Below are positions 1 to 64,000 of a stretch of DNA of 64,000 nucleotides, one piece after another. Position 1 is the stretch's first letter. The number at the start of each line of letters is the position of its first letter. The DNA is from Clostridia bacterium (lineage in GTDB: Bacteria; Bacillota; Clostridia; TANB77; UBA1234): positions 1-64,000 of the forward strand of contig JAFXCN010000013.1 in NCBI GenBank assembly GCA_017521465.1, given 5' to 3'. Both the position numbers and the translations under genes were made by a program. The notes under the pieces are model-generated. The model was given only the letters and a program-made list of their open reading frames with translations. It ran no database searches and had not been told where the DNA came from.

Positions 1-2633
1 ATTCCATTAGAATCTGCATCTGTCTTTGTTATTCCATATCCTGATCTTGGTGTTGCCGTTCCTGAAAATATTGCTGCTGCGTTACTTTTTATTATACCGT
101 TGTAGAAGTTAAATCCATCTGGTGCATATATTCCATATGTTCCGCCTTGAGCTGTTGGTGCTGTTGTACTTAATGTTGCACTTGAATCACCAAAAGTCAA
201 AGCCCCAGAACCCGCTGTTATATTTATACCACGTCCTGATGATGTTATTGTTCCTCCTGTTACTATTACTTCTCCTGTATTTCTGTATGAATATATAGCA
301 TTTACTGATGATGTCGCTATACCAGTAGCTGATAATGTACCTCCTGATATAGTTATAGGAATTTTAGTTATTACATCTGTTCCTGATGTCCCAGCACTTA
401 TTGCTCTAGAATATCCAGTTTCTGTAGTAGACTCCGCACTTATTACTGGACTACCCGAGATATTTATTGATGTTTCTAACACTTCTGTATGGTAACTTTC
501 TATGGCAATAGCATTATGTCCTTTTGCAGCGATTGTACCTCCACTTATTACTTTGTTTCCTATTCCTCCTATTGCTCTTGCCCCTTGTGAAGTTGCATTA
601 TTTGTTGCCGAAATTGTACCACCTGTTACATTTGTTGTTGCTCCTTTTGCTGTATATAATGTATGCACATTTGCACTGTCTAATGTAGCAGTAGCTAATA
701 CTGAACCACCTTTTATATTTGCTATACCATAATTTATTATTGTATATACATTTGATTTTATTGTTCCACTGTTTATATTTATTGTTCCAGCAGCATAGTT
801 GTATATTGCTTTGTATGCTGTTGATGTTCCAGTGTGTTCTATAGTTGCACTAGTTACATTTAATGTTCCTGAGTTTTTTATTGTATGAACATTAGATGCT
901 GTTGTAATTGTACCTGTTCCTGTTATGCTTAATGCATATCCTTCAGATACTGTGATTGTTTTTGTTCTTGTTAATGTTTTTCCATTTGTATTAAGTGTTA
1001 TATTTTTACCAATAGTTGCTGTTGATGAATCTGTTACATTTTTTAATACTGTAATTGTACTACCTGCCGACGCACCTGCTATTGCCTCTTGCAATGTTTC
1101 ATAATAAGTGCTTCCTACACTATAAAAAGCTTCTTTTATTGTTATAGATTTACTAGAAACATTTCCTGCTTGATCTTTAGTATAGAAGTAATATGTTCCT
1201 GCACTTGTTACAGTATATGTTTGTGTTGTTTGAGATGTTGTTGCTGTTATTGATGTATACGATGGTGTGCCAGAACCTTTTACAAATGCATATGCTACAA
1301 TTCCACTTGCAGAATCTGTTGCTTTACCTGTTAAAGTAATATTACTTCCTGCCCATAATGCTTGACTCGCCGTTAAACTATCTATTGTTGGTGCTGCCGT
1401 ATCTATACTTACTTTAAAGCTTCCCGCATCACTTGCGTTTCCAGCTTTATCTACTACTTTAAAATATTGTGTTGCATTTCTGTCTGCGCTAAATGATGCT
1501 GGATTGTTACATGTTACCCATGTACCCGAATCATTTTTCCATTCATAATGATCTATTCCACTTGCTGCATCATTTGAAGAAATATGTACATATACAGATG
1601 TATTTGTCCAACTTCCCGCAGTGTATGCACTTCCTGTTGCTGATGATTTTGTTCCTGAAAGTGTTGGTGTATTTGGTTTAGTTTTGTCTATACATACTTT
1701 AAAACTTCCTGCCGCACTTGCATTTCCAGCCTTATCAACTGCTCTAAAATATTGTGTTCCGTTTCTTTCTGCAGTAAATGATGCTGGATTGTTACATGTT
1801 ACCCATGTACCCGAATCATTTTTCCATTCATAATGATCTATTCCAGACAATGTATCTGTTGATGAAAGATGTACATACACTCCTCCATTAGTCCAGCTTC
1901 CAGAAGAGATTGCAGCACCTGTTGCTGAACCTTTTGTTCCAGATGTTGTTGGCGCACTTGGTGCTGTTTTATCATATATTACAGAAACCGCACCAAGTGT
2001 TTCACTTGTATTTCCTGCATTATCATAACCATATACATGAATATGATATACACCTTCTGTTCCTGGTGTATGCTGTGTTAAATCTATTGTTGTACTATAT
2101 GTTGGTCCAGCACCAGTTACTTGATACCATACAATATCATCTTGCCAATCTGCATCAGACCATGTTGGGAATTTTACATCTGACATTCCGCTTCCACCCG
2201 TGTCTGTAACATTAGCACTTACAGACACTTTACCTGTTTTTGTATATGCTGGTATTGTTGCGCTTCCTGTTGGCGCCACATTATCAAGTACAGCAGTACA
2301 AAGATCACATCTTCCATCTCCGTTTGAATCTGAGTGTGTGCCTGTAACAGTACCTTTACATAGTGTACATGCTCTCCTATGATACGTTTCATCTAGATAC
2401 TTCCAACTTCCCCATGTATGTTGTCCTGAACTCGAAGTTACCACTCCACCACAAGCGTTACAAACAACCTCTACCTTATGCGTACTTGTACTTCCTGTAG
2501 CAGTATATTTATAGCTAACGTCTGAACTCGAACATCCCGATATGTGTGCAGCATGAACTTCACTACCTGCAAATATATTTGTTAAAATTATCAACATCAT
2601 TAACATCACTATTATTAACGATTTATTTTTCAT
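1..2633 (-). CDS. Large secreted Ig-like/repeat surface protein (3' part outside window)
   Basis: The reading frame is open from an ATG at 2633 to the left window edge, so the C terminus is missing. RBS GGGGGA lies just upstream. The N terminus is a signal peptide (MKNKSLIIVMLMMLIILTNI, cleavage near SEVHA). It is followed by a cysteine module (CNACGG, CTLCKG, then DSNGDGRCDLC) like those in other gut Firmicutes surface proteins. Next come Ig-like/'Bsp-like' segments; two copies contain the same block (SGIDHYEWKNDSGTWVTCNN, around 1800-1850 and 1500-1560), which shows internal duplication. Nearer the left edge the protein becomes a Thr/Ser/Gly-rich stretch with repeated 'GTI', 'ISGGT', 'VTGGT' turns, as in right-handed beta-helix or carbohydrate-binding adhesins. 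Extracellular and probably adhesive; no catalytic motif seen. Family-level assignment is inference. Confidence 0.85.
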   Translation of the reverse strand, partial: MKNKSLIIVMLMMLIILTNIFAGSEVHAAHISGCSSSDVSYKYTATGSTSTHKVEVVCNACGGVVTSSSGQHTWGSWKYLDETYHRRACTLCKGTVTGTHSDSNGDGRCDLCTAVLDNVAPTGSATIPAYTKTGKVSVSANVTDTGGSGMSDVKFPTWSDADWQDDIVWYQVTGAGPTYSTTIDLTQHTPGTEGVYHIHVYGYDNAGNTSETLGAVSVIYDKTAPSAPTTSGTKGSATGAAISSGSWTNGGVYVHLSSTDTLSGIDHYEWKNDSGTWVTCNNPASFTAERNGTQYFRAVDKAGNASAAGSFKVCIDKTKPNTPTLSGTKSSATGSAYTAGSWTNTSVYVHISSNDAASGIDHYEWKNDSGTWVTCNNPASFSADRNATQYFKVVDKAGNASDAGSFKVSIDTAAPTIDSLTASQALWAGSNITLTGKATDSASGIVAYAFVKGSGTPSYTSITATTSQTTQTYTVTSAGTYYFYTKDQAGNVSSKSITIKEAFYSVGSTYYETLQEAIAGASAGSTITVLKNVTDSSTATIGKNITLNTNGKTLTRTKTITVSEGYALSITGTGTITTASNVHTIKNSGTLNVTSATIEHTGTSTAYKAIYNYAAGTININSGTIKSNVYTIINYGIANIKGGSVLATATLDSANVHTLYTAKGATTNVTGGTISATNNATSQGARAIGGIGNKVISGGTIAAKGHNAIAIESYHTEVLETSINISGSPVISAESTTETGYSRAISAGTSGTDVITKIPITISGGTLSATGIATSSVNAIYSYRNTGEVIVTGGTITSSGRGINITAGSGALTFGDSSATLSTTAPTAQGGTYGIYAPDGFNFYNGIIKSNAAAIFSGTATPRSGYGITKTDADSNG

Positions 2634-2824
2634 CTGTATCCCCCAATTTTCTTTATCTTTTACGCAATTTCTTATTTTCGTATTTTTGCTCTGACTATGC
2701 TGCATTTCATAGTCTACTTGCTTTTCATAAAGCTTCGGCTTTTCTCTTACAATCTGCTCATAATCTTTTGAACATCTAAAGATTCGCCTTTTGCCGTCTA
2801 TTCACTTTTAACAGATGCATACAT
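2634..2824 (-). pseudogene. Frameshifted short ORF in the leader of the surface-protein gene
   Basis: A good RBS (AAAGGAGAGTGACT) precedes an ATG at 2824 that encodes MYASVKSE and then stops. One base back (-1 frame) the sequence is open again, reads IDGKRRIFRCSKDYEQ and continues through YEKQVDYEMQHSQSK directly in frame into the ATG at 2633. The composition looks like coding sequence. Either this is a broken ~60-codon gene that happens to join the surface-protein frame, or the surface protein has a longer N terminus reached through a frameshift. A 7-bp hairpin (GACTATG/CATAGTC) sits inside. I do not recognise the peptide. Confidence 0.4.
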
Positions 2825-2919
2825 AGTCACTCTCCTTTCGATAAATTTTTGTTGGGTGTTTTTCTTACTGTTTCCGTTAAGTTTTTCGCTTAAAGTATTA
2901 CTTTCTTTCAACTATCAAA

Positions 2920-2948
2920 ATTATATTCTCGTTTTTTTTCTTTGTCTA
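2920..2948 (-). promoter_or_regulatory. Sigma-A-type promoter of the surface-protein gene
   Basis: On the minus strand TAGACA (2948-2943) is followed after 17 bases by TATAAT (2925-2920). A transcript starting near 2913 would have a leader of about 280 nt before the ATG at 2633, including the short ORF at 2824. Confidence 0.7.
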
Positions 2949-2967
2949 TATACGTACGCGCGCGCGC
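2947..2967. other. 21-bp alternating purine-pyrimidine tract
   Basis: An uninterrupted alternating pyrimidine-purine run (TATATACGTACG then CGCGCGCGC) overlaps the -35 element of the promoter at 2920-2948. Such tracts can adopt Z-DNA under negative supercoiling. It is a conspicuous GC block in very AT-rich sequence. Confidence 0.6.
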
Positions 2968-3223
2968 CCGCTATTTTAGTAGGGTTTCGGGTTTTTGCCT
3001 TTTAAAAAACCTTTACGGAAGCTACTTTTGACTTTATTATTAACTAACGCATTTTGTCGATTTATTAAGTTTTATTAACAAAAATATTACAACTTTGTTA
3101 CAAGATTTCTAAAAGTGTCAAAAATTGTCTCACCCGAAACGCTCATAAACTTATTTCCGTAAGCACACAGTATCCCTTATTATTATTTTATTCTCATATA
3201 AAAGTTAATTCTATGCAAAAAAA

Positions 3224-3249
3224 CTGGCAAGACAGGTTCATCTTGCCAG
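3224..3249 (-). terminator. Second of two tandem terminators
   Basis: Perfect 9-bp stem CTGGCAAGA/TCTTGCCAG, followed on the minus strand by TTTTTTT. It backs up the stronger hairpin at 3255-3308. Confidence 0.75.
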
Positions 3250-3254
3250 CCACG

Positions 3255-3308
3255 CAAAAAAGAACCCATGAAACATATTATAATTTGTGTTTCATGAGTT
3301 CTTTTTTT
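3255..3308 (-). terminator. Rho-independent terminator (bidirectional form)
   Basis: Long stem (AAAAAAGAAC..CATGAAACA paired with TGTTTCATG.GTTCTTTTTT) lying just after the stop of the lipoprotein gene that ends at 3319. The U tract is present on both strands. Confidence 0.85.
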
Positions 3309-3318
3309 AAGTCCTTTT

Positions 3319-3891
3319 TTAAATTTCTTCCTGAGATTCTATTGTCATATTTAATTCACTTTCTATTTTTTTCGCATCTTCTGACAATATAAAAGTTACG
3401 TATCCACCTTCTTGTTTTAATATATAATTGTCTGGATTATTTATAATTTTTAACATTTCGTCATTATTTGCATATTTTTCTTGCAAATTCAAATATCTCT
3501 TTACAAACACTTGCATGACTTTTTCTGTTTGCTCATTATCTTGTAACTTCACAAGTCCCACTTCATCTATCGTATTTTCTGTTTCTATGCTACGAATTTC
3601 TTTTTCTATACCTTGTATATTCTCATCAAATTCAAATTTTTCAGTTATTTCTTTATCCGACAATGTTGTCTCTTTGTTAAGTCCAGAAATATCTTCAATC
3701 TTTAAAAACACTTTTGTAAATTCTTGCTTTTCTTCGGCAATTGATTGATTACTATTTTTTTCCGATTCTATATTTCCCTGAGAATTATTACTTTCTTCTT
3801 TCAAATTATTCGGTTTTTCTTTTACACCGCATGCTATTAGCGAAAATGTTATTACACAACTTATCGCTATTAGTTTTAATATTTTCTTCAT
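3319..3891 (-). CDS. DUF4358-like lipoprotein
   Basis: 190 residues. A lipoprotein signal peptide ends in the lipobox LIAC (Cys21), so the protein should be anchored on the outer face of the membrane. After an Asn/Glu/Ser-rich linker, the C-terminal ~110 residues contain a pattern shared with the neighbouring gene at 4039-4572: '..EITEKF', 'VGLVKLQDNEQTEKV', 'LQEKYANNDE' and 'YVTFILSEDAKKI'. This resembles DUF4358, a family of small Clostridia lipoproteins without known activity; the assignment is made by eye. RBS GGAGGTAATT. It is the last gene of the minus-strand group 7491-3319 and is followed by tandem terminators. Confidence 0.75.
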   Translation of the reverse strand: MKKILKLIAISCVITFSLIACGVKEKPNNLKEESNNSQGNIESEKNSNQSIAEEKQEFTKVFLKIEDISGLNKETTLSDKEITEKFEFDENIQGIEKEIRSIETENTIDEVGLVKLQDNEQTEKVMQVFVKRYLNLQEKYANNDEMLKIINNPDNYILKQEGGYVTFILSEDAKKIESELNMTIESQEEI

Positions 3892-4000
3892 AATTACCTC
3901 CTACAAAATATTCTTTTATTAATTATATTTTAATTTTATTGTTTTTTCAATCACTAATTATTCGTCTTTTTGTATAATTTTATTATTTAATATACACAAA

Positions 4001-4032
4001 ACGCCGGAGTTAAATATCTTCAACTTCGGCGT
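4001..4032 (-). terminator. Hairpin terminator between two lipoprotein genes
   Basis: 11-bp stem ACGCCGGAGTT/AACTTCGGCGT with one G-T pair, directly after the stop at 4039. On the minus strand it is followed by TTTTGTGTAT, a weak U tract, so read-through into the 3891 gene is possible. Confidence 0.65.
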
Positions 4033-4038
4033 CCTATT

Positions 4039-4572
4039 TTAGAATTCAGCATCTATTGCTTCAATCAATTCATTTGCATTTTTTGAAATTACTAATACAG
4101 CAACATCATCTAGAATTTTTATTTTTGTGTTTTCTGCGTTTTCTAATGTGCTATATATTTCTGAATTATCTTTATATTCTTCTTTTAATGCTTGTAACCT
4201 ATCGTACATCATTTTTTGTATTGGAAATTGTTGTTCTACACTTGTTAGTTTTACTATTGCTATTTCCTCATGGTTATTTTCCGAAACATTTGTTATAACA
4301 GTTTTTTCTAATCCTTTTATTTCTCCTAAATTATATCTTTGCATAATTTCTACTTCCGTTAATTCTGTAGCTGTTTCACCAAGTTTATCTTTTATTGTTG
4401 TTATTCCGCTGTTCAAATCGTATGTTTCATTTAATGGTTTTTCTTTTACCTCTTCTTGTATATTATTATTTGCGTTATTGTTAGGCACCTCATCATTTTC
4501 TTTTTTATTACAACCCACAAGACCAATTACTACAATAATAGCTGCAATTAAAAATATTATATTTTTTTTCAT
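4039..4572 (-). CDS. DUF4358-like lipoprotein, paralogue of 3319-3891
   Basis: The start is taken at the ATG at 4572, since TAGGAG lies 9 bases before it; an ATG three codons upstream abuts the RBS. 177 residues; lipobox LVGC (Cys21). The C-terminal half (LTEVEIMQRY.., EIAIVKLTSVEQQFPIQKM, LKEEYKDNSE, VAVLVISKNANELIEAI) aligns with the downstream lipoprotein, so the two are tandem paralogues of a DUF4358-like family. It starts 12 bases after the stop of the 806-residue pilin-like gene, which suggests co-transcription and possibly a shared surface role. Function unknown. Confidence 0.75.
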   Translation of the reverse strand: MKKNIIFLIAAIIVVIGLVGCNKKENDEVPNNNANNNIQEEVKEKPLNETYDLNSGITTIKDKLGETATELTEVEIMQRYNLGEIKGLEKTVITNVSENNHEEIAIVKLTSVEQQFPIQKMMYDRLQALKEEYKDNSEIYSTLENAENTKIKILDDVAVLVISKNANELIEAIDAEF

Positions 4573-4584
4573 ATCACACATCTC

Positions 4585-7005
4585 CTACTTTTTAATATAT
4601 TCTAATTCTGGCAATGTCCTGTCATATATTAATGAACTTCCTGTTAAGTCCGCATTTGTGTATTGCTTAGTAGATTCTTTACCTGCTAAAGATTTTATTC
4701 CTGAAATCTTTAATGCTAATTCACCTTCTGGCATAGATGTTGCTGCCACTATTGTTGCTGACCAATTAATCTTATCATCAGATGTTATATTAGTAACATT
4801 TAATCCTCCTACATTAATTGTTGGCGCAGTTGCTAATGCTTTGTTAGCTGTGAATGTAACCGCTATTGTCCCATTTGTTTTTACAAATCCACTTTGATTT
4901 TCAACTTCAGGTGTTGGATTGTATATTTTTATATTGCTTAACGCCGCTTCCTCATCGTCAATATTAAATGCAAAACTACTGCAAACACTTTTCGCTGTTT
5001 TATTTCCTAAAGCATCTTCTACACCTTTGTCTATCCATAAATAGTACGAACCGGTTAAATTTGCTGGTGTAGTTATTTCTACTGATGTACTTTTTTGAGT
5101 AATTGTATTGGTCGTTTTGATCTCTGTATATGCCGTTGGTGGAGTAGTGTCATTTTGTGACCATGCATATCTTATCACTGTTCCAGGAGCAATCATCGCC
5201 TTATCATCTTCTATTTTAACCACAGCCTTGTGACTTGTTTGTAAAGCTCCCGCTTCATCTCCAGGTATTGTTTCAACGATAACCGTAGGTGCTGTTTTAT
5301 CATAATTTGCAATTGTTGTTACAACAGCATCGCCTCTATTTGGCTCTGGTGTACGATCATCTTTCGCTCTAACACTTAAACTTATATTTTCTTTATCTAT
5401 AGTAAGTGTCGTTCCTTCTGTCCATGTATATCCTCCATCTGTAGAATATTCTATAGTTAAATTTGGAAGTTCTGTTTCTAATTTTAATCCTATTGTAAAT
5501 TCATTTGCAACATAACCACTTGGAAGACCTATTACTTGTACTTTTGGAACTTTTAATGTTTTAGTATCTGGTATCTTATATTGTGCTGTTTGATTATTTC
5601 CAAAATCTAGCGCTACTACATAAATATCATATATTGTATTTGCTTGAAGATTAATAAATGTTTTTATTCCTATAGCATTTTCCTCAACTTCAATTAGTGG
5701 TATTTCCTCCCAATTAATTATGCCATCTCCATCTTCATCAATTGCGAACTTATAACCTTTTATTCCTTTATCATCTTCTGTATATGCTACAACTTTTAAC
5801 GATGATGTTGTTGCTTCATTAAGTCTTGCAAACGACCCTTCTGCTGTAAAAGAATTTGGTGGATTTTTGTCCATTGATTTTAAACATGTATCACACACTC
5901 CATCATCATTTTTATCAGCATGCACGTCATAAAATAATTTATTTCCATCTATACAATCAATATTTCCTTCTCCCGAAACCGGACAAGTTTCTTCGCATTC
6001 TCTCCAATGATATCTTTCATCCTCTATTATCCAGCCTGAATCTGTATGTTCCACTGAATACTCACACAATTCACAAAATCTTCTATGTGTGTTATCATTT
6101 ATAACTTCATACTTTATTTTGTGCTCCATCTGTACTGATTCCCATCCGCAGACTGCACAAACTTCTTTATGATATTTTGAGTCGTAATTCGATGCATCTA
6201 TACTTATTCTTACATATCCTTTTTCGTGATCATCTGTTTCTTTTTTCAAATTACATTTTATACATTGCTTCCAGTGCTTAATAGCGTCTGTTGTCCATTT
6301 TTCTCCGCCTCTTCCGTCTGATTCAAATTCATGTCCAGTTGCCGGTCTTGACGAATCAATTTCTTTACATCTATTACAGGTTGCCGCTGCTGTACATGTC
6401 GGCTCTGCAAAATCATGTCCAAGAGCACTTTCGTGTCCCACATTAGGCGCTCCACACTTTAAACAAAAAGACCCCTTCGTACATGTTTGGACAGAATATA
6501 AATGCGTTCCGCCCGAAGCTCCGCTACAAATAGAGTCTTTTATTATTCCAGCTAGAAAATTCCTATCTATTTCTATCAAATACGCTTCACCTGTGACATA
6601 ATCTACCAAAACCGTTTTTACCATTTCTGCTGATGGATTTTTTAAATCTTTTTCAATATATTTTTCGCTATCCAAAACGCCTAACTGTTCCGCCGAAATA
6701 GCATCAACCAAATACCAAATGTCATGGCTTTCTATTGTAAAATCTTCTGGCAATCCTTTTATTTTATCTAGATTATCTGTTTTAAACGGATGGCCTATAT
6801 AGTACATTGTTACTTCTATCTGTTTATCGTTTTGTAATTGCAAAGCCGCATCGGATATAAATTTAACAACCGCTTCCGTTTTTGCTCTATTTGATTCTTG
6901 TATATAATCATATCCCACTGTAACAACTACGCTTAGCAATATTATCATTGAAATAATTATTACTACTAATGATACTAACGAGATACCCTTATTGTTTTTT
7001 TTCAT
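4585..7005 (-). CDS. Giant prepilin-like surface protein with CxxC modules and Ig-like repeats
   Basis: 806 residues. The N terminus (KKNNKGISLVSLVVIIISMI) has a short basic leader, a Gly and then a hydrophobic helix as in type IV prepilins, although the position +5 Glu is replaced by Ser/Leu. A pilin-like N-terminal region of ~150 residues follows. Residues ~160-400 hold at least six CxxC pairs (CLKCG, CNRC, CIKCN, CAVCG, CELC, CDTC) spaced by His/Trp motifs. The C-terminal half is Ig-like repeats ('GYKFAIDEDGDG', 'DKTAPTVIVET'). It resembles the cysteine module of the protein at 1-2633. Probably a minor/adhesive pilin or an S-layer-associated protein. RBS TTAGGAGAAATAGAA; it lies between lipoprotein genes. 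Function inferred. Confidence 0.8.
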   Translation of the reverse strand: MKKNNKGISLVSLVVIIISMIILLSVVVTVGYDYIQESNRAKTEAVVKFISDAALQLQNDKQIEVTMYYIGHPFKTDNLDKIKGLPEDFTIESHDIWYLVDAISAEQLGVLDSEKYIEKDLKNPSAEMVKTVLVDYVTGEAYLIEIDRNFLAGIIKDSICSGASGGTHLYSVQTCTKGSFCLKCGAPNVGHESALGHDFAEPTCTAAATCNRCKEIDSSRPATGHEFESDGRGGEKWTTDAIKHWKQCIKCNLKKETDDHEKGYVRISIDASNYDSKYHKEVCAVCGWESVQMEHKIKYEVINDNTHRRFCELCEYSVEHTDSGWIIEDERYHWRECEETCPVSGEGNIDCIDGNKLFYDVHADKNDDGVCDTCLKSMDKNPPNSFTAEGSFARLNEATTSSLKVVAYTEDDKGIKGYKFAIDEDGDGIINWEEIPLIEVEENAIGIKTFINLQANTIYDIYVVALDFGNNQTAQYKIPDTKTLKVPKVQVIGLPSGYVANEFTIGLKLETELPNLTIEYSTDGGYTWTEGTTLTIDKENISLSVRAKDDRTPEPNRGDAVVTTIANYDKTAPTVIVETIPGDEAGALQTSHKAVVKIEDDKAMIAPGTVIRYAWSQNDTTPPTAYTEIKTTNTITQKSTSVEITTPANLTGSYYLWIDKGVEDALGNKTAKSVCSSFAFNIDDEEAALSNIKIYNPTPEVENQSGFVKTNGTIAVTFTANKALATAPTINVGGLNVTNITSDDKINWSATIVAATSMPEGELALKISGIKSLAGKESTKQYTNADLTGSSLIYDRTLPELEYIKK

Positions 7006-7038
7006 TTCTATTTCTCCTAACTACATATATTTTTTATA

Positions 7039-7491
7039 TTACTTATTTTCTAAAAATTTTATATCATATACTTCTGTGTGATCTAATGTAATTTCTCTTC
7101 TTCCTTTTACAGTTTGTTTTGGAGAAATTGTACCTATGTAGAAATTTTTCAATCTTTTTATTTCTTCATTTTTTTCATTTAACAAAACAATTGTTACTTC
7201 TTTTTCATATAAAATTTTTTCAGAGGAATTGTACGCGTCGAATTCTAATTTTGTAAGATTTCCCGACTCTTTAATAGATATATTTTTAAATTCAAGTTCG
7301 CCTAATTTTTTAGTTTCATTAACCACTTTATCACTTTTATTTATTTTAGTGCCATCTTCATCAATATATGTAAGCTCTATTTTTTCAGTTTCTTTTTCTT
7401 TCACATTATTTGGTCCACAACCTATCATTGTAGTCGCTACAATGATAAAGGATAAACACCCAAAAACTATCTTTTTCATTGGTTTATTCAT
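7039..7491 (-). CDS. Small lipoprotein of unknown function
   Basis: 150 residues from the ATG at 7491, chosen because GGGAGGG lies 6 bases upstream. The signal peptide ends with MIGC, a lipobox. The mature domain (about 110 residues) alternates beta-strand-like stretches (LGELEFKNISIKESGNLTKL, VTIVLLNEKNEEIKRL, FYIGTISPKQTV, ITLDHTEVYDIKF), suggesting a small FxLYD/Ig-like beta sandwich. It is the first gene of a minus-strand run with the giant pilin-like protein and two further lipoproteins. I do not recognise the family. Confidence 0.7.
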   Translation of the reverse strand: MNKPMKKIVFGCLSFIIVATTMIGCGPNNVKEKETEKIELTYIDEDGTKINKSDKVVNETKKLGELEFKNISIKESGNLTKLEFDAYNSSEKILYEKEVTIVLLNEKNEEIKRLKNFYIGTISPKQTVKGRREITLDHTEVYDIKFLENK

Positions 7492-7609
7492 TAATTTCCC
7501 TCCCATACATCCAATTACCGCATGTATAATCTTATTTTACTATAAATACAACCTCTTTGTAAATAAAAGCAATAGTTTGTAACATAAATTTAATATTTCA
7601 TAGAAAAAG

Positions 7610-7775
7610 GAAAAGCAGCTTCGCAAGCATCCGAGCAAACGAACCGAAAGTTTGAGCATCATAGCAAATTACTGTAACACAGTTCGTTTTCGCAGACGGT
7701 TAGCTAGCGCGGGCGGCGATTCGCCCTTTTCCGTCAGCGAAAATGCTTCCTTCGGAAGCTTTGATGCACCCAGTT
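7610..7775. repeat. Family B REP/MITE-like element, copy 1
   Basis: Read on the minus strand it starts near GCATCAAAGCTTCCGAAGG, has the GCTTCCGAAGGAAGC palindrome, a GC-rich central hairpin and then GAAAACGAACTGTGTTACA. Related copies lie at 8608-8770, 22595-22697 and 51575-51710. This copy has a diverged centre (GGGCGAATCGCC). It occupies the whole gap between the 7491 gene and tatD. Confidence 0.65.
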
Positions 7776-7794
7776 CCTTAGCACTACAAAATAT

Positions 7795-7820
7795 AAAAGG
7801 AAGCTCAAAAGCTTCCTTTT
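7795..7820 (-). terminator. tatD terminator
   Basis: AAAAGGAAGC/GCTTCCTTTT stem starting at the TAA stop of tatD, with a U-rich tail. Confidence 0.75.
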
Positions 7821-8577
7821 ATATTTTGTATATTCTCATTGTATTTCCCATTGTTATCTCTGCAATTTCTTCTAATGTTTTTTCTCTTAATTCTGCAACT
7901 TTTTTTGCTGTTTCAATTACATATGAAGGGTCATTTCTTTTTCCTCTATATGCTTGTGGTGCCAAATATGGGCAATCTGTTTCTATCAGCAGTCTATCTT
8001 CTGGAACTATTTTTACAACTTCTACTACATTTTTTGCATTCTTAAATGTTACTGTTCCAGATATTGATATATATCCATCCAGCTTTATAATTTCTTTTGC
8101 TACTTCTACACTTGAAGAAAAGCAATGCATTATAAACCCTGCATTTATTTTGTTTTGCTTTAATATTTCAAGCATATCCATATCCGCATCTCTGCTATGA
8201 ATTGAAATAGGCAAGTTTAATTCATTCGCAATTTTTATTTGTTCAACAAAATATTTTTTCTGGTTTTCTTTATTTAAATTATCATAATGATAGTCTAAGC
8301 CAATTTCTCCAATTGCAACAACTTTTTTGTTTTGTGCAAGTTCTCTAATATATGATAAATTTATATCTTTATTACATTCATCCGGATGCGCACCAACCAC
8401 TGCAAAAATTGTTTCATATTTATTTGCAAGCTCAACAGCTTTTTTTGAAGTTTCTTCGCTATAGCCTATTTCCGTAATAAATTTTACATCTGAATCAAAA
8501 CACTTTTGTATTACTTCTTCTCTATCTTCATCAAAAGCTTCATCACATAAATGTGCGTGTGAATCGAAAAAAATCAT
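7819..8577 (-). CDS. tatD: TatD family metal-dependent DNase
   Basis: 252 residues from the ATG at 8577, which has AAGGAG 8 bases upstream; the ATG two codons earlier is too close. TIM-barrel amidohydrolase-type hydrolase with N-terminal metal ligands FDSHAHL, GEIGLDYHY, the internal histidines (SIHSRD, FIMHCFSSS) and the C-terminal ETDCPYLAP. Members are 3'-5' DNases (YabD/YcfH). In B. subtilis it sits beside metS, and here metG is the next gene upstream on the same strand, but the two are separated by ~570 bp of repeats and a small RNA. Confidence 0.95.
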   Translation of the reverse strand: MIFFDSHAHLCDEAFDEDREEVIQKCFDSDVKFITEIGYSEETSKKAVELANKYETIFAVVGAHPDECNKDINLSYIRELAQNKKVVAIGEIGLDYHYDNLNKENQKKYFVEQIKIANELNLPISIHSRDADMDMLEILKQNKINAGFIMHCFSSSVEVAKEIIKLDGYISISGTVTFKNAKNVVEVVKIVPEDRLLIETDCPYLAPQAYRGKRNDPSYVIETAKKVAELREKTLEEIAEITMGNTMRIYKI

Positions 8578-8607
8578 ATCCATTTCTCCTTTTTATGTTT
8601 CTATTGT

Positions 8608-8770
8608 GTGTATCTCTGCTTCCAAAGGAAGCATTTTTCCAGGCCGAAAAAATGCTTTCGCCCGCGCAGCGGCGGCCTGGGAAAACGAACTGCGTTACAC
8701 CCATTTGGAATGATACTCAACTTTTACGTCAGCGAAAATGTTTCCTTCGGAAACTTTGAGACGCACAGAA
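8608..8770. repeat. Family B REP/MITE-like element, copy 2
   Basis: GCTTCCaaaGGAAGC, then CCAGGCCG paired with CGGCCTGG around a GC-rich loop, then GAAAACGAACTGCGTTACAC and GGAATGATACTC, followed by a second GTTTCCTTCGGAAAC palindrome. Closely matches the copies at 22595-22697 and 51575-51710. Confidence 0.75.
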
Positions 8771-8849
8771 AATAGTGCAGCTCGGTTAATTGAAATTCTA
8801 TTACTAGCATCCTTCTTTAAGTACCTACTTAATAGAAGAAAAAAATAAC

Positions 8850-8939
8850 AATAAAAAATCACTCTATATCCTTTACCCAGGGCTTTAGAGTGATCTATTT
8901 CCAACGGGCAAGTCACATCAGTGACTAACACCTCTTTAT
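8850..8939 (-). ncRNA. Candidate ~85-nt small RNA of unknown class
   Basis: A near-consensus promoter (8946-8973) is followed by a short stretch with a perfect hairpin AGTCAC-TGAT-GTGACT (8926-8911), an unpaired TTGCCCGTTGGAAATAG segment, and an intrinsic terminator (ATCACTCTA/TAGAGTGAT, 8894-8858, then TTTTTT). GCCC before, and GGGTA inside, the terminator loop could pair as a pseudoknot. No convincing ORF lies in it; the open frame through it runs past the terminator. I could not match it to a riboswitch or known RNA. Confidence 0.6.
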
Positions 8940-8945
8940 ATTTTT

Positions 8946-8973
8946 ATTATACAACATTTTTGTGAATTGTCAA
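8946..8973 (-). promoter_or_regulatory. Consensus sigma-A promoter for the small RNA
   Basis: TTGACA (8973-8968), 16-base spacer, TATAAT (8951-8946). Both hexamers are perfect. Confidence 0.8.
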
Positions 8974-9054
8974 ATGTATATACACAGAAAATTTGATTAT
9001 CATGGCAAATTGCTGTAACGTAATTCAAAAGTAGCAAGCAAGCTTGCCACAGTG

Positions 9055-9145
9055 AAAAGATAATAGCGAATAGTGAAAAGTAGAAATTTGCGTGCCGTTT
9101 TAAACCGTTTTTTACTATTCACTATTCACTATTAGTTATTCACTG
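9055..9145. repeat. Family A TATTCACTATTCACT repeats
   Basis: Several copies of AGTGAAAA/AATAGTGAA and the reverse ACTATTCACTATTCACTATT either side of AAACCGTTTT, which could fold into a hairpin after metG. The same motif recurs at 13128, 22556, 39928, 51743, 55085 and 60395. Confidence 0.65.
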
Positions 9146-9150
9146 CACTT

Positions 9151-11097
9151 TTAGTGCACGTCTGCTCCGTCTTCTACTGCATCGTCTACTACTAATGCTT
9201 TTACTACGTCACCATCACCAGCAGCTAACACCATTCCTTGTGATTCTATTCCTTTTAGTTTTGCTGGTTTTAAATTTGCTACTATTACTATCTTCTTATT
9301 TAATAGTTCTTCTGGAGCATAGTATTTTTGTAATCCCGCAACGATTTGTCTTTGTTCGTTTCCAAGGCTTACTTTTAATTTTAATAATTTTTCTGAACCT
9401 TCAACTTTTTCAGCTTCTATTACTTTCGCAACTTTTAATTTTATTTTATCTAAATAATCTATTGTTATTAAATCTTCTGGCTCTTTAACTTCTTCTTTCT
9501 TTTCTTCCATTTTGATATCTTTTTCATCATATCTAACAAATAGTGGTTCTATTTCGCCTAACTCAACTTCATTTTCTAATATCATCATTTCCCATTTTGC
9601 CTTTTCTATATTAAATACTTTTCTAATTTTTTCAGATGCACTTGGCATAAATGGTTCCATGATGTTTGAAATATTTACAATTAAGTTAGCACATGTATAA
9701 ATTACATTATTAAATTCGTCGATATTTTCTTTATATTTTATCCATGGCTTTTCATCATCATAATATTTGTTTGCAATTTCAATTAAGTTCATTGCTTTTG
9801 AAGAAGCATCTTTAAATTCTAATTTTTCAATTGCTTTTCCTACTTCTTCATAAGTGTCTTCAATAACTTTCTTAATGTTTTCGTCCATTGTTGCTACTGG
9901 AATTTTACTTATTCCTTTAAATTTAAGTGTTCTATTAACAAAGTTTCCATACTTATTTACAATTTCGTTGTTATGAGTTGTTAAATAATCTAACATGTTA
10001 AAACTTGTATCTTTCTTTTCTGGTCCATTGTTTATTAAGTGGAATCTTATTGTATCGCTGTTGAATTTATCTGCTAAATCTTCAGCTGGAATCGCATTTC
10101 CTTTACTCTTAGAAATCTTTTCATCATTAAAGTTTAAATATTCTGATGAAACTATTGTGTCTGGAAGTGCCATACCATCATTCATTGATAATAATAGTCC
10201 TGGGAAAATAATGCTATGGAAAACTATATTGTCTTTTCCATGAACCATGTATACTTTATCTGGATTTTTCCAGTAGTCTTCCCAGTTTAGTCCTCTTTCT
10301 TCACAAACTTTCATTGCTGCTGTGATATATCCAAGTACCGCTTCTATCCAAACATATAGTTTTTTATCATCATATCCATCAACTGGTACATCTATTCCCC
10401 AAGATAAATCTCTTGTTATAGCTCTATCACGAAGACCTTCTTTTAAATATTTTGTTGTTTCATTTTGCGCGTTAGCTCTCCATTTATTTTTATTTTTATT
10501 AACGAATTCTTCAATTTGCGGTTGTAATTTTGATAATGCTATATATAAGTTTTTATTATCTTTTTGCACTACTTTTGAACCACATTCCAAACATGTTGCG
10601 TTTAGCAAATCTTCTTCGTTTGGTGTATAACCACAATCACAAGAATCACATTTTGTTAAATTACCACAGTTTGGGCAAGTGATTTGAAGTTCTCTATCCG
10701 CCATAAATTTATTGCACTTTTCACAAAAAGCTTGTGGTTCAACTTTTTCATAAATCGCACCATTTTCATAAATTTTCTTTATTATTTCTTTAACTTTTTC
10801 TGCATGATATTCTGTATGTGTTTTTGTATATAAATCATATGAGAAATTTAATTTTTCAAATGCTTTTGTAAATCCTTCATGATATCTTTCTGAAATCTCT
10901 GCAGGTGTTGTGTTTTCTTTTTTTGCTCTTTCTGTTATTGGTGTTCCATGGCAATCAGAACCTGAAACATATATAACGTCATCGCCTTTTTCTCTATGAT
11001 ATCTTGCTAATAAATCTCCACCAATTAGTCCTGCAACATGGCCTAAATGTAATTTGTAGTTTGTGTATGGCCAAGCGCCACCTATTAAAATTTTCAT
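9151..11097 (-). CDS. metG: Methionyl-tRNA synthetase
   Basis: 648 residues from the ATG at 11097 (AAGGAG 10 bases upstream; this matches the usual MKILIGGAWPY start and avoids the overlap of longer starts with acpS). HIGH motif is HLGH (residues ~17-20); the zinc-knuckle insert has CEKC, CPNCG, CDSC, CLECGS; the KMSKS motif appears as KISKSKGN (~residue 330). A C-terminal OB-fold tRNA-binding domain (from ITIDYLDKIKLKVAKVIEAE) gives the long dimeric form typical of Firmicutes. It charges tRNA-Met in the cytoplasm. Last gene of a three-gene unit with acpS (one base between the acpS stop and this start). No T-box leader seen. Confidence 0.97.
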   Translation of the reverse strand: MKILIGGAWPYTNYKLHLGHVAGLIGGDLLARYHREKGDDVIYVSGSDCHGTPITERAKKENTTPAEISERYHEGFTKAFEKLNFSYDLYTKTHTEYHAEKVKEIIKKIYENGAIYEKVEPQAFCEKCNKFMADRELQITCPNCGNLTKCDSCDCGYTPNEEDLLNATCLECGSKVVQKDNKNLYIALSKLQPQIEEFVNKNKNKWRANAQNETTKYLKEGLRDRAITRDLSWGIDVPVDGYDDKKLYVWIEAVLGYITAAMKVCEERGLNWEDYWKNPDKVYMVHGKDNIVFHSIIFPGLLLSMNDGMALPDTIVSSEYLNFNDEKISKSKGNAIPAEDLADKFNSDTIRFHLINNGPEKKDTSFNMLDYLTTHNNEIVNKYGNFVNRTLKFKGISKIPVATMDENIKKVIEDTYEEVGKAIEKLEFKDASSKAMNLIEIANKYYDDEKPWIKYKENIDEFNNVIYTCANLIVNISNIMEPFMPSASEKIRKVFNIEKAKWEMMILENEVELGEIEPLFVRYDEKDIKMEEKKEEVKEPEDLITIDYLDKIKLKVAKVIEAEKVEGSEKLLKLKVSLGNEQRQIVAGLQKYYAPEELLNKKIVIVANLKPAKLKGIESQGMVLAAGDGDVVKALVVDDAVEDGADVH

Positions 11098-11098
11098 C

Positions 11099-11485
11099 TT
11101 ATTCATTCTCCTTATCAATAACTACACACGCAATGGCATAATCGTCATCATGTGATAAACTTAGTTCTATATTTTTTATATTTTCTTTATCTGCTATTTT
11201 CTTTAGTTCACCATATAATTTTATATAAGGCTTTCCATTTTCGTATTTGCACACTTCTGCATCTTTCCATGCAGCTTCATTTTCTTTATCTGGCGAAATA
11301 GCCTTATATATTGCTTCTTTTGCAGCAAATCTTGCAGCATAGCTTTGATATTTACACATTCGACGCGACTCACAATATTCTATTTCTTCATCAGTGTAAA
11401 CTCTTTTTAAAAAAGTCTCTCCTATTTTTTCTATTGACTCTTTTACCCTATTTACTTTTATTATGTCAGTACCACAAGTTATCAT
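11099..11485 (-). CDS. acpS: Holo-[acyl-carrier-protein] synthase
   Basis: 128 residues. Transfers 4'-phosphopantetheine from CoA to the acyl-carrier protein. The Mg-binding motif GTDIIKVNRV at the N terminus and the AAKEAIYKA helix (Glu-rich second motif) are diagnostic, and the length is standard for the AcpS type. RBS AAAGGAATTTTAA. It lies between an unrecognised gene (13 bases upstream) and metG (directly downstream), forming a compact operon. Confidence 0.95.
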   Translation of the reverse strand: MITCGTDIIKVNRVKESIEKIGETFLKRVYTDEEIEYCESRRMCKYQSYAARFAAKEAIYKAISPDKENEAAWKDAEVCKYENGKPYIKLYGELKKIADKENIKNIELSLSHDDDYAIACVVIDKENE

Positions 11486-11499
11486 TTAAAATTCCTTTC

Positions 11500-12633
11500 T
11501 TACGTTAAAATATTGTAGCAATCCATCATGCTTTTATACATTTCATCAAGTCCAAATGTTTTGCTCCAATTTTGCCATAACATCATGCCATGTTCAGCAC
11601 TCGAAACTTGTCCAAGCGCACTTGTTTTTGCCATCTTTAATATTTTATTTTTTACTAAATTTTTGTTTTTTATATTTTCAATTTCTTTAAGTAATAATAC
11701 ATAAGATAATCTTTGATAAAAAGCATATAACATTATATATAAATAAACGTTTTCATAATAGTATGGTAATTTTGTACAATTAAAATGGTCTGTTGCAGAA
11801 GAAAATACTACTCCAGACATTTTTGTAAAACCATACATAGAATATTTCCATCTACTATATGTACTTTCATTCTCTATATTATCTGCAAATTCAGAATTGT
11901 AATCTGATGAAAGTACATATTTATATTTTAGGAATGCATCTCTAATAGAAGAAAAATCTTTTTGATTATTCCATTCTGATTCATCAATACAAGCATAAGA
12001 ATAAACAAACATTCTATTAGTATATGCTCCTTGCATATCACTTTCTTCATATCCTACACATATTCTACTTATAAATTTTCTAATATCTTCTACTGTATTA
12101 AATTTATCTGATTGTATTTTTATATAATCATAATCTTTAATACGTAAAAATTGAGGTGTTACATTTCTAAATTTATAATTTAAATTCAACAAGCTATTGA
12201 AGTTGCTAAACTCATCATCTTCTATCTCTGCCTTTATAAGCAAGAAACAAATTCCTTCCTTAAAGCACATCAGTCTTATTTTTGATATTTCAAAAAAGAT
12301 AGCGTTTTTCTCTTCAACTTTACCTTTAGCATTTTCATCAAATTGATATTCAAGCATACAACTAGGTAATTCACTAAGAGTCTTCGCTTTTTTAGCTATC
12401 GTGTTTTGATTGAACTCTTTCTTCTCTTTGAGAGACCATTTCAAAGTTGGAAACATCCTATTTTTGGCCGTCCCCATAAAATGAGTATCTACTTCAACAT
12501 CATCAACCTTATTAAAAATCTTCGCTTTCCATTTATCACTTAATATCATGTTAGTAATGAATTTTGAATATTCTTTCTCTTTTACAACAAAAGGATACAC
12601 AAAATACGTATACTGATATTTTGTCTTTAGCAT
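11500..12633 (-). CDS. Unrecognised protein, first gene of the acpS-metG operon
   Basis: 377 residues from the ATG at 12633 (GAGGTG 9 bases upstream; a GTG four codons earlier overlaps the RBS). No signal peptide. The protein is rich in aromatic residues; a central part (FFEISKIRLMCFKEGICFLL, then NFNSLLNLNYKFR) looks like a compact alpha/beta fold, and the C-terminal part (YYENVYLYIMLYAFYQRLSYVLLLKEIE) could contain one or two membrane-embedded helices. The overall layout (soluble N-terminal domain, C-terminal hydrophobic helices) is loosely CorA-like, but no GMN motif is present and I do not assign a function. Its upstream region carries family C repeats. Confidence 0.75.
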   Translation of the reverse strand: MLKTKYQYTYFVYPFVVKEKEYSKFITNMILSDKWKAKIFNKVDDVEVDTHFMGTAKNRMFPTLKWSLKEKKEFNQNTIAKKAKTLSELPSCMLEYQFDENAKGKVEEKNAIFFEISKIRLMCFKEGICFLLIKAEIEDDEFSNFNSLLNLNYKFRNVTPQFLRIKDYDYIKIQSDKFNTVEDIRKFISRICVGYEESDMQGAYTNRMFVYSYACIDESEWNNQKDFSSIRDAFLKYKYVLSSDYNSEFADNIENESTYSRWKYSMYGFTKMSGVVFSSATDHFNCTKLPYYYENVYLYIMLYAFYQRLSYVLLLKEIENIKNKNLVKNKILKMAKTSALGQVSSAEHGMMLWQNWSKTFGLDEMYKSMMDCYNILT

Positions 12634-12704
12634 CAATATTCTCACCTCGCGCTAATTTTACCACTTTTCGGGAGCAATTGCAAGATTTTATGCAAACTAG
12701 AATC

Positions 12705-12860
12705 ACTTTACGTCGGACACAAACGTTCACCCAGCATATACTTTTCGTCGGACACAAACGTCCGCTCAGCAAACACTTTTCGTCGGACACGAATCGTCCA
12801 AAATCAGGTGTTTTGTGTCCGACAAAAAAATCCTGTCAGCGGACATTTTTGCCCAGGGAA
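12705..12860. repeat. Family C 35-bp tandem repeats, minor array
   Basis: CGTCGGACACAAACG recurs at 12711, 12746 and 12781, i.e. a 35-bp period, followed by a diverged portion with GTGTCCGACA and CCTGTCAGCGGACATTTTTG. The same units, in reverse orientation and in more copies, lie at 32925-33150. Each unit contains a GGAC-N6-GTCC palindrome. Confidence 0.75.
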
Positions 12861-12973
12861 TGATTTCATTCGATACAAGCATTTCACATGATATACCTTA
12901 CAGTAAAAATATCTTTTTTCTTTATTCATTATTCTTTAATTCTTTGCATATATATTCTATCGGAGGTGTTTTT

Positions 12974-13126
12974 ATGGATAATGAAACTCTTATGAAAATG
13001 TTTTTAAATATGATGGGGACTATGAGTGACAAAGAAATTGAATCTGCTCTTGAAAAAGCAAAATCACTGATGAGCGCAAAAGATTATGATAAGCTGGTTG
13101 CACTAGTGCAGGAGAAGAGAAAATAG
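12974..13126 (+). CDS. Small acidic/helical protein, 50 aa
   Basis: ATG at 12974 with CGGAGGTG 5 bases upstream; longer upstream starts have no RBS. The sequence (MDNETLMKMFLNMMGTMSDK..) looks like two amphipathic helices with a charged C terminus (VALVQEKRK). No membrane segment. It is followed by a family A hairpin and another small gene beginning MDN. Function unknown. Confidence 0.65.
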   Translation: MDNETLMKMFLNMMGTMSDKEIESALEKAKSLMSAKDYDKLVALVQEKRK

Positions 13127-13127
13127 T

Positions 13128-13198
13128 AGTAAAAAAAAGAATAAAGAATAGGTAATAAATAATATTTATTCATTATTCTCTATTCTTTATTCTTTATA
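13128..13198. repeat. Family A hairpin-forming repeat
   Basis: AAAGAATAAAGAATA at the left and TATTCTTTATTCTTTATA at the right form a long inverted repeat around TAATAAATAATATTTATTCATTA. Likely works as a terminator of the 12974 gene. Confidence 0.55.
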
Positions 13199-13220
13199 TA
13201 AAAAGGGGGGATTTATCTAA

Positions 13221-13586
13221 ATGGATAATATTTCTGATTTTGCTAAAATGTTTAGTGACAAATTAGGTTCGAATCCTGAGAAGGTTGAATCTATCTTTAA
13301 TATGTTGAAACAGTCTTCTTCTGATTCGAAGTCTAGTGATGACTGTGATTCTACCTCCCAAAAGAAACAGTCTGATTCTTCTTTTGAGATGCCAGATATT
13401 GAAACAATCATGAAGATTAAACGAATTATGGAACATATGCAATCTAATCAAAATGATCCTATTGTTAATCTTCTTTTATCGCTAAAACCTTTTTTACAAG
13501 AATCTAAAAAATCCATCATAGATCAATTAATAAAATTTATCGGCATAAGCAACGCTCTTTTTATTTTTAATGAGCCGAAACTTTAG
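13221..13586 (+). CDS. Unrecognised 121-aa protein
   Basis: ATG at 13221 with AAAGGGGGGA upstream. Residues 1-30 form a helical segment (MDNISDFAKMFSDKLGSNPE), 31-55 are a Ser/Asp/Lys-rich linker (SSSDSKSSDD..), and the C-terminal half is helical (IETIMKIKRIMEHMQSNQND, LLLSLKPFLQESKKS). Similar small proteins with a disordered middle are common in Clostridia and have no known role. Its 3' end overlaps the convergent gene at 13567 by 20 bases. Confidence 0.65.
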   Translation: MDNISDFAKMFSDKLGSNPEKVESIFNMLKQSSSDSKSSDDCDSTSQKKQSDSSFEMPDIETIMKIKRIMEHMQSNQNDPIVNLLLSLKPFLQESKKSIIDQLIKFIGISNALFIFNEPKL

Positions 13587-14064
13587 CCTTTCTGTATTCT
13601 GGAAATATGTCGTTTTTGTCATGCATTCCACCTGTGTTAAAGACATATTCATGCTTGTCCAATATATTGTACAACATCGTATTGCTATCATATATTTCAT
13701 AGCAATCTATTATTCTAACTTCACGATATATGTTTATCATATTTTCTTTTAGGTAGTTATTTACTTCCTCTATAAATTGTATAGTGCCTTGAATCACCAG
13801 ATTTAAAGGTTTTACATCTTCTCTTATTTCCAGTACAAATTCTTTATTAAGCCACATTATTTCATTTAATCCTTTGCTATTTTCAAATTTTATATTTATT
13901 CTCTCTACAAGTTCTTTGATTCCTTTTTCTAAGTTATCTTGTGATATGATTACTATTTCATTTTTCTTCTCTAGTTCTTCTTTTAGATAGGGTAATAGTG
14001 CTGCAAACAAATGCCATTCGCTTACATAAAAATTGCAAGCTTTTACTATTTTATTCTCACGCAT
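13567..14064 (-). CDS. Unrecognised 165-aa cytoplasmic protein
   Basis: RBS AAAGGAGGAGAAAAG before the ATG at 14064. No signal peptide or membrane helix. The sequence mixes alpha and beta segments (CNFYVSEWHLFAALLPYLKE, NEIVIISQDNLEKGIKELVE, EVRIIDCYEIYDSN) and ends in GGMHDKNDIFPEYRKAKVSA. I do not recognise it. It is convergent with the small gene ending at 13586 and overlaps it by 20 bases. Confidence 0.65.
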   Translation of the reverse strand: MRENKIVKACNFYVSEWHLFAALLPYLKEELEKKNEIVIISQDNLEKGIKELVERINIKFENSKGLNEIMWLNKEFVLEIREDVKPLNLVIQGTIQFIEEVNNYLKENMINIYREVRIIDCYEIYDSNTMLYNILDKHEYVFNTGGMHDKNDIFPEYRKAKVSAH

Positions 14065-14194
14065 CTTTTCTCCTCCTTTGTTTTGACTACATGGAAAATA
14101 TTACCATATTTGTTTTTCAGTGTCAACAACTAATTTCCATTTTTTGGTATATTTTTTTATAAATTCGTGCATACTCCTTCTGTGGAGGTGTTTT

Positions 14195-14344
14195 ATGAAT
14201 TTCAAAAAATCTTTTATAGTACTTGTTTTTTGGTGGGCTATTATTTTTCCAAATCTTTTCTTTTCAGAAGAAGAGTTGTCAAATATAAATTCAAATAATG
14301 TAACTTATCGTTTTTGGTTTTGCGATGTTTTGACCGATAATTGA
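14195..14344 (+). CDS. Small membrane/secreted peptide, 49 aa
   Basis: ATG at 14195 preceded by TGGAGGTGTTTT. One hydrophobic stretch (FIVLVFWWAIIFPNLFF, residues 7-23) could be a membrane anchor or signal peptide; the remainder is polar with aromatics. Function unknown. Confidence 0.5.
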   Translation: MNFKKSFIVLVFWWAIIFPNLFFSEEELSNINSNNVTYRFWFCDVLTDN

Positions 14345-14414
14345 TATTGCAAACATTTCCTGTTTATGATATATTTTAGTGGGTTACCATCATATAATAA
14401 ACGGGAGGGATTTT

Positions 14415-15128
14415 ATGGATATTATAGGCTTTTTTACAAGTCCAATTATGTTAGATATCTTAGTTAAATTATTGGTAGCAACTGTTCTTTCTTTGATAAT
14501 TGGTCTTGAGAGAGAATTAATTCATAAACCTGCAGGTATAAAGACTCATATGCTTATATGTATGTCTTCTACTTTGGTTATGGCTTTAGGTATTCATTTG
14601 TTTGATAGATTTCCTAATAGCATCGATCCATCTAGATTACCTGCTCAAATACTTGCCGGCATAGGTTTTGTTGGTGCAGGTACTATTATTAGAGATGGTT
14701 TTTCAGTTAAAGGTATTACTACCGCTGCAAGTTTGCTTTTAATCACTTGTATCGGTCTTACAATTGGAGCTGGTTTTTACGAAGCTGCTCTAATTGCTAC
14801 ATTATTTGCCTTTCTTACATTATCTCTTACAACACCATTGCAACAACTTTTGCACAAAAACAAAAAAGTAATTTTATTTACAATTACTGCAAAATCTACG
14901 CCAGATGCAATTGGCAATGTTAATGCTCTATTTGAGAGCAAAAATGCATCTGTTTTAAACATTAGACAAATCAGAGATGATGTTTCACAATATACATTAT
15001 TAAAATTTTTAGTAAAATTAAATAATCCAAAAGAAAAAGAATCATTGATACAAAAAGTTTGCGAACTTGATAATGTTAAGGAGGTTTATACTTCTAAAAA
15101 AACTTATCATAACGATGAACAAGATTAA
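14415..15128 (+). CDS. MgtC/SapB family membrane protein
   Basis: 237 residues from the ATG at 14415 (GGGAGGGATTTT upstream). Contains the MgtC signature: GLERELIHKPAGIKTHML, then PAQILAGIGFVGAGTIIRDG and VKGITTAASLL in five predicted membrane helices, followed by a ~75-residue cytoplasmic ACT-like domain (FTITAKSTPDAIGNVNALFE). Family members modulate magnesium or phosphate homeostasis and F-ATPase in other bacteria; the substrate here is unknown. Followed 35 bases later by murA on the same strand. Confidence 0.9.
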   Translation: MDIIGFFTSPIMLDILVKLLVATVLSLIIGLERELIHKPAGIKTHMLICMSSTLVMALGIHLFDRFPNSIDPSRLPAQILAGIGFVGAGTIIRDGFSVKGITTAASLLLITCIGLTIGAGFYEAALIATLFAFLTLSLTTPLQQLLHKNKKVILFTITAKSTPDAIGNVNALFESKNASVLNIRQIRDDVSQYTLLKFLVKLNNPKEKESLIQKVCELDNVKEVYTSKKTYHNDEQD

Positions 15129-15163
15129 CTTTTAATTGAAATATACATAGATTGGAGTTTATT

Positions 15164-16432
15164 ATGGAAAAATTAGTTATAGAAGGTGGCACTCCGCTTA
15201 GCGGAACAGTTGCTGTAAACGGTGCTAAAAATGCTGCCGTTGCAATATTGCCAGCAACAGTTTTAATTAACGGAAAATGTAGAATAGATAATTTGCCTAA
15301 TATTAGTGATATTAAACTTTGCTGTGAAATATTAAAAGATTTAGGCGCTGAAATTAATTTTATTTCAGATGAAGAAATAGAAATTGATTGTACGAATATA
15401 AATAAAACGGAAGTTCCTTTTGAAATCACAAGAAAATTTAGAGCTTCATATTATTTTATTGGCTCTCTACTAAGCCGTTTCAAACAGGCTAAAGTTGGTT
15501 CTCCTGGAGGATGCAATTTTGGTTCTAGGCCAATAGATCAGCACATTAAAGGTTTTGAACTTTTAGGTGCAACAGTTGAATCTGAAGGTGGCGTTATCAC
15601 AGCAGATACTGAAGGTTTAATTGGCAACAGAGTTTATTTTGATATTGTAAGTGTAGGAGCAACAATCAACGTAATGCTTGCCGCAACTTTAGCCGAAGGT
15701 ACTACTGTAATTGAAAATGCTGCCAAGGAACCTCATGTTGTTGATCTTGCAAACTTTTTAAATACGATGGGCGCTGATATAAGAGGTGCTGGAACAGATA
15801 TTATAAAAATTACTGGTGTTCCAGAGCTTACTGGCGGTTCTACATATTCAATCGTTCCAGACCAAATTGAAGCTGGTACATATATGATTGCCGCAGCTGC
15901 TTCTCGCGGTAATGTTACTATTACAAATTGTATAACCAAACACTTGGATTCTATTTCAGCTAAATTAATTGAAATGGGAATCTCTGTTGTTGAAAATGAT
16001 GACGGTGATGAAATAACTGTTTCTTGCACAGAAAGACCAACAAAAGCGTCAATAAAAACTATGCCATATCCTGGTTTTCCTACAGATATGCAACCTCAAG
16101 CAGGAGTTTTATTTTCAATTTCAGATGGTACAAGCTATATAACTGAAGGTGTATTTGATTCTCGTTTTCAATATACTGATGAACTTAACAAGCTTGGTGC
16201 TAATATAAAAGTTAATGGAAAAACTGCTGTATTTGAAGGTGTTCCTTCTCTTACAGGCTGTCCTGTTACAGCTTGTGACCTAAGAGCCGGTGCTGCATTA
16301 ATAATAGCTGGAATCGCAGCTCAAGGAACAACAGAAGTCTATGGAATCGAATATGTTGATAGGGGTTATCAACACATAGAAGAAAAATTTAACAAGCTTG
16401 GTGCAAAAATTAAAAGAGTTATTGTTGACTGA
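15164..16432 (+). CDS. murA: UDP-N-acetylglucosamine 1-carboxyvinyltransferase
   Basis: 422 residues from the ATG at 15164. First committed step of peptidoglycan synthesis: transfer of enolpyruvate from PEP to UDP-GlcNAc. Key features: NGAKNAAVAILPATVL near the N terminus, the active-site loop GSPGGCNFGSRPIDQHI with the catalytic cysteine that fosfomycin alkylates, and PYPGFPTDMQPQ. Length is standard. Runs with the downstream MBL hydrolase (29 bases away) and rlmH, probably as one transcript. Confidence 0.97.
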   Translation: MEKLVIEGGTPLSGTVAVNGAKNAAVAILPATVLINGKCRIDNLPNISDIKLCCEILKDLGAEINFISDEEIEIDCTNINKTEVPFEITRKFRASYYFIGSLLSRFKQAKVGSPGGCNFGSRPIDQHIKGFELLGATVESEGGVITADTEGLIGNRVYFDIVSVGATINVMLAATLAEGTTVIENAAKEPHVVDLANFLNTMGADIRGAGTDIIKITGVPELTGGSTYSIVPDQIEAGTYMIAAAASRGNVTITNCITKHLDSISAKLIEMGISVVENDDGDEITVSCTERPTKASIKTMPYPGFPTDMQPQAGVLFSISDGTSYITEGVFDSRFQYTDELNKLGANIKVNGKTAVFEGVPSLTGCPVTACDLRAGAALIIAGIAAQGTTEVYGIEYVDRGYQHIEEKFNKLGAKIKRVIVD

Positions 16433-16461
16433 TTTAATTATTCACAGAAAGAGGTTTACTA

Positions 16462-17238
16462 ATGATTAAGTTTTGTAATTTGTTTAGTGGTAGTAGTGGA
16501 AATTGTACTTTTGTTTCTTCTAAGAACACAAAAATTTTAGTCGATGCTGGCGTAAGTTGTTTAAAAATATCTAAAGCACTTGCCGAACTTGATGTTTCTC
16601 TTGATGAAATAGATGCAATTTTAGTTACTCACGAACATATAGATCATATAAAAGGTATTACTACAATAGTTAATAAGTATCATGTTCCAGTATATGCTTC
16701 AGAAAAAACCTGGAAGATGATGGATAGTTTGAAAGTTCCTGATGCATATCAATTGACTTTCGAACCAAATAATATTTTTAATATAGGTGAATTTAATATT
16801 TATCCTTTTTCTATTCCACATGATGCTGCAGATCCTTGTGGTTTTAGCCTATCTTGCGAAAACAAGAAGATAACTATAGCAACTGATATGGGATACATAG
16901 ATAATACTATCTTAGAGCAGATGGAAAAAAGCGATATTTTATTGTTAGAATCTAATTATGATGTTGAAACTTTAAAATGTAGTCCTTACCCTTTCTTTTT
17001 AAAGCAACGTATTAGTGGGAAAAACGGACATCTTTCAAACGACGTAGCTGGCAAAGCTATATGTCATCTATGTCAAAGAGGTGTAAATAATATCATTTTA
17101 GGACATTTAAGCAAGGAAAACAATTTTCCGGAGCTTGCTTATCAAACAGTATTAAATGAGTTAAAACAATTAGATCTTTCTTGCAACTTATCTGTTGCAA
17201 ATAGAGATAAGATTGATGATGTATTAGAATTAGCTTAG
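16462..17238 (+). CDS. MBL-fold metallohydrolase, WalJ/YycJ-like
   Basis: 258 residues. Metallo-beta-lactamase fold with FSGSSGNCTFV at the N terminus and the metal-binding THEHIDH motif (~residue 55), then IPHDAADPCGF, IATDMGY and GHLSKENN. This is the YycJ/WalJ architecture, which in Bacilli is the last gene of the walRK operon and linked to cell-wall/DNA replication coordination. Here it is apart from walRK (30-33 kb) and sits between murA and rlmH; in Bacilli rlmH also lies near yycJ. RBS AGAAAGAGG. Confidence 0.85.
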   Translation: MIKFCNLFSGSSGNCTFVSSKNTKILVDAGVSCLKISKALAELDVSLDEIDAILVTHEHIDHIKGITTIVNKYHVPVYASEKTWKMMDSLKVPDAYQLTFEPNNIFNIGEFNIYPFSIPHDAADPCGFSLSCENKKITIATDMGYIDNTILEQMEKSDILLLESNYDVETLKCSPYPFFLKQRISGKNGHLSNDVAGKAICHLCQRGVNNIILGHLSKENNFPELAYQTVLNELKQLDLSCNLSVANRDKIDDVLELA

Positions 17239-17246
17239 GAGTATTT

Positions 17247-17726
17247 ATGAATATAAAAATTATTTGTATTGGAAAACTAAAAGAAAAATATTTAACACAA
17301 GGTATTGATGAATATTTAAAAAGAATTTCTAAATACGCAAACATTAATATTATTGAGCTTCCAGACGAAATGATTCCAGACAATCCTTCTGAAAAAGAAG
17401 TTTTAGCAATAAAAAATCTAGAAGCTCAAAAAATTATGAAACATATAAAACCAACTGACTATGTATTTACTCTTGATTTAAGAGGTAAAGAGCTTTCATC
17501 CGAGCAATTTGCCCAAAAGATTACAGATGCAACTGTTAGTGGATATAGTTCATTTTGTTTTATTATTGGCGGAACCGTCGGTTTAGATGATCAGTTAGTT
17601 ACTAACAGTAACTTTGTAATTTCGTTCTCTAAACTAACATTTCCACATCAGTTGATACGTTTATTCTTAACAGAACAAATTTTTAGATGTTTTAAAATTA
17701 TAAATAACGAAAAATATCATTGGTAA
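17247..17726 (+). CDS. rlmH: 23S rRNA (pseudouridine1915-N3)-methyltransferase
   Basis: 159 residues, the standard size. SPOUT-class methyltransferase: N-terminal MNIKIICIGKLKEKYL, the SAM-binding knot FCFIIGGTVGLDDQL, and the C-terminal ISFSKLTFPHQLIRLFLTEQ. Starts eight bases after the MBL hydrolase stop (RBS AGGAGTATTT). The last residue is Trp (YHW) where relatives usually have YHR/YHK. The stop abuts the stop of the convergent gene at 17727. Confidence 0.95.
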   Translation: MNIKIICIGKLKEKYLTQGIDEYLKRISKYANINIIELPDEMIPDNPSEKEVLAIKNLEAQKIMKHIKPTDYVFTLDLRGKELSSEQFAQKITDATVSGYSSFCFIIGGTVGLDDQLVTNSNFVISFSKLTFPHQLIRLFLTEQIFRCFKIINNEKYHW

Positions 17727-18119
17727 CTATCTTTTGCTTACCGATGATTTTTTTATTTCCATATTAATAGTTTCTAAATCAATCATCGGAATATCTAGAT
17801 CATATTCATATTTAATATTTAAATAGATTGGATCTCCATATTTCTGTAACCTACTAGTTGCTTCTAATTTTAGATTTTTCTCTTCAAACCCTTGTTTTTC
17901 TAAATCTTTAATTAAATTTTTCTTTTCTGTTTTTGTAAGATATCCATAATCCTCCATTACAAAGATATATTTAATGCATGTACTTGATAATTTTTCATAC
18001 CAGATATATGGCATCAATATTTTAACTGTGAACACAATTAATGTACTTATTAAAATCATTCCAATAGCTATAACAACTGGAGTTGTTATAATAGTACTTC
18101 CTTTATTATTTTTTATCAC
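17727..18119 (-). CDS. DUF4320-like pseudopilin of the Tad locus
   Basis: 130 residues; GTG start overlapping the TGA of the upstream gene (GTGA). N-terminal NNKGSTIITTPVVIAIGMIL is a TadE/prepilin-like anchor helix, followed by an extracytoplasmic domain with alternating strands (YGDPIYLNIKYEYDLDIPMI). Length and pattern fit DUF4320, a family found in clostridial Flp/Tad clusters. Last gene of the Tad operon, ending tail-to-tail with rlmH. Assignment by eye. Confidence 0.7.
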   Translation of the reverse strand: MIKNNKGSTIITTPVVIAIGMILISTLIVFTVKILMPYIWYEKLSSTCIKYIFVMEDYGYLTKTEKKNLIKDLEKQGFEEKNLKLEATSRLQKYGDPIYLNIKYEYDLDIPMIDLETINMEIKKSSVSKR

Positions 18120-18607
18120 ATCTTTACTCCATTCAATACAACATCTTCATGAATATCGAATATAAATATTTCATCTAAAAATTCTTTCATTATTATTGGT
18201 TTTATTTCTATTTCTAAAACTGTATGCAAAGTAATGTTTTCAACTCTTTTTCGTGTAAAAGAATCTTTGGTATTCTTTTTTAATATTTCATATTCTTTTA
18301 TTCTAATTTTTTCTATTAGGCCTTCACCGTTTTCTAATTTGTCATTTAAATTATAATTTTCTTTTAAGGAATTTATAAAATATTTTTTATATTCTTTTTC
18401 GCTATAATCTAATTTTCCTGTATTAGCAACATTTTTATTTACAGCAATTATACCATTTCGGTTTATACTATACATTTCTGTTTTTATTCTATATAATGTG
18501 CTATTTACTTGACTTATAAATATTGAAATTATAAATACAAAAATTATTAGTACTGCTGCAATAAACAGAACCGAAACAAGCAATACATTTCCTTTTCTAT
18601 TTTTCAT
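18116..18607 (-). CDS. TadE-like pseudopilin
   Basis: 163 residues. MKNRKGNVLLVSVLFIAAVL at the N terminus is a single membrane helix with a short basic leader, as in TadE/TadF-type pseudopilins; the rest is a soluble, Lys/Glu/Asn-rich domain ending in a beta-rich stretch (LHTVLEIEIKPIIMKEF). Overlaps the DUF4320-like gene by four bases and follows the large secreted protein by six bases, so all are translated from one mRNA. Confidence 0.65.
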   Translation of the reverse strand: MKNRKGNVLLVSVLFIAAVLIIFVFIISIFISQVNSTLYRIKTEMYSINRNGIIAVNKNVANTGKLDYSEKEYKKYFINSLKENYNLNDKLENGEGLIEKIRIKEYEILKKNTKDSFTRKRVENITLHTVLEIEIKPIIMKEFLDEIFIFDIHEDVVLNGVKM

Positions 18608-18613
18608 ATTTAC

Positions 18614-20278
18614 CTACTTTTTTATATATGGCGTTAAATCTCTGTTATATAAAGTATCCCATCTTTCAAACACATCTAGTTTTACCCTCTTAGTTGTTGT
18701 TCCTAATGGTCCACTGACTTTAAAAACTAATTCATATGGCTTTTGTATTCTTGAAAATAGTCTTGTTTCATCAATATTAAAAGCGTCATTTGATAATTCT
18801 CGTAATGTACTCCACGAATGCAATGTCTGCTTTGTTCTATATGGTATAACATATGTTATTCTGAAGTCCTTATCTCCATTGCTGTATTCATTTACCACAT
18901 TTGCTATAACCGAACCATCATATTGTTCTTTTAGTTTTTTCAGTGTTGAATATCTCTTTTTCAAATTTCTGGCTACAGGATCATCCCATTCAAACTTTTT
19001 TGTTAAGTCATCTAATGTATTAATAGATGTGTTTCCATCAAATTGCAACGTAATACGTTCTGGTAAATTTATAGCTTTTAAATCTATTTGTAATATTTGT
19101 CCTGCACAAATAAATTGTGTGTTTGTCTTTTTTGCTATTGGCAATTCTTTTGTATCACCACCATCAATCCTACTTAACACAATACTTGTTATTTCAGGCG
19201 GATGAAACTCTGAAAACTCACTATCATAAACATTCTTTACATCTTTTTCTTTATTTTCCTCTTCTTGTATTTCTATTTTTATTTTTATAATTTCTTTTTT
19301 TATATCTACTAGAGCACCATCTGCAAAAAATTCTGTAAGTAGTACTGACTTAACCATTACTTCTACTTCTATTTCATTGTCGCTATAAAGATTTTTATCT
19401 ATTGAAATTTTACTAGCATCTGATATGTGTAATATTTTTCTATCAGAAATTTCAGATATTAAATTCCCATCAATAAATAATTGACTTTTTAAAATCTTAA
19501 CATGTTCTTTTTTTGAATATTCTGTAAGATTTATTACATCTGCACCATACTCTATTGGTATTTGCACTATATTTTCTTCTTTGCCAATCGTATATTCTTT
19601 CCCATTTGGAAATTTTATATATGATTCTAAGTCCGCATCTGCTGCCATTGGCGGAACTATAAAATTTGCCGCCCATTCTTTATTGTTCATATCATATCGC
19701 CTTGTATATATATTTCCATTTGTCTTCCATGTTGCATAATTTTCTACTCTGGCTTTAGTTAGTCCAATATCTGTAGCTGTTAAATCGTATGTATTATCAT
19801 TTCTCATTAATTTAGTGTTTAGCATGTAATCTTTCTGATCTTGGTCTAAGTATTTTGATATGTCATTCCAAGAAGTAGCTGCATCAGAAAGTTCTACATA
19901 TCTCCAACTTGTAGGAGGCGTAGGTGGCTCTATGTCTACTGGAAATTTGTGATTGTGAATTTCATTTTCAAATACATTGTATCCTAAAACCCAATATTCT
20001 CCTCTCGTTCCAGAACCTTTCCAAGCTCCACCGTTTTTAGTCCACAGTCCTTTTTCTACATTCTTCCAACGTTGTCCTTGGCTTATATTAAGTGGACTTC
20101 CATAAACAAATTGATTATATTGATTATATATTTCTTCGTTTAATGCATAACCATTTTTTGTTTGTTTTTCGATACCCATAATGTCTATCATTGTGTCAAA
20201 TTCTTCGCTATAAGCATGCGATACTTGATTTAAAAACAGTATACTTATTAACATTATTAAACTTATATATTTTTTCAT
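18614..20278 (-). CDS. Large secreted protein of the Tad locus
   Basis: 554 residues, signal peptide (KKYISLIMLISILFLNQVSH, cleavage near A22). Residues 60-220 are Trp/Tyr-rich (GEYWVLGYNVFENEIHNHKF, TSWRYVELSDAATSW); 220-360 look like Ig-like strands; the C-terminal part (HSWSTLRELSNDAFNIDETR, ELVFKVSGPLGTTTKRVKLD) is another beta domain. Proteins of this layout recur in clostridial Tad clusters, but I do not recognise a named domain with confidence. RBS AAAGGAGATTAA. Likely a cell-surface or pilus-associated component. Confidence 0.7.
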   Translation of the reverse strand: MKKYISLIMLISILFLNQVSHAYSEEFDTMIDIMGIEKQTKNGYALNEEIYNQYNQFVYGSPLNISQGQRWKNVEKGLWTKNGGAWKGSGTRGEYWVLGYNVFENEIHNHKFPVDIEPPTPPTSWRYVELSDAATSWNDISKYLDQDQKDYMLNTKLMRNDNTYDLTATDIGLTKARVENYATWKTNGNIYTRRYDMNNKEWAANFIVPPMAADADLESYIKFPNGKEYTIGKEENIVQIPIEYGADVINLTEYSKKEHVKILKSQLFIDGNLISEISDRKILHISDASKISIDKNLYSDNEIEVEVMVKSVLLTEFFADGALVDIKKEIIKIKIEIQEEENKEKDVKNVYDSEFSEFHPPEITSIVLSRIDGGDTKELPIAKKTNTQFICAGQILQIDLKAINLPERITLQFDGNTSINTLDDLTKKFEWDDPVARNLKKRYSTLKKLKEQYDGSVIANVVNEYSNGDKDFRITYVIPYRTKQTLHSWSTLRELSNDAFNIDETRLFSRIQKPYELVFKVSGPLGTTTKRVKLDVFERWDTLYNRDLTPYIKK

Positions 20279-20370
20279 TTAATCTCCTTTAGGGGCTTTA
20301 GGGGAAAGATTAAGGGCTCTTTCCCCTTATTGTATATTTTTACATGCAAATTTTATTTGCAAAATTGAAA

Positions 20371-21606
20371 TCATTTTTTTGATATGTAAAATTCAACTCC
20401 CGAATTGTCAGTAGCATATGTATTTATTACATATCTTTTTGTTTCTTTTTTATCTATAATTTTTTCATTGCTTTCAAATTCTTCGATTACTTTTTCTTTT
20501 ATATATGGCATAAGCTCTTCGGTTTCTTGTTCACCAAATAAAACTTCTATGCATGCTTTTAATCGTTTAAATTTATATTTATTTATATATGTTTTATTTT
20601 CTAATTCATCTTGCCATACCCAAAGTTTTGATACTTTTATTTTTAAGAAACACTTATCAGAAAAATTTTCTTGCATAGTAACTTTTTTCAAATCATATAG
20701 TTTATCTTCATAAAATGTAAATGAGAATCTCGGTAATCCATTATATATGTATTCTTCTCTATCGCCATGCGCTATAACCAACTGATTAATTGTATATTTG
20801 TCAGGCACATAGTTTACCGATGTATACGTATCTTCTGAAACTAGTTTTTTTAATAATTTAATTACTTTATTTTCGTCTATATAAGTATCATTTATTTTAT
20901 ATTTATCTAAATTAGCATACCTTCCGTCATCATAAAAATATAGCTTATTATTTTTTATTTCGTATCTATTTCTATATAAACTTGTGTTTTTATCTTTTCC
21001 TATATTTGTATATTCGAAAGCATTATTGTTCAGTGAATATTCTCTCTCGTTAATAACTTTTTGACGTGCGTTTACAGCTTCTTTTATAATTTTAATTGCT
21101 TCTGCTCTTGTTATTGTTTTATCTCCTCTAAATGTATTATCTTCATATCCTCTTATTACTCCTAAATTCATAAGTTTTAATACGTTTTCTTTGTTTGCAC
21201 TATCTAAATCTATAATGTTTGTTTTTATTCTTTTTATATCACTCAAATTAATATACTTTGAAATAATCTTTACAACTTCATTTCTTGTTATTACTTTTTC
21301 ATAATCCGAAAATTCGTTTTCATCTATCCATTTATATTTTTTAGCAGTAGCGATATACCAATCTGGCCAACGCTTTCCTGTAATTTCTTTTTTGTATTTA
21401 GAGGCTTCAACAAGCATTTTTAAAAACTCATTTATTTTTACATTTTCATCAGGTCTAAATGTATTATCAAAATATCCATTTATTATCTCTTCATTACTTC
21501 CCCATTCTATATATTCTCTAGCCCAATGATTTGTTGTATCTGAGAAAGCATATGCTATTGATGAGATGTTAAATAGTATTATTAGCGCTATCCATATTTT
21601 CTTCAT
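20371..21606 (-). CDS. SLH-domain surface protein in the Tad locus
   Basis: 411 residues with a signal peptide (MKKIWIALIILFNISSIAYA). Two clear S-layer homology repeats: FSDTTNHWAREYIEWGSNEE..IINGYFDNTFRPDENV (residues ~21-60) and the later LGVIRGYEDNTFRGDKTITR (~160-180), with a degenerate one between. SLH repeats bind pyruvylated secondary cell-wall polymer. The C-terminal ~200 residues are unassigned. Start (RBS GGAGGTAAGTA) overlaps the 3' end of the SAF gene by 38 bases. Presumably anchors the pilus or its assembly apparatus to the wall. Confidence 0.85.
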   Translation of the reverse strand: MKKIWIALIILFNISSIAYAFSDTTNHWAREYIEWGSNEEIINGYFDNTFRPDENVKINEFLKMLVEASKYKKEITGKRWPDWYIATAKKYKWIDENEFSDYEKVITRNEVVKIISKYINLSDIKRIKTNIIDLDSANKENVLKLMNLGVIRGYEDNTFRGDKTITRAEAIKIIKEAVNARQKVINEREYSLNNNAFEYTNIGKDKNTSLYRNRYEIKNNKLYFYDDGRYANLDKYKINDTYIDENKVIKLLKKLVSEDTYTSVNYVPDKYTINQLVIAHGDREEYIYNGLPRFSFTFYEDKLYDLKKVTMQENFSDKCFLKIKVSKLWVWQDELENKTYINKYKFKRLKACIEVLFGEQETEELMPYIKEKVIEEFESNEKIIDKKETKRYVINTYATDNSGVEFYISKK

Positions 21607-22309
21607 TACTTACCTCCTTAGCTTCACCCAATGCTGTAAGATTAAATGTTGCAATATCTCTTATTAAATTTATTTGTTTTGCTTGTTCAGGCGTAACAGC
21701 AACTAGTACTGTATCTGGTGTTTCTAAATCAAAAATATTTTCGATAGGTTGTCCATCTATATTGAAAACTCCTAAAACTTTTACATCTTTTAATAAACTT
21801 ACAATACAATATCCGTCATCTTCGCTACCAACAAACTGTTTTTCTAATCCTTCTAACGATTGATTTGCATATTCATTTCTTATTGTGGCATATACATTTA
21901 TTCTAGAGTTTTCTTTTATATTATAAGAGACTCCATTTTCAGCTGATTTAATTTTTATTGAAACCTTTTCTTTTCCTTCATCAGCTTGGTATATTGAAAG
22001 ATTCTCTTTAGTATCAAATTGATTTTTTATTAATATTTGTCCTGCATATATTTTTTCTTTTAAATACAATTCATCTACATCATCAATATTTTTAATTACT
22101 CGTGTTGTACCAACAATTTGTACAGGCATGTCCACTTCTTTTATTTGTGAACTATCGATTTGCGAATATGCTTCAACATCATCTGTGACAATTAAACATT
22201 TAATTGTTGGAACATATTGAACTAACTTTTTCTGCATATAAATTGAAATTCCATATACTATTACTGTTAAAATTATTGATGTTAATAAAATGTTTACTTT
22301 ATTTTTCAT
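21569..22309 (-). CDS. SAF-domain Flp pilus assembly protein (CpaB/RcpC-like)
   Basis: 246 residues. One N-terminal membrane helix (VNILLTSIILTVIVYGISIY), then a SAF-like segment (YLKEKIYAGQILIKNQFDTK) and the C-terminal domain (DTVLVAVTPEQAKQINLIRD) typical of RcpC/CpaB. Located directly before the pilin gene (8 bases) and the SLH protein (overlap), which supports a role in Tad/Flp pilus assembly. RBS TAGGAGGAAGA. Confidence 0.8.
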   Translation of the reverse strand: MKNKVNILLTSIILTVIVYGISIYMQKKLVQYVPTIKCLIVTDDVEAYSQIDSSQIKEVDMPVQIVGTTRVIKNIDDVDELYLKEKIYAGQILIKNQFDTKENLSIYQADEGKEKVSIKIKSAENGVSYNIKENSRINVYATIRNEYANQSLEGLEKQFVGSEDDGYCIVSLLKDVKVLGVFNIDGQPIENIFDLETPDTVLVAVTPEQAKQINLIRDIATFNLTALGEAKEVSNEENMDSANNTI

Positions 22310-22317
22310 TCTTCCTC

Positions 22318-22509
22318 CTACACTTGGAATGGCTTGCTTCCAACATTTTCAAACCAATTAGCAATTGTATCCATCATGTTTGTAAATAAGCTCTCCATTT
22401 GCGGATAGAATAATGTAATTATTAATACAAGTAATATTCCTGCAATTAATATAATCTGCAATATTTCTGATCCTCTCTGTGATTTTACGATTTCTTTTAA
22501 TTTGTTCAT
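22318..22509 (-). CDS. Flp/TadE-like pilin subunit
   Basis: 63 residues. Short basic leader (MNKLKEIVKSQRGSE) followed by a 20-residue hydrophobic helix (ILQIILIAGILLVLIITLF) and a short polar tail: the size and layout of a Flp-type pilin (after prepilin-peptidase cleavage at Gly13/Ser14). RBS AAAGGAGAAAAAAT. Positioned between TadC (190 bp upstream, with repeats between) and the SAF protein. Confidence 0.75.
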   Translation of the reverse strand: MNKLKEIVKSQRGSEILQIILIAGILLVLIITLFYPQMESLFTNMMDTIANWFENVGSKPFQV

Positions 22510-22555
22510 ATTTTTTCTCCTTTCCTGCGCGAAGCGCTGTACTGTTCAGCGAAGC

Positions 22556-22697
22556 TGTACTATTCACTCTTCACCATTCATTATTCACTCTAATGTAACG
22601 CAGTTCGTTTTCCCGGGCCGCCGCTGCGCGGGCGAAACCATTTTTTCGGCCTGGAAAAATGCTTCCTTCGGAAGCTTTGATACTCACGGTACCATGT
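22556..22697. repeat. Family A and family B repeats between tadC and the pilin gene
   Basis: TATTCACTCTTCACCATTCA (family A) is followed by a reversed family B copy: TGTAACGCAGTTCGTTTTCC, a GGCCGCCGCTGCGC block, TTTTTCGGCCTGG and GCTTCCTTCGGAAGC, ending in TTTGATACTC. The element splits the Tad operon. Confidence 0.75.
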
Positions 22698-22699
22698 TA

Positions 22700-23530
22700 C
22701 TATTTGAATATGTTGTTGAACCCATTCCCCACCGATACGAACAGCGGATACATTGTCAAAAAAATTATATTTGTTAGTGCGACGATTACTCCAAATGTTA
22801 TATATAATACTTTTTCTTTTGTGTTTGCTCTCAGTATTTCTACTTTCTTTTCTTTTAATGTTTCTGATAAATTTTCTAATATTTCGTTTATACTTCCCAT
22901 TTTGTTGTATTCTTTTAATGCATTACAAAACATTTTTAATTCTAAAATATCGAACTTGTTTTCTAAATCATCTATTGCTGCATTTATATTTAATTCTGAT
23001 AATTCATATCTTGCTGAAAATATTATCATTGCTTTTTTAAAATCTTTATTCTTGCAATTTTCATGTTGCTTTTTTAAAACATCTTTCATAAGCATATGTG
23101 CTGAAAGCTGTAAATTTATTGAATCTGTGACATTTAATATATCATTACATATTTCTGTGTCTCTTTTCTTTTTCATAATTAATATAAAGATATCAATTAT
23201 GAAATATCCAATGCTCGCAAAAAACAGTGCATAAAATATTGAATTATAATTTACTAAACCACCAAAAAACATAATGGTAGCTAAACATATTTTAAAAATA
23301 TAATATTTAAAACTATTTAATTTAAATGGATTTCCTTGCTTAGATAAAAAACTTTCTTTTGTTTTTATAAAATTGAATTTTGAAATAAATTGTTTAAGAA
23401 ACGATTCTTTAGTTTTTTGAATATAAATACTTCGCTTTTTATATTTGTTAGCTTTTATAAGTACATCTAGTTTGCTAGTTAAAAATAAACAAGATATAAA
23501 AATACAGAGTAGTAGTATCTTATTTATCAT
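22700..23530 (-). CDS. tadC: TadC-like pilus assembly inner-membrane protein (T2SS F family)
   Basis: 276 residues. Membrane segments: residues ~1-20, ~72-110 (two helices, YYIFKICLATIMFFGGLV.. and ALFFASIGYFIIDIFILIMK) and one at the C terminus (KEKVLYITFGVIVALTNIIF). Between them the T2SS-F domain (DILNVTDSINLQLSAHMLMK, FCNALKEYNKMGSINEILEN, LSETLKEKKVEILRAN). These are the features of TadC. The TadA ATPase, TadB and TadZ are not in the window. First gene behind the promoter at 23569-23597; RBS CGAGGTAAGAAATTT. Confidence 0.8.
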   Translation of the reverse strand: MINKILLLCIFISCLFLTSKLDVLIKANKYKKRSIYIQKTKESFLKQFISKFNFIKTKESFLSKQGNPFKLNSFKYYIFKICLATIMFFGGLVNYNSIFYALFFASIGYFIIDIFILIMKKKRDTEICNDILNVTDSINLQLSAHMLMKDVLKKQHENCKNKDFKKAMIIFSARYELSELNINAAIDDLENKFDILELKMFCNALKEYNKMGSINEILENLSETLKEKKVEILRANTKEKVLYITFGVIVALTNIIFLTMYPLFVSVGNGFNNIFK

Positions 23531-23568
23531 AAATTTCTTACCTCGATATATTTATTACTTTTGACCAT

Positions 23569-23597
23569 TCTATATCACCTTTAAATTTTATTGTCAA
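23569..23597 (-). promoter_or_regulatory. Promoter of the Tad operon
   Basis: TTGACA (23597-23592), 17-base spacer, TATAGA (23574-23569), about 40 bases before the tadC ATG. Confidence 0.7.
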
Positions 23598-23676
23598 TAC
23601 TTTTTTAAAAAAATAATATCTTTTTTTCTTACTCCCACAACGATTTCGACAGGCTACGACATTGTTCGACATTTAA

Positions 23677-24201
23677 TTACAAAAGTTTACATGCCCACAC
23701 TGCTGTAAAAATTGCAACAAAATCACAAGCGAGTCCAATCCACATTGCCTCTTTTGCATTCTTAATATTTACTGCTGATGTGTATACTGCTAAAACATAT
23801 ATTGTTGTTTCACTACTTCCCAAAATTGTGCTTGCAATTCTTCCTATAAGGGAATCTACTCCATATGCTTCTACTGTGTTTGATAAAAGCCCCATTGATG
23901 CTCCTCCCGAAATTGAACTCATTATTCCAAGCGGCACAACTTCTTTAGGTATTCCAAATACTCTTCCAATTGGCGAAATTATATTTATTAATATTTCCAT
24001 TGCACCCGACTCTCTAAATAAATCTATCGCAATCATAATTGCAATTAATGTTGGAAAAATATTTATTACAACTTTTAAGCCTTCTTTCACACCTTCAATA
24101 AAACATTCATATACTTTTTGTTTTTTTATCATTCCATATGAAATTATTACTATTATCATCATTGGTATCATTACATATGAGATATATTCAATTATTTTCA
24201 A
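23677..24201 (-). CDS. spmB: Spore maturation protein B
   Basis: 174 residues. Gate/nucleoside-recognition-type membrane protein; GLKVVINIFPTLIAIMIAID, FGIPKEVVPLGIMSSISGGA and LGSSETTIYVLAVYTSAVNI match SpmB. With SpmA it is needed for spore core dehydration and heat resistance. Overlaps the spmA stop by four bases (ATGA), i.e. translationally coupled. Confidence 0.92.
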   Translation of the reverse strand: MKIIEYISYVMIPMMIIVIISYGMIKKQKVYECFIEGVKEGLKVVINIFPTLIAIMIAIDLFRESGAMEILINIISPIGRVFGIPKEVVPLGIMSSISGGASMGLLSNTVEAYGVDSLIGRIASTILGSSETTIYVLAVYTSAVNIKNAKEAMWIGLACDFVAIFTAVWACKLL

Positions 24202-24773
24202 ACTTTCCTCCTATATAAAAATTTTACTATTAATATTCCAACAATAACTGAAACTACACTAGAAATGATGGTTGGCAACACGATATCTGTTGGATTTTCA
24301 GAACCTGCAGCAGCTCTTATTGCTATTACAGAAGTTGGTATAAGTTGTATCGATGCCGTATTTAGCACAACAAACATTAACATACTTTTTGAAAGTTTGT
24401 GCTTCTCTTTATTTTTTTCTTGCATTTTTTCCATGGCTTTAAGACCAATTGGTGTTGCAACATTTCCGAGTCCTATCATATTTGCTGTCATATTCATTAC
24501 AATATGACCTGAAACTTCACTATCATTTTTTAGCTCTGGAAAAAGAATTCTTATTAATGGATTTATAAATTTTGATATCTTTTCAATCAATCTACTTTTC
24601 TCTGCAATTTTTATAAAACCAGACCACATACAAATCATTCCCGAAAGTCTTAAAAATAGTGAAACAGTATTTTCCGTAGATAAAAATAGCACTTCTATAA
24701 TCTGTTCTACATCACCATTTACAATGCAAAATACAAATGCTATCAATATCATATATGACCAAATAATATTCAT
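24198..24773 (-). CDS. spmA: Spore maturation protein A
   Basis: 191 residues. Membrane protein of the nucleoside-recognition fold; NMTANMIGLGNVATPIGLKA and ASIQLIPTSVIAIRAAAGSE are characteristic SpmA motifs. Marks the organism as a likely endospore former. Upstream gene of the spmA-spmB pair; divergent from the abrB-like gene. Confidence 0.92.
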   Translation of the reverse strand: MNIIWSYMILIAFVFCIVNGDVEQIIEVLFLSTENTVSLFLRLSGMICMWSGFIKIAEKSRLIEKISKFINPLIRILFPELKNDSEVSGHIVMNMTANMIGLGNVATPIGLKAMEKMQEKNKEKHKLSKSMLMFVVLNTASIQLIPTSVIAIRAAAGSENPTDIVLPTIISSVVSVIVGILIVKFLYRRKV

Positions 24774-24865
24774 ACTCTATCCTCCAATTAATACTATTCT
24801 GTTTATATGGTAAATATGAATATTACAAAATATTCCAAAATTTACTTTTTATTTCCAATTTTCGG

Positions 24866-24894
24866 TTGACTATTTTTCAAAAATATGGTAAGAT
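24866..24894 (+). promoter_or_regulatory. Promoter of the abrB-like gene
   Basis: TTGACT, 17-base spacer, TAAGAT, with a leader of ~23 bases to the ATG at 24924. Confidence 0.7.
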
Positions 24895-24923
24895 TTAACA
24901 TATCAAAACAAGGAGGGATTTTA

Positions 24924-25160
24924 ATGAAAGCAACAGGAATAGTAAGAAAAGTAGATGAATTAGGTAGAGTGGTATTACCAATAGAATTAAGAAGAACACT
25001 TGACATAGACATAAAAGACTCTCTTGAAATTTATGTTGAAAATAGTACAATCGTATTAAAAAAATACGAGCCAGCTTGTGTATTCTGTGGTAACACATCA
25101 GATATAAAAGAATTTAAAGGTAAAAATATTTGTGCAGAATGCGCAAAAGAAGTGCAATAA
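24924..25160 (+). CDS. AbrB-family transition-state regulator with zinc-ribbon tail
   Basis: 78 residues from the ATG at 24924 (AAGGAGGGATTTTA). Residues 1-50 are a SpoVT/AbrB swapped-hairpin DNA-binding domain (MKATGIVRKVDELGRVVLPI, then ELRRTLDIDIKDSLEIYV). The C-terminal 30 residues have two CxxC pairs (CVFCG and CAEC) like the AbrB variant common in Clostridia. Represses many stationary-phase genes in relatives. In B. subtilis abrB lies next to rsmI (yabC), and here too rsmI is the next conserved gene, facing it. Confidence 0.93.
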   Translation: MKATGIVRKVDELGRVVLPIELRRTLDIDIKDSLEIYVENSTIVLKKYEPACVFCGNTSDIKEFKGKNICAECAKEVQ

Positions 25161-25164
25161 GAAA

Positions 25165-25240
25165 AGAGTGTGGAAAACTGGAGGTGAAAAAAAATCGATT
25201 TTTATATCGATTTTTTCGCACTTCCATTTTCCACACTTCG
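25165..25240. repeat. Family D palindromic element (copy 1), probable terminator
   Basis: GAGTGTGGAAAA..GGAGGTG at the left pairs with CACTTCC.TTTTCCACACTTC at the right, around TCGATTTTTATATCGA. Copies at 35126-35200 and 55005-55080 keep GGAAGTG/CACCTCC arms and the TCG..CGA core. Probably terminates the abrB-like transcript. Confidence 0.7.
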
Positions 25241-25247
25241 TCTTACA

Positions 25248-25276
25248 TTGACAAATCAACTAAAATGCATTAAAAT
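25248..25276 (+). promoter_or_regulatory. Promoter of the candidate antitoxin RNA
   Basis: TTGACA, 17-base spacer, TAAAAT; the predicted start falls at the ATGAAGGAAAT motif at 25283. Confidence 0.7.
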
Positions 25277-25282
25277 ATAAAT

Positions 25283-25361
25283 ATGAAGGAAATCCGCTTA
25301 ACGCGGTTAGCCTTAGTTGATATAATCGCCTATCGGACTAGGACAGGGCGATTATTTTTTT
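25283..25361 (+). ncRNA. Candidate antisense RNA of a type I toxin-antitoxin pair
   Basis: From the promoter at 25248-25276 a ~75-nt RNA would end at a strong terminator: ATAATCGCC (25322-25330) paired with GGCGATTAT (25347-25355), then TTTTTTT. It is antisense to the last bases and 3' region of the 28-residue toxin-like ORF on the other strand, the arrangement of bsrG/SR4 and txpA/RatA. Its 5' end (ATGAAGGAAATCCGC..GCGGTTAG) repeats the 5' end of the toxin transcript. Confidence 0.6.
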
Positions 25362-25438
25362 CGTCCTAAAATTCCTTTTACGACGAAAGCTATTACAAAA
25401 ATTACAATTATAAAAAATATGTAATCTGTTTGCAACAT
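25352..25438 (-). CDS. Candidate type I toxin, 28-aa membrane peptide
   Basis: ATG at 25438 preceded by AAAGGAGATGATTGCT. The peptide has an N-terminal MLQTDY, one membrane helix (IFFIIVIFVIAFVV) and a basic tail KGILGRKK, the typical form of Fst/TxpA/BsrG-like toxins. A separate promoter (25525-25553), a long structured leader and an overlapping antisense RNA support the call. No homologue is claimed. Confidence 0.65.
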   Translation of the reverse strand: MLQTDYIFFIIVIFVIAFVVKGILGRKK

Positions 25439-25524
25439 AGCAATCATCTCCTTTCATAATTCGGATGGAACCGTTTTATGAAGTTTGATGACTAACCGCT
25501 CTGCACATTTCCTTCATGGTTTAG

Positions 25525-25553
25525 AGTATACAATATAAAAAATTTAAAATCAA
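25525..25553 (-). promoter_or_regulatory. Promoter of the candidate toxin mRNA
   Basis: TTGATT (25553-25548), 17-base spacer, TATACT (25530-25525). The predicted start lies next to ATGAAGGAAAT (25517-25507), giving an ~80-nt leader that can fold over the RBS. Confidence 0.65.
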
Positions 25554-25560
25554 TAACTTT

Positions 25561-26385
25561 TTATAGTAATGCCTTATAAATCTCTGACTTCGTCATTCCT
25601 TTATCTTTTGCAACTTTTTTCATTGCTTCTTTTTTATCAAGTCCTTCGTCTAAATATTTTTGCATTAGTTCTTCTATACTTTCTTCTGATACACTTGGCT
25701 CTTCTTTTTCTTTTCCTTCAAGCACTATAACAAATTCGCCTTTTATTACTTTTTCTTCATAATATTCTACCGCTTCTTTTAGAGTAAATCTTAAATATTC
25801 CTCATACACTTTTGTTATTTCTCTTGCTAATACAATTCTTCTTTCTTCACCGAATGTATTTAACAAATCTGTAAGTGTTCTTTTTAATTTATGTGGCGCC
25901 TCATAAAATATCATTGTACGACATTCATTTTTTAGTTCTTCTAATCTGTCTCTTCTAACTCTTTTATTTATTGATAAAAAGCCTTCAAATGCAAATCGTG
26001 TTGTATCAAAACCAGAACCTATTAATCCTTGAATAAACGCAACAGATCCCGGTATCGGAATTATTCTTATTCCTTCACTTATTGCAGCTTTTACTAAATC
26101 TTCTCCTGGGTCTGAAATTGCTGGTGTTCCAGCATCTGAGACAAGTGCAAGATTTTGCCCTTCGTTTAATAATTTTATGACATGCTCAATTTTTGTCCCT
26201 TCATTGTGTCTATAAAAACTAATTAGCTTATTTGATATTTCAAAATGATTTAATAAATGCATCGTTTTTCTGGTATCTTCAGCTAGTATTAAATCTACTT
26301 CTTTTAATGTTTTTATTGCTCTAAACGTCATGTCTTCTAAATTTCCAATTGGTGTTGCAACTAAATATAAAATTCCTTTTCCCAT
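25561..26385 (-). CDS. rsmI: 16S rRNA (cytidine1402-2'-O)-methyltransferase
   Basis: 274 residues from the ATG at 26385 (GGAGTAATATC upstream; the longer start would overlap trmN6). Tetrapyrrole-methylase fold: GILYLVATPIGNLEDMTFRA, LAEDTRKT, VSDAGTPAISDPGEDLV, IPIPGSVAFI. Methylates C1402 of 16S rRNA. Follows trmN6 by four bases, as yabC follows yabB in B. subtilis. Confidence 0.96.
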   Translation of the reverse strand: MGKGILYLVATPIGNLEDMTFRAIKTLKEVDLILAEDTRKTMHLLNHFEISNKLISFYRHNEGTKIEHVIKLLNEGQNLALVSDAGTPAISDPGEDLVKAAISEGIRIIPIPGSVAFIQGLIGSGFDTTRFAFEGFLSINKRVRRDRLEELKNECRTMIFYEAPHKLKRTLTDLLNTFGEERRIVLAREITKVYEEYLRFTLKEAVEYYEEKVIKGEFVIVLEGKEKEEPSVSEESIEELMQKYLDEGLDKKEAMKKVAKDKGMTKSEIYKALL

Positions 26386-26389
26386 GATA

Positions 26390-27127
26390 TTACTCCAATC
26401 CATAAATTTCTTTTATATCGTCTGTATATTCTCCATTTTCTTTATAAACATATAATGGTTTTTCTACTTTTAAAAACGCTTTACCACTTCTTGCTCCTTC
26501 CACTAATACTAGATTTGGCGCTTCATTAACATTTGGGTGTATAAATCTTATTCTTTTAGGTTCTATCTTGTGTTTTCTCATAAGAGAAAGTATATCAACT
26601 AATCTTTCTGTTTTATGAATCATATATAAATTCCCAGAAGATTTTAATTCTCTTGCTGCTTCAATAATAATATCTTCTAATGTACATGATATCTCATGCC
26701 TAGCAATTGTCTTTGCATCTCTTTCATTTATTAATCCACTATTCTTTGCTTTATATGGAGGATTTACAGTTATTGCATCAACAGTTCCAGCTTTTATTTT
26801 TTCTTTTAATTTGGTTAAATCTTCATTTATTATTTTAACTCTATTTTGTATGTTATTCATTTCTACACTTCTATTTGCCATTTCAGCAACATGCTCTTGA
26901 ATTTCAATTCCAACAATTTCTTTTGCATTTGTTTTTCCGCTAAGCAATATTGCTACAATGCCATTCCCCGTGCACAAATCAACAACATATGAATCTTTTT
27001 TTATTCCTTTTGCAAAATCTGATAAAAGCACAGCATCAATTCCAAAACAAAAATCTTTTTCATTTTGAATTATTTTTAAACCTTTATATTGTAAATCATC
27101 AATTCTTTCATTGTTTTTTAGTTCCAT
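26390..27127 (-). CDS. tRNA1(Val) adenine37-N6-methyltransferase-like protein (YabB)
   Basis: 245 residues. Class I SAM-dependent methyltransferase: DDLQYKGLKIIQNEKDFCFG at the N terminus, VVDLCTGNGIVAILLSGKTN (SAM motif I) and the catalytic NPPY motif in DAITVNPPYKAKNSG. This is the TrmN6/YfiC (YabB) layout: it modifies an adenine in tRNA. Operon partner of rsmI in many Firmicutes. The exact tRNA substrate is inferred from the family. Confidence 0.88.
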   Translation of the reverse strand: MELKNNERIDDLQYKGLKIIQNEKDFCFGIDAVLLSDFAKGIKKDSYVVDLCTGNGIVAILLSGKTNAKEIVGIEIQEHVAEMANRSVEMNNIQNRVKIINEDLTKLKEKIKAGTVDAITVNPPYKAKNSGLINERDAKTIARHEISCTLEDIIIEAARELKSSGNLYMIHKTERLVDILSLMRKHKIEPKRIRFIHPNVNEAPNLVLVEGARSGKAFLKVEKPLYVYKENGEYTDDIKEIYGLE

Positions 27128-27165
27128 ATTTTTTTCCTCTTCATATTATATATTAGGTGATATAT

Positions 27166-27294
27166 ATGCATAGTTTTTTTAGTAATCTATACTGCTCATT
27201 AAAAGAAATAGAATGTCTTTTAAATTCTGTTTGCACAGCAAATCAAATAAAACATGTTTTTAAATTTTTAAAAAAATTTAAAAATAAACGATAA
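27166..27294 (+). CDS. Possible 42-aa basic peptide
   Basis: TTAGGTGAT lies 4-5 bases before the ATG at 27166. The peptide (MHSFFSNLYCSLKEIECLLN..) ends in the basic FKFLKKFKNKR. It is in the gap between trmN6 and the ferredoxin gene, on the opposite strand, with the terminator at 27293-27330 right after its stop. Coding status uncertain. Confidence 0.35.
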   Translation: MHSFFSNLYCSLKEIECLLNSVCTANQIKHVFKFLKKFKNKR

Positions 27295-27330
27295 AAGGAC
27301 CCTCAAATGTTTTGTTTGAGATGTCCTTTT
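27293..27330. terminator. Bidirectional terminator after the ferredoxin gene
   Basis: AAAAGGAC.CTCAAA / TTTGAG..GTCCTTTT stem with U tracts on both sides. Confidence 0.8.
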
Positions 27331-27348
27331 ATTAGTTTAAAAGTTAAA

Positions 27349-27519
27349 TTATTCTTGTTCTGGTGCATTTACAGGACATACTCCTGCGCAAGCTCCACAC
27401 TCAATGCATTGTGCTGGATCTATTACATATGTAGCATCTCCTTCTTTAATGCATGATACAGGACATCCTTCTGCGCATGCTCCACATTTGATACAAGATT
27501 CGTTAATTTTATAAGCCAT
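27349..27519 (-). CDS. 2[4Fe-4S] ferredoxin
   Basis: 56 residues. Two classical clusters: CIKCGACAEGCP and CIECGACAGVCP, each C-x2-C-x2-C-x3-C-P, separated by 26 residues, in a protein of clostridial ferredoxin size. Low-potential electron carrier in the cytoplasm. Start MAYKINESC with RBS AAGGAGGTGAAATAA. It is inserted between yaaT/ricT and trmN6, where B. subtilis has yabA. Confidence 0.95.
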   Translation of the reverse strand: MAYKINESCIKCGACAEGCPVSCIKEGDATYVIDPAQCIECGACAGVCPVNAPEQE

Positions 27520-27533
27520 TTATTTCACCTCCT

Positions 27534-28430
27534 TTAAATATCATCCGTTCTTTTAAAACCTTCTTCTAATTCCTTTAACTCTGCCATATTAACATCTTCA
27601 TCGTTATCTTTCTTACGAGTATTTCTTAATATTTCAATATCTTTTAATTCGTAATTTTTTCTAATTACATCCTCTTTATCATTAATTCTAACTCTAACAA
27701 TTTCTTTTAGTGTTTCAACGTTTTCTACAGTACCTTTTCCATCTGGTGTTTTTACTAAAGCACCTACATTTGGTAATCTCTTTAACTTTTCTTCATAAAC
27801 TTCTTGTTCATGTTTCAGACAACACATAAGTCTTCCACACACGCCAGAAATTTTAGTTGGATTTAGTGATAATCCTTGTTCCTTCGCCATTTTTATTGAC
27901 ACAGGATTTAGATCACTTAAATGATTACAGCAACATAGTTCTCTTCCACATTGCCCATATCCACCAAGCATTTTAACTTCATCCCTAACACCAATTTGTC
28001 TAAGTTCTATTCTGGTTTTATATATAGCTGCTAAGTCTTTTACTAGCTCTCTAAAATCAATTCTTCCGTCAGCTGTGAAATAAAATAACAATTTAGTTGA
28101 ATCAAAAGTATATTCTACATCAATTAACTTCATATCTAATCCATGCTTTGCTATTTTTTCTTCACATACTTTATATGCTTCAACAGCCTTCTTTTCGTTT
28201 TCATGATATATTTTTTCATCTTCTGGAGTTGCTATTCTTATTGCTTTTTTAAGTGCCGCAACTAGTTTATCTTCACTTATTTCTTTATTTGCAACAGCAA
28301 CTTCTCCAAGTTCTAAACCTCTTGCCGTTTCTACTATTACGTTTTTACCTTTTTGAACCTTTATTCCGTCTGGATCAAAAAAATATATTTTTCCAAGTTT
28401 TTTAAATCTTACTCCTATTATTTCTTGCAC
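27534..28430 (-). CDS. ricT: PSP1-domain protein YaaT/RicT
   Basis: 298 residues from a GTG at 28430, with AAGGAG 6 bases upstream; this removes the overlap with holB and gives the usual start followed by IIGVRFKKLGKIYFFDP. The PSP1 domain carries the cysteine motif GQCGRELCCCNHL and a later SGVCGRLMCC. RicT with RicA/RicF controls RNA maturation through RNase Y and sporulation phosphorelay in B. subtilis; its cysteines bind Fe-S clusters. Follows holB by 20 bases, the conserved Firmicutes order. Confidence 0.93.
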   Translation of the reverse strand: MQEIIGVRFKKLGKIYFFDPDGIKVQKGKNVIVETARGLELGEVAVANKEISEDKLVAALKKAIRIATPEDEKIYHENEKKAVEAYKVCEEKIAKHGLDMKLIDVEYTFDSTKLLFYFTADGRIDFRELVKDLAAIYKTRIELRQIGVRDEVKMLGGYGQCGRELCCCNHLSDLNPVSIKMAKEQGLSLNPTKISGVCGRLMCCLKHEQEVYEEKLKRLPNVGALVKTPDGKGTVENVETLKEIVRVRINDKEDVIRKNYELKDIEILRNTRKKDNDEDVNMAELKELEEGFKRTDDI

Positions 28431-28450
28431 GCTAAACTCCTTCTGCACTT

Positions 28451-29293
28451 TTATTGATTTGCTTCTAACTTCCAAAGTTCTAACATCATATTATCTAAAG
28501 CAATATCAAAATTTGCATTTTTCTTTAAATTTTGTCTACACTTTTCTATTATATCAATTTGTTTTATTCGTCTTGCATAATCTTCATTTAACTCATCAAA
28601 ATACTTTAACATTATAAGCTCTAATATTTCTTGTATTTCTTCTTTATACTCTTTCAATTTTAAAAAAGCTTTATTTAGTTGTAATAAGTTTTTATTTTTT
28701 AAGCTTTCATATATATTAATTATATCTTGCACATATCCTTTTTCTTTTAAATGCTCAACTTTACCAATACTTCCTCTAGAAAAAGATATTATGTTTTCAT
28801 CGATATCTTCATTGTTATAAAATCTTTTTATTTCATCATTTGATAAAGGTAAAAATTTAAAAGATGTGCATCTTGATTTTATTGTTCTAATTAATTTTTC
28901 TTTACTAGATGTTGTTATTATTATAACAGCATATTCTGGTGGTTCTTCTAATACTTTTAATAATGCATTTTGTGCAGCTTCATTCATCATTTCGCCATCT
29001 CGTATTATAAATACTTTTTTTTCTGAAACTGTTGGCTTTAATATTATTTCTTCACCAAGTTGCCTAATTTTTGATATTTTTATTAGTCCATCTTCAGGCT
29101 CTATAATATTTATATCTGCAGCTTCGTTTTCCAAATCTTTTACATTTAAGATATTTGCGGCAATCTTTTTGGCTACTAAAAATTTTCCTATACCTTCTTG
29201 CCCTTCAAAAATATATGCATGACTAAGTTTTTTATTATCTATTAATTGATTTATTTGTTCTATTTGACTTTTATGTCCTATTATTTCAATCAT
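28451..29293 (-). CDS. holB: DNA polymerase III subunit delta'
   Basis: 280 residues. AAA+ clamp-loader subunit: HAYIFEGQEGIGKFLVAKK (P-loop region), NEAAQNALLKVLEEPPEYAV and IITTSSKEKLIRTIKSRC. No zinc-binding cysteine cluster is seen, as in some delta' subunits. It loads the sliding clamp as part of the replisome. Lies between lepB (11 bases upstream) and ricT. Confidence 0.93.
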   Translation of the reverse strand: MIEIIGHKSQIEQINQLIDNKKLSHAYIFEGQEGIGKFLVAKKIAANILNVKDLENEAADINIIEPEDGLIKISKIRQLGEEIILKPTVSEKKVFIIRDGEMMNEAAQNALLKVLEEPPEYAVIIITTSSKEKLIRTIKSRCTSFKFLPLSNDEIKRFYNNEDIDENIISFSRGSIGKVEHLKEKGYVQDIINIYESLKNKNLLQLNKAFLKLKEYKEEIQEILELIMLKYFDELNEDYARRIKQIDIIEKCRQNLKKNANFDIALDNMMLELWKLEANQ

Positions 29294-29304
29294 CGAACTC
29301 CGCC

Positions 29305-30069
29305 TTATTTATCAATTTTACCAAATGCTTTTAAAGGCCATATTCTATAAGTCACTCTTCCTTCTATTTCATTTAATGGAACACATCCAAAAACTCTACA
29401 ATCTGTTGAACCTTCTCTGTTATCTCCCATAGCAAAAACGTATCCTTCTGGAACTTTTATATCATAAAATTCACCTTTTCTTGGAGTTATAACATCATCT
29501 TGTAAATATGGCTCTTCAATATTTTCACCATTTACAAACACTTCTCCGTTTTCAATGTATACATGATCTCCAGCAATACCAATAACTCTCTTTATATAAC
29601 TTACTTTTCCCACTTCTAACACTTCGTGAGTGAAAAATTCACGAAAACCGTCTATTGGATTATACTCCGCTACTCCATTTTCAAAATCTACTCCCACAGG
29701 CTGTTCAAAAGTTATTATATCACCTCTTTTATATTCACCATTAAATGTTTTTACAAGTTTATTAATTAAAACCCTTTCACCATCTAATATTGTTGGTGTC
29801 ATTGAACCTTGTTTTACAAGTGTTGGCGTAAATATAAAATACTTTATTATAACTGCAGCTGCAAATGCTATAAAGAAACTCCCAATCCATTCCATTGTTT
29901 CTCGGGCAATGGATTTCTTTACTTTTTCTTTTTTAGTCTTTTTATTTTTTTCTTCTTCATTTTTTTCTACGAATGTTCTTTCTTCGTTGTTTACTGCTTT
30001 ATTTTCTACTTCTTGAACAATTTCATCATTTTTCAATTCTTTTTCATTTTGTCCTTGGTTATTTTCCAT
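29305..30069 (-). CDS. lepB: Signal peptidase I
   Basis: 254 residues. A charged N-terminal extension of ~50 residues (Glu/Asn/Lys-rich, EKNEEEKNKKTKKEK) precedes one membrane helix (SFFIAFAAAVIIKYFIF). Catalytic serine in KQGSMTPTILDGERV, catalytic lysine in SYIKRVIGIAGDHV, and the GDNREGSTDCRVFG motif (usually DSR; here Cys). Cleaves signal peptides on the outer membrane face. RBS AAAGGAGCATG. Confidence 0.95.
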   Translation of the reverse strand: MENNQGQNEKELKNDEIVQEVENKAVNNEERTFVEKNEEEKNKKTKKEKVKKSIARETMEWIGSFFIAFAAAVIIKYFIFTPTLVKQGSMTPTILDGERVLINKLVKTFNGEYKRGDIITFEQPVGVDFENGVAEYNPIDGFREFFTHEVLEVGKVSYIKRVIGIAGDHVYIENGEVFVNGENIEEPYLQDDVITPRKGEFYDIKVPEGYVFAMGDNREGSTDCRVFGCVPLNEIEGRVTYRIWPLKAFGKIDK

Positions 30070-30131
30070 AATAACATGCTCCTTTCTAAAGCAGGTCTAT
30101 TATATAACAGTTTCGCTATTATTTCAATTGT

Positions 30132-31940
30132 TTATTCCTTATTACATGGGATTTTCATAATTACTTCAGTGCCTTTTCCAACTTCACTATTCATAACTAT
30201 GCTTCCGCCATTTGCTTCTATTATTTCTTTAGCTATAGGAAGTCCTAGTCCTGTTCCTCCCATTTCTCTTGACCTTGCTTTGTCTACTCTGTAAAATCTT
30301 TCAAAAACTCTTGGCAAGTCTTCTTTTGGAACACCAATTCCATTATCAATTACTTTTATATACGCATCGTTATGAACTGCGCCAACGTATACTTTTATGG
30401 TTCCATTTTCACCAGTATATTTTATACTGTTAGTTATAATGTTAGTTACAACTCTTTCAATTCCATCTCTATCCGCATAAACCTCTGGCACGTTAGCTGT
30501 AATGAAGCAATCTAATATTTGATTCTTACTATCAGCCTGTATTTTATGCTTTTCGCATATTTGTTTTACAAGTTCTGGCAAATCAAAAGATATTTTATTC
30601 CAAGCAACTTTCTTATAGTCAAATTTTGTTAATTGTAACAAATCACTAACAAGTCTTGTCATTCTATTTGCTTCTGTAAGTATTACATTTAAAAATTTAT
30701 TTTTACTTTCTAGATCTAAATCTTGCTCAAGCAAAGTTTCTGAATATGTTTTTATTGATGTTAACGGAGTTTTTAATTCGTGCGAGACATTTGCAACAAA
30801 CTCTTTCCTCATTTCATCTAATTTTGCTTGCTCTGTTATATCTTGAATTACAACAATAATTCCTCCAGCACGTTCTTGTTCATCTCTGTATGGTGCAAAG
30901 AACATATTTACATATGCTTCTCCTATATTAACCATCTGTTCCGATGAAGTCCAATCTTCAAGATATATAATTTTTTCCATATTTATATCAATTTTATGTT
31001 TTTTAAATATATCTTCAAATGAATTTTCATCCTTAATTTTCATCATTTTTTTTGCCGCTAAATTAGCATGAACTAATTCACCTTTTAAATTAAAAGCTAA
31101 AACCCCATCTGTTAAATGAAGTAATATTGTTTCAAGTTTATTTTTCTCACTTGAAATTTCATTTAAATTGTTTTTTATTTGAGTTGTCATCATGTTAAAA
31201 CTTTCGATAAGTCTTGAAATTTCATATCCTGCGTTCTTCTTGTCAGCAAGTTGTAATTGTTCTATTTCACCGTCTGCAATCATTTCAGCTTTTTTTCTAA
31301 TACTTTCTATTGGCTTTATTATATTCGAAGCAAACAATGCTGCTATAACAATTGTAATAAAAGCAACGACGATTATACTAAGTAAATATATCATTAAAAC
31401 TTCATCTAATTGCTTATTTATATAATCTTTACTCTGTTCTATTAAAATTATAAACTCTATATCTTTTTCCTCTTCTTTATTATTTTCAATAATATAAGAA
31501 AAATAATAATTCTCTTCTTTTGGATTATTTGAAACTGCATAGTTACTTATACTTTTCATCGCATCATCTATACATGTTTGAGCAACTTCATTTAACTCGT
31601 TATTATCACTTGGAAAAAGAATGTTTTTTTCTTTGTCCAGTATCATTCCTTTTCTGCTAATATTATTTAATGAGAAATATATACTAAAATTATTGTAAAT
31701 TTTTCTTAGATTTTCTCTTTGCAGTTCTTCCTTATTAACACCCTCATACTGAAGTTCATTCTCACTTAAATCATTTATATTTAATCCGAAGCTTGAAATA
31801 GTATTAAGCATTTCTTCTACGAATCCTCTGTAATAAACCTGCTCCATTTTTATCATAGAAAATGCTGCAACAATCATTATTACAATTGAAATAAATAAAA
31901 ACATTAACAAAATTATTTTTGATTGTAAACTCTTAAACAT
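30132..31940 (-). CDS. walK: WalK-type sensor histidine kinase
   Basis: 602 residues. TM1 (LQSKIILLMFLFISIVIMI), an extracytoplasmic sensor domain (~30-175), TM2 (IYLLSIIVVAFITIVIAALF), HAMP, a PAS domain (~260-350), HisKA with the phosphorylated histidine in ANVSHELKTPLTSIKTYSE, and HATPase with GIGVPKEDLPRVFERF and GGTGLGLPIAKEI. This TM-HAMP-PAS-HisKA-HATPase order is WalK/YycG, controlling cell-wall turnover. Separated from walR by ~155 bases with a terminator-like hairpin. Confidence 0.9.
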   Translation of the reverse strand: MFKSLQSKIILLMFLFISIVIMIVAAFSMIKMEQVYYRGFVEEMLNTISSFGLNINDLSENELQYEGVNKEELQRENLRKIYNNFSIYFSLNNISRKGMILDKEKNILFPSDNNELNEVAQTCIDDAMKSISNYAVSNNPKEENYYFSYIIENNKEEEKDIEFIILIEQSKDYINKQLDEVLMIYLLSIIVVAFITIVIAALFASNIIKPIESIRKKAEMIADGEIEQLQLADKKNAGYEISRLIESFNMMTTQIKNNLNEISSEKNKLETILLHLTDGVLAFNLKGELVHANLAAKKMMKIKDENSFEDIFKKHKIDINMEKIIYLEDWTSSEQMVNIGEAYVNMFFAPYRDEQERAGGIIVVIQDITEQAKLDEMRKEFVANVSHELKTPLTSIKTYSETLLEQDLDLESKNKFLNVILTEANRMTRLVSDLLQLTKFDYKKVAWNKISFDLPELVKQICEKHKIQADSKNQILDCFITANVPEVYADRDGIERVVTNIITNSIKYTGENGTIKVYVGAVHNDAYIKVIDNGIGVPKEDLPRVFERFYRVDKARSREMGGTGLGLPIAKEIIEANGGSIVMNSEVGKGTEVIMKIPCNKE

Positions 31941-32063
31941 ATATGTCCTCTTTTCTTTTTCGACATTATTAATATTTTTCTACAAGAAAACAGAAAATCT
32001 ACAGTTTTCTATTTTACGGCCTTCGTGACTTTTCGATAAAAAAGAAAATATCACATTTAAAAC

Positions 32064-32086
32064 AAAAGGGCGACCAAAGGTCGCCC
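32064..32086 (-). terminator. Hairpin between walR and walK
   Basis: GGGCGACC-ttt-GGTCGCCC followed on the minus strand by TTTTGTTTT, 10 bases after the walR stop. Could uncouple kinase from regulator levels. Confidence 0.75.
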
Positions 32087-32095
32087 GCAATATTT

Positions 32096-32809
32096 TTACG
32101 CAGTAGTATTGAAATAATATCCAATACCTCTTTTTGTTGCTAAGAACTCTGGAACACTTGGGTTTGCTTCGATTTTTTCTCTAATTCTTCTTACTGTTAC
32201 GTCAACAGTTCTTACATCTCCAAAATATTCATATCCCCATACTTTTTCAAGCAATTCTTCTCTAGAAAATACTTGCCCTTTTTGTGTAGCTAAGAATTTT
32301 AAAAGTTCAAACTCTCTTAAAGTGAGTTCAACCGCTTTTTCGCCAACTTTAACTTCATATCTATCTGTATCTAATGTTAATGATCCAAACTGCATTGCAT
32401 TTGTAGTACTTTCAGCAGGCATTTCTTCTTTATTCATTTCAAATGCATAACTTTTTCTAAGATTTGCTTTTACTCTTGCCATAACTTCTCTTACACTAAA
32501 AGGTTTTGTAATATAATCATCTGCGCCAAGTTCTAAACCTATTATTTTATCAACAACATCTTCTTTTGCCGTTACCATTATAATTGGAACATTTGATTTT
32601 TGTCTTACTTCTTTACAAACTGAAAAGCCGTCCTTCTTTGGAAGCATAACATCCAACAAAATTAAATCTGGTTTTTCCTTTTCAATTAATTCAACAGCTT
32701 GCTCACCATCATATGCTTGCGCTGTTTCATATCCCTCTCTAACTAAATTGTGATTAAGTATATCAACAATTGCCTTTTCATCATCTACAATTAGAACTTT
32801 CTTACTCAT
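32096..32809 (-). CDS. walR: WalR-type OmpR-family response regulator
   Basis: 237 residues. Receiver domain (KKVLIVDDEKAIVDILNHNL; Asp in LILLDVMLPKKDG; Lys in YITKPFS) plus a winged-helix DNA-binding domain (LREFELLKFLATQKGQVFSR, VWGYEYFGDVRTVDVTVRRI). ~WalR size and sequence. Own promoter at 32858-32886. WalH/WalI are not adjacent; a WalJ-like gene is at 16462. Confidence 0.92.
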   Translation of the reverse strand: MSKKVLIVDDEKAIVDILNHNLVREGYETAQAYDGEQAVELIEKEKPDLILLDVMLPKKDGFSVCKEVRQKSNVPIIMVTAKEDVVDKIIGLELGADDYITKPFSVREVMARVKANLRKSYAFEMNKEEMPAESTTNAMQFGSLTLDTDRYEVKVGEKAVELTLREFELLKFLATQKGQVFSREELLEKVWGYEYFGDVRTVDVTVRRIREKIEANPSVPEFLATKRGIGYYFNTTA

Positions 32810-32857
32810 TTAAAATACACATCCTTCCTTACGGATACACACTTTCTGTACTATTTA

Positions 32858-32886
32858 ATTATGTATTATTACCGACAAAAAGTCAA
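32858..32886 (-). promoter_or_regulatory. walR promoter
   Basis: TTGACT (32886-32881), 17-base spacer, CATAAT (32863-32858). Confidence 0.65.
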
Positions 32887-32924
32887 TGTAAAAAAAGAGA
32901 TAATTTTGAAAAAATTTGAATATT

Positions 32925-33150
32925 TGTGTCCGGGAAAAAATGAACGCTGACAGGATTTTTCTGTCGGACACAAATATTCGCCGAGCGGACGTTTGTGTCC
33001 GACACAAAGTGTTCGCTGGGTGGACGTTTGTGTCCGACGCAAAGTGTTCGCTGGGTGGACGTTTGTGTCTGACGAAAAGTGTTCGCTGAGTGGACGTTTG
33101 TGTCCGACGAAAAGTGTTCGCTGGGTGGACGTTTGTGTCCGACGAAAAGT
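32925..33150. repeat. Family C 35-bp tandem array, main copy
   Basis: GTTCGCTGGGTGGACG recurs at 33011, 33046, 33081 (CTGAG variant) and 33116, with a diverged unit at 32976, so the period is exactly 35 bp. Each unit has GGACGTTTGTGTCC, a GGAC/GTCC inverted repeat. Whole units are conserved, so there are no unique spacers. Reverse-orientation relatives lie at 12705-12860. Confidence 0.85.
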
Positions 33151-33163
33151 GTTTCTCAATGGC

Positions 33164-33197
33164 AAAAAAGAAGGAAGGGCGCCCAGTTTGGACACCC
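33164..33197 (-). terminator. Terminator of the GC-rich gene
   Basis: GGGTGTCC/GGGCGCCC stem (with G-U pairs) followed on the minus strand by TTCCTTCTTTTTT. Confidence 0.65.
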
Positions 33198-33218
33198 TCC
33201 CTCGAAAGGAATTTTACA

Positions 33219-34175
33219 TTACACCTCCTTGTTCTTCCCCAAGAAGAGAATCTTGGGCATATAGCCACCTTCACCCGTTTCCGAGTTGAAGGTGACTACA
33301 CCCTTACCGTCACGGGTGTAACGGTAAATGGTCTTGCCACTGACCCTCCAGTTCCTGGGAAGGAACTGTTCAAGCACCTCGCCCCCCTGGGCGAAGGTTT
33401 CGTCGTCGAGGCCTTCTACACGCTCACCGACATAGGCGTGCTCACCATAGTTGTAGAGCTTGTAGAAGCTGCCACTTTCGGCATGGCAGATGAAGCCCAA
33501 ATCGCTCCACCAGCCCCACTCGAAATTGCCTGCCCCGGCACTTGCCGTGGTGCAGTCATTGAAGTTTCCTCCGTCGACTACAAATACCCACGGATTGAAT
33601 CTGGAATTGCCGAAGCAATTCACAAGATTCAATCGCTCCTGGCGGGACACCAGGGTTTCGGTGTTGGTGAAGGTTTTTACGTAGTCCTTCACCACACCGA
33701 GCTCGGATTCCTTGCCCTCCACCAGGGCTTTGACTACCGCAAGGATATCATCCAAACGGCAGTAAACCATGGTGGTTGGGTGCTCCCAGTCACCCTGACG
33801 GGTGACTACCACCGGGTGCCGGTACAAGTATTCCTTGTCCGGCTCATGCCCCACATGGGGCAGCATTACGGTGATACCGTCTGCTACCTCCTGTGGGATG
33901 TTGACGTCGGTGTGAGCGACGTCAACCCGGTAGAGACCAACGGGGATCAGATCCCCGTAGTCCCGGATCCAGCCAGCACCGGACAGACCTGCACGGCTCC
34001 GGTAGTACTGGCGTCCGCCGCAGATGCTGTGGATTTCCTCCGAATCGTACTCGTAATCGAGCACGCGTACAGAGCCCTCCTGCACCTGCAGGAAGAGGTC
34101 GGCGGTACCGCCGCCGAAGCCTACATTCTTCCGGTCGTTATTAAGGACATCTGAAATATTTTTAGAATTGAACAT
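33219..34175 (-). CDS. GC-rich unrecognised protein, probably acquired
   Basis: 318 residues from the ATG at 34175, preceded by AAAGGAAGGTACTCC. Base composition (roughly 55-60% GC by eye) and codon use (CTC, GGC, GTC, ACC) differ sharply from all neighbours. No signal peptide or membrane helix. The sequence is rich in Gly, Trp, Tyr and His (GFGGGTADLFLQVQEGSVRV, GGRQYYRSRAGLSGAGW, NFEWGWWSDLGFICHAESGS) and looks like a globular alpha/beta protein. The C-terminal tail ends in a lysine-rich KILFLGKNKEV. A terminator follows. No family recognised. Transfer is inferred from composition. Confidence 0.7.
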   Translation of the reverse strand: MFNSKNISDVLNNDRKNVGFGGGTADLFLQVQEGSVRVLDYEYDSEEIHSICGGRQYYRSRAGLSGAGWIRDYGDLIPVGLYRVDVAHTDVNIPQEVADGITVMLPHVGHEPDKEYLYRHPVVVTRQGDWEHPTTMVYCRLDDILAVVKALVEGKESELGVVKDYVKTFTNTETLVSRQERLNLVNCFGNSRFNPWVFVVDGGNFNDCTTASAGAGNFEWGWWSDLGFICHAESGSFYKLYNYGEHAYVGERVEGLDDETFAQGGEVLEQFLPRNWRVSGKTIYRYTRDGKGVVTFNSETGEGGYMPKILFLGKNKEV

Positions 34176-34508
34176 GGAGTACCTTCCTTTCTGCTGGCTA
34201 AAAGCCAGCTGTCGCCATTTTTTTTTGTGACAGCATCGTTTTTCAATATTCTGAACATTCAGATTATCGTCACGATGCACTGTAGCATCTCGCTACGATT
34301 ATAGTATATCAAATTTTTGGCACTTGTTCGAAGATTATGTAGACTTACCTAAAGTTGCCTTAGATTGCCGCTGACTTATTTTGTGTAAAATTACGGTTTT
34401 TTCTTAAATTATCTCGACTTTTCTCTTGTTTTCTCGTGTTTTTGTGTTTGTATTGTTCAAAACATTTTTCGTTCGCGCACTCACTTTTCAATCTAGGTAA
34501 AAAAGTCA
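34176..34508. other. Leader/intergenic region upstream of the GC-rich gene
   Basis: Contains a short stem CTGGCT-ttt-AGCCAG right before the RBS, GCTGTC/GACAGC further up, and GATGC/GCATC with TATAAT (34303-34298) but no clear -35. The remaining ~190 bp to the next terminator is T-rich and holds nothing I can name. Confidence 0.4.
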
Positions 34509-34534
34509 TAAAAAAAGCGCCCCGCGGGGCGCTT
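34509..34534 (-). terminator. Strong terminator of the 121-aa membrane gene
   Basis: Perfect palindrome GCGCCCCGCGGGGCGC followed by TTTTTTT on the minus strand. Confidence 0.9.
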
Positions 34535-34898
34535 ACCCAGGAAAATACATCGCGTATTCCCCGAAGGTTTCAACCAGAAGCCATATGAACAGTGCCAGGT
34601 CGATTAAGAGGGTCATGATAATTATCCCCCCACAGTCAGACATGGCAGCAAGACAGAAAAGGATAATTCCTAACAGCAGCACTGGCAACGCTGCCATTAC
34701 AGCACTTAATATGCCGTACGTGAAGTACGACTTAATGCCGCACAGCAATATGCCAACTACGATGGCGGCAATCACTGTGAGAAAGGCCCAGCCTCCACCA
34801 TACCGCTGGTCAGCACGGCGGAATCCCGCAACAAGATACGGGAAAATCACCGATGCGACTGCTAAAAAAGCACCGAAGATGTACTGTACTACGTCCAT
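34533..34898 (-). CDS. Small four-helix membrane protein, GC-rich island
   Basis: 121 residues, RBS ACAGGAGAAAAA. Four hydrophobic segments (YIFGAFLAVASVIFPYLVA, AFLTVIAAIVVGILLCGI, GILSAVMAALPVLLLGIILF, MTLLIDLALFIWLLV) with short polar loops and no recognisable motif. GC-rich like its neighbour at 33219-34175 and unlike the rest of the window. Promoter at 34997-35025 and its own terminator make it an independent unit. Confidence 0.75.
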   Translation of the reverse strand: MDVVQYIFGAFLAVASVIFPYLVAGFRRADQRYGGGWAFLTVIAAIVVGILLCGIKSYFTYGILSAVMAALPVLLLGIILFCLAAMSDCGGIIIMTLLIDLALFIWLLVETFGEYAMYFPG

Positions 34899-34996
34899 TT
34901 TTTCTCCTGTTCCCTAGCTCTTTATTTGGCTGCTAGGAGCCTTCGATAGCTCCCCCTACAGGTGGGGGGCTTCATATCACGCATGTGATCAATTAT

Positions 34997-35025
34997 ATTA
35001 TACCATTTTTGAGGGTGCTTTTCAA
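34997..35025 (-). promoter_or_regulatory. Promoter of the 121-aa membrane gene
   Basis: TTGAAA (35025-35020), 17-base spacer, TATAAT (35002-34997). The leader holds two hairpins (CCCCC..GGGGG and GGAGC..GCTCC). Confidence 0.75.
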
Positions 35026-35125
35026 TATTATGTTAATATTTTGTGTGTTTTATATACCTCCATATGTTTGAAACATTTTTAGTCGGACATTTTTGTTCAA
35101 CGCACGACTATTTTATCGTTCGCAT

Positions 35126-35200
35126 GTGAAAAGGAAGTGCGCAAAAAGCGACATAAAAATCGCTTTTTGTTCACCTCCTTTTTACACACTCACTTTTTCG
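35126..35200. repeat. Family D palindromic element, copy 2
   Basis: GGAAGTGCGCAAAAAGCGA / TCGCTTTTTGTTCACCTCC arms around CATAAAAA, flanked by TGAAAA and TTTTTACACACTC. Related to 25165-25240 and 55005-55080. Confidence 0.7.
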
Positions 35201-35222
35201 CCCAGGGCAGAAAATACACGCA

Positions 35223-35253
35223 CAAAAAAGCGAACGATAAAATCGTTCGCTTT
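35223..35253 (-). terminator. Terminator after the M23 peptidase gene
   Basis: GCGAACGAT-tttat-CGTTCGC then TTTTTT on the minus strand. Confidence 0.85.
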
Positions 35254-35265
35254 GATTTTTATTTA

Positions 35266-36291
35266 TTATAGAAAATCTTCTGGATTTAAGTGTTTACCTT
35301 CGTATCTTATTTCTAAGTGCACGTGAGGTCCTGTTGATCTTCCTGTGCTTCCTACATAAGCTATTACGTCACCTTTTTTTACTTCTGTTCCTACTGTTAC
35401 TGCAAATTTACTACAATGTGCATATCTTGTTTCGTAGTTACCTGCATGTTGTATTTTTACTAAATATCCATAGTTTCCAGACCATTGAGCACATGTTACC
35501 ACTCCGTCTTCTGCTGCATATATCGGTGTTCCCATGCCTATTCCATAATCTAGCCCTGTATGATATTCTTTACCATTTCTTCTCCAACCATATCTTGATG
35601 TTATTACTCCACCATTAACTGGTTTTGAAAAATTCAATTCTTTTGTTGATTCTAATAACGAAGTTAACACTTCTTGAGAAACTGTTTTTGCAGCTGCATA
35701 TGTATTATTCTTTCTAACTACTGCATCATTTTCTGCTTTTATTGGTTTAATTATGCTTGCAACAGTAACATCTATATCGTCTTCAGCAATTGCTTCATAT
35801 TCTTGCTCATATTTTTCGGCTACTCTAACTGTTGCTTGTTTTGTATAGTTTTCTTGTTTTTTCATAACTTTATCAACAACAGATTGTGCAAGCTCCATGT
35901 TATCAGCGAGACATACTTGCTCTCCATTTACTTCAACTGCATATACTCTATAAAAAACATCACATGAATCTTTTAGCTTTGCTAATATGCTTTCATCTTC
36001 TGTTTTTATTTCTTTTTTAGCAAGTTTTAAGCTGTATGTTGGTTTCTCTTCCATTAATACATATCCCACGTTTTCACTGTCACCGTCTTGTAAGTAATCA
36101 TTTACGTTGTCTTGTATTTTTGATTTGCTAGTCGCATAACCTAATTCTTCACCGTCTAAGCTAACTTTGTAAACCGGCTTATACGATGCTAGAAGTAGTG
36201 CAAACATAAGAGAAGAAGCCACTAACATAGCAACTATTATTTTTATTGAAATATTTATTGCTAATTTTGTTCTACTCGAAACTCTCAGCAA
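35266..36291 (-). CDS. Membrane-anchored M23 metallopeptidase (LytM-like)
   Basis: 341 residues from a TTG at 36291 (AAAGGAG 8 bases upstream). One N-terminal membrane helix (ISIKIIVAMLVASSLMFALL), a ~190-residue extracytoplasmic region, then an M23 peptidase domain with both metal motifs: HTGLDYG (His and Asp) and HVHLEIR. Cleaves peptide cross-links of peptidoglycan, or acts as a septal/spore wall hydrolase. Alone in its operon, followed by a terminator. Confidence 0.92.
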   Translation of the reverse strand: MLRVSSRTKLAINISIKIIVAMLVASSLMFALLLASYKPVYKVSLDGEELGYATSKSKIQDNVNDYLQDGDSENVGYVLMEEKPTYSLKLAKKEIKTEDESILAKLKDSCDVFYRVYAVEVNGEQVCLADNMELAQSVVDKVMKKQENYTKQATVRVAEKYEQEYEAIAEDDIDVTVASIIKPIKAENDAVVRKNNTYAAAKTVSQEVLTSLLESTKELNFSKPVNGGVITSRYGWRRNGKEYHTGLDYGIGMGTPIYAAEDGVVTCAQWSGNYGYLVKIQHAGNYETRYAHCSKFAVTVGTEVKKGDVIAYVGSTGRSTGPHVHLEIRYEGKHLNPEDFL

Positions 36292-36587
36292 AATTTCATC
36301 TCCTTTTATTTTTTGTTTACAAACTATTTACATTTTACTATATTATTTTATTGTAAGCAAACAAATTCTGTCGCACTAAAGCCTTTTTAAATCACTTTAT
36401 TTGTTATTTTTGCTATTTTTTTGTTTTTTTCTCATTATTTTCTCTTTTTTCTCGTTTTTTTACTCACATTGCGACGATTTCAGAAGAATATTAGAGCTTA
36501 TTAGAGAAAAATCCTGTTTTTATTGTTTTTTTATTCTTTATTTCGAATATTTTCTTTTTTTCGACTTTTTTTATTCCACATTTTTTA

Positions 36588-37055
36588 TTAGTTAAATAAA
36601 TTATATAATCTTAGTACGTCCAAATATTCATAAACTTTTTCTCCATCTTCACGTGAAATTCCATCCAAAATATAATATTTTTTATTATCTAAATCAACTA
36701 CATATGTTCTTTCTTCTGTTATATTTTCAAGATCTAACTTTTCTTGATTTGCCATATTTATTTCATATACCCTATTTGATAATTCAAGTGAACTTGATAA
36801 TCCTATTCTTGAATAATCACTTGAATTAAATTTAGTAACAAAAAGTTCTGCCTCTACATATTCTTTTGGATTTATTTCCATAAGATTCACAGAATGTTCT
36901 ACCGCTTCCTTAACCTTCTTCAAACTTTCATAATCTCTTGCGATTCTTGCTTCAGTTGTTACTTCATCTGAAGATAGTAGAGCGAATGATGCCAGTATTA
37001 ACATTATTATTATTACAATAACTAATTGTATTAATGATACACCTTTTTGAAGCAT
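36588..37055 (-). CDS. Prepilin-like protein, second of a pair
   Basis: 155 residues. MLQKGVSLIQLVIVIIIMLI is a short leader, Gly and long hydrophobic helix like type IV prepilins (Gln replaces the usual Glu at +5). A globular domain follows (SVNLMEINPKEYVEAELFVT, EERTYVVDLDNKKYYILDGI). Start directly abuts the stop of the partner gene (TAAATG), so they are coupled. The T4P machinery is not nearby. Confidence 0.8.
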   Translation of the reverse strand: MLQKGVSLIQLVIVIIIMLILASFALLSSDEVTTEARIARDYESLKKVKEAVEHSVNLMEINPKEYVEAELFVTKFNSSDYSRIGLSSSLELSNRVYEINMANQEKLDLENITEERTYVVDLDNKKYYILDGISREDGEKVYEYLDVLRLYNLFN

Positions 37056-37496
37056 TTATATCGCCCCACTTTCCATTACAGTTTCGATATCTTCATATGT
37101 TTGTATTTTAAACTCGCCAATAGTTGTAGGTTCTTTAAGTTTTATTTCTCCTGTTTCAAATTTAACTAAATAGGTTCTTTTTAATTCATCTACATTTACA
37201 TTTTCGATAATTTCTGGCGAATATTCTGGTTCGTTGATTCCATAAATCACATACCATTCTCCATCTTTTTCGTTATAATGCTTTCCTTCTTCAAAAGTAT
37301 CTATTATTCCATATGTATACTCCTGATTGATGGATCTAATTCCACTATGCAAAGCTTTCATTTCTGTATACAACATAGTTGCTTCTGCTTGCAAGTTTGT
37401 TGTTTTGGTTGAAGAAATTGCAAATGCTGCAATCATTATTAAAAGTACAATAACAATTACTAATTCAATCATACTTACACCTTTATTTTTTATCAT
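37056..37496 (-). CDS. Prepilin-like protein, first of a pair
   Basis: 146 residues from the ATG at 37496 (AGAGGTG 7 bases upstream; a GTG start upstream overlaps the RBS). MIKNKGVSMIELVIVIVLLI is a classical type IV prepilin leader and helix with Gly-Val-Ser-Met-Ile-Glu (Glu at +5 is kept). The globular part (EGKHYNEKDGEWYVIYGINE, YLVKFETGEIKLKEPTTIGE) is pilin-like. Pairs with the 36588 protein; possible minor pilins. Confidence 0.85.
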   Translation of the reverse strand: MIKNKGVSMIELVIVIVLLIMIAAFAISSTKTTNLQAEATMLYTEMKALHSGIRSINQEYTYGIIDTFEEGKHYNEKDGEWYVIYGINEPEYSPEIIENVNVDELKRTYLVKFETGEIKLKEPTTIGEFKIQTYEDIETVMESGAI

Positions 37497-37574
37497 ATGT
37501 AACACCTCTTTCGTTTCTTATTTTATACTATCATTTGCATTATTTAATGTCAATCATTCAAGTATTTTGAGCAA

Positions 37575-39848
37575 TTATTCTATAATTTTTAAATCTGCAA
37601 ATTTTGCCATTAATCTCTTTGTTCCAGCTTTTTCAAAAGAAATTTCTATTTTTAGATCATCATCTTCTGGCTCAATATTAGTAATCGTTCCTGTCCCAAA
37701 TTTTTTGTGTTGTATAGTTTGACCAATTTCAAACTTACCTAAGTCAACTGTTTCATCTGCATTTATTTTTTGCAAAAAGCTTTCCGCCGTTCTAAAAGCA
37801 AATGCACTTTGAGGTGTCTGTACACTTTTGCCAAATGTGTAAATAGCATTGTCTATATTGCTTTCATATCTTTCATAACTTCCGTAATTATCATAATAAT
37901 TTTCTTCAACTTGCTTTTTCTTCTTTACTTCACCATCCATTAATTCACTCGAAACTTCTGTTAAAAATCTTGATGGCATTGCATAAGATGTACTTCCAAA
38001 AATGGTTCTTGATTTTGCACAAGTAAGATATAGATTTTCTTTTGCTCTTGTTATTCCTACATAGCAAAGTCTTCTCTCTTCTTCTATTTCAGCTTCTTCT
38101 CCTATTGAACGATAACTTGGAAATAGTCCATCTTCCATTCCTACCATAAATACATTTTTAAATTCTAGTCCTTTTGCAGTATGTAACGTCATTAAAAGTA
38201 CATTTTCTTGTTCTTCATCTACATTATCTAAGTCTGTAACTAACGCTAAATTTTCCAAGAAGTCTATTAATGTGTTTTCTGCATTTTGTTCTTCGAAGTC
38301 TATTACTACATTTAAAAATTCACCTAAGTTTTCAATTCTTCCTTCGGCTTCTGTTGTCTTTTCATTTTCAAGCATTTGCATATAACCAGACTCTTTTAAA
38401 ATTCTAGTTGTTAATTTTTCTATGCTTGTTATATCTTCTTGCATTTTTAATATAAAATTTGCAAAATCTTTTAAAGAAGCGTTTGCTCTTGTTGCTACAT
38501 ACTTATCTACATCTTTTATAACATCAAACATTGACATGTTTAATCTTTCTGCTGTTTCTTCTACATGCTCTAGTGTTGTTTTTCCAATTCCTCTTTTTGG
38601 CTCATTTATAATTCTTTTCAAACTAACATTGTCATTTGTATTTGCAACTAATCTTAAATAAGCGATTATGTCTTTTATTTCTTTTCTTTCATAGAATTTT
38701 TGTCCACCAACAACCTTATATGGAATACCTTCTCTCATCAAAATTTCTTCGAATACACGTGATTGAGCATTAGTTCTATATAAAATTGTAAAATCTGAAT
38801 ATGGATAATATTCTTCTCTTTTAAGTGATTTTATTTGTGAAATCACATAGTTAGCCTCTTCATATTCATCGTTACCTTGATAGAATTTTGGTTTACTACC
38901 ATCATCATTTTCTGTCCATAATTTTTTATCAACATTTCCTTTGTTGTTTTTTATTACAGCATTTGCAAGTGTAAGAATTTTTTTAGTTGATCTATAGTTT
39001 TGCTCTAATTTTATAATCTTTGTATCTGCATAATTTTTTTCGAAATTAAGAATGTTTGTAATATCCGCGCCTCTAAATTTATAAATACTTTGTTGGTCAT
39101 CACCAACTACGCAGATATTCTTACTCTCTCTTGCTAGTAAATTAATTAACATATCTTGTGATTTGTTTGTATCTTGATACTCATCTACTAAAATATATTT
39201 AAATTTATTTTGATAATATTCTAATACTTCTTCGTTTTCTTTAAATATTTTTATAGTATGGTTTATTATATCGTCAAAATCTACTGCATTATTTTTTCTT
39301 AGTTTTTCTTGATATAATGAATATACTTTTGAGACTTTTCCAAGTCTGTAATCAGAGGCATACATATTGTCGTATTTTATAGTATCTATCATGTCGTTTT
39401 TGGCTTTACTTATTTCACCCATTAAATATTTATCGCCAAATAATTTATCATCTAAATTTAATTCTTTTATACATTCTTTTATTATTGTTTTTGAATCTGT
39501 TGTATCAAAAATTAAGAAGTTTCTATCAAATCCTAATCTTTCAATTTCTCTTCTCAAAATTCTTACACATACAGAGTGGAATGTTCCAACCCACATATCT
39601 TTTGCGACATCCTCACCAAGAATTTTTTCTATTCTTTCTTTCATTTCTTTTGCAGCTTTATTTGTAAATGTTATTGCCAATACATTCCATGGGTTTACAT
39701 TATTTTCTGAAATAAGATGAGCAACTCTATGTGTTAAAACTCTTGTCTTACCGCTTCCTGCCCCTGCTATAACTAAAAGAGGACCGTTAACATGAGTAAC
39801 GGCCTCGTATTGTTCTTTATTTAATCCTTCTAATATATTATTTTGCAT
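37575..39848 (-). CDS. pcrA: ATP-dependent DNA helicase PcrA (UvrD family)
   Basis: 757 residues. SF1A helicase motifs in order: GAGSGKTRVLTHRV (Walker A), ITFTNKAAKEMKERI, VDEYQDTN (Walker B), VGDDQQSIYKFRG, KLEQNYRS, and LMTLHTAKGLEFKNVFMVGM..GLFP. The C-terminal FEIGQTIQHKKFGTGTITNI is the PcrA-type Tudor domain that binds RNA polymerase. Acts in DNA repair and removal of RecA or stalled transcription complexes. Monocistronic. Confidence 0.96.
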   Translation of the reverse strand: MQNNILEGLNKEQYEAVTHVNGPLLVIAGAGSGKTRVLTHRVAHLISENNVNPWNVLAITFTNKAAKEMKERIEKILGEDVAKDMWVGTFHSVCVRILRREIERLGFDRNFLIFDTTDSKTIIKECIKELNLDDKLFGDKYLMGEISKAKNDMIDTIKYDNMYASDYRLGKVSKVYSLYQEKLRKNNAVDFDDIINHTIKIFKENEEVLEYYQNKFKYILVDEYQDTNKSQDMLINLLARESKNICVVGDDQQSIYKFRGADITNILNFEKNYADTKIIKLEQNYRSTKKILTLANAVIKNNKGNVDKKLWTENDDGSKPKFYQGNDEYEEANYVISQIKSLKREEYYPYSDFTILYRTNAQSRVFEEILMREGIPYKVVGGQKFYERKEIKDIIAYLRLVANTNDNVSLKRIINEPKRGIGKTTLEHVEETAERLNMSMFDVIKDVDKYVATRANASLKDFANFILKMQEDITSIEKLTTRILKESGYMQMLENEKTTEAEGRIENLGEFLNVVIDFEEQNAENTLIDFLENLALVTDLDNVDEEQENVLLMTLHTAKGLEFKNVFMVGMEDGLFPSYRSIGEEAEIEEERRLCYVGITRAKENLYLTCAKSRTIFGSTSYAMPSRFLTEVSSELMDGEVKKKKQVEENYYDNYGSYERYESNIDNAIYTFGKSVQTPQSAFAFRTAESFLQKINADETVDLGKFEIGQTIQHKKFGTGTITNIEPEDDDLKIEISFEKAGTKRLMAKFADLKIIE

Positions 39849-39927
39849 TTATTTACTCCTTATATACTTATGTTTTAATTCGAAAATAAGTATATGATAA
39901 CAGAGTGTTTTTTTCAAGACGAACAGA

Positions 39928-40012
39928 AAAAAAAAGAATAATGAATAATGAATAAATAATAATTGATAAATATTATTTTTTACCTATTATTTATTCACTA
40001 TTCTTTATGTTG
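39928..40012. repeat. Family A repeat with terminator-like hairpin
   Basis: AAGAATAATGAATAATGAATA on the left and CTATTATTTATTCACTATTC on the right form an inverted repeat downstream of the GH94 gene. Confidence 0.6.
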
Positions 40013-42289
40013 TCACATTATCACCTCTATCTGTTGTTCACCTGCATTTTTCTGCAACGGCACTTGTTTTTCTGCCACTTCTTTTCCGTTTAGCAACACT
40101 TTTGTTATTCCCGTACTTTTTCCTTCTGGATTTTTTATTGTTATGTTATAAATACTTCCTTTATATTTATATTTTATTTTATATTCTTTCCATTCTTTGG
40201 GTATACACGGATTAAATATTATAGAATTTTTTTCTATTACTAAACCTAGTATATTTTCTATTCCCGCTTTATACGCCCAACTTGCAGAGCCTGTATACCA
40301 TGTCCAGCCTCCCATACCTGCTAAATTTTCTGCGCCATATATATCTGCTGCAATTACATAGGGCTCTACTTTATATTTATCAGCTTCTTCTTTTGTTTTT
40401 GAATGTTCTATTGGCAATATAAATTTATATAGTTCCATCGCTTTATCTGCTTTTTTTAACATCGTTTCTGCCATAACTGCCCATATTGCAGCGTGTGTGT
40501 ATTGTCCACCATTTTCTCTAACTCCAGGTATATATGCTTTTATATATCCTGGTTCTAAACCTGTTTTATCAAATGCAGGAGCTAATAATTTTATTATTTT
40601 ATTCTCATAATTCACCAAGTATTCTTCTAAACTTTCTATAGCCATATTTTGTCTTTCTTTTGAAACAACATCTGATATTACCGACCAACTTTGCGAAATA
40701 CTATCAATTTTACATTCATCATTTTGATTCGAACCTAATGTTTTTCCATTTTCAAAATATGCTCGTTTATACCATTTTCCATCCCATGCACTTTTTTCAA
40801 TATTTTCAGTTATATATTCTAATTCCTTTTCATATCTTTCTTTTGTAGAAAAATCCTTTTTATACTCACAAATTTTAATAAACTTTTTTAGAATATCACA
40901 CATAAAAAATGATAACCAAACACTTTCACCGTGAATATTATTCATTCCGTCATTCCAATCTCCTGAACCAATTAACAATAAACCATGTGTTCCATATCTC
41001 AATATTTTTTCAATTGCTTTTTTACAATGTTCATATATACCATCTTTTTCTTCACTTTTTTCTACATTTATATATGCTTCATTTTCATCTTCTTTTAATA
41101 ACCTTCCATTTATATAATTTGTTTCTATATCTAATATTTTATAATCATCTGTTACTTTTATATATTCACAAACTGCATATACCATCCACAACAAGTCATC
41201 TGTGTATCTTGTTCTTATTCCGTTATCCTTTTCTGGATGCCACCAGTGAAGTACATCTCCCTCTATAAATTGATGCATTGAATGATATAATATTTGTATC
41301 TTTGCTAATTCAGGATTTGACATTGTCAACGCCAACACATCCTGAAGCTGATCTCTAAAACCATATGCACCACCAGATTGATAAAATGATGCTCTTCCCC
41401 ACATTCTACTTACAAGGACTTGATATTTAAGCCAACCATTTAACATTATATCGATCATTTTTTCGGGAGTCTCTACTTGAATAGGCATAAGATATTCTTC
41501 CCACATATTTTTTATATCTATTAATTCTTTTTTATAATATTCTATTTTTTTATTATCATATTCTTTTTTTACTACTCCAAGAACACATGCAATTTCAACT
41601 TCTTCATTTGGTTCAACTGTAATTTCAGCACTTATATTTTTATAATTATCGTAATCTTTTTCAAAATTCACAAAAACACTTTTATCAGAAACTATTTTTA
41701 TATATGTTTCTTTATCAGAATAATTTTCATTATATTTGTTATAAAGTTTTAATCTATTTTCTTCTGATTTGGCCACAATATGCTTTCTTGTATATTCTAT
41801 ATCCACTCCTAAAACCATTTCAGCTAAATAATTTATCTTTATATTTTTTTGATTTTTTGTTATATTTTTTAATTTTATTAATGAAACTTTTTCATCTGTA
41901 GTATTACAAACAAATACTGTTGTTTCTTGATCATATTCTTCATTTTTTAATATATATTTTGCATATCCAAAGCCATATACTATCTCATATTCATTATTAT
42001 TCTTTTCTATTGGCATTACCGACCATTTATTTTTTTCATCTTCTAAATATATAATTTCTGAAGCTTTATCTGTTATTGTATCATTTGACCAAGATGTTAA
42101 TTTGTTTTCTCTACTATTTATATACCAAGTGCTTCCTCCACCACCATTCGTTATAATTGTACCAATTCTACCATTTGTTAAAATATGACTCCATGGTGTA
42201 GGTGTTATTATATCTTTCAAAATATATTCTTTTCCATCTTCACTAAATCCACCATATCCATTATTATATAATTCATTTTTATTTATCAT
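40013..42289 (-). CDS. GH94-type C-terminal half of a split cyclic beta-1,2-glucan synthase
   Basis: 758 residues. Starts NELYNNGYGGFSEDGKEYIL, matching the beginning of the GH94 region inside NdvB-like proteins, followed by GGGGSTWYINSRENKLTSWS, GGAYGFRDQLQDVLAL and the catalytic-acid region GSGDWNDGMNNIHGES. The rest (GYIKAYIPGVRENGGQYTHA, MGGWTWYTGSASW) is the glucan-phosphorylase domain that trims or cyclises beta-1,2 glucan. ATG overlaps the TGA of the GT84 gene (ATGA). Together they equal one NdvB (~2530 residues). Confidence 0.85.
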   Translation of the reverse strand: MINKNELYNNGYGGFSEDGKEYILKDIITPTPWSHILTNGRIGTIITNGGGGSTWYINSRENKLTSWSNDTITDKASEIIYLEDEKNKWSVMPIEKNNNEYEIVYGFGYAKYILKNEEYDQETTVFVCNTTDEKVSLIKLKNITKNQKNIKINYLAEMVLGVDIEYTRKHIVAKSEENRLKLYNKYNENYSDKETYIKIVSDKSVFVNFEKDYDNYKNISAEITVEPNEEVEIACVLGVVKKEYDNKKIEYYKKELIDIKNMWEEYLMPIQVETPEKMIDIMLNGWLKYQVLVSRMWGRASFYQSGGAYGFRDQLQDVLALTMSNPELAKIQILYHSMHQFIEGDVLHWWHPEKDNGIRTRYTDDLLWMVYAVCEYIKVTDDYKILDIETNYINGRLLKEDENEAYINVEKSEEKDGIYEHCKKAIEKILRYGTHGLLLIGSGDWNDGMNNIHGESVWLSFFMCDILKKFIKICEYKKDFSTKERYEKELEYITENIEKSAWDGKWYKRAYFENGKTLGSNQNDECKIDSISQSWSVISDVVSKERQNMAIESLEEYLVNYENKIIKLLAPAFDKTGLEPGYIKAYIPGVRENGGQYTHAAIWAVMAETMLKKADKAMELYKFILPIEHSKTKEEADKYKVEPYVIAADIYGAENLAGMGGWTWYTGSASWAYKAGIENILGLVIEKNSIIFNPCIPKEWKEYKIKYKYKGSIYNITIKNPEGKSTGITKVLLNGKEVAEKQVPLQKNAGEQQIEVIM

Positions 42290-45200
42290 ACTGCCTCCTC
42301 TAATAAGTCATAATGAGCATTTAATATAATATTGCTACATGCATATAGCAAATTCATTTCATCATTATTAATATTGTTAATTTTTATAACATGAATTCCA
42401 CCATTTATATTTAATAAATAATTTAGTGCTTTTGAATTTATTATTTCATATATTCTTTCATACGTATATTGTTCATATTTATTTTTTTCTTCATCTATTA
42501 TAACTAAATCAACTTTTATATTTTTTCTATTAAAATATTCTATTGCACTTACTAATTGACTTATTATTTCTGTTTCATCTGGATTCTTTATTTTTACTAA
42601 TATGATTGGCAAATCACCTGATATTCCAAACTTCCACAAATCTCTTTGATTAAGTTTGTTTTCTTCAACATATTTTCTATATTTTTCTCGTGTATTAGAT
42701 TTTTCTATAACATTACTTAAAACCTTGTTATATAAAAGAATATTTTTCATTGTATAACCCCAAAATCTGTTTTCTATTACACTTTTTGATATTGCGAGTT
42801 CAAACATTCTTTCGACTATTTCATTAGATTTATACTTTTCGTATATTGCTTTACACATCTCCAAATCATTAGAAATACCTGTTACAAAATTTATTTTAAT
42901 CGAATCTTTCGCTTTTATTTTTAATTCTTTTTGAAATCCTATTGCTAAATTAGGTGTTATTTCAACTTTATTGCTACATCTAAAATTTTCTTTTATTATA
43001 TCTGGATTTTTTATATCATTTTGTCTTCCAATTATTTTGGTTTTATTAATTTCTATATTCATTTCTAAATTTTCATCACTTATTATAAACGCACTATTTA
43101 AATAAAATATTTTATCTTCATCGTTAGAGCGAGTTCTTTTTTCAATAATTATTCCCTTTTCATATTTTATAGGATTTAGAAACAATTTATTGAATGCTGG
43201 CGAAACAATATCAGCATCTTTTGTACATAAAACAGGATCTACAAAACTTGATATAACAATATCCACATCTGTATCTGTCGTATTTTTTATTTCTACTTGT
43301 CGTATTTCTGCATTGTCCTCTGGCGAGACTATCACTTTTGTTTTTGTTTCTATCCCGGAATCATTTCTAACAAACTCACATTTAGCAGGCGAAAACGTTA
43401 CTCTATATTCATCCGGTTCTTTTATTTCTGGTTTTAATGTTGTAGACCATGTTTCACCATTTGTCTTATTCGTTATATAAAGTATATTTCCTTGTTTTTG
43501 TGCAATTTTGCATCTATTCAAAAATACTTCCTTATATTTACTATACCCTTCACCTTTATTATTTAAAACAAGAGTATATTTATCATTTGACAAAATATTT
43601 ATTGCTCTTTCTTCTTTTACTTCTTCTTCTGAATATTCTTCATAATATTTATATTTTTGTACTTTTATTTTTTCTTTTTTCTCTTTTGTGAACACTACAT
43701 TTTCTGGCACTCTTTCTTGTAATAAAATTTGCACAGACAATATTTCTGGATTTTCATTAAATCTTTCTATAAAAATATTTTTATTTAAAAAATTATTTAT
43801 CGAAGATAATATAAGACCTTGATGATGGGCCATATAAGTTTTTACAACTGCATAATCATTTTGCCCTATTCTATTTCTTGTATAATCTATTGAATCATAA
43901 AATCCAAATTTGTCATATGCTCCTATTTTTATAAGTTCTTTTAAATTTTTTACTACTGAATTGTAATTTTTTGAAATTGTCATTATAGAGCTATATGGTG
44001 AAACTACTATTTCATTTTTCAGTCCTCTTTTTACTCCTAGCCACGGTATTCCAAAAGCTTTGTATTGATAGTTATAATTTAGGTCTTGTATATTAAAAGC
44101 CGATTCTGAAATTCCCCATGGTATATTTAGTTTTTGCGCATACTTTTTTTGACTATATATACAGAATTCATATGTTTCATCCATTAATGTATAACTAAAA
44201 TTTTTCATAATTATTGAAGGCATAAAATATTCAAACATTGTTCCTGCCCATGAAATTAAACCTTTATGACCATTCAATGTAGTAAGTGTTCTTCCCAAAT
44301 TAAACCAATGCTTATATGGAACATCTCTTTTGGCTATTGCAATAAAGCTAGCCTGTCTTGCTTCAGATGCTAACAAATCATAGTATGAATCTACTAAAGC
44401 ACCTTCTCTCTCATCAAATCCTACTGAAAACAAATTTTTCTTTTCATCATATAACTTACTAAAGTCAGTATCTTCTATAAGTTTATCCACTTTTTTTATT
44501 AAATCCGCTTCCCATTTATCTTTTATCATCATTCCTTTTAAAACATATAAATATCCTACAAAATTTCCGCTATCTACTGTTGAAACAAACTTTGGAATAA
44601 CGACTTCTAAATTTTTTATATTGTACCAATTATATAAATGTCCGTTCCATTTCTCTAATTTTTCAATCGTATCTAAACTGTTTTTTATCATTTCTTTTTT
44701 CTTTTTATTATCTATAAATCCTAAATCACTCGCAGCCATTATCGCAAGTAATCCGAGTCCAATATTAGTACAAGATGTTAATTTTGTTATTTCATTTTTT
44801 CTTTTCTCTTGATAATTATCCGGTGGTAAAAAATTATTTTCTTTATTCATATATGTTTCAAAATAATTCCATGTTCTTTTTGCGATATCTACCAATAATT
44901 CTTTATCATTTATATTTTCTGTTCTTATTTCATGATTTATTGGTTTACTAATAATATAGCTTATTAAAGGCGCTAAAGACCATATAAAGAAGATTACTAC
45001 AGTGACATTTAAAAAGTGTGAAAAATAATTAACAGATGCTAACATTAATGCTACCCCTATTAACGTGTTTATTAACATTTCTTTTATAAATGTTGATAAA
45101 TTATTCCCTAATAATTTTTCTGCATCAGCAGCTGTTACCCACTCTAATAAATGCTTTTTTGAAATAAACATTCGGTATAAAGTAACTATTATCGCTTCTA

Positions 45201-47613
45201 TCATTAATACTGCATTATACGGTAATAGTATAAAATTCAACGTACATCTATATAAACTTCCAACAATACCTGATATTATTGGCTTGTACTTTTTATTTTT
45301 ACAAATTTTTTTCTTATTAAATAAACTAATTATTTTTTCAAAAATATCAATTATTAACGGAAAAAATATTGTAAATAATGCTAAATCATAAAAACCTAAA
45401 AACATTAACAAAAGTGTAAAAACACTTACTGTGCTTCTTCTTAAATTATCAAAAATCTTGTATCTTGATAATAAATTTAGCGGTCCTTGCCATATCCATC
45501 TTAATATTTGAAAATCTCCTCTTGTCCATCTATGTTGCCTTAACATATATGAATTAACTTTTGCAGGAAAACCGTCTATTACTTCAATATCACTAGCCAG
45601 ACCACATCTAATATAACTTCCTTCTAACAGATCATGACTTAACACCGTATTTTCCGGAATTTCTTTAGACAACACATCATTAAATACTTTTACATTATAA
45701 ATTCCTTTTCCTGTGAATATAGCTTCGCCAAATAAATCTTGATATATATTCGACTCTGCTGTTGAATATATATCTATTCCTCCGCTTCCAGCAAAAATTT
45801 CAGCAAATATTGAAGCTTTTGAACTCTCAAGTGATATTCCAACTTTTGGTTGAACTATTCCATATCCTTTTACAACAATACCCTTTTGAATCTCTGGTTT
45901 ATTTAATGGGTGTTCCATTATTCCGATTAATTTTTTTGCAGAGTCCATTACAAGCTCTGTATCTGCATCTAACGTTATTACATATTTAATATCCATATTT
46001 TTAGTAATTGTATTTGTAATAAAAGTGCCTTGTTCTCCTGTTAGCAAAAAGTTATTGAATTCTGTAAGCATTCCTCTTTTTCTTTCGTATCCTAGCCAAG
46101 TCCCTTGCTTTTCGTTATAAACTCTTTTTCTATACAAAAAGAAAAAAATTTCTTTTCCATATTTTTTATTTAATTTTTCAACTTCTTCCGTTCCAACTTT
46201 TATAATATCATCGTCATATTCCATTTTCTCTTTTGAAGTTTCTGAAGCATCACCTAATAATGCAAAATATAGATTTTCCATTTTATTTCCAAGATAATAT
46301 ATTTCTAAATTTTGTATCATTTTTTTTACTCTATCTGTGCTATTTAAAAGTGTTGGAACTACAACAAATGTTGAAACGTTTTCTTGAATTTTCTCTACAC
46401 GAGGTAGCCTTTTAGGAATTTTATTTTTCGATACAATTTTATTCACCAAATTAAGAAATACTTCTGAAAGAGGAATTAGAGCCAATAAAAAATACTCTTT
46501 TGTTACTAATATTGAAACTATGATTGTTGGTAAATATATTGCAAGCAAATATTTGGCTAAAATATTTTTAGATTCTCTATACTTATATCCTAACGCCTTA
46601 TATAATTCATTTTTCTTTTCACCAATCAAAAACTCTCCAATATGCTCTTCCCCAGCTATTTCAACAAGTTTAGATGCTATATATTTTTCAGATATTTTTG
46701 TTTTTTTAGAAATGTTCTGTATTTCTGCTCTATAGCTATTTCTAGTTTCGTAATCACAATTTTCATACCAATTGTCTTTTAATAAAATTTTCTCGATTCC
46801 ATTTATATCTTCAAAGATTATTTGCCAATTATATCTTGAAATATTTCTTATACTTGTAATACTGTTGCCCATTGATACTCTTCGTATAGCCATATCATAA
46901 TGTTCAAATTTAACAACATCATTCGTGCTTGTACCTACTTTTTTTATTTCTTCTTCAAGAATTTCTGTATATTTTTTTCCTTCTTTACCATATCTTTTTA
47001 AAGAATATATTAAATGTTCTACATATGCTGTCGCTTCTGTATCTATTTTTATATTTTTATATTTCAAAAAATTTTGTTCTTGTATACTTTTATTTTTTAT
47101 TATTCTTTCCACTAAACTTTCAACTTTAAACTTTTGAAGTTGCGAATCTAATATTTTTTCACATATTACCGAGATATATTCAATTATTGCTATTTTTAGC
47201 ATTACAGGCATAAGCCAAAGTTCTTTCATTAATATACTTTTTTTACTTTGGTATGCTCTTAAAAATATTCCTACGTTTTCTTCTGTAATATTTGCATCTG
47301 TATATTCTACTATTTTTCTAGCTAAAAACAATATTCTACTAGTTCCATTTATTGATGGTAACTCTTTATATTTTTCAAGTAGCAAATCGTTTTTTACACT
47401 ATTAAATTGTTCTTCTATTAAATAATAATTGTCTAACAACCACTCTCCACTAGGCGGTATTGGAACATTCAAAAATATACTTTCATTTAAGATGTTATAT
47501 GCTTTTTCAATAACATCAAAATCTTTATTCAAATTAATAATCGGAAAAGTTTTTTCATTCGATTTTTTTTGAATTTTATTATTAATTGCAAGTTTTTTTG
47601 CAAAGTTTTCCAT
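42286..47613 (-). CDS. GT84-type N-terminal half of a split cyclic beta-1,2-glucan synthase
   Basis: 1775 residues. An N-terminal helical region (~1-350) precedes membrane segments (~355-390), a GT2/GT84 glycosyltransferase domain (VVPTLLNSTDRVKKMIQNLE; ITLDADTEL; the QxxRW-type LRQHRWTRGDFQILRW), more membrane helices (~800-960), and then a glycoamylase-like domain (~960-1400) and GH94 N-terminal region. Synthesises beta-1,2-glucan from UDP-glucose at the membrane. Ends in EEAV* and hands over to the GH94 gene. Such genes are best known from Proteobacteria (ndvB/chvB), but also occur in Clostridia. Confidence 0.85.
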   Translation of the reverse strand: MENFAKKLAINNKIQKKSNEKTFPIINLNKDFDVIEKAYNILNESIFLNVPIPPSGEWLLDNYYLIEEQFNSVKNDLLLEKYKELPSINGTSRILFLARKIVEYTDANITEENVGIFLRAYQSKKSILMKELWLMPVMLKIAIIEYISVICEKILDSQLQKFKVESLVERIIKNKSIQEQNFLKYKNIKIDTEATAYVEHLIYSLKRYGKEGKKYTEILEEEIKKVGTSTNDVVKFEHYDMAIRRVSMGNSITSIRNISRYNWQIIFEDINGIEKILLKDNWYENCDYETRNSYRAEIQNISKKTKISEKYIASKLVEIAGEEHIGEFLIGEKKNELYKALGYKYRESKNILAKYLLAIYLPTIIVSILVTKEYFLLALIPLSEVFLNLVNKIVSKNKIPKRLPRVEKIQENVSTFVVVPTLLNSTDRVKKMIQNLEIYYLGNKMENLYFALLGDASETSKEKMEYDDDIIKVGTEEVEKLNKKYGKEIFFFLYRKRVYNEKQGTWLGYERKRGMLTEFNNFLLTGEQGTFITNTITKNMDIKYVITLDADTELVMDSAKKLIGIMEHPLNKPEIQKGIVVKGYGIVQPKVGISLESSKASIFAEIFAGSGGIDIYSTAESNIYQDLFGEAIFTGKGIYNVKVFNDVLSKEIPENTVLSHDLLEGSYIRCGLASDIEVIDGFPAKVNSYMLRQHRWTRGDFQILRWIWQGPLNLLSRYKIFDNLRRSTVSVFTLLLMFLGFYDLALFTIFFPLIIDIFEKIISLFNKKKICKNKKYKPIISGIVGSLYRCTLNFILLPYNAVLMIEAIIVTLYRMFISKKHLLEWVTAADAEKLLGNNLSTFIKEMLINTLIGVALMLASVNYFSHFLNVTVVIFFIWSLAPLISYIISKPINHEIRTENINDKELLVDIAKRTWNYFETYMNKENNFLPPDNYQEKRKNEITKLTSCTNIGLGLLAIMAASDLGFIDNKKKKEMIKNSLDTIEKLEKWNGHLYNWYNIKNLEVVIPKFVSTVDSGNFVGYLYVLKGMMIKDKWEADLIKKVDKLIEDTDFSKLYDEKKNLFSVGFDEREGALVDSYYDLLASEARQASFIAIAKRDVPYKHWFNLGRTLTTLNGHKGLISWAGTMFEYFMPSIIMKNFSYTLMDETYEFCIYSQKKYAQKLNIPWGISESAFNIQDLNYNYQYKAFGIPWLGVKRGLKNEIVVSPYSSIMTISKNYNSVVKNLKELIKIGAYDKFGFYDSIDYTRNRIGQNDYAVVKTYMAHHQGLILSSINNFLNKNIFIERFNENPEILSVQILLQERVPENVVFTKEKKEKIKVQKYKYYEEYSEEEVKEERAINILSNDKYTLVLNNKGEGYSKYKEVFLNRCKIAQKQGNILYITNKTNGETWSTTLKPEIKEPDEYRVTFSPAKCEFVRNDSGIETKTKVIVSPEDNAEIRQVEIKNTTDTDVDIVISSFVDPVLCTKDADIVSPAFNKLFLNPIKYEKGIIIEKRTRSNDEDKIFYLNSAFIISDENLEMNIEINKTKIIGRQNDIKNPDIIKENFRCSNKVEITPNLAIGFQKELKIKAKDSIKINFVTGISNDLEMCKAIYEKYKSNEIVERMFELAISKSVIENRFWGYTMKNILLYNKVLSNVIEKSNTREKYRKYVEENKLNQRDLWKFGISGDLPIILVKIKNPDETEIISQLVSAIEYFNRKNIKVDLVIIDEEKNKYEQYTYERIYEIINSKALNYLLNINGGIHVIKINNINNDEMNLLYACSNIILNAHYDLLEEAV

Positions 47614-47669
47614 CGTTCACCTCTACAAATAATTTCCCTTTTGTCCTATTATTTGCAGAATTTATATAT

Positions 47670-48401
47670 TTATTTATCTATGCTGTAAAATTCTTCAATC
47701 CCCTCAATAATTCCATTAACTATTTGTTTTCTATATTCCTCTGTCTGAAGTAATCTTACATCTTCAATGTTTGATAAGAATCCACATTCAACAATAACTG
47801 CTGGAATTTTAGATTTGTCTATTAATTTTATATTTTCTATTGGTAATTCTGTTCTTTTGTTTTCTCTCTCGATATTGTTATTTATCCCTTTTTGTATATT
47901 TTCAGCTAATATTTTTGAATATGACGAATTCTTTTTATAAAAAGTTTGCCAACCGTAATATTTTTCAGATGAAAATTTATTCATATGTATTGATATAAGC
48001 ATATCTGCATTACTATTATTAGTAATATCTATTCTATTATTTATATCGGACACTTTTATTTTTCTTATAGTACTACTTTGCAAATCATTATCTGCAATAT
48101 TATTTTCATCTTTTCTTGTCATTATAACTTCATAGCCTAAACCTATTAACTCTTCTTCTAATAACTTTGCTACTTGCAAATTTAAATCTGACTCTCTAAT
48201 TCCGTTTACTGAAACCGCTCCACCATCTGGTTCTCCATGACCAGCGTCTATCACAATAATATAATTAGGCTCAAATATTTCACTTGATGTAAAAATTACT
48301 TTTTGGTTATTAACATTTATTACTCCATATGTTAATAACCAGATTCCAATTATGCAACTAATCAATCCCATAATTTTCTTAAATTTAATTGTAATGAACA
48401 A
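47670..48401 (-). CDS. cwlD: N-acetylmuramoyl-L-alanine amidase, CwlD-like
   Basis: 243 residues from a TTG at 48401 (AGGAGG 8 bases upstream; the GTG three codons earlier lies in the RBS). N-terminal membrane helix (LISCIIGIWLLTYGVI), then Amidase_3 motifs: YIIVIDAGHGEPDGGAVSVN, ESDLNLQVAKLLEEEL, LISIHMNKFSSE and AVIVECGFLSNIEDVRLL. CwlD makes muramic-delta-lactam in the spore cortex; length and membrane anchor fit. Supports sporulation capacity. Confidence 0.88.
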   Translation of the reverse strand: MFITIKFKKIMGLISCIIGIWLLTYGVINVNNQKVIFTSSEIFEPNYIIVIDAGHGEPDGGAVSVNGIRESDLNLQVAKLLEEELIGLGYEVIMTRKDENNIADNDLQSSTIRKIKVSDINNRIDITNNSNADMLISIHMNKFSSEKYYGWQTFYKKNSSYSKILAENIQKGINNNIERENKRTELPIENIKLIDKSKIPAVIVECGFLSNIEDVRLLQTEEYRKQIVNGIIEGIEEFYSIDK

Positions 48402-48570
48402 ATTTATCACCTCCTATAAAAATGAAAATTTGGTATTTTCATTTTCAAATCATCGTAATTCAAAAAATATTTCAATAAATTATATTATGATACTTTTTAT
48501 TTATTACAATTATTGTTTTTTTTATTATATTTATGTTAAAATTAATTATACTTTCAAAGGAGGGATTTAC

Positions 48571-49196
48571 ATGGCTTTTGGTGGTCGTGGCGGTGGCGGT
48601 TCAGGTGGAATTCGCTTTAGAACGCGCCCATATAGACGCTACTACAATAATTATTATTGTATAACAGATTTTATTATTATATTTTTATCTATTTTAATAT
48701 TTGTTTTTTACAGTATATATTCTTATAAAACACCTTTTGACGATCCTATATTAAATTTAAAAGATACTTTTATTAATATTCAAATCATTTCTACTATTTC
48801 ACTTGCAATCTTAAATATTGTTTTAGTATCTCGTCTAGAAGATAAACGAAAATTACAAATATTTTTAATACTTTTTTAATATTAACTATTCTTTTAATTA
48901 GTATACAAGCTCTATGGAAAATATACTTAAATTCTAAATACACTCAAAGTACGTTTAGTAATTTATATGAAACATTGGATATATCTGATATTTCACAATA
49001 TACATATATACATGAAAACTTAATCGCTTATAAAAATTTTACAATTAAGTATTATATAAATTTATTTTTTCAATTTTTATTAATAATATTGAATATATTC
49101 TTTATTTTTAAAACACTACAATCTGTTAAAAAAATTGAAGAACGAGAAAAAAATTACGCTATACTATTTGATGAAGAAATAAATATAAAAGTATAG
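48571..49196 (+). pseudogene. Gly-rich N-terminus membrane protein, split by a frameshift in a T run
   Basis: The first part starts at ATG 48571 (AAAGGAGGGATTTAC) with a Gly/Arg-rich head (MAFGGRGGGGSGGIRFRTRP) and membrane helices (ITDFIIIFLSILIFVFYSIY, ISTISLAILNIVLVS), and ends at 48879 just after the run TTTTTT at 48872-48877. One extra T would continue the frame without a break as ILTILLISIQALWKIYL.. to 49196, giving ~208 residues with four membrane helices and a charged tail. Either phase-variable, decayed, or a sequence error. No known family. Confidence 0.7.
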
Positions 49197-49204
49197 TTAA
49201 TCAT

Positions 49205-49243
49205 AAAGAAACAGAGTAACCAGTAGGTTACTCTGTTTCTTTT
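49205..49243. terminator. Bidirectional terminator
   Basis: AAAGAAACAGAGTAACC-agta-GGTTACTCTGTTTCTTTT; serves the split membrane gene and the gene ending at 49228 on the other strand. Confidence 0.85.
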
Positions 49244-49659
49244 CCATAAAAAATATCTTTTTGTAATTTTTCTTCTAATGCATCAATCTTTTTTAAAAAT
49301 CTATATATATCTAATAAAAATATTATTGGAAGAATTATTGTAAAAAAATTCATTCTAATATCAAAAAATCCATTTTTAAGCACAAAACAATTGATTATAT
49401 CAAATGTTATAAGTGCTACTTCCGGCAAAATAGCTGCAAATGTAATCATTTTTGTTTCCGGAACTTTTTCTTTAGATATCATTCTAATTGAAATTATAGT
49501 AAATATTAATGTTAATAATTCAAGAATACTTCCAAAATCAAATTCTTCATAAACTACCAATGCTTGAATATATGTAATTAAGCTAAATATTATAATAGCT
49601 ACCACTATATATAATCTAAATTTTATATTATTTATAATAAATTCTTTTGCACTAAACAT
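49228..49659 (-). CDS. Four-helix membrane protein of unknown function
   Basis: 143 residues, RBS AGGAGGAAAA. Four hydrophobic segments (RLYIVVAIIIFSLITYIQAL, ILELLTLIFTIISIRMI, ILPEVALITFDIINCFV, FFTIILPIIFLLDIYRFL) and a charged C-terminal helix (KKIDALEEKLQKDIFYGKET). Same general architecture as the split protein on the opposite strand (four helices and an acidic tail), but no sequence repeat is evident. Unknown role. Confidence 0.7.
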   Translation of the reverse strand: MFSAKEFIINNIKFRLYIVVAIIIFSLITYIQALVVYEEFDFGSILELLTLIFTIISIRMISKEKVPETKMITFAAILPEVALITFDIINCFVLKNGFFDIRMNFFTIILPIIFLLDIYRFLKKIDALEEKLQKDIFYGKETE

Positions 49660-49675
49660 TTTTCCTCCTATTTAA

Positions 49676-49708
49676 AATGTCTGGCATAAACAAAAATCGC
49701 CAGACATT
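49676..49708. terminator. Hairpin terminator after the GGDEF gene
   Basis: AATGTCTGGC/GCCAGACATT stem right after the GGDEF gene stop; short U tract on the minus strand. Confidence 0.7.
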
Positions 49709-49712
49709 ATTT

Positions 49713-50663
49713 TTAATGTTTTATAGGTGTTTTTCTTCTGTTTTCTAGGAATGTACTTCCTTTTATAGTTTTCCCTTTTTTCTTAACACTTGCGCCTTCC
49801 TCACCTATTTCTAGTGTTGAATTATATTTTCTATATCGATTACTTACCATTGCAACTGTTATTGACATTAAAGGAAACTTTTCTAATTTTCCTTTTCTAT
49901 TTGCAATTTTTATACCATTTCTTTGAATATCTTCAACACTATAATATTGAGTAATTCCTTCATCAAATTTCTTAGTTATAGCTCTACCAATTTTCGATGC
50001 ATTTTCATAATCTAAAATTGCAACAAAGTCGTCTCCTCCGACATGACCAAGAAAATCACCTTGTTTTCCATAGTCTTGTATACATTCCTGTATAATATTA
50101 CTCGTAAATTTTATTACCTCATCGCCATTCATAAATCCATATTTATCATTATATGCTTTAAAATTGTCTAAATCAGTATATAAAACAGCATATGTCTTCT
50201 TAGAAGCTATTCTTCTCTTTAATTCAGATTCTATTTGTATATTACCAGGAAGTCCTGTTAATGCACTTATACATCTATTTGATGAAATTAGTCTTGAAAT
50301 ATTCTTAACTGTATAATAGAAGAATCCTTCATGAAGAGGCTTAGGAATATAATATTCCACTTCTTTTCGTAATATTTTTAATCTATAATCTGCTTCTCTA
50401 TTTTCTCCAACAACAATAATTGGAATAATATCATTATCATCATTTTTTCTTAATTGTTCACACAATTTTAAAACATCGATTTCTAAATCATCACTATTTA
50501 CAATTATTAAGTCAGGTCTTTCTTGAAGTGCATTTTTAACTTTTTCTTTTTTTGAAGATGTTTGTATAAATTTAATATTTTTCTCAGAAACAAAAAGTTT
50601 TTTTACTAATTCAAAAACCTCTGAAGTATCATCAATTATTACTACATAACTTGTATTAATCAT
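49713..50663 (-). CDS. Receiver-like plus GGDEF diguanylate cyclase-type protein
   Basis: 316 residues. Residues 1-125 look like a response-regulator receiver (YVVIIDDTSEVFELVKKLFV, PDLIIVNSDDLEIDVLKLCE); the residue at the phospho-acceptor position is not obvious. From ~130 a GGDEF domain follows: CISALTGLPGNIQIESELKR, LYTDLDNFKAYNDKYGFMNG (metal/substrate site) and GHVGGDDFVAILDY, where the signature is GGDDF rather than GG(D/E)EF. Activity is therefore uncertain. Overlaps rsmA by eight bases. Probable c-di-GMP synthesis or sensing. Confidence 0.85.
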   Translation of the reverse strand: MINTSYVVIIDDTSEVFELVKKLFVSEKNIKFIQTSSKKEKVKNALQERPDLIIVNSDDLEIDVLKLCEQLRKNDDNDIIPIIVVGENREADYRLKILRKEVEYYIPKPLHEGFFYYTVKNISRLISSNRCISALTGLPGNIQIESELKRRIASKKTYAVLYTDLDNFKAYNDKYGFMNGDEVIKFTSNIIQECIQDYGKQGDFLGHVGGDDFVAILDYENASKIGRAITKKFDEGITQYYSVEDIQRNGIKIANRKGKLEKFPLMSITVAMVSNRYRKYNSTLEIGEEGASVKKKGKTIKGSTFLENRRKTPIKH

Positions 50664-51495
50664 TTTTTCCTCCTACCATATTAGATATATTAGCAAAATC
50701 ATAAATACTCAAATCTTCTGCTCTTAACTTTTCACTTAATTCAAGTTTATCTAATATGTCTTTTAATTTTTCTTTGGTTATTCCATTTGATGTTAATGAG
50801 TTTAATATTGTTTTTCTTCTTTGACAAAATCCATTTTTTATTATTTCAAAAAATAATTTTTCATCGTTTAATTCTACGATTGGAGTTTTTCTAATATCTA
50901 ATTTTATAACACAAGAATCTACTTCAGGTGCTGGTAAAAAATTATCTTTTGGCACATCAATTATTATTTTGGCATCACTGTAATATTTTACCGAAACCGT
51001 AATTGCTCCATATTCTTTACTTCCTGGTTCAGAACAAATTCTTCTTCCAACCTCTTTTTGAACCATTACAGTAATTGATTGTAAATTATATTTATTTTCA
51101 AGCAATGTCATTATTATCGGTGTTGTTATATAATAAGGAAGATTTGCCACAACTTTTACACTTTCATTTGTGTCTATTATAGATTTTAAATCTACTTTTA
51201 AAATATCATCATGAATTATTTCTATGTTATTTCCTAATGGTCTTTCTTTTAAAATCTTTACCATATTTTCATCCAACTCTACTGCTATAACTTTTTTTGC
51301 TACAGTAGCAAGAGCTTTAGTAAGTGTTCCAAGACCTGGTCCAATTTCTATTACCACGTCATTTTCATTAATTTCTGATTTTTCAATTATTTCATCAACT
51401 ATATTTTGATTTATTAAAAAGTTTTGACCATATCTTTTATTTGCCTTTAGATGATATTGATTTAAAATCATCTGTGTTTCACTATATAAATCCAC
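50656..51495 (-). CDS. rsmA: 16S rRNA (adenine1518/1519-N6)-dimethyltransferase
   Basis: 279 residues from a GTG start. KsgA motifs: RYGQNFLINQNIVDEIIEKS, VIEIGPGLGTLTKAL (SAM), VVANLPYYITTPIIM (NLPY catalytic) and PAPEVDSCVIKL. Dimethylates two adenines in the 3' end of 16S rRNA. Standard size. In B. subtilis ksgA is near yabE (3D/G5 protein); here a 3D-domain gene is 300 bp upstream on the same strand. Confidence 0.97.
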   Translation of the reverse strand: MDLYSETQMILNQYHLKANKRYGQNFLINQNIVDEIIEKSEINENDVVIEIGPGLGTLTKALATVAKKVIAVELDENMVKILKERPLGNNIEIIHDDILKVDLKSIIDTNESVKVVANLPYYITTPIIMTLLENKYNLQSITVMVQKEVGRRICSEPGSKEYGAITVSVKYYSDAKIIIDVPKDNFLPAPEVDSCVIKLDIRKTPIVELNDEKLFFEIIKNGFCQRRKTILNSLTSNGITKEKLKDILDKLELSEKLRAEDLSIYDFANISNMVGGKND

Positions 51496-51574
51496 CCATT
51501 ACACCTTCCTTATAATCATAAGTATAGTACTACAGCGCGCAAAAAGCAAGTAAAAAAGAAACTGCAAATCTCAT

Positions 51575-51776
51575 TTATGTGTGTCTCTATAAGCTTCCGA
51601 AGGAAGCTTTTTCCCAGGGCGAAAAAACGATTTAGCTCTCGCAGTGGCGCCCTGGGAAAACGAACATAAGTTACGCTTATTTTGAATGATACTCTTATTA
51701 TCGGTGTATGAGAACTATTCGGCATGTAAAAAGGAAGTGTTGTACTATTCACTTTTCACTATTCATTATTCACTAA
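51575..51776. repeat. Family B REP element (copy 4) followed by family A motif
   Basis: AGCTTCCGAAGGAAGCT, CCCAGGGCG/CGCCCTGGG hairpin, GAAAACGAAC, TTTTGAATGATACTC, then TACTATTCACTTTTCACTA. Fills the gap between rsmA and the 3D gene. Confidence 0.75.
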
Positions 51777-51778
51777 TA

Positions 51779-51811
51779 AAAAAGCGGCAAATTATTTTGC
51801 CGCTTTTTTAT
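51779..51811. terminator. Bidirectional terminator of the 3D-domain gene
   Basis: AAAAAGCGGCAA-attat-TTTGCCGCTTTTTTA. Confidence 0.85.
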
Positions 51812-52590
51812 TCTATAACGTATACTTTTACACTTTTTCTTCCCCATTGATATGCTTTCTCATGTGTTTCCATATACAAATCTACTTTTAAACTATTTAT
51901 CGCACTCCCTGTATCTGCAGCAATCGCATAACCATAATCCTTTGCCCCATTCAATCCTTCTACATATACTTTTGTTCCAAGCGGAATAACATTGGGATCT
52001 ACCGCAATTACTTTCATATTAGTGCCAGGTATAATTTTTAAACCTGAAGCCGTTACACCATATTCTGGATGTGTTTCTGACTTTCCACAACATTTTTTAC
52101 AAAGACAATATGCAGTTGCTTTTGCCTCTATCACTTTTTTGTATTCTACCGGTGGTTCTTCTGTATAAGTATTCGCTTTTCGTTCCACGATAATTTCTTC
52201 TTTATTTTTTATTCCATATTCATTATTCTTTTGATTTTCTTCATTCTCCATTTTTTCTAATATATTATTGCTTATTGATTCTTTATTTTCTTCATCTTTA
52301 TTATTTATTATTTCTTCTTTATTCTTTCTATCTATATAGCTTCCTCTTGATACAACATTTGTTATCTCTTTTCGATCTAAATATTTTATATTTTCATAAT
52401 GTATATAATCTTCTTCATTATTTTCAACAATACCTTGTTCATACTCTTGTTCTGTTGCATTCGAAACTTCTTCAATAATATCTTTTTCATTTTTGTGTAT
52501 TTCTATTCCACAAATTAAACAAAATACTATTAATAAACTTATTTTTAAGATTTGACCTATGCTTATTTCTGAATTATTTTTATTACTCAT
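51808..52590 (-). CDS. 3D-domain cell-wall protein (YabE/YuiC-like)
   Basis: 260 residues. N-terminal membrane helix (ILKISLLIVFCLICGIEI), an Asn/Glu-rich spacer of ~120 residues, then the 3D domain (AKATAYCLCKKCCGKSETHP, VIAVDPNVIPLGTKVYVEG, YAIAADTGSAINSLKVDLYM) with the three conserved aspartates. Members are peptidoglycan lytic transglycosylases or resuscitation-type factors. RBS AGGAGGAAAAT. Chromosomal context (near rsmA) supports a YabE-like role although the G5 domain is absent. Confidence 0.85.
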   Translation of the reverse strand: MSNKNNSEISIGQILKISLLIVFCLICGIEIHKNEKDIIEEVSNATEQEYEQGIVENNEEDYIHYENIKYLDRKEITNVVSRGSYIDRKNKEEIINNKDEENKESISNNILEKMENEENQKNNEYGIKNKEEIIVERKANTYTEEPPVEYKKVIEAKATAYCLCKKCCGKSETHPEYGVTASGLKIIPGTNMKVIAVDPNVIPLGTKVYVEGLNGAKDYGYAIAADTGSAINSLKVDLYMETHEKAYQWGRKSVKVYVIE

Positions 52591-52807
52591 ATTTTCCTCC
52601 TATTGCTTCATCTACAAAAATGTACTATTTTCGACAAAATTTTGAGGCGAAGCTTTTCTATTCTACTATTATTTATATAGCTTGTCAAACTATTTTATTC
52701 AAAATTTCCAATTTTTGTTAACTGTTCCAATATAATTAATACATATATATTTATTTCGTGCAAAAAATACTATTAGTTCTACAAAAATTTTATTGGAGGT
52801 AATTTAT

Positions 52808-54046
52808 ATGAATAAAAGAATTTTAGCATGTTTCATGCTATTAACATTAATTTTTTCCACACTTACTTTTAGTAGTGTGTTAGGAACCGAAGTTAATAAT
52901 GGTACTGGTACCGAAAATGGAACTGGAACTGGAACTGAACCTGGTACTGGTACTGAAGATGGCAATGGCACTAGTACCGAACCTGGTACTGGTACTGAAC
53001 CTGGTACTGGCACCGAAGATGGCGATGGCACTGGTACCGAACCTGGTACTGGCACCGAAGATGGCGATGGCACTGGAACCGAACCTGGTACTGGTACTGA
53101 AGATGGCGATGGCACTGGTACCGAACCTGGTACTGGCACTGAAGATGGCGATGATGAAAAAGTTACTTGTACAGCTCTAGATATTTCAATTACTATGGAC
53201 AAAAACACAATATTAACATCAAATTTACAAGGCTCATCTACTATTGAAAATGCAACATTAACCTATATTATTGTTGAACAACCAACTAACGGTACTCTTG
53301 TACATTCAGATGAAACATCTCCTGATTTCACTTATACACCAACATTGGATTTTGTTGGAGAAGATTACTTCACTTACAAAGTGAATGACGGCACAAGCGA
53401 TTCTAATATTGCTAAAGTAACTATAACTATTTCAGAACCTGCTAGTGATATTATTCCTTTTTACTATATGGATATGCAAGACCACTGGGCTAATTATTCA
53501 GCTTCTCAATTAGCCGCTAGAGGATTAATTATAGGTGAAGAAATTGGAAGTAGATTTTATTTTTATCCTAACAGAGAAATGACTAGATCAGACTTTATCT
53601 TATTTTTACTTGCTATAACAGAAAGTAATGAAGATGCAGAAATAGAGATTTCTGATGTTAAATTTGCTGATGCAACTTCAACACCTGATTGGTTAATTGA
53701 AGCTGCAAAACTTGCTTATTCTAAAGGTATTATAAAAGGTTCAGCAGAAGGAAATTCTCTATATTTAAATGCTTATAAACCACTTTCTAGAAAAGAAGCT
53801 ATAGTAATGATTGATAATGTTTTACAAATTCCTGATGTAACTGAAGATCTAGATTATAAAGATTTATCTGACATTCCTGAATGGGCTTTACAGTCAGTAA
53901 AGAATCTTTCAGCATATGAAATTGTACAAGGAAATGATCAAAATGAATTTAAACCAAATAGAATTCTTTCAAAAGCTGAAGCAATTGAATTATGTTTTAA
54001 ATTAGTAAAGCAATTAGAAGCTGATTCGATGGTAGACGTGAAGTAA
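52808..54046 (+). CDS. SLH-domain surface protein with Gly-Thr-Glu repeat linker
   Basis: 412 residues from the ATG at 52808. Signal peptide (MNKRILACFMLLTLIFSTLT), a ~90-residue linker of 14-residue units (EPGTGTEDGDGTGT), a Big_9/cadherin-like Ig domain (YIIVEQPTNGTLVHSDETSP, TPTLDFVGEDYFTYKVNDGT), then three SLH repeats (YMDMQDHWANYSASQLAARG, EISDVKFADATSTPDWLIEA, DYKDLSDIPEWALQSVKNLS). Non-covalently wall-bound through the SLH repeats. The linker DNA is a near-perfect 42-bp tandem repeat (52890-53155). Confidence 0.9.
   Translation: MNKRILACFMLLTLIFSTLTFSSVLGTEVNNGTGTENGTGTGTEPGTGTEDGNGTSTEPGTGTEPGTGTEDGDGTGTEPGTGTEDGDGTGTEPGTGTEDGDGTGTEPGTGTEDGDDEKVTCTALDISITMDKNTILTSNLQGSSTIENATLTYIIVEQPTNGTLVHSDETSPDFTYTPTLDFVGEDYFTYKVNDGTSDSNIAKVTITISEPASDIIPFYYMDMQDHWANYSASQLAARGLIIGEEIGSRFYFYPNREMTRSDFILFLLAITESNEDAEIEISDVKFADATSTPDWLIEAAKLAYSKGIIKGSAEGNSLYLNAYKPLSRKEAIVMIDNVLQIPDVTEDLDYKDLSDIPEWALQSVKNLSAYEIVQGNDQNEFKPNRILSKAEAIELCFKLVKQLEADSMVDVK
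52890..53155. repeat. 42-bp coding tandem repeat
   Basis: Near-identical units encoding EPGTGTEDGDGTGT, alternating GGTACTGGCACCGAAGATG and GGCGATGGCACTGGTACC blocks. At least four units; copy number likely varies between strains. Confidence 0.8.
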
Positions 54047-54061
54047 AAAATCTAAAAACAA

Positions 54062-54085
54062 AAGGGGATACTCTTGTATCCCCTT
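54062..54085. terminator. Terminator after the SLH gene
   Basis: AAGGGGATAC-tctt-GTATCCCCTT with a T-rich tract on the plus strand. Confidence 0.8.
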
Positions 54086-54099
54086 AATTAATTATTTTT

Positions 54100-54489
54100 T
54101 TATAAAACTTCTTGATGTTCATCTAACATTCTCTCAATAAAATATTTAGCTGTATCCGCAAATTCTTCGATAGAGTCAGAAAAGTCTCCTTTTTCACTAT
54201 AATATGCTAAAAAACCTGCAGGTTCTCCAGCTTTGTATAGTCTTCTTATTATTTGGGCAGAATAATTATACGGATCATTAGCAAAAATTTTAATCATTTC
54301 GTTACGATCTTTTTTTCTGTCACCTTCCAAATTTTTCATTTCATCATTTATTTTTTTGTTTTCGTAAGAAATTTCACCCTTTTGATTTATTTCAATTACA
54401 GAATGTTCATTGTTAGTTATTAATAAAACAGCTCCACTAAGCTTTTGTGATACTTTTAAAAATTCTAAAGACTCAGGTCTAATATTCAT
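54100..54489 (-). CDS. Small GAF-like protein, possibly SpoVT-C-terminal-like
   Basis: 129 residues. No signal or membrane helix. SGAVLLITNNEHSVIEINQK, AQIIRRLYKAGEPAGFLAYY and DSIEEFADTAKYFIERMLDE resemble the GAF-like C-terminal domain of SpoVT, but the N-terminal AbrB domain is absent. The similarity is weak and made by eye. Divergent from the XRE regulator at 54626, with inverted repeats between. Confidence 0.6.
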   Translation of the reverse strand: MNIRPESLEFLKVSQKLSGAVLLITNNEHSVIEINQKGEISYENKKINDEMKNLEGDRKKDRNEMIKIFANDPYNYSAQIIRRLYKAGEPAGFLAYYSEKGDFSDSIEEFADTAKYFIERMLDEHQEVL

Positions 54490-54539
54490 ATAAACTCCTT
54501 CTTTCTGTGCATATTATACATCATGATATATCAAAAATC

Positions 54540-54582
54540 AACCATGTATGGTTAATAACTTTATACGGTTAGTTGATATAAT
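54540..54582. promoter_or_regulatory. Inverted-repeat operator region between two divergent genes
   Basis: AACCAT-gt-ATGGTT, and outside it ATATCAA..TCAACC mirrored by GGTTAGTTGATAT; TATAAT of a plus-strand promoter at 54577-54582 overlaps the outer arm. A likely binding site for the XRE regulator. Confidence 0.5.
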
Positions 54583-54625
54583 TTTTCTGGTAGACAAAAA
54601 ATATTATAACAAAGAGAGGTGTCGT

Positions 54626-54865
54626 ATGAAATTAAATGAAGCTATCACTCATAGAATATTTCAATATATAAAAGATAGAAATATTACTGTAAATAAACTT
54701 GCGACAATGTCTTTGCTAACACAATCTACACTTAATAATATCGTAAACAATCATACAAAAGATATAAAATTATTGACTATTATAAGAATCTGTGATGGTC
54801 TTCAAATTTCTTTATCTGAATTTTTTGATGACGATATATTTTTTAATATAGATGTAGATTATTAA
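54626..54865 (+). CDS. Small XRE-family transcriptional regulator
   Basis: 79 residues from the ATG at 54626 (AAAGAGAGGTGTCGT). Helix-turn-helix of the Cro/CI type: LNEAITHRIFQYIKDRNITV, NKLATMSLLTQSTLNNIVNN, LLTIIRICDGLQISLSEFFD. Monodomain. Likely binds the inverted repeat in the shared upstream region (54540-54582) and autoregulates. Confidence 0.88.
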   Translation: MKLNEAITHRIFQYIKDRNITVNKLATMSLLTQSTLNNIVNNHTKDIKLLTIIRICDGLQISLSEFFDDDIFFNIDVDY

Positions 54866-55004
54866 TTTTTATCTCCATTTTTAGTTCATGCGACATTATA
54901 ACATATAGTTTCCATAAAGTAAATCGTTTATGATATTTTGTTTTTAAAAAATCAAACTTTTTAGTTTGATTTTTCTACATTTTTAGACATTTTCTGCAAA
55001 GTGT

Positions 55005-55167
55005 GTGTTCGAAAAGAGGCAACAAAACAGGAGATGAATCAAAATCGATTTTTATATCTATTTTGTCGCACTTCCTTTTTGCATCCCAAAATATGAATGA
55101 GTAGTGAATAGTAGAAAAAGAAACGACAATGAATAGTTAATAGTGAATAGTGAATAATGAATAGTAC
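55005..55167. repeat. Family D element followed by family A motifs
   Basis: GGAGATGAATCAAAATCGAT..TTTTGTCGCACTTCC (diverged family D), then several AATAGTGAATAGTGAATAATG units (family A). Confidence 0.65.
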
Positions 55168-55231
55168 AAAAAGAAACGACAACTTTCTTACGAAAATTGT
55201 CGTTTCTTTTTGGCGGAGACAGAGGGATTCG
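55168..55231 (-). pseudogene. tRNA-Ser 3' fragment with its own terminator
   Basis: Positions 55211-55231 are identical over 21 nt to the 3' end of the tRNA-Ser(GCT) gene (55392-55412). It is directly followed on the minus strand by a terminator hairpin AAAAAGAAACGACAA/TTGTCGTTTCTTTTT (55168-55211), just as the real tRNA is followed by its own. The rest of the tRNA is missing: a decayed tandem copy or a recombination footprint. Confidence 0.6.
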
Positions 55232-55359
55232 CCGTCTGCTTCGCATCCTAGACCTCCTTCGCAAGCTCAGTCAGTCAACTCCCTAAAAACGATTCACTGA
55301 ATCGTTTTATTAACGGTCGTTGCCCTCGCGGGTCCGAATCGTTTTTGTTCGATACACAC

Positions 55360-55391
55360 AAAAAAAAGAAACTGTATAGAAACAGTTTCTT
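55360..55391 (-). terminator. tRNA-Ser(GCT) terminator
   Basis: AAAGAAACTGTT/AACAGTTTCTTT-type stem followed by TTTTTTT on the minus strand. Confidence 0.85.
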
Positions 55392-55483
55392 TGGCGGAGA
55401 CAGAGGGATTCGAACCCTCGCGGCCCTTGCGAACCCTAACAGTTTAGCAAACTGTCCCCTTCGACCGGCTTGGGTATGTCTCC
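55392..55483 (-). tRNA. tRNA-Ser (anticodon GCT)
   Basis: 92 nt with encoded CCA. Acceptor GGAGACA/TGTCTCC, anticodon stem ACAGT/ACTGT around TTGCTAA (anticodon GCT, reads AGC/AGT), a long variable arm (GGGTTCGCAAGGGCC) and T-arm GAGGGTTCGAATCCCTC. Class II tRNA layout, as expected for serine. Confidence 0.95.
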
Positions 55484-55487
55484 ATTT

Positions 55488-55526
55488 TTTAAAAGCACTT
55501 CGCTTTTATTAAAACAAAGTGCTTTA
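55488..55526 (-). terminator. Hairpin between the two tRNA-Ser genes
   Basis: AAAGCACTTT..GAAGTGCTTTT on the minus strand; may terminate or serve as a processing spacer. Confidence 0.6.
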
Positions 55527-55528
55527 TT

Positions 55529-55619
55529 TGGCGGAGAGGGTGGGATTCGAACCCACGATACGCTCACACGTATGCCAATTTTCAAGACTGGTGCCTTAAA
55601 CCAACTCGACCACCTCTCC
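55529..55619 (-). tRNA. tRNA-Ser (anticodon TGA)
   Basis: 91 nt with encoded CCA. Acceptor GGAGAGG/CCTCTCC, anticodon stem CCAGT/ATTGG around CTTGAAA (anticodon TGA, reads UCN), long variable arm (CATACGTGTGAGCGTATC) and T-arm GTGGGTTCGAATCCCAC. Confidence 0.95.
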
Positions 55620-55699
55620 ATTTGTCGTGTCGACATTGATTATGATAGCATTTTTATTAGACTTTGTCAATATAAATATCTTCAATATGCTAAATTTTA

Positions 55700-57643
55700 T
55701 TATTCTTTCTCTCCATCTTCTTGAATTGCCTTTTCTTTTGTCGTTTCTTTAATATATTTCTCTCTTAAACTTCTTTCTTGATCTGCTTTTTCCTTTGGCA
55801 TAAATATATTCTTAAGTCTTTTACAATTTCTAAAAGCATGTTCACCAAATGTAATTTTTTGTTTTGTATCTTGAAAATTTGCCTCTTCTATTCCTGAATT
55901 ATCAAAGGCTCTTTTTCCAATCTCTACTATCGTATCAGGAAATAATATTCTTTTTAATTTTTTACAATTACCAAAACAATCTCTTGGTATAATTTTTACC
56001 ATTGTTTTACTAAGATCAACATTTTGGATAGAACTATTTTCAAATGCTCGACCCCCTATATTTTCTAAACACGTTGGAAAAACCATGTTTTCTATTGCTG
56101 TGCAATTTTCAAAAAAAGATGCTGGAATGCTTTTTATTTTTGTTTGTGTAAAATCTATATTTCTAAATTTCGGTATTTCAGTGCATGCTTCTATTGCAGG
56201 CAAACTTACATACTCACCTTTCAAATTTGACAACCATTCATCGCGAAATACTCTAGGATTCATAGCCCTCATATCAAATTTATTAATTCGAGTTCCTCGT
56301 AAAGCAGTATTTTTCATAGTCACAAGTGTATTTGGTAATTTAAACTCATCTATCTCTTGACACTCAGCAAAAGCCTCATTTTCTATTTCAGTAATCTCTG
56401 TTTCTTCTAAATTTATTTTTCTTAAACCACTGTTTTTAAAAGAAGCTTCTCCAATATATGTTAATTTTTCTGGCAATTGTATCTCTTCTAACTTTTTACA
56501 ATTTTCAAAACACTTCTTTGGAATAACTGTTACTTTAGTTTTAGTTAAATCTACCTTTTTTAAACCTGTTTTTTCAAAAGCCCCATCCCCTATTCTTTCC
56601 AAAGAATAAGGAAAATTTATATCAACAAGTGAAGAAGATGCAAATGCATAGCTTGGTATTTTTGTAATTCCATTTTCTAATATAATTCTAAACTTATCAG
56701 GATTAGCTCTATTCGCATTTGACTGAATATATCTTTTTATTTTTTCAAAATCTCTTTTATTCATTCCTGTTTCAGCATTTTTAGGATCAAAACTTATGCG
56801 AAAAATTTTTATATTATTCTTTTTGGCTTCTTCCTTATCTTTTTTACTTTGTTCTATTTTCTCTTTAACTTTTGTAAAAAAACTTTTTTTCTCCTGAACT
56901 ACAGGCAAATTCGTCGTTTGCTGTTGGGTTGGTTCTACAAAATCTTTAAGTTCTATTTTAGCAATTAAAAACCAAAGATTTATATCGTTTTCTTGCATTT
57001 TATCATCATAAATATAAGACGTAAGTTTTGAAGCTTCATCTAATTTCCCCTCATCTATTAGCGGAACTAATCTATCTTTTAATTTATCTACAATATATAT
57101 TCTCATATCTGTGCTAAAACTTTTTGAATATTCTTTAGCTTCTTCCAATCTATTATCTTGTAAATATCCCAACATTATTTCATATTTTACAGCTACTATA
57201 TCCTGTTCCAAATCTCTTGAATATCGTTGCAATTCATTATATCTGTCTTCTATAAAATTCACAAATTCTCTAATAGCATCAACATTTGTCTCTTGTTTTG
57301 CTTCCAATAATTTTGCCCTTAATATTTTTATATCTATTTGTTCTTTTGCATTTTGAAATAAACTTTCTCCATTTCCCGAAATATCACCCTCTAATTCTAT
57401 TTTGGGCACAGTAATTTCTTTTTGAGGCAATGGATTGTCTATTGTTCCAGTAATATATTCCCAACTTCTTATATAAAATTCTCTGATCTTTGCTTCTAGC
57501 AAAAAGTCTCTCTGTGTTTTTGACTCAAACTCTTGTCTAAGTGCCTGCAATTCTTCTATCAAATTTTCTCTATAAACTAATTCGCTTGACACTAGCTGTA
57601 TGTTAGCTTCTATTTCATCTAACATCTTCTCGACTGCATCCAT
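55700..57643 (-). CDS. Cytoplasmic leucine-rich-repeat (LRR_5/BspA-like) protein
   Basis: 647 residues from the ATG at 57643 (GGAGG 5 bases upstream; TTG/ATG starts upstream are in the RBS). No signal peptide. Residues 1-260 are helical/coiled-coil (LDEIEANIQLVSSELVYREN, RYNELQRYSRDLEQDIVAVK), followed by a charged linker, then LRR_5 repeats from ~320 (IPSYAFASSSLVDINFPYSL, IPKKCFENCKKLEEIQLPEK, IPRDCFGNCKKLKRILFPDT). LRR_5 proteins are usually surface BspA-like; this cytoplasmic one is unusual. Downstream of DUF4446. Confidence 0.85.
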   Translation of the reverse strand: MDAVEKMLDEIEANIQLVSSELVYRENLIEELQALRQEFESKTQRDFLLEAKIREFYIRSWEYITGTIDNPLPQKEITVPKIELEGDISGNGESLFQNAKEQIDIKILRAKLLEAKQETNVDAIREFVNFIEDRYNELQRYSRDLEQDIVAVKYEIMLGYLQDNRLEEAKEYSKSFSTDMRIYIVDKLKDRLVPLIDEGKLDEASKLTSYIYDDKMQENDINLWFLIAKIELKDFVEPTQQQTTNLPVVQEKKSFFTKVKEKIEQSKKDKEEAKKNNIKIFRISFDPKNAETGMNKRDFEKIKRYIQSNANRANPDKFRIILENGITKIPSYAFASSSLVDINFPYSLERIGDGAFEKTGLKKVDLTKTKVTVIPKKCFENCKKLEEIQLPEKLTYIGEASFKNSGLRKINLEETEITEIENEAFAECQEIDEFKLPNTLVTMKNTALRGTRINKFDMRAMNPRVFRDEWLSNLKGEYVSLPAIEACTEIPKFRNIDFTQTKIKSIPASFFENCTAIENMVFPTCLENIGGRAFENSSIQNVDLSKTMVKIIPRDCFGNCKKLKRILFPDTIVEIGKRAFDNSGIEEANFQDTKQKITFGEHAFRNCKRLKNIFMPKEKADQERSLREKYIKETTKEKAIQEDGEKE

Positions 57644-57692
57644 CATATCCTCCAAATTCTTTTGTTTTTTTGTTTTTTATCTTTTGTTTTTA

Positions 57693-58208
57693 TTATATTT
57701 TTATATAATAACTTTCAGAACTTTGTTTAGCCTTTTCTATTGCTTCAGTTTCTTCTTTAGAAAGAGTATATTTAGAAGTTCCATTTTGAACAGGTTTTGC
57801 ATATGTTGTTGTTGTATTATCTCTAGAATATACTCCGTTTATTACAATTCCATTATCTTCAAAATCAAGTAATGCTAAGGCGAAACACAAATCACTTCCT
57901 GTATCAACAAATGCATTGTATCTTACTATACCTATTTTTTGCACACACTTATTTATTTGTTTTTCAATCTTTTGATTTGCTTGTTTTATTTCTTTATTTT
58001 CTATTTCAACTCTTTCTACTGTTTCAATATATTCTCTTAGCATTCCTTCAAAATTGCTTCCTCTACTTAATTTAGATATAAAATTTTTGTATCTTTTCTC
58101 CAACTTTTTGGATTTTACGATTTGAATAATTGTAATAATTACCAATATTAGAACAGAAACAAGCATAAAAACACCAAAATACTCGCTTTTTGTAAAATCT
58201 AAAATCAT
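57693..58208 (-). CDS. DUF4446 membrane protein
   Basis: 171 residues. One N-terminal membrane helix (FGVFMLVSVLILVIITIIQI), a coiled-coil stretch (YIETVERVEIENKEIKQANQ) and a conserved C-terminal domain (VRYNAFVDTGSDLCFALALL, FEDNGIVINGVYSRDNTTTT). The VRYNAF..D.G.DLSFALALLD pattern defines DUF4446, which regularly follows parB in Firmicutes, as here (14 bases after parB). Confidence 0.9.
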   Translation of the reverse strand: MILDFTKSEYFGVFMLVSVLILVIITIIQIVKSKKLEKRYKNFISKLSRGSNFEGMLREYIETVERVEIENKEIKQANQKIEKQINKCVQKIGIVRYNAFVDTGSDLCFALALLDFEDNGIVINGVYSRDNTTTTYAKPVQNGTSKYTLSKEETEAIEKAKQSSESYYIKI

Positions 58209-58222
58209 AGATCCTCCTTTAA

Positions 58223-59116
58223 TTAATCCATTTTAACATTTAATATATCTAATATTCTTTCTAATTCTTCTGAAGAATAGTATTCTATTATAATTTTACC
58301 TTTACTTTTTGTAGTTGGATTTAATGTAACTTTTGTGCCTAATACTTTCTTTAATTTGTTCTCTAAATCTTTACAAATTATTTCTAATTTTCCTTTTTTA
58401 ACAGGTGCCTTTTTCTTTGTTTTTGTAGATTCTTTTTCGTCTTTGGCAATATTCTCAGTGTCTCTAACACTTAAATCTAAATTCACTATGTCCAAAGCTA
58501 ATTTATATTGTTTTTGTGGACTTTCTATTGAAGCTAACGTTCTAGCATGACCTTCTGATATTTTACCTTCTTGAACCATCTCTTGAACTCTTTCATCAAG
58601 TGTTAATATCCTTAATGTGTTTGCTATAGCACTTCTACTCTTTCCTAATGTTTTTGCAATCTCATCTTGTGTCAAACTATGCTCATCCATTAATTCTTTT
58701 ATTGCTTTAGCAGTGTCAATTGCATTTAAATCTTGTCTTTGAATATTTTCTATTAGAGCTACTTCTCTTATTTTTCTATCGTCATAATTTCTAACAACAA
58801 CAGGAATTGTTTTTAAGCCAGCTTTTTTAGATGCTCTCCATCTTCTTTCTCCAGCTACAATTTGATAATAATCATCTTTTTTTGCAACAATAATAGGTTG
58901 AATAACACCATGTTCTTTAATAGATTCTGCTAATTCTTCTAATTTATCATCATCAAATAATTTTCTTGGTTGTTCTATATTTGGCTCAATTTCATTTATT
59001 TTCATTTCAATAACGCCTTCATTTGTTTCACGTGAAACATCTTTTGAAAGAGTTGATACATCTACATTTGATGGAAACAAAGCTCCAAGTCCTTTTCCTA
59101 ATCCTCCCTTAGCCAT
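58223..59116 (-). CDS. parB: Chromosome-partitioning protein ParB (Spo0J)
   Basis: 297 residues from the ATG at 59116 (AAAGGA upstream; the usual MAKGGLGKGLGALFPS start). ParB/Srx domain (IEQPRKLFDDDKLEELAESI, YQIVAGERRWRASKKAGLKT, CTP-binding ENIQRQDLNAIDTAKAI), the HTH (SLTQDEIAKTLGKSRSAIAN) and a C-terminal dimerisation domain. Binds parS and spreads as a CTP-dependent clamp. A parS site lies inside the gene (59024-59039). Confidence 0.97.
   Translation of the reverse strand: MAKGGLGKGLGALFPSNVDVSTLSKDVSRETNEGVIEMKINEIEPNIEQPRKLFDDDKLEELAESIKEHGVIQPIIVAKKDDYYQIVAGERRWRASKKAGLKTIPVVVRNYDDRKIREVALIENIQRQDLNAIDTAKAIKELMDEHSLTQDEIAKTLGKSRSAIANTLRILTLDERVQEMVQEGKISEGHARTLASIESPQKQYKLALDIVNLDLSVRDTENIAKDEKESTKTKKKAPVKKGKLEIICKDLENKLKKVLGTKVTLNPTTKSKGKIIIEYYSSEELERILDILNVKMD
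59024..59039. promoter_or_regulatory. parS site inside parB
   Basis: Perfect TGTTTCACGTGAAACA. Confidence 0.95.
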
Positions 59117-59131
59117 TACTCTCATCCTTTC

Positions 59132-59899
59132 TTATTTTATCTTATTATTTTTTATTACTTCTTTTGCTAAATTAGTATATGCTTCTGCACCTTTTGAATG
59201 TTTGTCGTATAATGCAATTGGAAGTCCAAAACTTGGCGCTTCACTTAATCTTACATTTCTTGGAATAACACTTCTATATACTTTATTTCCAAAATATTTT
59301 CTAACTTCTTCTATAACTTGCATCGACAGATTTGTTCTTGCATCATACATTGTAAGTGCTACACCTTCAACAGCCAATGTTTTATTTAAATGTTTTTGTA
59401 CTAAGTCTATTGTACTCATTAATTGCCCTAATCCTTCTAATGCATAATATTCACATTGAATAGGAACTAAAACTGTATCAGAAGCAGTTAAAGCATTTAA
59501 TGTTACTAATCCTAATGATGGAGGACAATCTATAATTATAAAATCATATTCTTCCTTTACATTTTCTAAAGCTTCTTTTAATCTTTGTTCTCTTGAAAGT
59601 TGAGAAACCAATTGAACTTCAGCTCCTGCTAAATCTATATTAGAAGCACATACATCTAAATTATCTACAGCACTTTTTTGTATAACTTCTTTTATATCAG
59701 TTTGATTTATAATTACATCATATGTAGATTTTTCTACATTTTTATTTGCACCAGCCCCACTTGTTGCATTACCTTGTGGATCTGCATCTATTAACAAAAC
59801 TTTCTTTTTTTGTAAAGCTAAGCATGCGCTTAAATTAACTGCGGTTGTAGTCTTTCCTACCCCACCTTTTTGGTTTGCTATCGAAATAATTTTTCCCAT
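59132..59899 (-). CDS. parA: Chromosome-partitioning ATPase ParA (Soj)
   Basis: 255 residues. Deviant Walker A KGGVGKTTTAVNLSACLA, VLLIDADPQGNATSGAG, YDFIIIDCPPSLGLVTLNAL and the Soj-type C terminus (SVIPRNVRLSEAPSFGLPI). Works with ParB to segregate origins and regulates DnaA. RBS ACGGAGGTAGAA. Starts 22 bases downstream of a parS site; -10-like TATAAT at 59964-59969. Confidence 0.97.
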   Translation of the reverse strand: MGKIISIANQKGGVGKTTTAVNLSACLALQKKKVLLIDADPQGNATSGAGANKNVEKSTYDVIINQTDIKEVIQKSAVDNLDVCASNIDLAGAEVQLVSQLSREQRLKEALENVKEEYDFIIIDCPPSLGLVTLNALTASDTVLVPIQCEYYALEGLGQLMSTIDLVQKHLNKTLAVEGVALTMYDARTNLSMQVIEEVRKYFGNKVYRSVIPRNVRLSEAPSFGLPIALYDKHSKGAEAYTNLAKEVIKNNKIK

Positions 59900-59920
59900 T
59901 TCTACCTCCGTTTAATAAAA

Positions 59921-59936
59921 TGTTTCACGTGAAACA
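59921..59936. promoter_or_regulatory. parS site upstream of parA
   Basis: Perfect TGTTTCACGTGAAACA between the parA promoter and the ATG, so ParB binding should affect parAB transcription. Confidence 0.95.
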
Positions 59937-60050
59937 TTTCGTTTTCTTTTGTTTTACAAAATAATTATATATGTTGATTTAGGATTTGTATAGAGTTTTT
60001 GGAAAATAAACACAATATATTATTAAAGAAACATTTGTTATATTTCAATT

Positions 60051-60247
60051 ATGAGCATAAAAATGATTTATTTTCACTAAACGTCCGCTTGCAACAGTTT
60101 CTAGGAAGTTATTGACGACATTCTTTAAAAAAATTTTTGGTATAGGCTACGCACCATAAAATTTTTCTTAAAGAATGGAACCTCAATTTTCAAAGAAACT
60201 GTATGCTTCACTTCCGAAATCGTTCAACTAAATAATTTTTATGCTCA
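60051..60247. other. ~200-bp nested inverted-repeat element between two parS sites
   Basis: The outer arms ATGAGCATAAAAAT.ATTTA (60051-60070) and TAAAT.ATTTTTATGCTCAT (60228-60247) match over ~23 bases with two mismatches. Inside are CAGTTTCT/AGAAACTG (60095/60194) and CATTCTTTAA/TTAAAGAATG (60119/60168) stems around GGTATAGGCTACGCACC. This rod-like nesting, ending in ATTTTTTG, fits a structured RNA (6S-like in form) or a MITE; no transposase or ORF. Identity unknown. Confidence 0.65.
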
Positions 60248-60258
60248 TTTTTTGATAT

Positions 60259-60274
60259 TGTTTCACGTGAAACA
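60259..60274. promoter_or_regulatory. parS site
   Basis: Perfect TGTTTCACGTGAAACA, 12 bp after the inverted-repeat element. Confidence 0.95.
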
Positions 60275-60394
60275 TATAATCTTAATAAACTTAATTTTTT
60301 TGTTAGAAATTGTAGTAAGATGAATTTTAGTGAGAATAAACAATTTATGTTTAGGAAAAATAGACAGGATTGTTTTACATGCATCTATAACGCA

Positions 60395-60432
60395 TCTGTC
60401 TACTTTTCACTATTCACTCTTCGTTATTCACT
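60395..60432. repeat. Family A motif
   Basis: CTTTTCACTATTCACTCTTCGTTATTCACTT. Confidence 0.6.
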
Positions 60433-60438
60433 TAAAAC

Positions 60439-60468
60439 AAAAAGAAGAACGTTTAAGTTCTTCTTTTT
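60439..60468 (-). terminator. Bidirectional terminator after rsmG
   Basis: AAAAAGAAGAAC-gtttaa-GTTCTTCTTTTT at the end of rsmG. Confidence 0.85.
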
Positions 60469-61171
60469 ATTTTATCGGTTGTTTTGCTGGCGTTCCAGCT
60501 TTTCTTGGATATTGTTTTGGTGTTTCTTTTACTTTCTTTACTACTATTATATTTCTCTCTATATCTGTATCTGGAATAACAAAATTTTCTATCTTCTCTA
60601 TTTCACCACCAAGTATTTCTAAAGCTTTTTTTGCCTCTTCTACTTCTTCTATATTGTTTCCCTTCATACAAATAAATTTACCACCTACTTTTACAAAAGG
60701 TAAACACAATTCTAACAATGTAGACATGTTTGCAACAGCTCTAGCCGTTGCAACATCATACTTTTCTCTACTTTTTAAATCTTTTGCAATATCCTCTGCT
60801 CGTCCATGAATACATATTGCATTTTCTATTTTATTTTCGTTTAAAACTTCTTGCAAAAACACTATTCTTTTATTTAGAGAATCTAATAATGTTAGATTTA
60901 TATCCTCTCTTGCTATTTTTATTGGAATACCCGGAAACCCCGCACCAGTTCCAACATCAATAATAGAGCTGTTCTTGTCTATATATTTTTCAATTGTTAA
61001 TGAGTCTATAAAATGTTTTATAATAATATCTTCATCAGCAGTAATCGCTGTTAAATTTATTTTTTCATTCCATTCTTTTAATAATTCTTTATACTTTATA
61101 AATTTATCGATTTGTTCTTCACTCAAAGAAATATTAATTTTATCTGCAAATTTCTTTAATAAAGTTTTCAT
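60467..61171 (-). CDS. rsmG: 16S rRNA (guanine527-N7)-methyltransferase
   Basis: 234 residues. GidB motifs: KEWNEKINLTAI, HFIDSLTI, SSIIDVGTGAGFPGIPIKIA (SAM motif), VTARAVANMSTLLELCLP-like segment (DVATARAVANMSTLLEL) and GGKFICMKGNN. C-terminal tail is Lys/Pro-rich (YPRKAGTPAKQPIK), as usual. RBS ATGGAGGAATT. Ordered after mnmG as in most Firmicutes. Confidence 0.97.
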   Translation of the reverse strand: MKTLLKKFADKINISLSEEQIDKFIKYKELLKEWNEKINLTAITADEDIIIKHFIDSLTIEKYIDKNSSIIDVGTGAGFPGIPIKIAREDINLTLLDSLNKRIVFLQEVLNENKIENAICIHGRAEDIAKDLKSREKYDVATARAVANMSTLLELCLPFVKVGGKFICMKGNNIEEVEEAKKALEILGGEIEKIENFVIPDTDIERNIIVVKKVKETPKQYPRKAGTPAKQPIK

Positions 61172-61320
61172 AATTCCTCCATTTAGTTGCTAATTATATT
61201 ATTTGACGTTATTTTGCCTTGTTTTTGAATTTTGTCGTTCAAACTTATAGTTTCACTCTTTAAAAATGTTTTTACCTTATTTTGAATTTTGATGCGTTTT
61301 TCTCCTATACATTGATATGA

Positions 61321-63198
61321 TTAGTCTTTGCCGTTTTCTACTTGAATATTAATCAATAGCACAGCAATATCTGCCGGAGAAACTCCAGATATTCTTGAAG
61401 CTTGTCCAACCGATATTGGTCTAAACTTTTCTAATTTTTGTCTAGCTTCAATTCTTATGCCCAACATTTTTGAATAATCAATATCTTCTGGTATTAATTT
61501 TTGTTCCATTTTTTTAAAACTATCAATTTGTTCTTGTTGAAGTTTTATATAACCTTCATATTTTATTTCTATATTTACTTCCTCTTTTTCTTCTGCTGTT
61601 AATTCTGGTCTATTTTCATCAATCGGAGCTAATTTTTCATAATTTAATTCTGTTCTTTTTATTAATTCAGCAAGTTTCATTCCTGTATTAACTGGCGTAG
61701 ATCCATTTTTAATTAGTATTTCGTTTAGTCTTTCTGTTGGTTTTATATTTGTAGTTTTAACTCTTTCTATTTCTTTGTTTATATTTTCTTGTTTCTTCAA
61801 AAATTTGTTATATCTATCTTCTGAAATCAAGCCAATTTCATACCCTTTTGGTGTTAATCTTGCATCACTATTATCTTGTCTTAAAAGTAGTCTATATTCA
61901 GCTCTAGAAGTCATCATTCTATATGGTTCATTAGTTCCTTTTGTTACCAAATCATCTATTAATACTCCAATATAAGCATCTGATCTATCTAATATAAATG
62001 GAGCTTCACCTTTTATTTTTAAAACTGCATTAATTCCTGCCATAATCCCTTGTGCTGCAGCTTCTTCGTAACCAGAAGAACCATTTACTTGTCCTGCAAA
62101 AAACAATCCAGAAACTATTTTTGATTCTAAATTTAACTTTAATTCTGTAGAATCTATACAGTCATATTCAATGGCATAAGCAGGTCTTGTAAATTCACAA
62201 TTTTCTAGTCCTGGAATAGTTCTGTACATAGCTATTTGAACATCTTCTGGCAAACTACTAGACATTCCTTGTATATACATCTCTTCTGTGTTTTCACCCA
62301 TTGGTTCAACAAAAATTTGATGTCTTTCTTTATCAGCAAATCTTACAACTTTATCTTCTATAGATGGACAATATCTAGGTCCTGTCCCTTTTATTTCTCC
62401 ACCATATAAAGGTGATCTATGTAGATTTTTTCTTATTATTTCATGTGTTTTCTCGTTTGTGTATGTTAAATAGCATGGCACTTGTTCTCTCGTTAGTCCA
62501 ACATTTTCAAAAGAAAATGGTACTATTTCGTCATCACCTGGTTGTATTTCCATTTTACTAAAATCAATTGTTCTCTTATTTACTCTAGCAGGGGTTCCAG
62601 TTTTAAATCTTCTTGTTTGTATTCCTATTTTTTCTAAACTAGCTGTAAGTTTATTAGCTGGAAATACTCCATCTGGCCCACTTTCGTAATTAACTTCGCC
62701 AATAAATATTTTTCCTCTTAAATATGTACCAGAACATAAAATAACCGCCTTAGCATCATATATAGCGCCAATATGTGTTTTTACAGCTTTTATCGCATTA
62801 TTTTCTACTATATATTCAACTATTTCAGCTTGTTTTACATCTAAATTTTCTTGTAATTCTAAAACATGTTTCATTTCTTCTTGGTATTTTCTTCTATCAG
62901 CTTGTGCTCTAAGTGAATATACTGCTGGACCTTTTGCTTTGTTTAGCATTTTAGATTGAATAAAAGCTTTATCGATGTTCTTGCCCATTTCTCCACCAAG
63001 CGCATCTATTTCTCTAACAAGATGCCCTTTAGATGTTCCACCTATATTAGGATTACATGGCATATTAGCTATGCTATCCATATTAATTGTAAATATACAA
63101 GTTTTCATTCCAAGACGTGCAGCAGCAAGCGCAGCCTCGCATCCCGCATGACCTGCACCTACAACTATAACATCATAACTTCCAGCTTTGTATTCCAT
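61321..63198 (-). CDS. mnmG: tRNA uridine-5-carboxymethylaminomethyl modification enzyme MnmG
   Basis: 625 residues from the ATG at 63198 (AAAGGAGAGAAGT upstream). The longer frame starting MFHVKQ is a parS site read as protein, so it is rejected. FAD-binding [70 protein letters not shown] and C-terminal [20 protein letters not shown]. Works with MnmE to modify wobble uridines of tRNA. Confidence 0.97.
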
Positions 63199-63211
63199 AC
63201 TTCTCTCCTTT

Positions 63212-63227
63212 TGTTTCACGTGAAACA
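63212..63227. promoter_or_regulatory. parS site between mnmE and mnmG
   Basis: Perfect TGTTTCACGTGAAACA just upstream of the mnmG RBS. Confidence 0.95.
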
Positions 63228-63230
63228 TTT

Positions 63231-64000
63231 TTATTTTCCTACACAGAATTTACTAAAAATTCCTTTGATAACGTCTTCTGAAACTGCCTCTCCTGTAATC
63301 TCTCCAAGATGTTGTATTGCATTTTGTATTTCAATTGATAACATGTCAATTGGCAATCCATTTATAACTGCATCTCTTGTTTTTTCAAGCTCTTCTCTTG
63401 CTAATAAAATCAATTGCTTATGTCTCAAAGATGTTATTATTGCTTCATTTTCAACTTCTATATTGTTAAATGAAAACATATTTTCTATTGTCTTTTCAAG
63501 ATTTTCTAATCCTTCAAGTGTTTTCGCTGAAATTTCAACTATTTCACCTTCTATTTTTGTTTTATCAATTTTATTTTCAACATCTATTTTGTTAATTACA
63601 ACAATATATTTTTTTGTTTTTACTAAGTCTAACAACTCTAAATCCTCTTGCCCCAATGTTTTAGTACCATCTAACAATATAAGAACTAATTGTGCTTCAT
63701 TTAAAATTTTCTTACTTTTTTCAACACCAATTTCTTCTACTCTATCAGTTGTTTCTCTTATTCCCGCCGTATCTATTATTTTTAATGGAACTCCTTTTAT
63801 TGTTATATATTCTTCTATAGTATCTCTCGTAGTGCCTGGTATTTCAGTAACTATAGCTCTCTCTTCTTTTAAAAGTGCATTAAGAAGAGACGATTTTCCA
63901 ACATTTGGTTTTCCTACTATTGCTGTTGTTATACCTTCTTTTAACATTTTTCCACTATCAAAAGATTTTTCTAATTTAATCAATTCTTCTATTGATTTTT
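63231..64000 (-). CDS. mnmE: tRNA modification GTPase MnmE (5' part outside window)
   Basis: The C-terminal ~256 residues are present; the gene runs off the right edge. G domain with [20 protein letters not shown] (P-loop), [51 protein letters not shown], then the helical C-terminal domain ending in the catalytic-type motif FCVGK (C-V/I-G-K with the conserved Cys). Hydrolyses GTP in a complex with MnmG. Confidence 0.96.

Follow-up and report, generated by a model that had tools for sequence, protein, structure and literature searches.

Insertion that replaces a hairpin target is already known for IS1272 and for one composite transposon: IS1272 and TnSha1 target hairpins, lose part or all of the hairpin and leave no target duplication (PMC5678879, PMC4923244). 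Here, we examined a hairpin-forming sequence beside parA in a Clostridia bacterium, within a window (the whole 64,000-nucleotide stretch that was analysed, C16:1-64000) taken from a draft host assembly of 1.40 Mb in 26 contigs. Our findings support, with high confidence, its assignment as a non-coding MITE, leaving aside how it inserted. The joint claim of a MITE and of insertion directed by hairpins, drawn from nine full copies and from pre-insertion hairpins that we infer, is held less firmly, as the probable account.

An inverted-repeat search of the window places an outer stem at 60051-60073/60226-60248 (arms of 23 nt, 91% complementary) and two inner stems with arms at 60094-60107/60189-60202 and 60119-60138/60158-60177, the latter closing the innermost stem-loop of the element (60119-60177), in which pairing is kept and sequence differs between subfamilies. 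The outer stem of about 23 bp and the two inner stems described in the first-pass annotation are thus present at that place, and they fold far beyond chance on both strands, with RNA minimum free energies of -60.9 kcal/mol (plus strand) and -68.9 kcal/mol (minus strand), z scores of -6.7 and -7.1, respectively, and none of 200 shuffles equally stable. The repeated element proper is 60058-60241, the core common to the other copies, with ends TAAAAATGATTTATTT and AAATAATTTTTA. The two plus-strand segments outside it, ATGAGCA (60051-60057) and TGCTCAT (60242-60248), pair with each other, are absent from other copies, and represent site-specific flank extending the outer stem, presumably the left and right remnants of a target hairpin. 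The interval originally reported ends at 60274 because it took in a second parS (60259-60274), a separate feature. No ORF of at least 60 amino acids, and no transposase gene, lies inside the element.

A MITE had been offered as an alternative at the outset, and this is borne out: the sequence recurs at scattered sites and carries terminal inverted repeats. Searching the host genome recovered three full copies in addition to the one in the window, four in all, and one partial copy of what we call family A, dispersed and with unrelated flanks. The other full copies are 74-89% identical to the window copy (C10:50597-50779, 89%; C3:35645-35827, 77%; C6:37766-37945, 74%), and the partial copy (C22:10732-10841) is 75% identical. 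The element measures about 182 bp, with terminal inverted repeats of 14-16 bp; AAAATNATTTRTTT is the terminal inverted repeat at both family A ends, and the ends of family B are related. This sister family B, reached via a pattern search of the host genome with one element end, comprises five full copies, each about 153 bp long, at unrelated sites, the others being 91-96% identical to the reference copy, and a truncated family B end lies beside the window copy (60294-60346, minus strand, 85% identity to family B positions 2-54). Families A and B match at either end and over about 45 bp of each arm; their centres differ. The centre of family B (e.g. G000:C10:63655-63807, L026) holds sequences that resemble the subterminal parts of the element itself, the right and the left one standing head to tail; a tandem or circular form may have left them behind. 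Among the genomes searched, the element was found only in its source bacterium: no full copy turned up in 57 close relatives or, with scoring limited to the top two candidates in each genome, among up to 385 genomes of the order, and the plasmid and phage collections gave no match. Patterns of the element ends, run over the host genome and 375 genomes of the order, returned the known copies plus isolated weak matches only. A left-end scan of genome contigs gave 11 scattered matches, and two viral-contig matches proved to come from a single viral sequence, of which the part that was read contains no second end.

The core boundary of the nine full copies (families A and B) was set by similarity among them. 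Beyond this core the flanking sequence varies among copies, and in any one copy the two sides are close to reverse complements of each other, as in AAACC/GGTTT, CTCAAAGCA/TGTTTTGAG, ACAACTG/CAGTTGT, and others, including the ATGAGCA/TGCTCAT pair that makes up the outermost 7 bp of the stem in the window copy. Counted over 8 bp in all nine copies, 56 of the 72 positions are complementary; randomly paired positions in AT-rich surroundings give 21.0 (sd 3.9), and 0 of 22222 simulated sets reach 56. A stricter control, which accounts for any common motif by permuting right flanks among the copies of each family, gives 36.9 matches versus the observed 56 (p ~1.5e-4). Pairing is weaker in the family A copies on C10 (4/8) and C6 (5/8). 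The half-sites have a weak motif in common, roughly YTCAAA, part of which could reflect sequence preference instead of structure. The target duplications that might be expected of a MITE, in which they are common though not invariable, are absent, with the inverted complementarity of the flanks found in their place: no exact direct repeat occurs at the boundary in six of the nine copies, and the other three have 2 bp, as self-complementary 2-mers. An IS630-type TA target duplication was also considered and rejected; it fits some family A copies and not family B (CC/GG, CA/TG), and a search of the host assembly found no PF13358 transposase.

We suggest that the element is a non-autonomous MITE that a transposase acting in trans would have moved, and that it may have inserted centrally in small hairpins or palindromes that were already there, with no target duplication. 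The halves of the target stem would stay on either side of the inserted element, so that the outer stem of the window copy would be longer by 7 bp. The whole element folds end to end as a single long imperfect hairpin. By analogy, the flank pattern appears to match IS1272-type hairpin-targeting, target-replacing transposition. In the 26-contig draft host assembly, no matches to the transposase families PF13751, PF05598 or PF13358 were found. Hairpin targeting occurs within this bacterial order, as six IS1182-type loci with PF13751 (L062, L065, L067, L069, L071, L073) indicate: there, a whole hairpin of 27-35 bp is directly repeated on both sides, as if it were a target duplication. Among 30 IS1182-type loci from the 385 genomes, none has ends like those of the MITE clearly above background, and the element is therefore not filed as an IS1182 member. 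Given the different outcome at the relatives' loci and the lack of matching ends or transposase, our claim is limited to an IS1272-like way of working, as distinct from IS1182 membership. A further, tentative possibility, which we put forward with more doubt than belief, is that the MITE families form a lineage-specific pair whose transposase recognises hairpins and substitutes the insert for the loop with no duplication, each insertion making the hairpin larger; new elements repeatedly landing in old centres would explain the common arms and unrelated centres of families A and B.

The chief rival to hairpin-directed insertion is that a MITE of the usual kind went into AT-rich sites and that its flanks were made complementary later, by template switching at the long hairpin during replication. 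Such switching, where it happens at imperfect palindromes, is reported to homogenize arms and to be able to create and maintain hairpins (PMC8794818, PMC8604942, PMC7202029), and paired changes are also seen in stems inside the element: in an alignment of the four family A sequences, 91.5% of cells pair and 11 pairs are altered on both sides, on a structure taken from one copy. However, template switching would need to act at the extreme ends of nearly every copy, those of family B included, which are internally 91-96% identical, and it leaves both the lack of a consistent direct duplication and the weak half-site motif unexplained. We consider it unlikely. The arms of the element do change together, as the aligned copies show, which may be due to selection, acting at the RNA or the DNA level, or to correction between arms. 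As the four aligned family A sequences are related and the structure comes from one of them, the covariation control is a weak one.

The same changes bear on a multicopy structured RNA, with copies retained for use of a transcript from the better-folding minus strand. The same strand folds better in all nine copies, which are of common descent, and 18 cells have both-side changes versus a shuffled mean of 8.5. Against this, the element has no Rfam match at gathering score, no full copy was found in the relatives searched, its neighbourhoods are unrelated, some copies are truncated, and the centres of families A and B are wholly different; such an RNA is improbable. Elsewhere in the window, 38014-38111 (minus strand) matches Rfam RF03531 (n00280) with 74.2 bits; this family is annotated as an sRNA of Clostridioides difficile that is contained in a helicase gene.

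The position of the element, between parS sites at 59921 and 60259 and upstream of parA, was confirmed from the sequence. On the minus strand the order is rsmG (60467-61171), a terminator-like hairpin found by inverted-repeat search (60433-60474), the remnants of two other repeats, parS, the element, a parA promoter-like site, parS, and parA (59132-59899). Both parS sites are palindromes reading TGTTTCACGTGAAACA; the one in the parA leader (59921-59936), or a one-base variant, precedes parA in several genomes of the same family. The putative parA promoter, TATACA-17-TATAAT (59964-59992, minus strand), appears intact, the element core starts about 66 bp upstream of it, and a similar promoter-like sequence stands before parA in G002, G004 and others on by-eye comparison. 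Since the element contains no gene and has the rsmG terminator on one side and a seemingly intact parA promoter on the other, it is, judging by position, most likely a neutral passenger with no effect on parA. A centromere-related DNA structure working with ParB/parS, also proposed initially, would suit a seat between two parS sites and adjoining parA. Yet further copies lie at other places in the genome, and in relatives the rsmG-parA intergenic regions that allow comparison lack the element, though several keep parS or its variant near parA, which makes a centromeric role very improbable. Large hairpins, unrelated in sequence, also stand between rsmG and parA in other species of the family (L094, L095, L096, L111); that of G009 (L096) has arms of more than 40 bp with few mismatches. 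The large hairpin that the relative G002 has at the same place was set aside, being unrelated in sequence; no second copy of it was found in 238 kb of the G002 genome.

The 6S-type RNA first suggested by the rod-like fold and the T run at one end can be dismissed as having next to no chance: no 6S family of Rfam matches even when E is relaxed to 10, one genome carries four full copies, and the T run read as an RNA end is site-specific flank outside the element. As a mobile repeat whose copies appear to have entered hairpins, the element would thus be neither a 6S RNA gene nor part of a centromere.

Other repeats occur in the same window, and stretches adding up to about a quarter of the host genome were read. 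A third palindromic repeat (rep3) of about 80 bp, with ends near GCATGTAAAA/TTTTACATGC, has more than a dozen copies in the approximately 384 kb sampled; three are in the window (25171-25233, 35120-35186, 55024-55084), and a 19-bp rep3 end lies at 60371-60389 (plus strand, 100% match). It is also seen in L120, L124-L127, L129, L130, L132 and L133, and a rep3 copy stands no more than about 60 bp from several of the MITE copies. AT-rich inverted repeats with TTCACTATTCACT-like and TTCATTATTC-like units are found at 9050-9145, 12914-13197 and 39938-40008, and GTCGGACACAAA-type repeats cluster in both orientations at 32918-33148.

If hairpin-directed insertion holds, finding its signature in non-autonomous elements would extend this mode to MITEs and to another bacterial lineage. 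A search for flanks that are complementary in inverted, not direct, orientation would also offer a route to more of them, which MITE finders based on target duplications would miss. A rod-shaped intergenic fold near parS, moreover, is not necessarily an RNA gene.

Among known systems, the BOX, RUP and SPRITE elements of Streptococcus pneumoniae (PMC10969869) are alike by description, as small intergenic repeats that are often clustered and nested, in another lineage. Prokaryotic MITEs in general (PMC10969869) are likewise short, AT-rich, non-coding, intergenic and clustered, with terminal inverted repeats and a stable hairpin if transcribed; here, in contrast, there is no direct target duplication and the flanks are inverted-complementary. 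The six IS1182-type loci of the order resemble the MITE in having a hairpin as target, but duplicate the entire hairpin directly and have unlike ends (e.g. CAGAGTGTTGACAAAGT). IS1272 and TnSha1, of the IS1182 family in staphylococci, differ in that no transposase accompanies the MITE and that the target hairpins of the MITE are those that we infer; still, the likeness would comprise insertion at hairpins, no duplication, partial loss of the target and no fixed target sequence.
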